Shown here: piece by piece, positions 1 to 14,517 of the stretch
Layout: every line of letters starts with the position of its first letter
How positions within the stretch are numbered: the stretch's first letter is position 1
Assembly: GCA_946479475.1 (NCBI GenBank)
Contig: CAMLGG010000130.1
Span: forward strand, 1 to 14,517
Direction of reading: 5' to 3'
DNA length: 14,517 nucleotides
From: an uncultured Ideonella sp.
GTDB taxonomy: Bacteria > Pseudomonadota > Gammaproteobacteria > Burkholderiales > Burkholderiaceae
The notes under the pieces: model-generated
Seen by the model: only the letters and a program-made list of their open reading frames with translations
Database searches by the model: none
What the model was told of the DNA's origin: nothing
Made by a program: the position numbers and the translations under genes

Positions 1-1
1 G

Positions 2-691
2 TTCCGCGGCAACCGGCTGCACCACAGCCGCTACGGCACGCACTACATGAACTCCTACCACAACCTGTGGGAGGACAACGAGAGCTACCTGAACCGCGGC
101 GGCCTGGCGCTGATGGAGGTGCGCGACCAGGTCGTGCGCAACAACCGCGCCTGGGGCAACACCGACCACGGGATCATGCTGCGCACCCTGCAGGATTCGG
201 TGGTCGAGAACAACGTCGTCGCCGGCAACGGCCGCGGCTTCTTCATCTACGACGTCGAGTACGCGCAGCTCAAGGGCAACCTGGTGGTGGGCAACCAGGT
301 CGGCGTCCACCTCTCGGCCGGCTCGACGCGCAACCTGGTCGACGGCAACGATTTCATCGGCAACCGCGAGCAGGTGCGCTACGTGGGCGCACGCGACGAG
401 ACCTGGGGCGGCGCCCTGGGCAACCACTGGGGCAACTACCTCGGCTGGGACCGCGACGGCAACGGCCGGGGCGACGTCCGCTACGAGGCCAACGACGTGG
501 TCGACCGGCTGCTGTGGCAGCACCCGGCTGCGCGGCTGCTGATGGCGAGCCCGGCCGTGCAGGCGCTTCGCCTGGTCGGCCAGCAGTTCCCGGTGCTGCG
601 CGTGCCGAGCGTGGTGGACCCTGCGCCGCGCATGCAGCCGGAACACCGGCAATGGAGTGAATGGAATGGAAAGCAGGCAGGCGGGCGCTGA
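2..691 (+). CDS. nosD: NosD, periplasmic copper-site maturation protein (3' part)
   Basis: The gene is cut by the left edge; the reading frame is open from base 2 and gives the last 229 residues, ending at TGA 689-691. NosD is a periplasmic right-handed beta-helix protein that works with the NosFY transporter in building the Cu-S cluster of nitrous oxide reductase NosZ. Seen here are beta-helix turns rich in Asn and Gly (repeated NN/GN steps such as VVENNVVAGNGRGF), an HYMNS segment typical of the family, then the conserved GNHWGNYLGWDRDGNG stretch and a C-terminal tail with LVGQQFPVLR and VVDPAPRM. The next gene, nosF, starts inside its last codons, so translation is probably coupled. The signal peptide and the start lie outside the window. 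Identity is secure from both sequence and neighbours. Confidence 0.95.
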   Translation, partial: FRGNRLHHSRYGTHYMNSYHNLWEDNESYLNRGGLALMEVRDQVVRNNRAWGNTDHGIMLRTLQDSVVENNVVAGNGRGFFIYDVEYAQLKGNLVVGNQVGVHLSAGSTRNLVDGNDFIGNREQVRYVGARDETWGGALGNHWGNYLGWDRDGNGRGDVRYEANDVVDRLLWQHPAARLLMASPAVQALRLVGQQFPVLRVPSVVDPAPRMQPEHRQWSEWNGKQAGGR

Positions 692-1604
692 CGCTGCGGC
701 GATCTCGCTGCGTGGCGTGGCCAAGCACTACGGCGCCGTGCGCGCGGTCGACGGTGTCGACCTGGACATCGGCCATGGCGAGGTCTTCGGCCTCATCGGG
801 CACAACGGCGCGGGCAAGAGCACGCTGTTCAAGATGATGCTCGGGCTGATCTCGCCCACGGCGGGCGAGGTGCGCGTGCTCGGCTGCCCGGTGGCCGGCG
901 TGCAGGCGCGCGAGGTGCGCCGATCCATCGGCTACCTGCCCGAGAACGTGGTGCTCTACGACAACCTGAACGGCCTGGAGACGCTGCGCTTCATGGCGCA
1001 GCTCAAGGGCGTGCCGGCCGCTGCTTGCGGGCCCGCGCTGGAGCGCGTGGGCCTCGACGGCGCGGCGGCGAAGCGGCCGGTGCGGGAGTACAGCAAGGGC
1101 ATGCGCCAGCGCCTCGGCTTCGCGCAGGCCTTGCTCGGGCGGCCGCGGGTGCTCTTCCTCGACGAGCCGACGACGGGCCTGGATCCGGACGCGATCCACG
1201 CCTTCTACGCCACGCTCGGCGAGCTGCGCGCGCAGGGCGTGACGATGGTGCTGAGCTCGCACATCCTGGCCGAGCTGCAGCAGCGGGTCGACCGGCTGGC
1301 GATCCTGGCCTCGGGCAAGGTGCAGGCGGTGGGCAGCGTGCAGGGCCTGCGCGAGCGCGCGGCGCTGCCGCTGAAGCTGGAGCTGCACAGCACCGAATCG
1401 GGCGCGGTGGTGGTGCGCAGCGTGCTGGCCTCGATGCCCGTGGCGCGGGCGGACTGGCAGGGCCACCGCGTGATCGCGCACTTCCCGCGCGAGGCCAAGA
1501 TGACGCTGCTGGCGGCCGTCTCCGGCCTGGGCAGCGCGGTGCTCGACCTGCAGATCCACGAGCCTTCGCTCGAAGACGTGTTCTTCGGCCTGGGCGGAGC
1601 CTGA
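666..1604 (+). CDS. nosF: NosF, ABC transporter ATP-binding subunit
   Basis: Cytoplasmic ATPase of the NosDFY complex, which powers delivery of a sulfur species (and probably supports copper handling) for NosZ cluster assembly. Counting from ATG 666 (312 residues), the Walker A GHNGAGKST is at 45-53, the ABC signature EYSKGMRQR at 141-149, Walker B RVLFLDEPTTGLD at 161-173 and the H-loop His at 199. The Q-loop region reads YLPEN, with Glu in place of Gln, as in many gliding/Nos-type ATPases. I chose ATG 666 because GGAG at 654-657 sits 8 bases upstream; a GTG at 657 would add three residues but overlaps that ribosome site. It overlaps nosD by 26 bases and is followed by nosY after 2 bases. 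Length is normal for the family. Confidence 0.95.
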   Translation: MESRQAGADAAAISLRGVAKHYGAVRAVDGVDLDIGHGEVFGLIGHNGAGKSTLFKMMLGLISPTAGEVRVLGCPVAGVQAREVRRSIGYLPENVVLYDNLNGLETLRFMAQLKGVPAAACGPALERVGLDGAAAKRPVREYSKGMRQRLGFAQALLGRPRVLFLDEPTTGLDPDAIHAFYATLGELRAQGVTMVLSSHILAELQQRVDRLAILASGKVQAVGSVQGLRERAALPLKLELHSTESGAVVVRSVLASMPVARADWQGHRVIAHFPREAKMTLLAAVSGLGSAVLDLQIHEPSLEDVFFGLGGA

Positions 1605-1606
1605 GC

Positions 1607-2422
1607 ATGGACGCCCGCCAGATCCTCACCGTCGCGCTGAAGGAGCTGCGAGACAGGCTGCGCAACCGCTGGGTGCTGGCGGTGGCGCTGGTCTTCACCG
1701 TCTTCGCCCTCGTCATCGCCTACTTCGGCGGCGCGCAGCAGGGCGCGGTCGGCCTGCGCTCGATCGAGTTCACCATCACCAGCCTGGTCAGCCTGGTGAT
1801 CTACCTCATCCCGCTCATCGCGCTGCTGCTGGGCTTCGACGCGATCGTCGGCGAGCGCGAACGCGGCTCGCTGGACCTGCTGCTCGCCCTGCCCATCACG
1901 CGGCTGGAACTGCTGCTCGGCAAGTACCTCGGCCTGGCCGCGGCGCTGAGCCTTTCGACGCTCACCGGCTTCGGCCTGGTGGCGGTGGCCCTGGCGACGC
2001 AGGTGGGCAGCGATGGGCTGGCCGCCTATGCCGGCTTCATGGCGAGCTCGGTGCTTCTGGGCCTGGCCTTCCTCAGCCTGGCGGTGATGCTCTCGGTCTT
2101 CGCCGCGGACCGCACGCGCGCCTCGGGCATGGCCATCGCGCTGTGGTTCTTCTTCGTGCTGGTGTTCGACCTGCTGCTGCTCGGCCTGCTGGTGGTCAGC
2201 GGCGGGCGCGTCGGCAGCGACTGGTTCCCCTACACGCTGCTGCTGAACCCGGCCGACGTGTTCCGCATCATGAACGTCTTCTCGCTCGACGACGTGCGCA
2301 GCCTCTACGGGCTGACCAGCATCGTGCCGCACGCGCTTGCCAAGCCCTGGCTGATGGGCCTGGTGATGCTCGGCTGGATCGTCGCGCCCCTGTCCATCGC
2401 CACCTGGAGATTCCGGCCATGA
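1607..2422 (+). CDS. nosY: NosY, ABC transporter permease
   Basis: Inner-membrane permease partner of NosF, contacting periplasmic NosD. The 271-residue product shows six hydrophobic segments at roughly 22-40, 57-77, 106-131, 142-165, 173-197 and 246-266. An amphipathic basic N-terminus (KELRDRLRNRW) precedes the first, and the cytoplasmic loop FDAIVGERERGSLDLLLALP after segment 2 is the hallmark of ABC-2-type permeases of this group. The motif LNPADVFRIMNVFS near 213-226 is typical of NosY. The ATG lies 2 bases after the nosF stop, with GGAG at 1596-1599 (7-base spacer) inside nosF. Its stop overlaps the nosL start in ATGA. Full length, nothing broken. Confidence 0.95.
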   Translation: MDARQILTVALKELRDRLRNRWVLAVALVFTVFALVIAYFGGAQQGAVGLRSIEFTITSLVSLVIYLIPLIALLLGFDAIVGERERGSLDLLLALPITRLELLLGKYLGLAAALSLSTLTGFGLVAVALATQVGSDGLAAYAGFMASSVLLGLAFLSLAVMLSVFAADRTRASGMAIALWFFFVLVFDLLLLGLLVVSGGRVGSDWFPYTLLLNPADVFRIMNVFSLDDVRSLYGLTSIVPHALAKPWLMGLVMLGWIVAPLSIATWRFRP

Positions 2423-2949
2423 CCCCCGACCGCCGCCGCCTGTTGTTCGCGGCCTGCGCCGCCCCGCTTGCCACCCTGTTCACCGGCTGCGATCGCGGCG
2501 ATGCGAAGGTCGCCCTGAAGCCCGCCGAGATCGTGCCCGGCACCACCTGCGACCTGGACGGCATGCTGCTCGCCGACTATCCCGGCCCCAAGGCGCAGAT
2601 CCACTACGTGGGCGCGGCCGCGCCGGTCTTCTGCTGCGACACGGTGGAGCTGTTCTCGCTGCTGCTCAAACCCGAGCAGGTGCGGCCGGTGGCCGCGGCC
2701 TACGTGCAGGACATGGCCCTGGCGGACTGGGAGCAGCCGCGCGGCCACTGGATCGATGCGAGGACCAGCTTCTACGTGGTGGGCAGCAAGCGCGATGGCT
2801 CCATGGGGCCGACCTTCGCGAGCTTCGCCCAGGAGTCCTCCGCGAAGGATTTCGCGGGCCGTCACGGCGGCAAGGTGCTTCGCTTTGCGGACATCACGCC
2901 GGAGATGGCAGACCTCAGCGGCGGGGCTCAGCACGACACGCGGATGTAG
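2419..2949 (+). CDS. nosL: NosL, copper-binding lipoprotein of the nos operon
   Basis: NosL is an outer-membrane or periplasmic Cu(I) chaperone that supplies copper to the NosZ assembly machinery. The 176-residue product has an Arg-rich n-region (DRRR), a short hydrophobic stretch and a lipobox-like LFTG-C24; Phe at -3 is less usual than Leu but a lipoprotein is still the best reading. Conserved family features are C44-DLDGM49, DYPGPKAQIHY at 53-63, CCDT at 72-75, M99, H110-W111 and GSMGP at 127-131. The Cys, Met and His in these motifs are the likely copper ligands, though I cannot say which are used. GGAG at 2406-2409 lies 9 bases before ATG 2419, which overlaps the nosY stop by 4 bases. 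No nosX/apbE gene follows; the operon ends here, facing a NarL-type gene. Confidence 0.95.
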   Translation: MTPDRRRLLFAACAAPLATLFTGCDRGDAKVALKPAEIVPGTTCDLDGMLLADYPGPKAQIHYVGAAAPVFCCDTVELFSLLLKPEQVRPVAAAYVQDMALADWEQPRGHWIDARTSFYVVGSKRDGSMGPTFASFAQESSAKDFAGRHGGKVLRFADITPEMADLSGGAQHDTRM

Positions 2950-2962
2950 CCGCCTGCCCCGG

Positions 2963-3628
2963 TCAGGAGGTGATCCCGCAGCCCGCCGCGAACACCGCCG
3001 CCTGCACCCGGGACTTCAGGTTCAGCTTGCGCAGCAGGTGCTGCACGTGGATCTTCACCGTCGCCTCGGTGATGTCGAGCGACCGGGCGATCTCCTTGTT
3101 CGACAGGCCGTTGGCCACGAGCTGCACGATCTCGCGCTCTCGAGGCGACAGCGCCGCCAGCGGGTCGACCGGCGCGGCCACCGCCTCCGGCTGGGAGGCC
3201 GAGCGCAAGGCGCCGATGAGCTTGGCCGTGAGCTCGGGGCTCACCACCGACTCCCCGCGCACGCAGCGCTTGATCGCGTCGACCAGCGCATCGCCTTCGA
3301 TGGTCTTCAGCACGTAGCCGCTGGCGCCCGACTTCAGCGCGGCGGCGAGATCGTCCTCGTCCTCGCTCACGGTGAGCATCAGCACCTTCGCCCCCGGCGC
3401 GGCCTGCTGCAGGCCCGGCAGCGCCTCGATGCCGCGCACGCCGGGCAGGTGGTTGTCCAGCAGGATGAGGTCGGGCTGCAGCTCGGCCGCGCGGCGCTGG
3501 GCCTCGTCGGCGTTGCCGGCCTCGCCGGCCACTTCCAGCGCGTCGCCGTGCAAGGACAGCAGCGCGATCAGGCCGCGGCGGAACAGCGTGTGGTCGTCGA
3601 CGACGAGAAGGCGGATCGGAGAGGGCAT
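2963..3628 (-). CDS. NarL-type response regulator (REC + LuxR HTH)
   Basis: Two-component response regulator of the NarL/FixJ group, 221 residues. The receiver domain (about 5-120) has the acidic pair D11-D12, phospho-acceptor D58 (LILLDNHLPG), T86 and K108, so phosphorylation chemistry looks intact. A linker of about 35 residues leads to a LuxR-type helix-turn-helix at 158-215 (LSPREREIVQLVANG, then NKEIA and TVKIHVQHLL). The upstream gene on the same strand, 16 bases away, encodes a NarX-like kinase, making a kinase-regulator operon; AGGAG stands 8 bases before the ATG, between the two genes. It is convergent with nosL, with 13 bases between stops, so it probably regulates denitrification genes in response to nitrate/nitrite. 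NarL is the best name by context, but other NarL-family members (DnrN/NarR-like) cannot be excluded. Confidence 0.88.
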   Translation of the reverse strand: MPSPIRLLVVDDHTLFRRGLIALLSLHGDALEVAGEAGNADEAQRRAAELQPDLILLDNHLPGVRGIEALPGLQQAAPGAKVLMLTVSEDEDDLAAALKSGASGYVLKTIEGDALVDAIKRCVRGESVVSPELTAKLIGALRSASQPEAVAAPVDPLAALSPREREIVQLVANGLSNKEIARSLDITEATVKIHVQHLLRKLNLKSRVQAAVFAAGCGITS

Positions 3629-3644
3629 CGAAGGGACTCCTCGT

Positions 3645-5504
3645 TCAGGCCTGCACGGCCTCGGGCTCGGGCTCGACGCTCAGCACCACGCGCGTCCCCT
3701 GCCCCGGCGCCGATTGCCACTGCACCTGGGCGCCGATGCGTGACGCCCGCTCGCGCATGATGCGCAGGCCCACGTGGCCCTCGCCGGCGTCCGCCGCGGG
3801 ATCGAAGCCGCGGCCGTCGTCCTCGACCTCGAAGCGCCAGCCCGGCCCGCGATGCACCTTGAGCCGCACCTGCGTGGCGTGGGCGTGCTTGCGGACGTTC
3901 CACAACGCCTCCTGCACCACGTGCAGCACCTGCACCTGCACGTCCTGCGGCAGCGGGATGCCGTCGCCCTCGACCTGCAACGTCGCGTCGATGCCGGCCT
4001 GGTGGCGGAACTTCTGCAGCGTGGTGGCCAGCGCCTGGGTGATGTCCTCGACGTCGGTGCGGGTGCGAAAGTGCAGCAGCAGCTCGCGCACGTCGCCATA
4101 GCACTCGCGCACGCCGGCATCGAGCTCGTCGACGATGCGGTCTTCCGCCGCCTCGTCGGCCTTGCGGCGCGCGCCGCGCAGCAGCTGCACCTGGATCTTC
4201 AGGAAGGCCAGCGACTGCGCGATGGAGTCGTGCAGCTCGCGCGCCAGCAGCGTGCGCTCGGCCGCGATGGCCGCCTCCTTCTCGGCGGCGGCCACGCGCA
4301 GGCTCTCCATGCCGCCGGCGAGGTGGCTGGCCACGATCTCCAGCAGCGAACGGATCTCCTCCGAGGGCTCGATGGCTTCGCGCCAGAAGCAGTCGATCTC
4401 GCCCAGCAGGCGCTGGTGAAGCCGCACCGGCACGGTCATCACCGTGGCGAAGCCCGCCTGGTGGCAGTACGGCAGGCCGGCATCGGTGACCGGGTGGATG
4501 GCGATGCTCCTGGGCGCGGCGCCCGCCACCGCCGGCAGGCCGCAATGGCAGGCCTTGGAGGCGATGCAGTGCTCGGCCTCGGCCATCGCCGGCGGAAGGC
4601 CGTCGTGGCCCAGCAGCATGAAGCGCTCGCCCGCCTCGCCCACCCAGCGAACGGCCACCGCATCGGCGCCGGCCAGCGGGCGGGCCTGGCGCGCCACGCC
4701 GCGGGCCAGCGCGGGCAGGTCCTCCGCCCCGGCGACCACGTTGCTCAGCTCGTACAGGCCGGCCAGCCGCTCGCGCTTGAGCTCCAGGCTCGCGGTCTTC
4801 TCCGCGATGCGGCTCTCCAGGCTGCGGTACAGCGCCTGCAGCCGCGCGGCCATGGCGTTGAAGCCGCCGCCGAGCTGGCCGAATTCGTCCTGCCGCGAGT
4901 CATCGACGCGGGCCTCGAAATCGCCGGCGCGAACCTGGTCCACGGCGGCGGCCAGGCGCTTGAGGGGATCGAGCACCAGCAGGTGCGTCGCATACATCAC
5001 CAGCACCGCGCCGCCCACCGCCAGGCCGATCATCGTGAGCTGGAAGCCGCGCTGCAGGCTCGTCCAGTACGACAGCCTCTCCTCGATCGCGGAGACGAAG
5101 GTGTCGACGTGCTGGACCATCTTCCCGACCTGGGTGAAGTCGGCCGCCTCGCGGCGCAGGACCGCAGCGCGCACGCCGGCCCAATCCGCCTGCACGTCGG
5201 CGAAGGCCTCGCGCACCTCGCCGTGCCAGGGCACGAACAGCGGCCGCGCCGGGTCTCCGTGGCGCAGCAATGCAAGCGTCGCATCCATCTGCTCGATCCG
5301 GGCGCCCAGGGGCGCGCCGTCGACGGTGCTTTCGGCCGCCAGCCGCCAGCTCATCATCCGCAGCCGTCCGGCCTCGTTGACCGCCGCCGCGCCGCCCTCG
5401 AGCTGCCAGGTGACCCACAGCGTGAAGGCGATCGAGACCAGCGCGACCGACAGGAAGGCCGCGCCGGTCGCGACGAGCTTGGAGGCGAGCGTCCAGGTGC
5501 GCAT
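3645..5504 (-). CDS. NarX/NarQ-type nitrate/nitrite sensor histidine kinase
   Basis: Membrane histidine kinase of 619 residues. TM1 is at about 11-33 and TM2 at about 155-178, enclosing a periplasmic domain that starts with NEAGRLRMMSWRL (43-55). This matches the P-box of NarX/NarQ, whose Arg binds nitrate between the helices of the dimer. A HAMP domain follows (about 175-230), a coiled segment, a GAF-like central region with a Cys cluster (C313, C319, C321, then C347 and C372), the HisKA_3 phospho-His H425 in ARELHDSIAQ, N536 in the N-box (EALWNVRKHA), the G1 box DDGRGF at 562-567 and G2 GHVGL at 576-580. All catalytic residues are present. The start is the ATG after an upstream segment with no clear ribosome site. 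Its partner regulator lies 16 bases downstream. Whether it is strictly NarX or NarQ cannot be told from sequence alone. Confidence 0.9.
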   Translation of the reverse strand: MRTWTLASKLVATGAAFLSVALVSIAFTLWVTWQLEGGAAAVNEAGRLRMMSWRLAAESTVDGAPLGARIEQMDATLALLRHGDPARPLFVPWHGEVREAFADVQADWAGVRAAVLRREAADFTQVGKMVQHVDTFVSAIEERLSYWTSLQRGFQLTMIGLAVGGAVLVMYATHLLVLDPLKRLAAAVDQVRAGDFEARVDDSRQDEFGQLGGGFNAMAARLQALYRSLESRIAEKTASLELKRERLAGLYELSNVVAGAEDLPALARGVARQARPLAGADAVAVRWVGEAGERFMLLGHDGLPPAMAEAEHCIASKACHCGLPAVAGAAPRSIAIHPVTDAGLPYCHQAGFATVMTVPVRLHQRLLGEIDCFWREAIEPSEEIRSLLEIVASHLAGGMESLRVAAAEKEAAIAAERTLLARELHDSIAQSLAFLKIQVQLLRGARRKADEAAEDRIVDELDAGVRECYGDVRELLLHFRTRTDVEDITQALATTLQKFRHQAGIDATLQVEGDGIPLPQDVQVQVLHVVQEALWNVRKHAHATQVRLKVHRGPGWRFEVEDDGRGFDPAADAGEGHVGLRIMRERASRIGAQVQWQSAPGQGTRVVLSVEPEPEAVQA

Positions 5505-5547
5505 GCCGGCATGGTGGCAGCACGCGCCGCCGGCACCTTGATGTTGG

Positions 5548-7248
<1,701 letters not shown>

Positions 7249-7296
7249 GCCGCCACCATAGCAAGCGGCGAGCCGGCCGGGCCCGATGCAAGCCGA

Positions 7297-7605
7297 TCAG
7301 GCCGCGCCCGGGTTCTTCAGGCCCAGCACCTCGATGGGTTCGATGGACGGCGGGCCGGCGAAGAGCTCCGGCGCCCGGGCCATCAGCGCCTGCGCGATGG
7401 GGCCGGTGAGGTGGGCCTGGCGGCCGGCCTCGTCGTGGAAGGCGTCGAAGACGCCGAAGGTCGTGGGCGACAGCTTCAGGGCGAACCAGATCGGCGTGGC
7501 GGGTTCGTCGCGCGCCATGGCCAGCGCGGCCTGGAGGAAGCGGGCGACCTCGTCCTCCTTGCCGGGCTGGGCTTCGAGGCGGGCAAACAGCGCGAGCTTG
7601 ATCAT
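7297..7605 (-). CDS. ABM-fold putative quinol monooxygenase
   Basis: A 102-residue protein of the antibiotic-biosynthesis-monooxygenase (ABM, dimeric alpha/beta-barrel) fold. Seen are the N-terminal strand IKLALFARLEAQPGKEDEV, a helix with FLQAALAMARDEPAT, the strand PIWFALKLSPTTFGVFDAFHDEAGRQAHL and a C-terminal LFAGPPSIEPIEVLGLK, all typical of YgiN-like small oxygenases or their relatives. The substrate is unknown; the group includes quinol and anthrone oxygenases and many uncharacterised stress proteins. ATG 7605 has an excellent AAGGAG ribosome site 7-8 bases upstream. The frame stays open far upstream, but that extension would run antisense through the neighbouring regulator and is rejected. 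It is divergent from the GlxA-type regulator, with 111 bases between starts, so the regulator may control it. Confidence 0.85.
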   Translation of the reverse strand: MIKLALFARLEAQPGKEDEVARFLQAALAMARDEPATPIWFALKLSPTTFGVFDAFHDEAGRQAHLTGPIAQALMARAPELFAGPPSIEPIEVLGLKNPGAA

Positions 7606-7681
7606 CGAATCTCTCCTTGGGTGGGGGTTCGTCGGCATTCCCGACGGCCGCCAGTGTGGTCGCGCCCGCCCTTCGGGGCCA

Positions 7682-7709
7682 TTGTCGTGAATGACAACTT
7701 CGATATCAT
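7682..7709 (+). promoter_or_regulatory. sigma70-like promoter and inverted repeat before the GlxA-type regulator
   Basis: TTGTCG (7682-7687) and TATCAT (7704-7709), separated by 16 bases, resemble a sigma70 -35/-10 pair directing transcription rightwards. The -35 box overlaps a perfect inverted repeat TTGTC-N6-GACAA (7682-7697), a good candidate operator. The expected transcription start, about 7 bases after the -10 box, falls at or next to ATG 7717, so the regulator may be translated from a leaderless mRNA. A second, weaker repeat, GTCGG-N5-CCGAC (7631-7645), lies nearer the divergent monooxygenase gene. No equally good promoter is visible for that gene. Confidence 0.45.
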
Positions 7710-7716
7710 TTGCGCC

Positions 7717-8676
7717 ATGCAGCTCGCGGTGCTTGCCATCGATGGCGTGTTCGACACCGGCCTGGCCGCGGTGATGGACACCTTCGCCACCGCCAACGAG
7801 CTCGCGGCCGCGCAGGGCCTGAAGATCCCGCGCTTCGAGGCGGCCGTGGTCGGCGTGCGGCGGCGCGTCCGCACGGCCCTGGGCCTTCAGGTGCCGGTGC
7901 AGCCTGCGGCCTCGGTGGCCCGGCCCGACTGGGTGGTGCTGCCCGCGCCGGGCACCAAGATGCCCGACACCCTGCTGCCCGCGCTGGCCCGGCGGGACAC
8001 GCGCGACGCCGTCTCGGCACTGCAGGCCTGGCATGCCGGCGGCGCCCGCGTGGCGGCGGCGTGCATCGGCGGCTTCCTGCTGGCCGAGTCGGGCCTGCTC
8101 GACGGCGAGGAGGCCACCACCACCTGGTGGCTGGGGCCGCTGTTCCGCCAGCGCTATCCGGCCGTGAAGCTGGACGAGTCCCGCATGCTCGTGCCCTCGG
8201 GCGACTTCGTCACCGCCGGCGCGGCCATCGGCCACCTCGATCTCGCGCTGTGGCTGGTGCGCCAGGCCAGTCCCGAACTGGCCGCGGTGGTGGCGCGCTA
8301 CCTGTTGGTCGATGCGCGGCCTTCACAGGCGGCCTACATGATCCCGGACCATCTCGCGCATGCCGACCCGCTGGTGCAGCGCTTCGAGCGCTGGGCGCGG
8401 GCGCGGCTGGACCAGGGCTTCTCGCTGGACGCCGCGGCCAATGCACTGGCCACGAGCAAGCGCACCCTGCAACGGCGCCTGGAGGCGGTCCTGGGCAAGT
8501 CGCCGCTGGCCTACTTCCAGGACCTGCGGGTCGAGCGCGCGGTGCACCTGCTGCGCACCACCCCGGCCGACATCGAGGCCATCGCGGCCGAGGTCGGCTA
8601 CGCGGACGGCGTCACGCTGCGCAGCCTGCTGCGCAAGCGGCTGGGCCGCGGCGTGCGCGAGCTGCGGGCCCGCTGA
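7717..8676 (+). CDS. GlxA-family AraC-type transcriptional regulator
   Basis: Regulator of 319 residues with two domains. Residues 1-190 form a DJ-1/PfpI-like amidotransferase-fold domain: start AVLAIDGVFDTGLAAVMDTF, nucleophile-elbow Cys C116 in VAAACIGGFLLAESGLL, the TTWW motif at 135-138 and SGDFVTAGAAIGHLDLAL at 161-178. In GlxA regulators this domain senses an effector rather than acting as a protease. Residues about 225-316 carry the AraC double helix-turn-helix, with LDAAANALATSKRTLQRRL (first HTH) and IEAIAAEVGYADGVTLRSLLRKRLG (second HTH). ATG 7717 was chosen because the protein begins exactly where family members do; there is no Shine-Dalgarno sequence before it. It is divergent from the ABM protein gene, a likely target. 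Its stop lies one base from the end of the convergent small gene. Confidence 0.9.
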   Translation: MQLAVLAIDGVFDTGLAAVMDTFATANELAAAQGLKIPRFEAAVVGVRRRVRTALGLQVPVQPAASVARPDWVVLPAPGTKMPDTLLPALARRDTRDAVSALQAWHAGGARVAAACIGGFLLAESGLLDGEEATTTWWLGPLFRQRYPAVKLDESRMLVPSGDFVTAGAAIGHLDLALWLVRQASPELAAVVARYLLVDARPSQAAYMIPDHLAHADPLVQRFERWARARLDQGFSLDAAANALATSKRTLQRRLEAVLGKSPLAYFQDLRVERAVHLLRTTPADIEAIAAEVGYADGVTLRSLLRKRLGRGVRELRAR

Positions 8677-8677
8677 A

Positions 8678-8992
8678 TCAGCGGCGACTGCGGCTGCGGC
8701 GCTGCAGGCGCATCAGCAGCCGGCCCGCGGCCGCGGCCACCTTCGGCTGGTCCTCGAACTGGCCGTGCTCGGTGAAGTAGCGGTTGGCCAGCGCCTCGGC
8801 CAAGGCCGGCGGCTGGGTGTGGTCGTCGGGCAGGCGCGCCAGCGGGCAGCCGGCCAGCGCCTGGCGCAGGCGCTTGGCGAACAGCCGGTAGGCCACGGGG
8901 TCGATGGGCTCGGGGCCGTGTTCCATCTGCTGCAGGCGATGGGCGAGGTCGAGCACGTACAAGGTCTGGCCGGAGGAGGGGATGGCAGGCAT
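8678..8992 (-). CDS. hypothetical protein, small and basic
   Basis: I do not recognise this 104-residue protein. It has no signal peptide or membrane segment. It looks mostly helical, with a segment DPVAYRLFAKRLRQAL (31-46), a Pro-containing turn at about 54-62, and a second helix PALAEALANRYF (62-73). The C-terminus is strongly basic (MRLQRRSRSRR), which could bind nucleic acid or simply be a tail. The frame is bounded by a stop six codons upstream of ATG 8992 with no other ATG, GTG or TTG between, which supports this start, although no ribosome site is evident. It is the last gene of a same-strand run that begins with the desulfurase fusion, but a hairpin at 9020-9039 separates it from the gene before. 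It converges with the GlxA-type regulator, one base apart. Confidence 0.6.
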   Translation of the reverse strand: MPAIPSSGQTLYVLDLAHRLQQMEHGPEPIDPVAYRLFAKRLRQALAGCPLARLPDDHTQPPALAEALANRYFTEHGQFEDQPKVAAAAGRLLMRLQRRSRSRR

Positions 8993-9019
8993 CGGCAGGT
9001 CGGTCGGTCAACTGGCGTA

Positions 9020-9039
9020 AGGGTCCGTCAGCGGACCCT
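9020..9039 (-). terminator. 8-bp hairpin after the HExxH gene, possible terminator
   Basis: AGGGTCCG (9020-9027) and CGGACCCT (9032-9039) form a perfect 8-bp GC-rich stem around a four-base loop. It lies 46 bases beyond the stop of the HExxH protein gene (- strand) and 28 bases before the next start. Only two T residues follow in the - direction, so it is not a canonical intrinsic terminator; it could attenuate transcription, stabilise the 3' end, or act as a protein-binding palindrome. Confidence 0.35.
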
Positions 9040-9084
9040 CCTGCAGTGGGCCGAAAAGCGGGGAAGGACGGCCGCTTGTTCCGC

Positions 9085-9651
9085 TCAACGGTCCGGCGGG
9101 CCGGCGGGCGAGCCGCCGAAGCGGACCAGGGGCTCCTCCCCGCCCTCCTCGCAACGCATGAAGCGCATCACCTCGCCCATGCGCTGCCATTGCCTGAAGC
9201 GCCGCTGGTACTCGTTCTGCACCGCGTAGGCCTGCCGCTCGCTCTGCACGATGGCCGCGCAGGTCGCGAAGATGGCGTGGCCGCGGTGCAGGTACTGCAA
9301 GTGGTGCACCAGCTCGTGGACGATGAACGACTGGTCGCTCGGATCGCGCATGTCCAGGCTGCCGCGGTAGAGCACGCGCCGGCCCTCGGTGTCGTACACC
9401 GCGACCAGCGAGCGGCAGCCGGCGGGGCTGTCGGGGCAGACCGCTGCTTCGATGTCCCGCGGCGGCAGCGGCACCAGGGCCGGCGGCTGCCCCGGCGCGA
9501 GATCGGCCAGGCCGGACAGCCGGCTCGCCCAGCCCATCAGGTCGGCCGCGAGCTCGGCGTCGATCGCGGCGTGGCGGCCGGGGATGGGCGACTCGCCCGC
9601 CCCCAGCGCGGCGGCCGCGGCCGCCAGCACGAGGAGCGAGCTGCCACGCAT
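9085..9651 (-). CDS. secreted HExxH-motif putative metallopeptidase
   Basis: A 188-residue protein with a short Ala/Leu-rich signal peptide (1 to about 18, MRGSSLLVLAAAAAALGAG). The mature part carries HELVHHLQ (112-119), a canonical HExxH zinc motif, and 22 residues later E138 in SERQAYAVQNEY, positioned like the third ligand of a gluzincin. Four Cys (72, 79, 131, 167) could form disulfides, fitting export. This suggests a small periplasmic zinc protease or a non-catalytic relative; substrate unknown. I begin at ATG 9651 because the signal peptide follows directly; a longer frame upstream would overlap the preceding gene. It starts 13 bases after the aminotransferase stop and is probably co-transcribed, although no strong ribosome site is visible. 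Its functional link to those genes is unclear. Confidence 0.75.
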   Translation of the reverse strand: MRGSSLLVLAAAAAALGAGESPIPGRHAAIDAELAADLMGWASRLSGLADLAPGQPPALVPLPPRDIEAAVCPDSPAGCRSLVAVYDTEGRRVLYRGSLDMRDPSDQSFIVHELVHHLQYLHRGHAIFATCAAIVQSERQAYAVQNEYQRRFRQWQRMGEVMRFMRCEEGGEEPLVRFGGSPAGPPDR

Positions 9652-9664
9652 GGCATGCGCCGGA

Positions 9665-10861
9665 TCAGCGCCTCGCTGTCCGCGACTCCAGCCAGCCCTG
9701 CAGCCGCGCGACGCCGTCGTCCAGCCGGGCCGGATCGCAGGCATAGCACCAGCGCACGAAGCCCTCCCCCTCGGGCCCGAAGGCGCTGCCGGGCGCCAGG
9801 CCCAGGCGGGCCTCGTGCACCAGGCGCTTGCACAGCGCGAGGCTGTCGTCCGCGCCGGGCAGCGAGAAGAACACGTACATCGCGCCGGGTGGCGGCTGCA
9901 CCTGGACGCCCGGCAGGGCCGACAGGGCGGCGACGAGGTGGTCGCGCGAGGCCCGCAGGTCCTTCACGAGCTGCTCGACGAAGGGCTCGCCGTCGCGCAG
10001 CGCCACCAGGCCGGCGCGCTGCACGAACACCGGTGCGCAGGAGGTGTTGTATTCGATGAGCTTGCCCAGGTCGTCCGTCAGCGCCTCGGGCACCACCAGC
10101 CAGCCCAGGCGCCAGCCGGTCATCAGCCAGGCCTTGGAAAAGGAGTTGACGCCGATGACGCGCTCGTCGCGGCCGGCCAGGTCGAGGAAGGACGGCGCGG
10201 TGGGCCGGCCGTCGTCGCCGTAGTGCAGGCGCTCGTAGACCTCGTCCGCGATGATCCAGATGCCGTGGCGGCGGCAGTGCTCCAGCACCGCCTGCTGGTC
10301 GGCGCGGCTCATCACCCAGCCCGTCGGGTTGTTCGGCGAGTTGACCATCAGCGCCCGCGTGCCGGGCGTGAGCGCGGCCAGCAGCGCGGGCAGGTCCAGC
10401 GCCCAGCCTTCGGCGCCGCAGTGCAGCGGCACTGTCTCGACCGAGGCGCCGAGGATCCTGGGCATCTCGACCAGGTTGGGCCACAGGGGCGTGACCGCGA
10501 CCACCCGGTCGCCCGGGCCCACCACGAGCTGGGTGGCCAGCATGAGCGCGCTCACGCCCGAGCTGGTGACGGCGATGTGGCCGGTCTTCGTCGGGCCGTG
10601 CAGCCGGCTCACGTAGCGCGCCAGCTCTTCGCGCAGCGGCGTGATGCCGAGGTTGGGCGAGTAGAAGGTGGCCCCTTCGGCCAGCGCTGCTGCCGCAGCC
10701 TCGCGGATGAAGCCGGGCGTGACGCGGTCGGACTCGCCGAACCAGAACGGCAGCACGTCGGGCAGGCCGAAGCCGGCGTTGGCGACCTCGCGGATCCGCG
10801 AGGGCCTGAGCGCGCGCACGGCATCCCGCGCAGCCGCTTCGAAGGGAGTGTTCGTCGTCAT
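9665..10861 (-). CDS. class I/II PLP-dependent aminotransferase
   Basis: A 398-residue fold-type I aminotransferase of the AspAT/KAT subgroup. Active-site features are all present: N178 in NSPNNPTG (174-181), D206 and Y209 in ADEVYE, Schiff-base lysine K243 in NSFSKAW, phosphate-binding R251 in TGWRLGW, and R370 (FVRWCY), equivalent to the Arg that binds the substrate alpha-carboxylate. YSPNLGITPLREELARY (67-83) is the typical substrate-loop region. The amino-acid substrate cannot be read from sequence. It lies 44 bases after the desulfurase-rhodanese fusion on the same strand, so a role in sulfur amino-acid catabolism, such as cysteine transamination to mercaptopyruvate, is possible but is inference only. 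ATG 10861 fits the family start; its ribosome site is weak. The frame is open far upstream, antisense to the fusion's other frame, which is rejected. Confidence 0.9.
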   Translation of the reverse strand: MTTNTPFEAAARDAVRALRPSRIREVANAGFGLPDVLPFWFGESDRVTPGFIREAAAAALAEGATFYSPNLGITPLREELARYVSRLHGPTKTGHIAVTSSGVSALMLATQLVVGPGDRVVAVTPLWPNLVEMPRILGASVETVPLHCGAEGWALDLPALLAALTPGTRALMVNSPNNPTGWVMSRADQQAVLEHCRRHGIWIIADEVYERLHYGDDGRPTAPSFLDLAGRDERVIGVNSFSKAWLMTGWRLGWLVVPEALTDDLGKLIEYNTSCAPVFVQRAGLVALRDGEPFVEQLVKDLRASRDHLVAALSALPGVQVQPPPGAMYVFFSLPGADDSLALCKRLVHEARLGLAPGSAFGPEGEGFVRWCYACDPARLDDGVARLQGWLESRTARR

Positions 10862-10905
10862 CCGCCGATTCTGGCGCGCCGGCGCCCGGAGGCCCGGCCC
10901 GGGCC

Positions 10906-12957
10906 TCACTCCCAGGCCGCGAGCCGTCCCTCGTCCTGCGGCGCGGCACCGGCACCGTTCGGCCACAGCGCCAGGCCGCCGGCCAGGCTGTAGGAGCGGG
11001 CGCGGCCGAGGCGCCGCAGCAGGCGCGCGGCCTGCGCACTGCGGTTCCCGCTGCGGCAGAAGAAGACCAGCGGTGTCTCGGCCGGCAGGGCCAGCCAGCC
11101 GGGCAGCGCATCGAGCAGGCGGGACAGCGGAACGGCCTCCCCCTGCAGCGCCCCGCCGCCGCCCAGGCGTTGCTCGTACGGCTCGCGCACGTCGACGAGC
11201 CGCGGCGCGGGCTGCTCGCGCCTCAGCTGCTGCAGGCCCGGCGGGTCCACGGCCACCGAGGACTCGTCGTCCGGCTCGGTCTCCGGCAGGCCCGCGCGCC
11301 ATGCGCAGCGGTGGTCGGGGTCGTGCGACGGGACGATGAGGTCGCCTCGCTCCAGCGCCGGCCATCCCTCGGGCGGAAGCCCGGCCGCCTCGGCGACGAA
11401 CGCCAGGCGTGGGCCGTGGCCATGGTCCAGCACGTAGCCGCCGAGGCGCCCCGCGTGGTGCAGGCGCACGAGGCGCCGTTCGCCCAGGCGCAGCGACTCC
11501 CCGGCTTCCGGCCAGCCCATCGCATCGACGCCGGCGGCCGTGCCGCGCAGGCTCGCCGCGATGGCCGCCGCCTCCTCCGCCGGCGCCCGCGTGTGCAGGA
11601 CCGCCGCCACCGCCAGCTTCTGGCAGCGCAGCCAGGCCGCGAGCCTTTCGGCGATCTCGGGTCGGGGGTCGATCACGACGCAGCGGCCGGTCGCGCGGTC
11701 GGCGACGACGTGGCAGGTGCCGCCGTCGGCGGGCCAGCGAACCACGCCGTCGGCCGTGCGATCCGACGAGGCGACCGGCCCCTCGCAGCTCTCGCGCAGG
11801 GCCTGGCCGCAGGCGCGGATGCGTGCGCAGGCCTCGTCGATGAAGGCCTCGTCGACAGCAGGCCCGAAGGACAGGCGCACGGCCGAGGCGGTGCGCCAGG
11901 CCGGCAGCCCCATGGCCTCCAGCACGTGGCTGGGCTGGGCCCTGGAGGCGCCGCAGGCCGAGCCGCCGCTGACGCGCACGCCGGCCGCGTCGAACAGGTC
12001 CAGCAGCAGCCGCGCACTGCAGCCGGGGACGGAGAAGTTGAGCGTGGTCGGCAGGCAGCGCTCGGTCGGCGCATTGAACTGAAGGCCGGGAAAGGCCTCC
12101 TCCAGCGCCGAGGCGAACCGGGCCCGGTAGGCCGCCAGCGTCTGGGCGGGCCGGAAGCTGCGTCCCTCCTCGATCGCCGAGAAGACCGCCCCCATCGCCG
12201 CGATGCCCGCCATGTTCTCGGTGCCCGAGCGCGCGGCGCCCTCCTGCCCGCCGCCGGCCATCAGCGGCGTGAACGGAGCGCCCTCGCGGACGTACAGCAG
12301 CCCGATGCCCTTGGGGGCATAGAGCTTGTGGCCCGAGAAAGGCGCGTAGTCGATGCCGCGCGCCTGCAGCGCGAGCGGGAGCTTGCCCAGGGCCTGCACG
12401 CTGTCGACCATCCACAGCGCCGGGCTGCCGGCCAGCGCGGCCGCGATGCCGTCGAGGTCGCTCACCACGCCGGTCTCGTTGTTGGCGGCCATGGTGCAGA
12501 CCAGGCCGGCGCGCGGGGCGTGCTCCCGCAGCCAGGCCAGGTCGTGCCGGCCGTCGGCGCCGACGGGGATCGCCAGCACCGGCAGGTCCAGGCCCAGCAG
12601 GGCGTTCCAGTGGCGCAGCGCCTCGGGCACGGCCTTGTGCTCGGTGGCCCCGTGAAGCAGCAGGCGCGGGGCGGCATCGCCGTCCTCGTCCCGCCGCTTC
12701 TTCAGCGCGCTGAGCGCCGACAGCACGGCCGTCTGGATGCCCTCGGTGGCGCCGCTGAGAAAGATCAGGCGGCCGGTGGGCGCCCCCAGGACGCGCCTGG
12801 CGCTGGCACGCGCCGCATCCACCACCGCCTTGGCCCGCAGGCCGGTGCTGTGGATGCTGCTCGGGTTGCCGAACTCGCTCGCCATGGCCGCCAGCGCCGC
12901 GGCCTGGGCCTGCGGAAGCACGGGCGTGGTCGCGTTGGCGTCGAGGTAGATTTCCAT
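10906..12957 (-). CDS. cysteine desulfurase - degenerate MBL - rhodanese fusion
   Basis: A 683-residue three-domain protein. Residues 1-390 are an IscS/NifS-like (group I) cysteine desulfurase: MEIYLDANATTP start, H107 in ATEHK, D185 and Q188 in VDSVQALGK, Schiff-base K211 in SGHKLYAPKGIG, and catalytic C335 in GGSACGASRAQPSHVL. Residues about 400-558 align with persulfide-dioxygenase-type metallo-beta-lactamase domains, but the HxHxDH site reads HTRAPAEE and most other metal ligands are gone, so it should be inactive. Residues about 570-668 are a rhodanese with VDVREP and active-site loop C634-RSGNRS. The likely job is to take sulfur from cysteine as a C335 persulfide and pass it to C634 and then to an acceptor. 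A start at ATG 12957 matches the family and has AAAGG 6 bases upstream. The Lrp-type gene is divergent and an aminotransferase follows. The exact biological acceptor is unknown. Confidence 0.9.
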   Translation of the reverse strand: MEIYLDANATTPVLPQAQAAALAAMASEFGNPSSIHSTGLRAKAVVDAARASARRVLGAPTGRLIFLSGATEGIQTAVLSALSALKKRRDEDGDAAPRLLLHGATEHKAVPEALRHWNALLGLDLPVLAIPVGADGRHDLAWLREHAPRAGLVCTMAANNETGVVSDLDGIAAALAGSPALWMVDSVQALGKLPLALQARGIDYAPFSGHKLYAPKGIGLLYVREGAPFTPLMAGGGQEGAARSGTENMAGIAAMGAVFSAIEEGRSFRPAQTLAAYRARFASALEEAFPGLQFNAPTERCLPTTLNFSVPGCSARLLLDLFDAAGVRVSGGSACGASRAQPSHVLEAMGLPAWRTASAVRLSFGPAVDEAFIDEACARIRACGQALRESCEGPVASSDRTADGVVRWPADGGTCHVVADRATGRCVVIDPRPEIAERLAAWLRCQKLAVAAVLHTRAPAEEAAAIAASLRGTAAGVDAMGWPEAGESLRLGERRLVRLHHAGRLGGYVLDHGHGPRLAFVAEAAGLPPEGWPALERGDLIVPSHDPDHRCAWRAGLPETEPDDESSVAVDPPGLQQLRREQPAPRLVDVREPYEQRLGGGGALQGEAVPLSRLLDALPGWLALPAETPLVFFCRSGNRSAQAARLLRRLGRARSYSLAGGLALWPNGAGAAPQDEGRLAAWE

Positions 12958-13044
12958 GGCATGCCTTTGCTGGGGGCGATCGAGCGGGAGAATGGGCAGC
13001 AATCGTAGTGATACACCCGTAGCAACCATTGCCCTTCTGAGAGA

Positions 13045-13058
13045 CCATTCGGGAATGG
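13045..13058. promoter_or_regulatory. palindrome between the fusion gene and the Lrp-type gene
   Basis: The 150-base divergent region 12958-13107 holds a perfect inverted repeat CCATTC-GG-GAATGG. Lrp/AsnC regulators bind palindromic sites near their own promoters, so this is a candidate operator for one or both genes. The same region has ATTGCC three times in direct orientation (13028, 13060, 13101), spaced 32 and 41 bases, close to whole numbers of helical turns, which would suit an oligomeric regulator. I see no convincing -35/-10 pair on either strand. Confidence 0.35.
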
Positions 13059-13107
13059 AATTGCCAAAGATCCCGCCAACCCCTGGAGGCCCGCAAACGG
13101 ATTGCCG

Positions 13108-13575
13108 ATGACCCTGGACACGATCGACAAGAAGCTGCTCGCCATGCTGCAGGACGACGCCGAGCTGCAGGTGGCCGAGCTCGCCGAGCGCATCGGCCTG
13201 TCCACCACGCCGTGCTGGCGCCGCGTGCAGCGGCTGAAGGCCGGGGGGGTGATCCGCAAGCAGGTGGCGCTGGTCGACCGCAAGGCGGTCAACGTGCCGG
13301 TGACGGTGTTCGTGACGGTGCGCACGCGCCACCACAACCAGAAGTGGTTCGAAGGCTTTCGGGCGACGGTGGAGGCGATCCCCGAGGTGGTCGAGTTCTA
13401 CCGCATGAGCGGCGAGGTGGATTACCTGCTGCGCGTGGTGGTGCCCGACATCGCCGCCTACGACAGCGTCTACAAGCGGCTGACCTCCAGCCTCGACCTC
13501 TCCGACGTGAGCTCGAGCTTCGCGATGGAGGAGATCAAGTACACCACCGCGCTGCCGCTGGGCTACATCGGCTGA
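13108..13575 (+). CDS. Lrp/AsnC-family regulator, DecR/CyuR-like
   Basis: Transcriptional regulator of 155 residues. A winged helix-turn-helix fills 1-50 (LDTIDKKLLAMLQDDAELQ, then LAERIGLSTTPCWRRVQRL) and an effector-binding RAM domain 65-145 (SGEVDYLLRVVVPDIAAYD). STTPCWRR in the recognition region, the paired His H75-H76 before W80, and the C-terminal SDVSSSFAMEEIKYTTALP closely resemble, from memory, E. coli DecR (CyuR), which senses cysteine and activates cysteine detoxification. That matches its position divergent from a cysteine desulfurase fusion. I start at ATG 13108; a TTG at 13102 would add two residues. GGAGG at 13085-13089 is far from both (12 bases to the TTG, 18 to the ATG), so the start is uncertain by two residues. 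Its last 13 bases overlap the convergent beta-propeller gene. Confidence 0.9.
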   Translation: MTLDTIDKKLLAMLQDDAELQVAELAERIGLSTTPCWRRVQRLKAGGVIRKQVALVDRKAVNVPVTVFVTVRTRHHNQKWFEGFRATVEAIPEVVEFYRMSGEVDYLLRVVVPDIAAYDSVYKRLTSSLDLSDVSSSFAMEEIKYTTALPLGYIG

Positions 13576-14447
13576 AGGGCCTGGAGCAGCGCGGGCCAGC
13601 TCGTGCGAAAGACGTGCGACAGGCCTTCGGGCTGGTCGCCCGTCGAGGCGAAGTAGAGCCATTGGCCGTCGGCGCTGACCGAGGGCGTGAACTCCAGGCC
13701 GGGTCCGTTGACCGGCTCGGGCAGGCGGCGCGCGGGGCCGAAGCCCTCGCCCCGGCGCTCCGCCAGGTAGAGGTCGCCCGGCCCGGCCGTGCCTTCGCGG
13801 TGGCTCCACCACAGGGCGAAGCGGCCGTCGGGCGAGAGGGTGAAGTCGCTGTTGTGGCTGCCGTCGTTGACGGGCGAAGGCAGCGCCTGCGGCGTAGCGC
13901 CCGGCTCGTCCGGCTGCGCGCGGTAGACCGCCATCCGGGCCGGCCCGCCCGGGCGGGCCGAAGTGAAGTACAACACCGCGCCGTGGCGCTCCGGGCCCAG
14001 CTCGTAGCTGCTGCTCTGAAGCGGCTCGGGCAGTCGGCGCGGCAGGCTCCACTGGCCATCGCCCTCGCGCAGCGATTCGAAGAGATCGAGCTGCCCCAGG
14101 GGAGCATCGCCTGCAGCCGGACGGTCGGAGACGAAGCTCAGCCGGCCGCCGTCAGGACTCAGGTGCGGGTCGGAATCGCGCCAGCGCGGATCGGCGAAGG
14201 GCAGCGGCGCAGGCGCGCTCCATCCCTTGCCGACGCGCCGCTGGGCAAGGATCTGCGACTGCCTGAAGCCCGCCTGCGAGCGCGCGAAGACCCGTGCATC
14301 GGTCGTCTCCTGAAGGTTGTAGGCCTGGATGCCGGGCGCGGAGTCGCCGAGGTCGATGCGCTCTATCGTCAGCGCCTGGGCCGAAGCACCGAGCGCGCAG
14401 AGCAGCGAGAGGGCCGGGAGCGGGAAGCGGATGTCGGCGAGCGGCAT
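13563..14447 (-). CDS. secreted PD40 (TolB-like) beta-propeller protein
   Basis: A 294-residue exported protein with a signal peptide (1 to about 23-25, hydrophobic ALSLLCALG then ASAQA). The rest is built of WD40-like PD40 repeats: DSDPHLSPDGGRLSFVSDR (91-109), a diverged copy ELGPERHGAVLYFTSARPG (149-167), NSDFTLSPDGRFALWWSHR (199-217) and EFTPSVSADGQWLYFAS (252-268), joined by linkers of the form RLPEP. Such propellers are seen in TolB and in many periplasmic or surface proteins where they bind partners; I see no catalytic motif, so the function is not assigned. Four or five blades would be a partial propeller and might need extra blades or a partner. The start at ATG 14447 lacks a clear ribosome site. 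It is convergent with the Lrp-type gene, overlapping its last 13 bases. The 70 bases to the window edge hold no gene I can support. Confidence 0.8.
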   Translation of the reverse strand: MPLADIRFPLPALSLLCALGASAQALTIERIDLGDSAPGIQAYNLQETTDARVFARSQAGFRQSQILAQRRVGKGWSAPAPLPFADPRWRDSDPHLSPDGGRLSFVSDRPAAGDAPLGQLDLFESLREGDGQWSLPRRLPEPLQSSSYELGPERHGAVLYFTSARPGGPARMAVYRAQPDEPGATPQALPSPVNDGSHNSDFTLSPDGRFALWWSHREGTAGPGDLYLAERRGEGFGPARRLPEPVNGPGLEFTPSVSADGQWLYFASTGDQPEGLSHVFRTSWPALLQALQPM

Positions 14448-14517
14448 GGCGCGGCGATGGCGTGCAGCGAGGCCGCGATGCTAGAGGCCGCGACCCGAGC
14501 GAGGTCGGCCATGCGAC

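Follow-up and report, generated by a model that had tools for sequence, protein, structure and literature searches.

A gene on the minus strand of a 14,517-nucleotide stretch of DNA from an uncultured Ideonella sp. (the whole stretch analysed, hereafter the window) raises the question of what a cysteine desulfurase does with a rhodanese fused to it, and whether the domain lying between the two is still an enzyme. The frame (10906..12957, stop included) runs uninterrupted from an ATG at 12957-12955 to a stop ending at 10906 and encodes 683 aa. A sequence-only reading had described one open frame of three parts with key residues K211, C335 and C634, and we found the parts and all three residues where it had placed them. 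The NifS/IscS-type desulfurase domain (11788..12957, minus strand; about residues 1-390) has an Aminotransferase-V fold, a PLP lysine (K211; 12325..12327, minus strand) and a catalytic cysteine in a mobile loop (C335; 11953..11955, minus strand), and Pfam placed Aminotran_5 at residues 3-373 (7.8e-52). It shares fold, lysine and cysteine loop with known NifS/IscS-type desulfurases (TIGR03402 and others), but the window protein scored below the cut-offs of the listed NCBIfam desulfurase models and carries a fused C-terminal half. The rhodanese domain (10954..11235, minus strand; about residues 575-668) was recognised by PF00581 (1.3e-8; residues 580-665, 35.6 bits against a cut-off of 22.2) and by the rhodanese part of the persulfide dioxygenase-rhodanese fusion (PRF) BpPRF (5.7e-8). 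Its CxxGxR loop is of the rhodanese/TST type, with the catalytic cysteine C634 (11056..11058, minus strand) in CRSGNRS, at a spacing of 299 from C335. The PLP lysine, both catalytic cysteines and both loop arginines were invariant in all 192 aligned rows, the set left from 120 proteins and 80 loci after removal of six identical rows and the incomplete P0016 and L048. Whole-chain fold searches returned lists filled by desulfurases for the window protein, and mostly NifS-like and other PLP enzymes for a relative searched against viral models; they carry no information on the middle domain.

The middle domain (11278..11760, minus strand; about residues 400-560, ~155 aa) was harder to recognise, and a Pfam search of the window protein found no MBL family there even at E<=10. 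When its 155 aa were compared by BLASTP with 157 persulfide dioxygenase (PDO) segments from intact fusions, all 157 matched at E<=1e-3, the best at 3e-31 (the value for this small set) with 40% identity; the segment is thus a PDO homologue. Profiles of such relic domains also matched the PDO part of a free PRF with a probability of 94-97% (E 2.7e-8 and 9.6e-11). The active site is gone. The HxHxDH motif of intact copies reads R-P-E-E at its four key positions, the first His being replaced by Arg and the Asp by Glu, and the Asp of the GD motif is also Glu. The His of GHT fell into a gap in two alignments; a third paired it with a His of LHHAG. The 2-His-1-Asp iron triad formed by these motifs is therefore absent. 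The GRxDF segment, which supplies the Arg-Asp of the glutathione site, is deleted and aligned to a gap, and GHDY, with the glutathione-site Tyr, reads SHDP. In a predicted structure (two models were made, m3c7559c9f2ba and m14b03c7e495e), the domain forms an ordered MBL-type core, with block pLDDT values of 80-96 and one block at 68.

BpPRF (PDB 5ve3/5ve4/5ve5) has its MBL/PDO and rhodanese domains in the same order as the window protein but lacks a desulfurase and has an intact PDO, and the window protein matched it significantly in the rhodanese part only. The corresponding half of the intact relative P0065 aligned with BpPRF (5ve3) at 2.2e-22 over residues 15-339 of 341, which bears out the view that a desulfurase has been joined to a remodelled PRF. 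The PRF half proposed earlier stood as far as domain order and rhodanese motif are concerned; its PDO site has been lost through replacement or deletion. The MBL fold of ETHE1 and type I persulfide dioxygenases (PDB 4chl, 4ysb) is homologous to the middle domain of intact relatives and, through these, to that of the window protein, which lacks the HxHxDH and the Arg-Asp/Tyr glutathione-site residues reported for these enzymes (PMC12856154, PMC6060420).

The sequence-only reading knew of no characterised protein with this exact three-part architecture. The homologue search showed that the desulfurase-MBL-rhodanese architecture is common in Burkholderiales, so it is not unique to the window, although no description of the three-domain form was found in the titles and abstracts returned by searches of open-access literature. 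Among 7990 candidates scored, 409 proteins matched residues 385-683, the two nearest other homologues being 79 and 60% identical over 100% of this range. Lactamase_B was present in 105 of the best 120 of these 409, and the fusion was present in all 80 loci taken from public genomes, one of which (L048) was incomplete. The nearest named relative was from Ideonella sp. YS5 (P0003).

Three forms could be told apart by the spacing between the desulfurase and rhodanese cysteines: it is 120-179 in 75 rows, 280-359 in 85 and 360-439 in 157, and the range 180-279 is empty. The usual, intact form (157 rows) is about 750 aa long and has complete PDO ligands. The relic form (85) includes the window protein, and the third form (75), which includes the Pseudorhodoferax CD-Rhd proteins, has no middle domain yet keeps both catalytic cysteines. 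Six PDO residues were complete in 152 and incomplete in 40 of the 192 aligned rows. HxHxDH helped to define the intact class, but the remaining columns did not, and in intact rows these were conserved for the GHT His and GD Asp (157/157 each), GRxDF (156/157) and the GHDY Tyr (150/157). The iron triad was kept in only two of the 85 relics (P0040 and L049), and the ligand columns held many different residues across relics. At desulfurase identities of 0.80-0.85, MBL identity was 0.53 in relics versus 0.71 in intact forms, whereas rhodanese identity was 0.74 versus 0.71; at 0.70-0.75, rhodanese identity was 0.56 in relic, 0.51 in two-domain and 0.62 in intact forms. At equal desulfurase divergence the relic MBL domain thus drifts faster than the intact PDO, and the rhodanese largely does not. 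On the loss of the ligands together with this faster drift we rejected an active PDO in the window protein; its middle domain has decayed into a folded, probably inactive spacer.

The drift and class counts leave out 16 of 333 sequences in which our script found no pair of cysteine motifs. Two of these (P0162 and P0181) carry both cysteines, with the loop CRAGNR, three (P0070, P0104 and P0016) lack the N-terminus, and 11 have no recognisable rhodanese loop, most of them ending early; in P0215 and P0173 the rhodanese may be lost or broken. In the desulfurase tree, for which four unclear rows were classed by hand (P0009, P0040 and L049 as relic, P0052 as intact), two-domain rows were interspersed among three-domain ones. 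When distant IscS rows served as the root, two-domain rows branched off first, so part of the two-domain forms may be primitive. The pair P0113 (intact) and P0201 (relic), with desulfurases 94% alike, had suggested a very recent loss. We dropped this reading: the C-terminal half of P0113 resembles the Variovorax protein P0094, so P0113 may be chimeric or recombined, and it stays in the counts and trees.

Absence of a working fused PDO tended to go with a separate PRF-like gene, defined as a match at E<=1e-45/1e-46. Of 43 genomes whose fusion was relic or two-domain, 35 had such a gene, compared with 7 of the 53 that had intact fusions only; those lacking it were 5 of the 26 relic genomes and 3 of the 17 with a two-domain fusion. 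When 399 genomes were drawn evenly from one family, only 61 of them had the fusion. The free gene accompanied 10 of 12 relic and 20 of 24 two-domain fusions, that is 30 of 36 genomes with PDO loss versus 4 of 25 intact ones (p=2.0e-7), and occurred in 131 of 338 genomes without a fusion. Most classes in this draw came from earlier loci or from match range and frame length; the latter two also served to class G171 and G396, which the motif search had missed (G171 also by HSHGDH). Weaker free MBL matches, with E values between 1e-13 and 1e-25 and mostly 30-40% identity, were present in many intact-fusion genomes as well and could include other PDO types. A Pagel-type test favoured dependent over independent evolution (LR 22.5, p=1.6e-4). 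The two fits disagreed on the order of events: when loss was taken as irreversible, the PDO was lost faster in the presence of a free PRF than in its absence (5.8 vs 0.10), whereas in the reversible fit, the rates of which lay at their bounds or close to them, PRF gain followed the loss. An independent-pairs test on a tree of 96 tips, from which the second copies L060, L062 and L047 had been removed, yielded three supported pairs only and was not significant. The counts cover genomes other than the window's own and that of Ideonella sp. YS5, and a free PRF would be expected in the window's own genome as well.

A sulfur relay of the kind that had been proposed from the sequence for C335 and C634 is published for a two-domain relative, Pseudorhodoferax CD-Rhd, in which C334 and C466 form the relay (PMC8931425, PMC12319549), and is extended to the window protein by analogy, C335 being the counterpart of C334 of that enzyme (PMC8931425). 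Cysteine desulfurase activity is likewise reported for the two-domain relative (PMC8931425), and the cysteine biosensor CyReB was built from CD-Rhd of Pseudorhodoferax sp. Leaf274, WP_056898193.1 (PMC8931425, PMC12319549). Likeness to the Leaf274 protein was judged through four other Pseudorhodoferax-named proteins (P0165, P0186, P0196 and P0200; 497-500 aa, CRSGRR at 463-466), the desulfurases of which are 73-75% identical to that of the window. P0186 and P0196 have the catalytic pair C334/C466, as do the 501-aa loci L083/L084, where a divergent Lrp gene is present. The window desulfurase belongs to the same clade and lies N-terminal to an active-loop rhodanese. Unlike the CD-Rhd proteins (about 500 aa), in which the rhodanese follows directly (Cys-Cys spacing 120-179), it is separated from the rhodanese by the ~155-aa PDO relic, giving the spacing of 299.

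We consider it likely that the window protein is a C335-to-C634 relay enzyme from whose fusion the oxidation step has been dropped, while intact relatives probably keep that step in cis. It would be a cysteine desulfurase of a second type, other than the housekeeping one, which hands cysteine sulfur to its own rhodanese within one chain. PLP on K211 would remove sulfur from L-cysteine, leaving alanine, C335 would carry the sulfur as a persulfide, and C634 would take it over for delivery to a thiol such as glutathione, with a low-molecular-weight persulfide or H2S as the product. The desulfurase and relay activities are assigned here by analogy with CD-Rhd. In the common form, where the complete PDO site between both domains points to a putative dioxygenase activity, cysteine sulfur could be oxidised to sulfite and, with the rhodanese, to thiosulfate. 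In the window's lineage, decay of the dioxygenase would have left a relay enzyme working like CD-Rhd, with persulfide oxidation probably carried out by a separate PDO/PRF.

Bacteria need to get rid of surplus cysteine sulfur while keeping toxic sulfide and persulfide from being released. A chain of desulfurase, PDO and rhodanese could do this by channelling, and we lean slightly towards reading the common three-domain form as a one-polypeptide pathway of cysteine-sulfur oxidation under an Lrp-type regulator, with the window enzyme as a step in a repeated reduction, tied to the free PRF gene, towards CD-Rhd. Sulfur would then pass from desulfurase to rhodanese to PDO, converting cysteine to alanine and sulfite/thiosulfate. 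The middle step would have been inactivated or dropped many times, mostly where a similar enzyme exists elsewhere in the genome; it can therefore be tested directly whether the fused PDO and the free PRF handle one and the same flux. The characterised CD-Rhd enzyme would also gain an evolutionary setting beyond that given in the consulted passages of its two papers (PMC8931425, PMC12319549).

Three other explanations were weighed against this relay reading. That a frameshift or misassembly joined separate genes is hardly conceivable: the window may be metagenomic, but collinear full-length homologues occur in many independent genomes and metagenomes. Since these homologues exist (the 409 matches and 80 loci with the fusion), the frameshift check asked for earlier excludes artificial or chance joining, and a singleton is ruled out with it. 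Repurposing of the middle domain, as a docking or acceptor-binding module or for another metal or substrate, so that it still shapes the output of the enzyme, appears unlikely. Its predicted ordered core would fit such a role, as would the similar reduced size retained in 85 rows instead of outright deletion. However, at equal desulfurase divergence it has changed faster than the intact domain, a trend mostly not shared by the rhodanese; its ligand columns vary widely between relics, and it is missing altogether from the 75 relatives with both catalytic cysteines.

A role as biosynthetic sulfur donor to a specific acceptor (tRNA, molybdopterin or an Fe-S carrier), rather than in cysteine breakdown or persulfide production, we regard as quite improbable. 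Desulfurase-rhodanese relays are reported to serve such pathways elsewhere (PMC8931425), and a gene family with a TrhO-like (UPF0176, rhodanese) representative comes directly after the fusion in 17 of 100 loci, among which 13 are relic loci; however, it is not adjacent to the window gene. The restriction of the fusion to 61 of 399 genomes speaks against a donor role, as does a second desulfurase, 32-33% identical, in the three genomes searched, and the complete dioxygenase site of the common form would oxidise the sulfur away. Of the acceptors named in the sequence-only reading, cyanide and the thiouridine and molybdopterin carriers found no support in this analysis.

A divergent Lrp/AsnC-family gene (13108..13575, plus strand; 155 aa, Pfam AsnC_trans_reg 4.8e-20) lies 150 bp from the start of the fusion gene, which it probably controls, perhaps in response to cysteine. 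Among 100 related loci, 60 have its homologue next to the fusion in divergent orientation; for the relic loci the figure is just 7 of 26. When 61 intergenic regions were scanned for an Lrp operator common to them, short AT-rich words were enriched over base shuffles, and no site was located for the window gene. On the other side, 44 bp downstream and on the same strand, lies a class I/II PLP aminotransferase gene of the PRK06108 subfamily (9665..10861, minus strand; 398 aa), for which co-transcription with the fusion gene is possible; matches to it, of just 26-27% identity, were found in 2 of the 100 related loci.

The fusion gene (12957-10906, minus strand) encodes 683 residues, and its start is supported by homologues starting MEIYLDANATTP. 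A single open frame joins desulfurase to rhodanese, as the sequence-only reading had it, with Aminotran_5 at residues 3-373 and Rhodanese at 580-665 (Pfam); between them no Pfam family was detected even at E<=10. The top desulfurase model was NifS TIGR03402 (2.7e-79, under the model's own cut-off). A protein search with residues 385-683 recovered 409 proteins. Among the best 120 of these, 105 had Lactamase_B besides rhodanese, nearly all with Aminotran_5 as well and mostly 740-790 aa long, while 15, the window protein included, were without Lactamase_B (Pfam). The proposed domain order was thus found, but it is not unique to the window. The named proteins among these 120 were from Burkholderiales (Roseateles, Pelomonas, Variovorax, Comamonas, Acidovorax, Ideonella). 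When one genome per species was scanned, at least 588 candidate loci were confirmed. The best 80 were kept; almost all of the named ones came from Burkholderiales, a record under the name Pantoea sp. 18069 being among the exceptions.

The second half of the protein had been likened to a persulfide dioxygenase (PDO)-rhodanese fusion (PRF), which holds for its relatives more directly than for the window protein. The C-terminal half of P0065, an intact homologue, matched the known PRF BpPRF (PDB 5ve3) over residues 15-339 of 341 (E 2.2e-22), and its PDO part also matched PDOs including ETHE1. That of the window protein matched BpPRF significantly in the rhodanese only (5.7e-8), but its 155-aa middle segment matched 157 of 157 intact fused PDO segments at E<=1e-3 (best 3e-31, a small-set E, with 40% identity).

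The middle domain of the window protein is a relic. Across 192 aligned sequences there was no variation at the PLP lysine, at either catalytic cysteine or at the two rhodanese-loop arginines, whereas the six PDO residues examined were kept in 152 and not in the other 40, the window among them. An enlarged set of 317 rows comprised 157 intact (PDO ligands complete), 85 relic (PDO decayed) and 75 two-domain forms (middle domain absent). PDO columns outside the class definition were also conserved in the intact rows (GHT His and GD Asp 157/157, GRxDF 156/157, GHDY Tyr 150/157), and the iron triad was retained in only two of the 85 relics (P0040 and L049). The metal ligands are His71, His146 and Asp163 in the Pseudomonas aeruginosa PDO (PMC12856154), and H57, H113 and D130 in that of A. 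caldus, where R139 and Y173 lie at the glutathione site (PMC6060420). In the window protein Arg takes the place of the first His and Glu that of the Asp. The second His is likely lost too, though this depends on the alignment, since two alignments place a gap there and a third a His of LHHAG. The spacing between the desulfurase and rhodanese cysteines was 120-179 in 75 rows, 280-359 in 85 and 360-439 in 157; no row among the 317 fell at 180-279.

At matched desulfurase identities of 0.70-0.75, 0.80-0.85 and 0.90-0.95, MBL identity was 0.40, 0.53 and 0.68 in relics versus 0.65, 0.71 and 0.83 in intact forms, and rhodanese identity was nearly equal (0.56/0.62, 0.74/0.71 and 0.83/0.84), the pairs in these comparisons not being independent. 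The window protein was modelled with a mean pLDDT of 87, its middle segment forming an ordered strand-helix core. A helix (542-556) and later helices linking MBL core to rhodanese in the model of an intact relative are missing from it. P0113 has a desulfurase 94% like that of the relic P0201, yet its C-terminal half resembles Variovorax P0094; either relatives have recombined or the contig is chimeric. The fusion-family proteins P0173 (602 aa) and P0215 (514 aa), in which the rhodanese Cys loop was not found, are truncated, frameshifted or really without rhodanese.

The sequence-only reading had put the exact architecture forward as not known to be characterised. No description of the three-domain chain was found in titles and abstracts of the open-access literature. 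The relay in a two-domain desulfurase-rhodanese fusion (CD-Rhd) and the PDO-rhodanese fusion are already known. Related open-access papers, in the passages covered, mention one or the other fusion and never all three domains together, and the CD-Rhd paper (PMC8931425) uses neither "lactamase" nor "dioxygenase" in its main text. A bifunctional PLP homodimer, the CD-Rhd of Pseudorhodoferax sp. Leaf274 passes persulfide from desulfurase C334 to rhodanese C466, from where it goes to roGFP2 or to small thiols. Its authors rate it above all other desulfurases characterised to date in efficiency, and with GSH or beta-mercaptoethanol the C466S variant works about ten times more slowly (PMC8931425, PMC12319549). 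Two genomes (L083, L084) carry 501-aa versions with the same C334 and C466, and the desulfurase domains of Pseudorhodoferax P0165, P0186, P0196 and P0200 (497-500 aa) are 73-75% identical to that of the window. Given this identity and the published relay, cysteine sulfur in the window protein would most likely move from C335 to C634 and then to a thiol. Since PDOs use O2 and water to turn GSSH into GSH and sulfite (PMC12856154), the PDO of the intact form would most likely oxidise persulfide from its own desulfurase. The fusion is not the sole desulfurase in three genomes searched, as each has a second one (32-33% identical).

An Lrp/AsnC regulator gene (13108-13575, plus strand) lies divergently 150 bp upstream of the fusion. 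A divergent Lrp homologue within 400 bp was found in 60 of 100 related loci (38/56 intact, 7/26 relic, 14/17 two-domain, plus the truncated L048), and an adjacent one on the same strand in four more. The nearest solved structure is the AsnC-family protein 3i4p (5.3e-60), whose deposited name mentions no ligand; from the adjoining enzyme, our guess would be cysteine. Directly downstream (44 bp, same strand) is a PRK06108-type class I/II PLP aminotransferase (9665-10861, minus strand), with only two distant matches (26-27%) among related loci. A TrhO-like family (UPF0176, rhodanese-containing tRNA uridine hydroxylase, annotated from its representative alone) adjoins the fusion in 17 of the 100 loci (13 relic, 2 intact, 2 two-domain; e.g. 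L074:8473-9429). Its start lies a median of about 7 bp before the fusion gene end, which suggests translational coupling. The window also carries nos-type genes (NosD, ABC-2 permease, NosL; 1-2950, plus strand), a presumably NarX-like sensor kinase with PilJ, HAMP, GAF and HisKA_3 domains (3645-5504, minus strand), and a 987-aa frame (5713-8676, plus strand) whose C-terminal part is a DJ-1/PfpI and AraC-type regulator and whose gene probably starts much further inside.

On the FastTree desulfurase-domain tree the intact/decayed label had to change 14 times or more, with starred branches forcing 7 of these changes. A quick ML tree with two-domain rows added (131 rows) required 22 changes for relic (10 forced), 22 for absent (9 forced) and 25 for intact (6 forced). 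Relics were counted as losses because a relic is hardly a precursor of a working dioxygenase. The first branches were two-domain when the desulfurase tree was rooted on very distant IscS rows; at the base the two-domain form may be ancestral or derived.

Free PRFs, encoded by separate genes, were searched for with one from a Paucibacter genome (L110) as query. In a first draw of 96 different genomes (sets of 48 and 50, two in common; threshold E<=1e-46), a PRF-like gene was present in 21/26 relic genomes (two with an intact fusion as well), 14/17 two-domain genomes and 7/53 genomes with intact fusions only, or 35/43 lost (relic or two-domain) versus 7/53 (Fisher p=7.8e-12, kinship ignored). 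Pagel-type tests on the 96-tip desulfurase tree favoured dependent over independent evolution (LR 22.5, p=1.6e-4; with irreversible loss LR 24.1, p=2.3e-5). The irreversible fit gave a PDO loss rate of 5.8 with free PRF and 0.10 without, whereas the reversible fit, with rates at or near bounds, placed PRF gain after PDO loss. Dependence is thus supported, but neither direction is, as the two fits give different orders. A stricter test, on independent pairs, had only 3 supported pairs (an average of 2.2 as expected and 0.1 opposed) and was not significant.

A second draw, overlapping the first in many genomes and so not independent of it, covered 399 genomes sampled evenly across one family, with 61 fusions (threshold E<=1e-45). 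Free PRF-like genes occurred in 10/12 relic, 20/24 two-domain and 4/25 intact genomes and in 131/338 without fusion (lost vs intact p=2.0e-7; intact vs no fusion p=0.03; lost vs no fusion p=4.5e-7). Most of the matches listed span PDO and rhodanese, some PDO only. The association is limited to PRF-like genes and does not extend to every possible PDO, since sub-threshold free MBL matches were common in lost and intact groups alike (96 genomes). The way fused and free PDO complement each other across genomes is consistent with a common substrate pool. Roseateles toxinivorans (G010; L046, L060) and Ramlibacter sp. WS9 (G011; L049, L062) each carry one relic fusion, one intact fusion and a free PRF-like gene.
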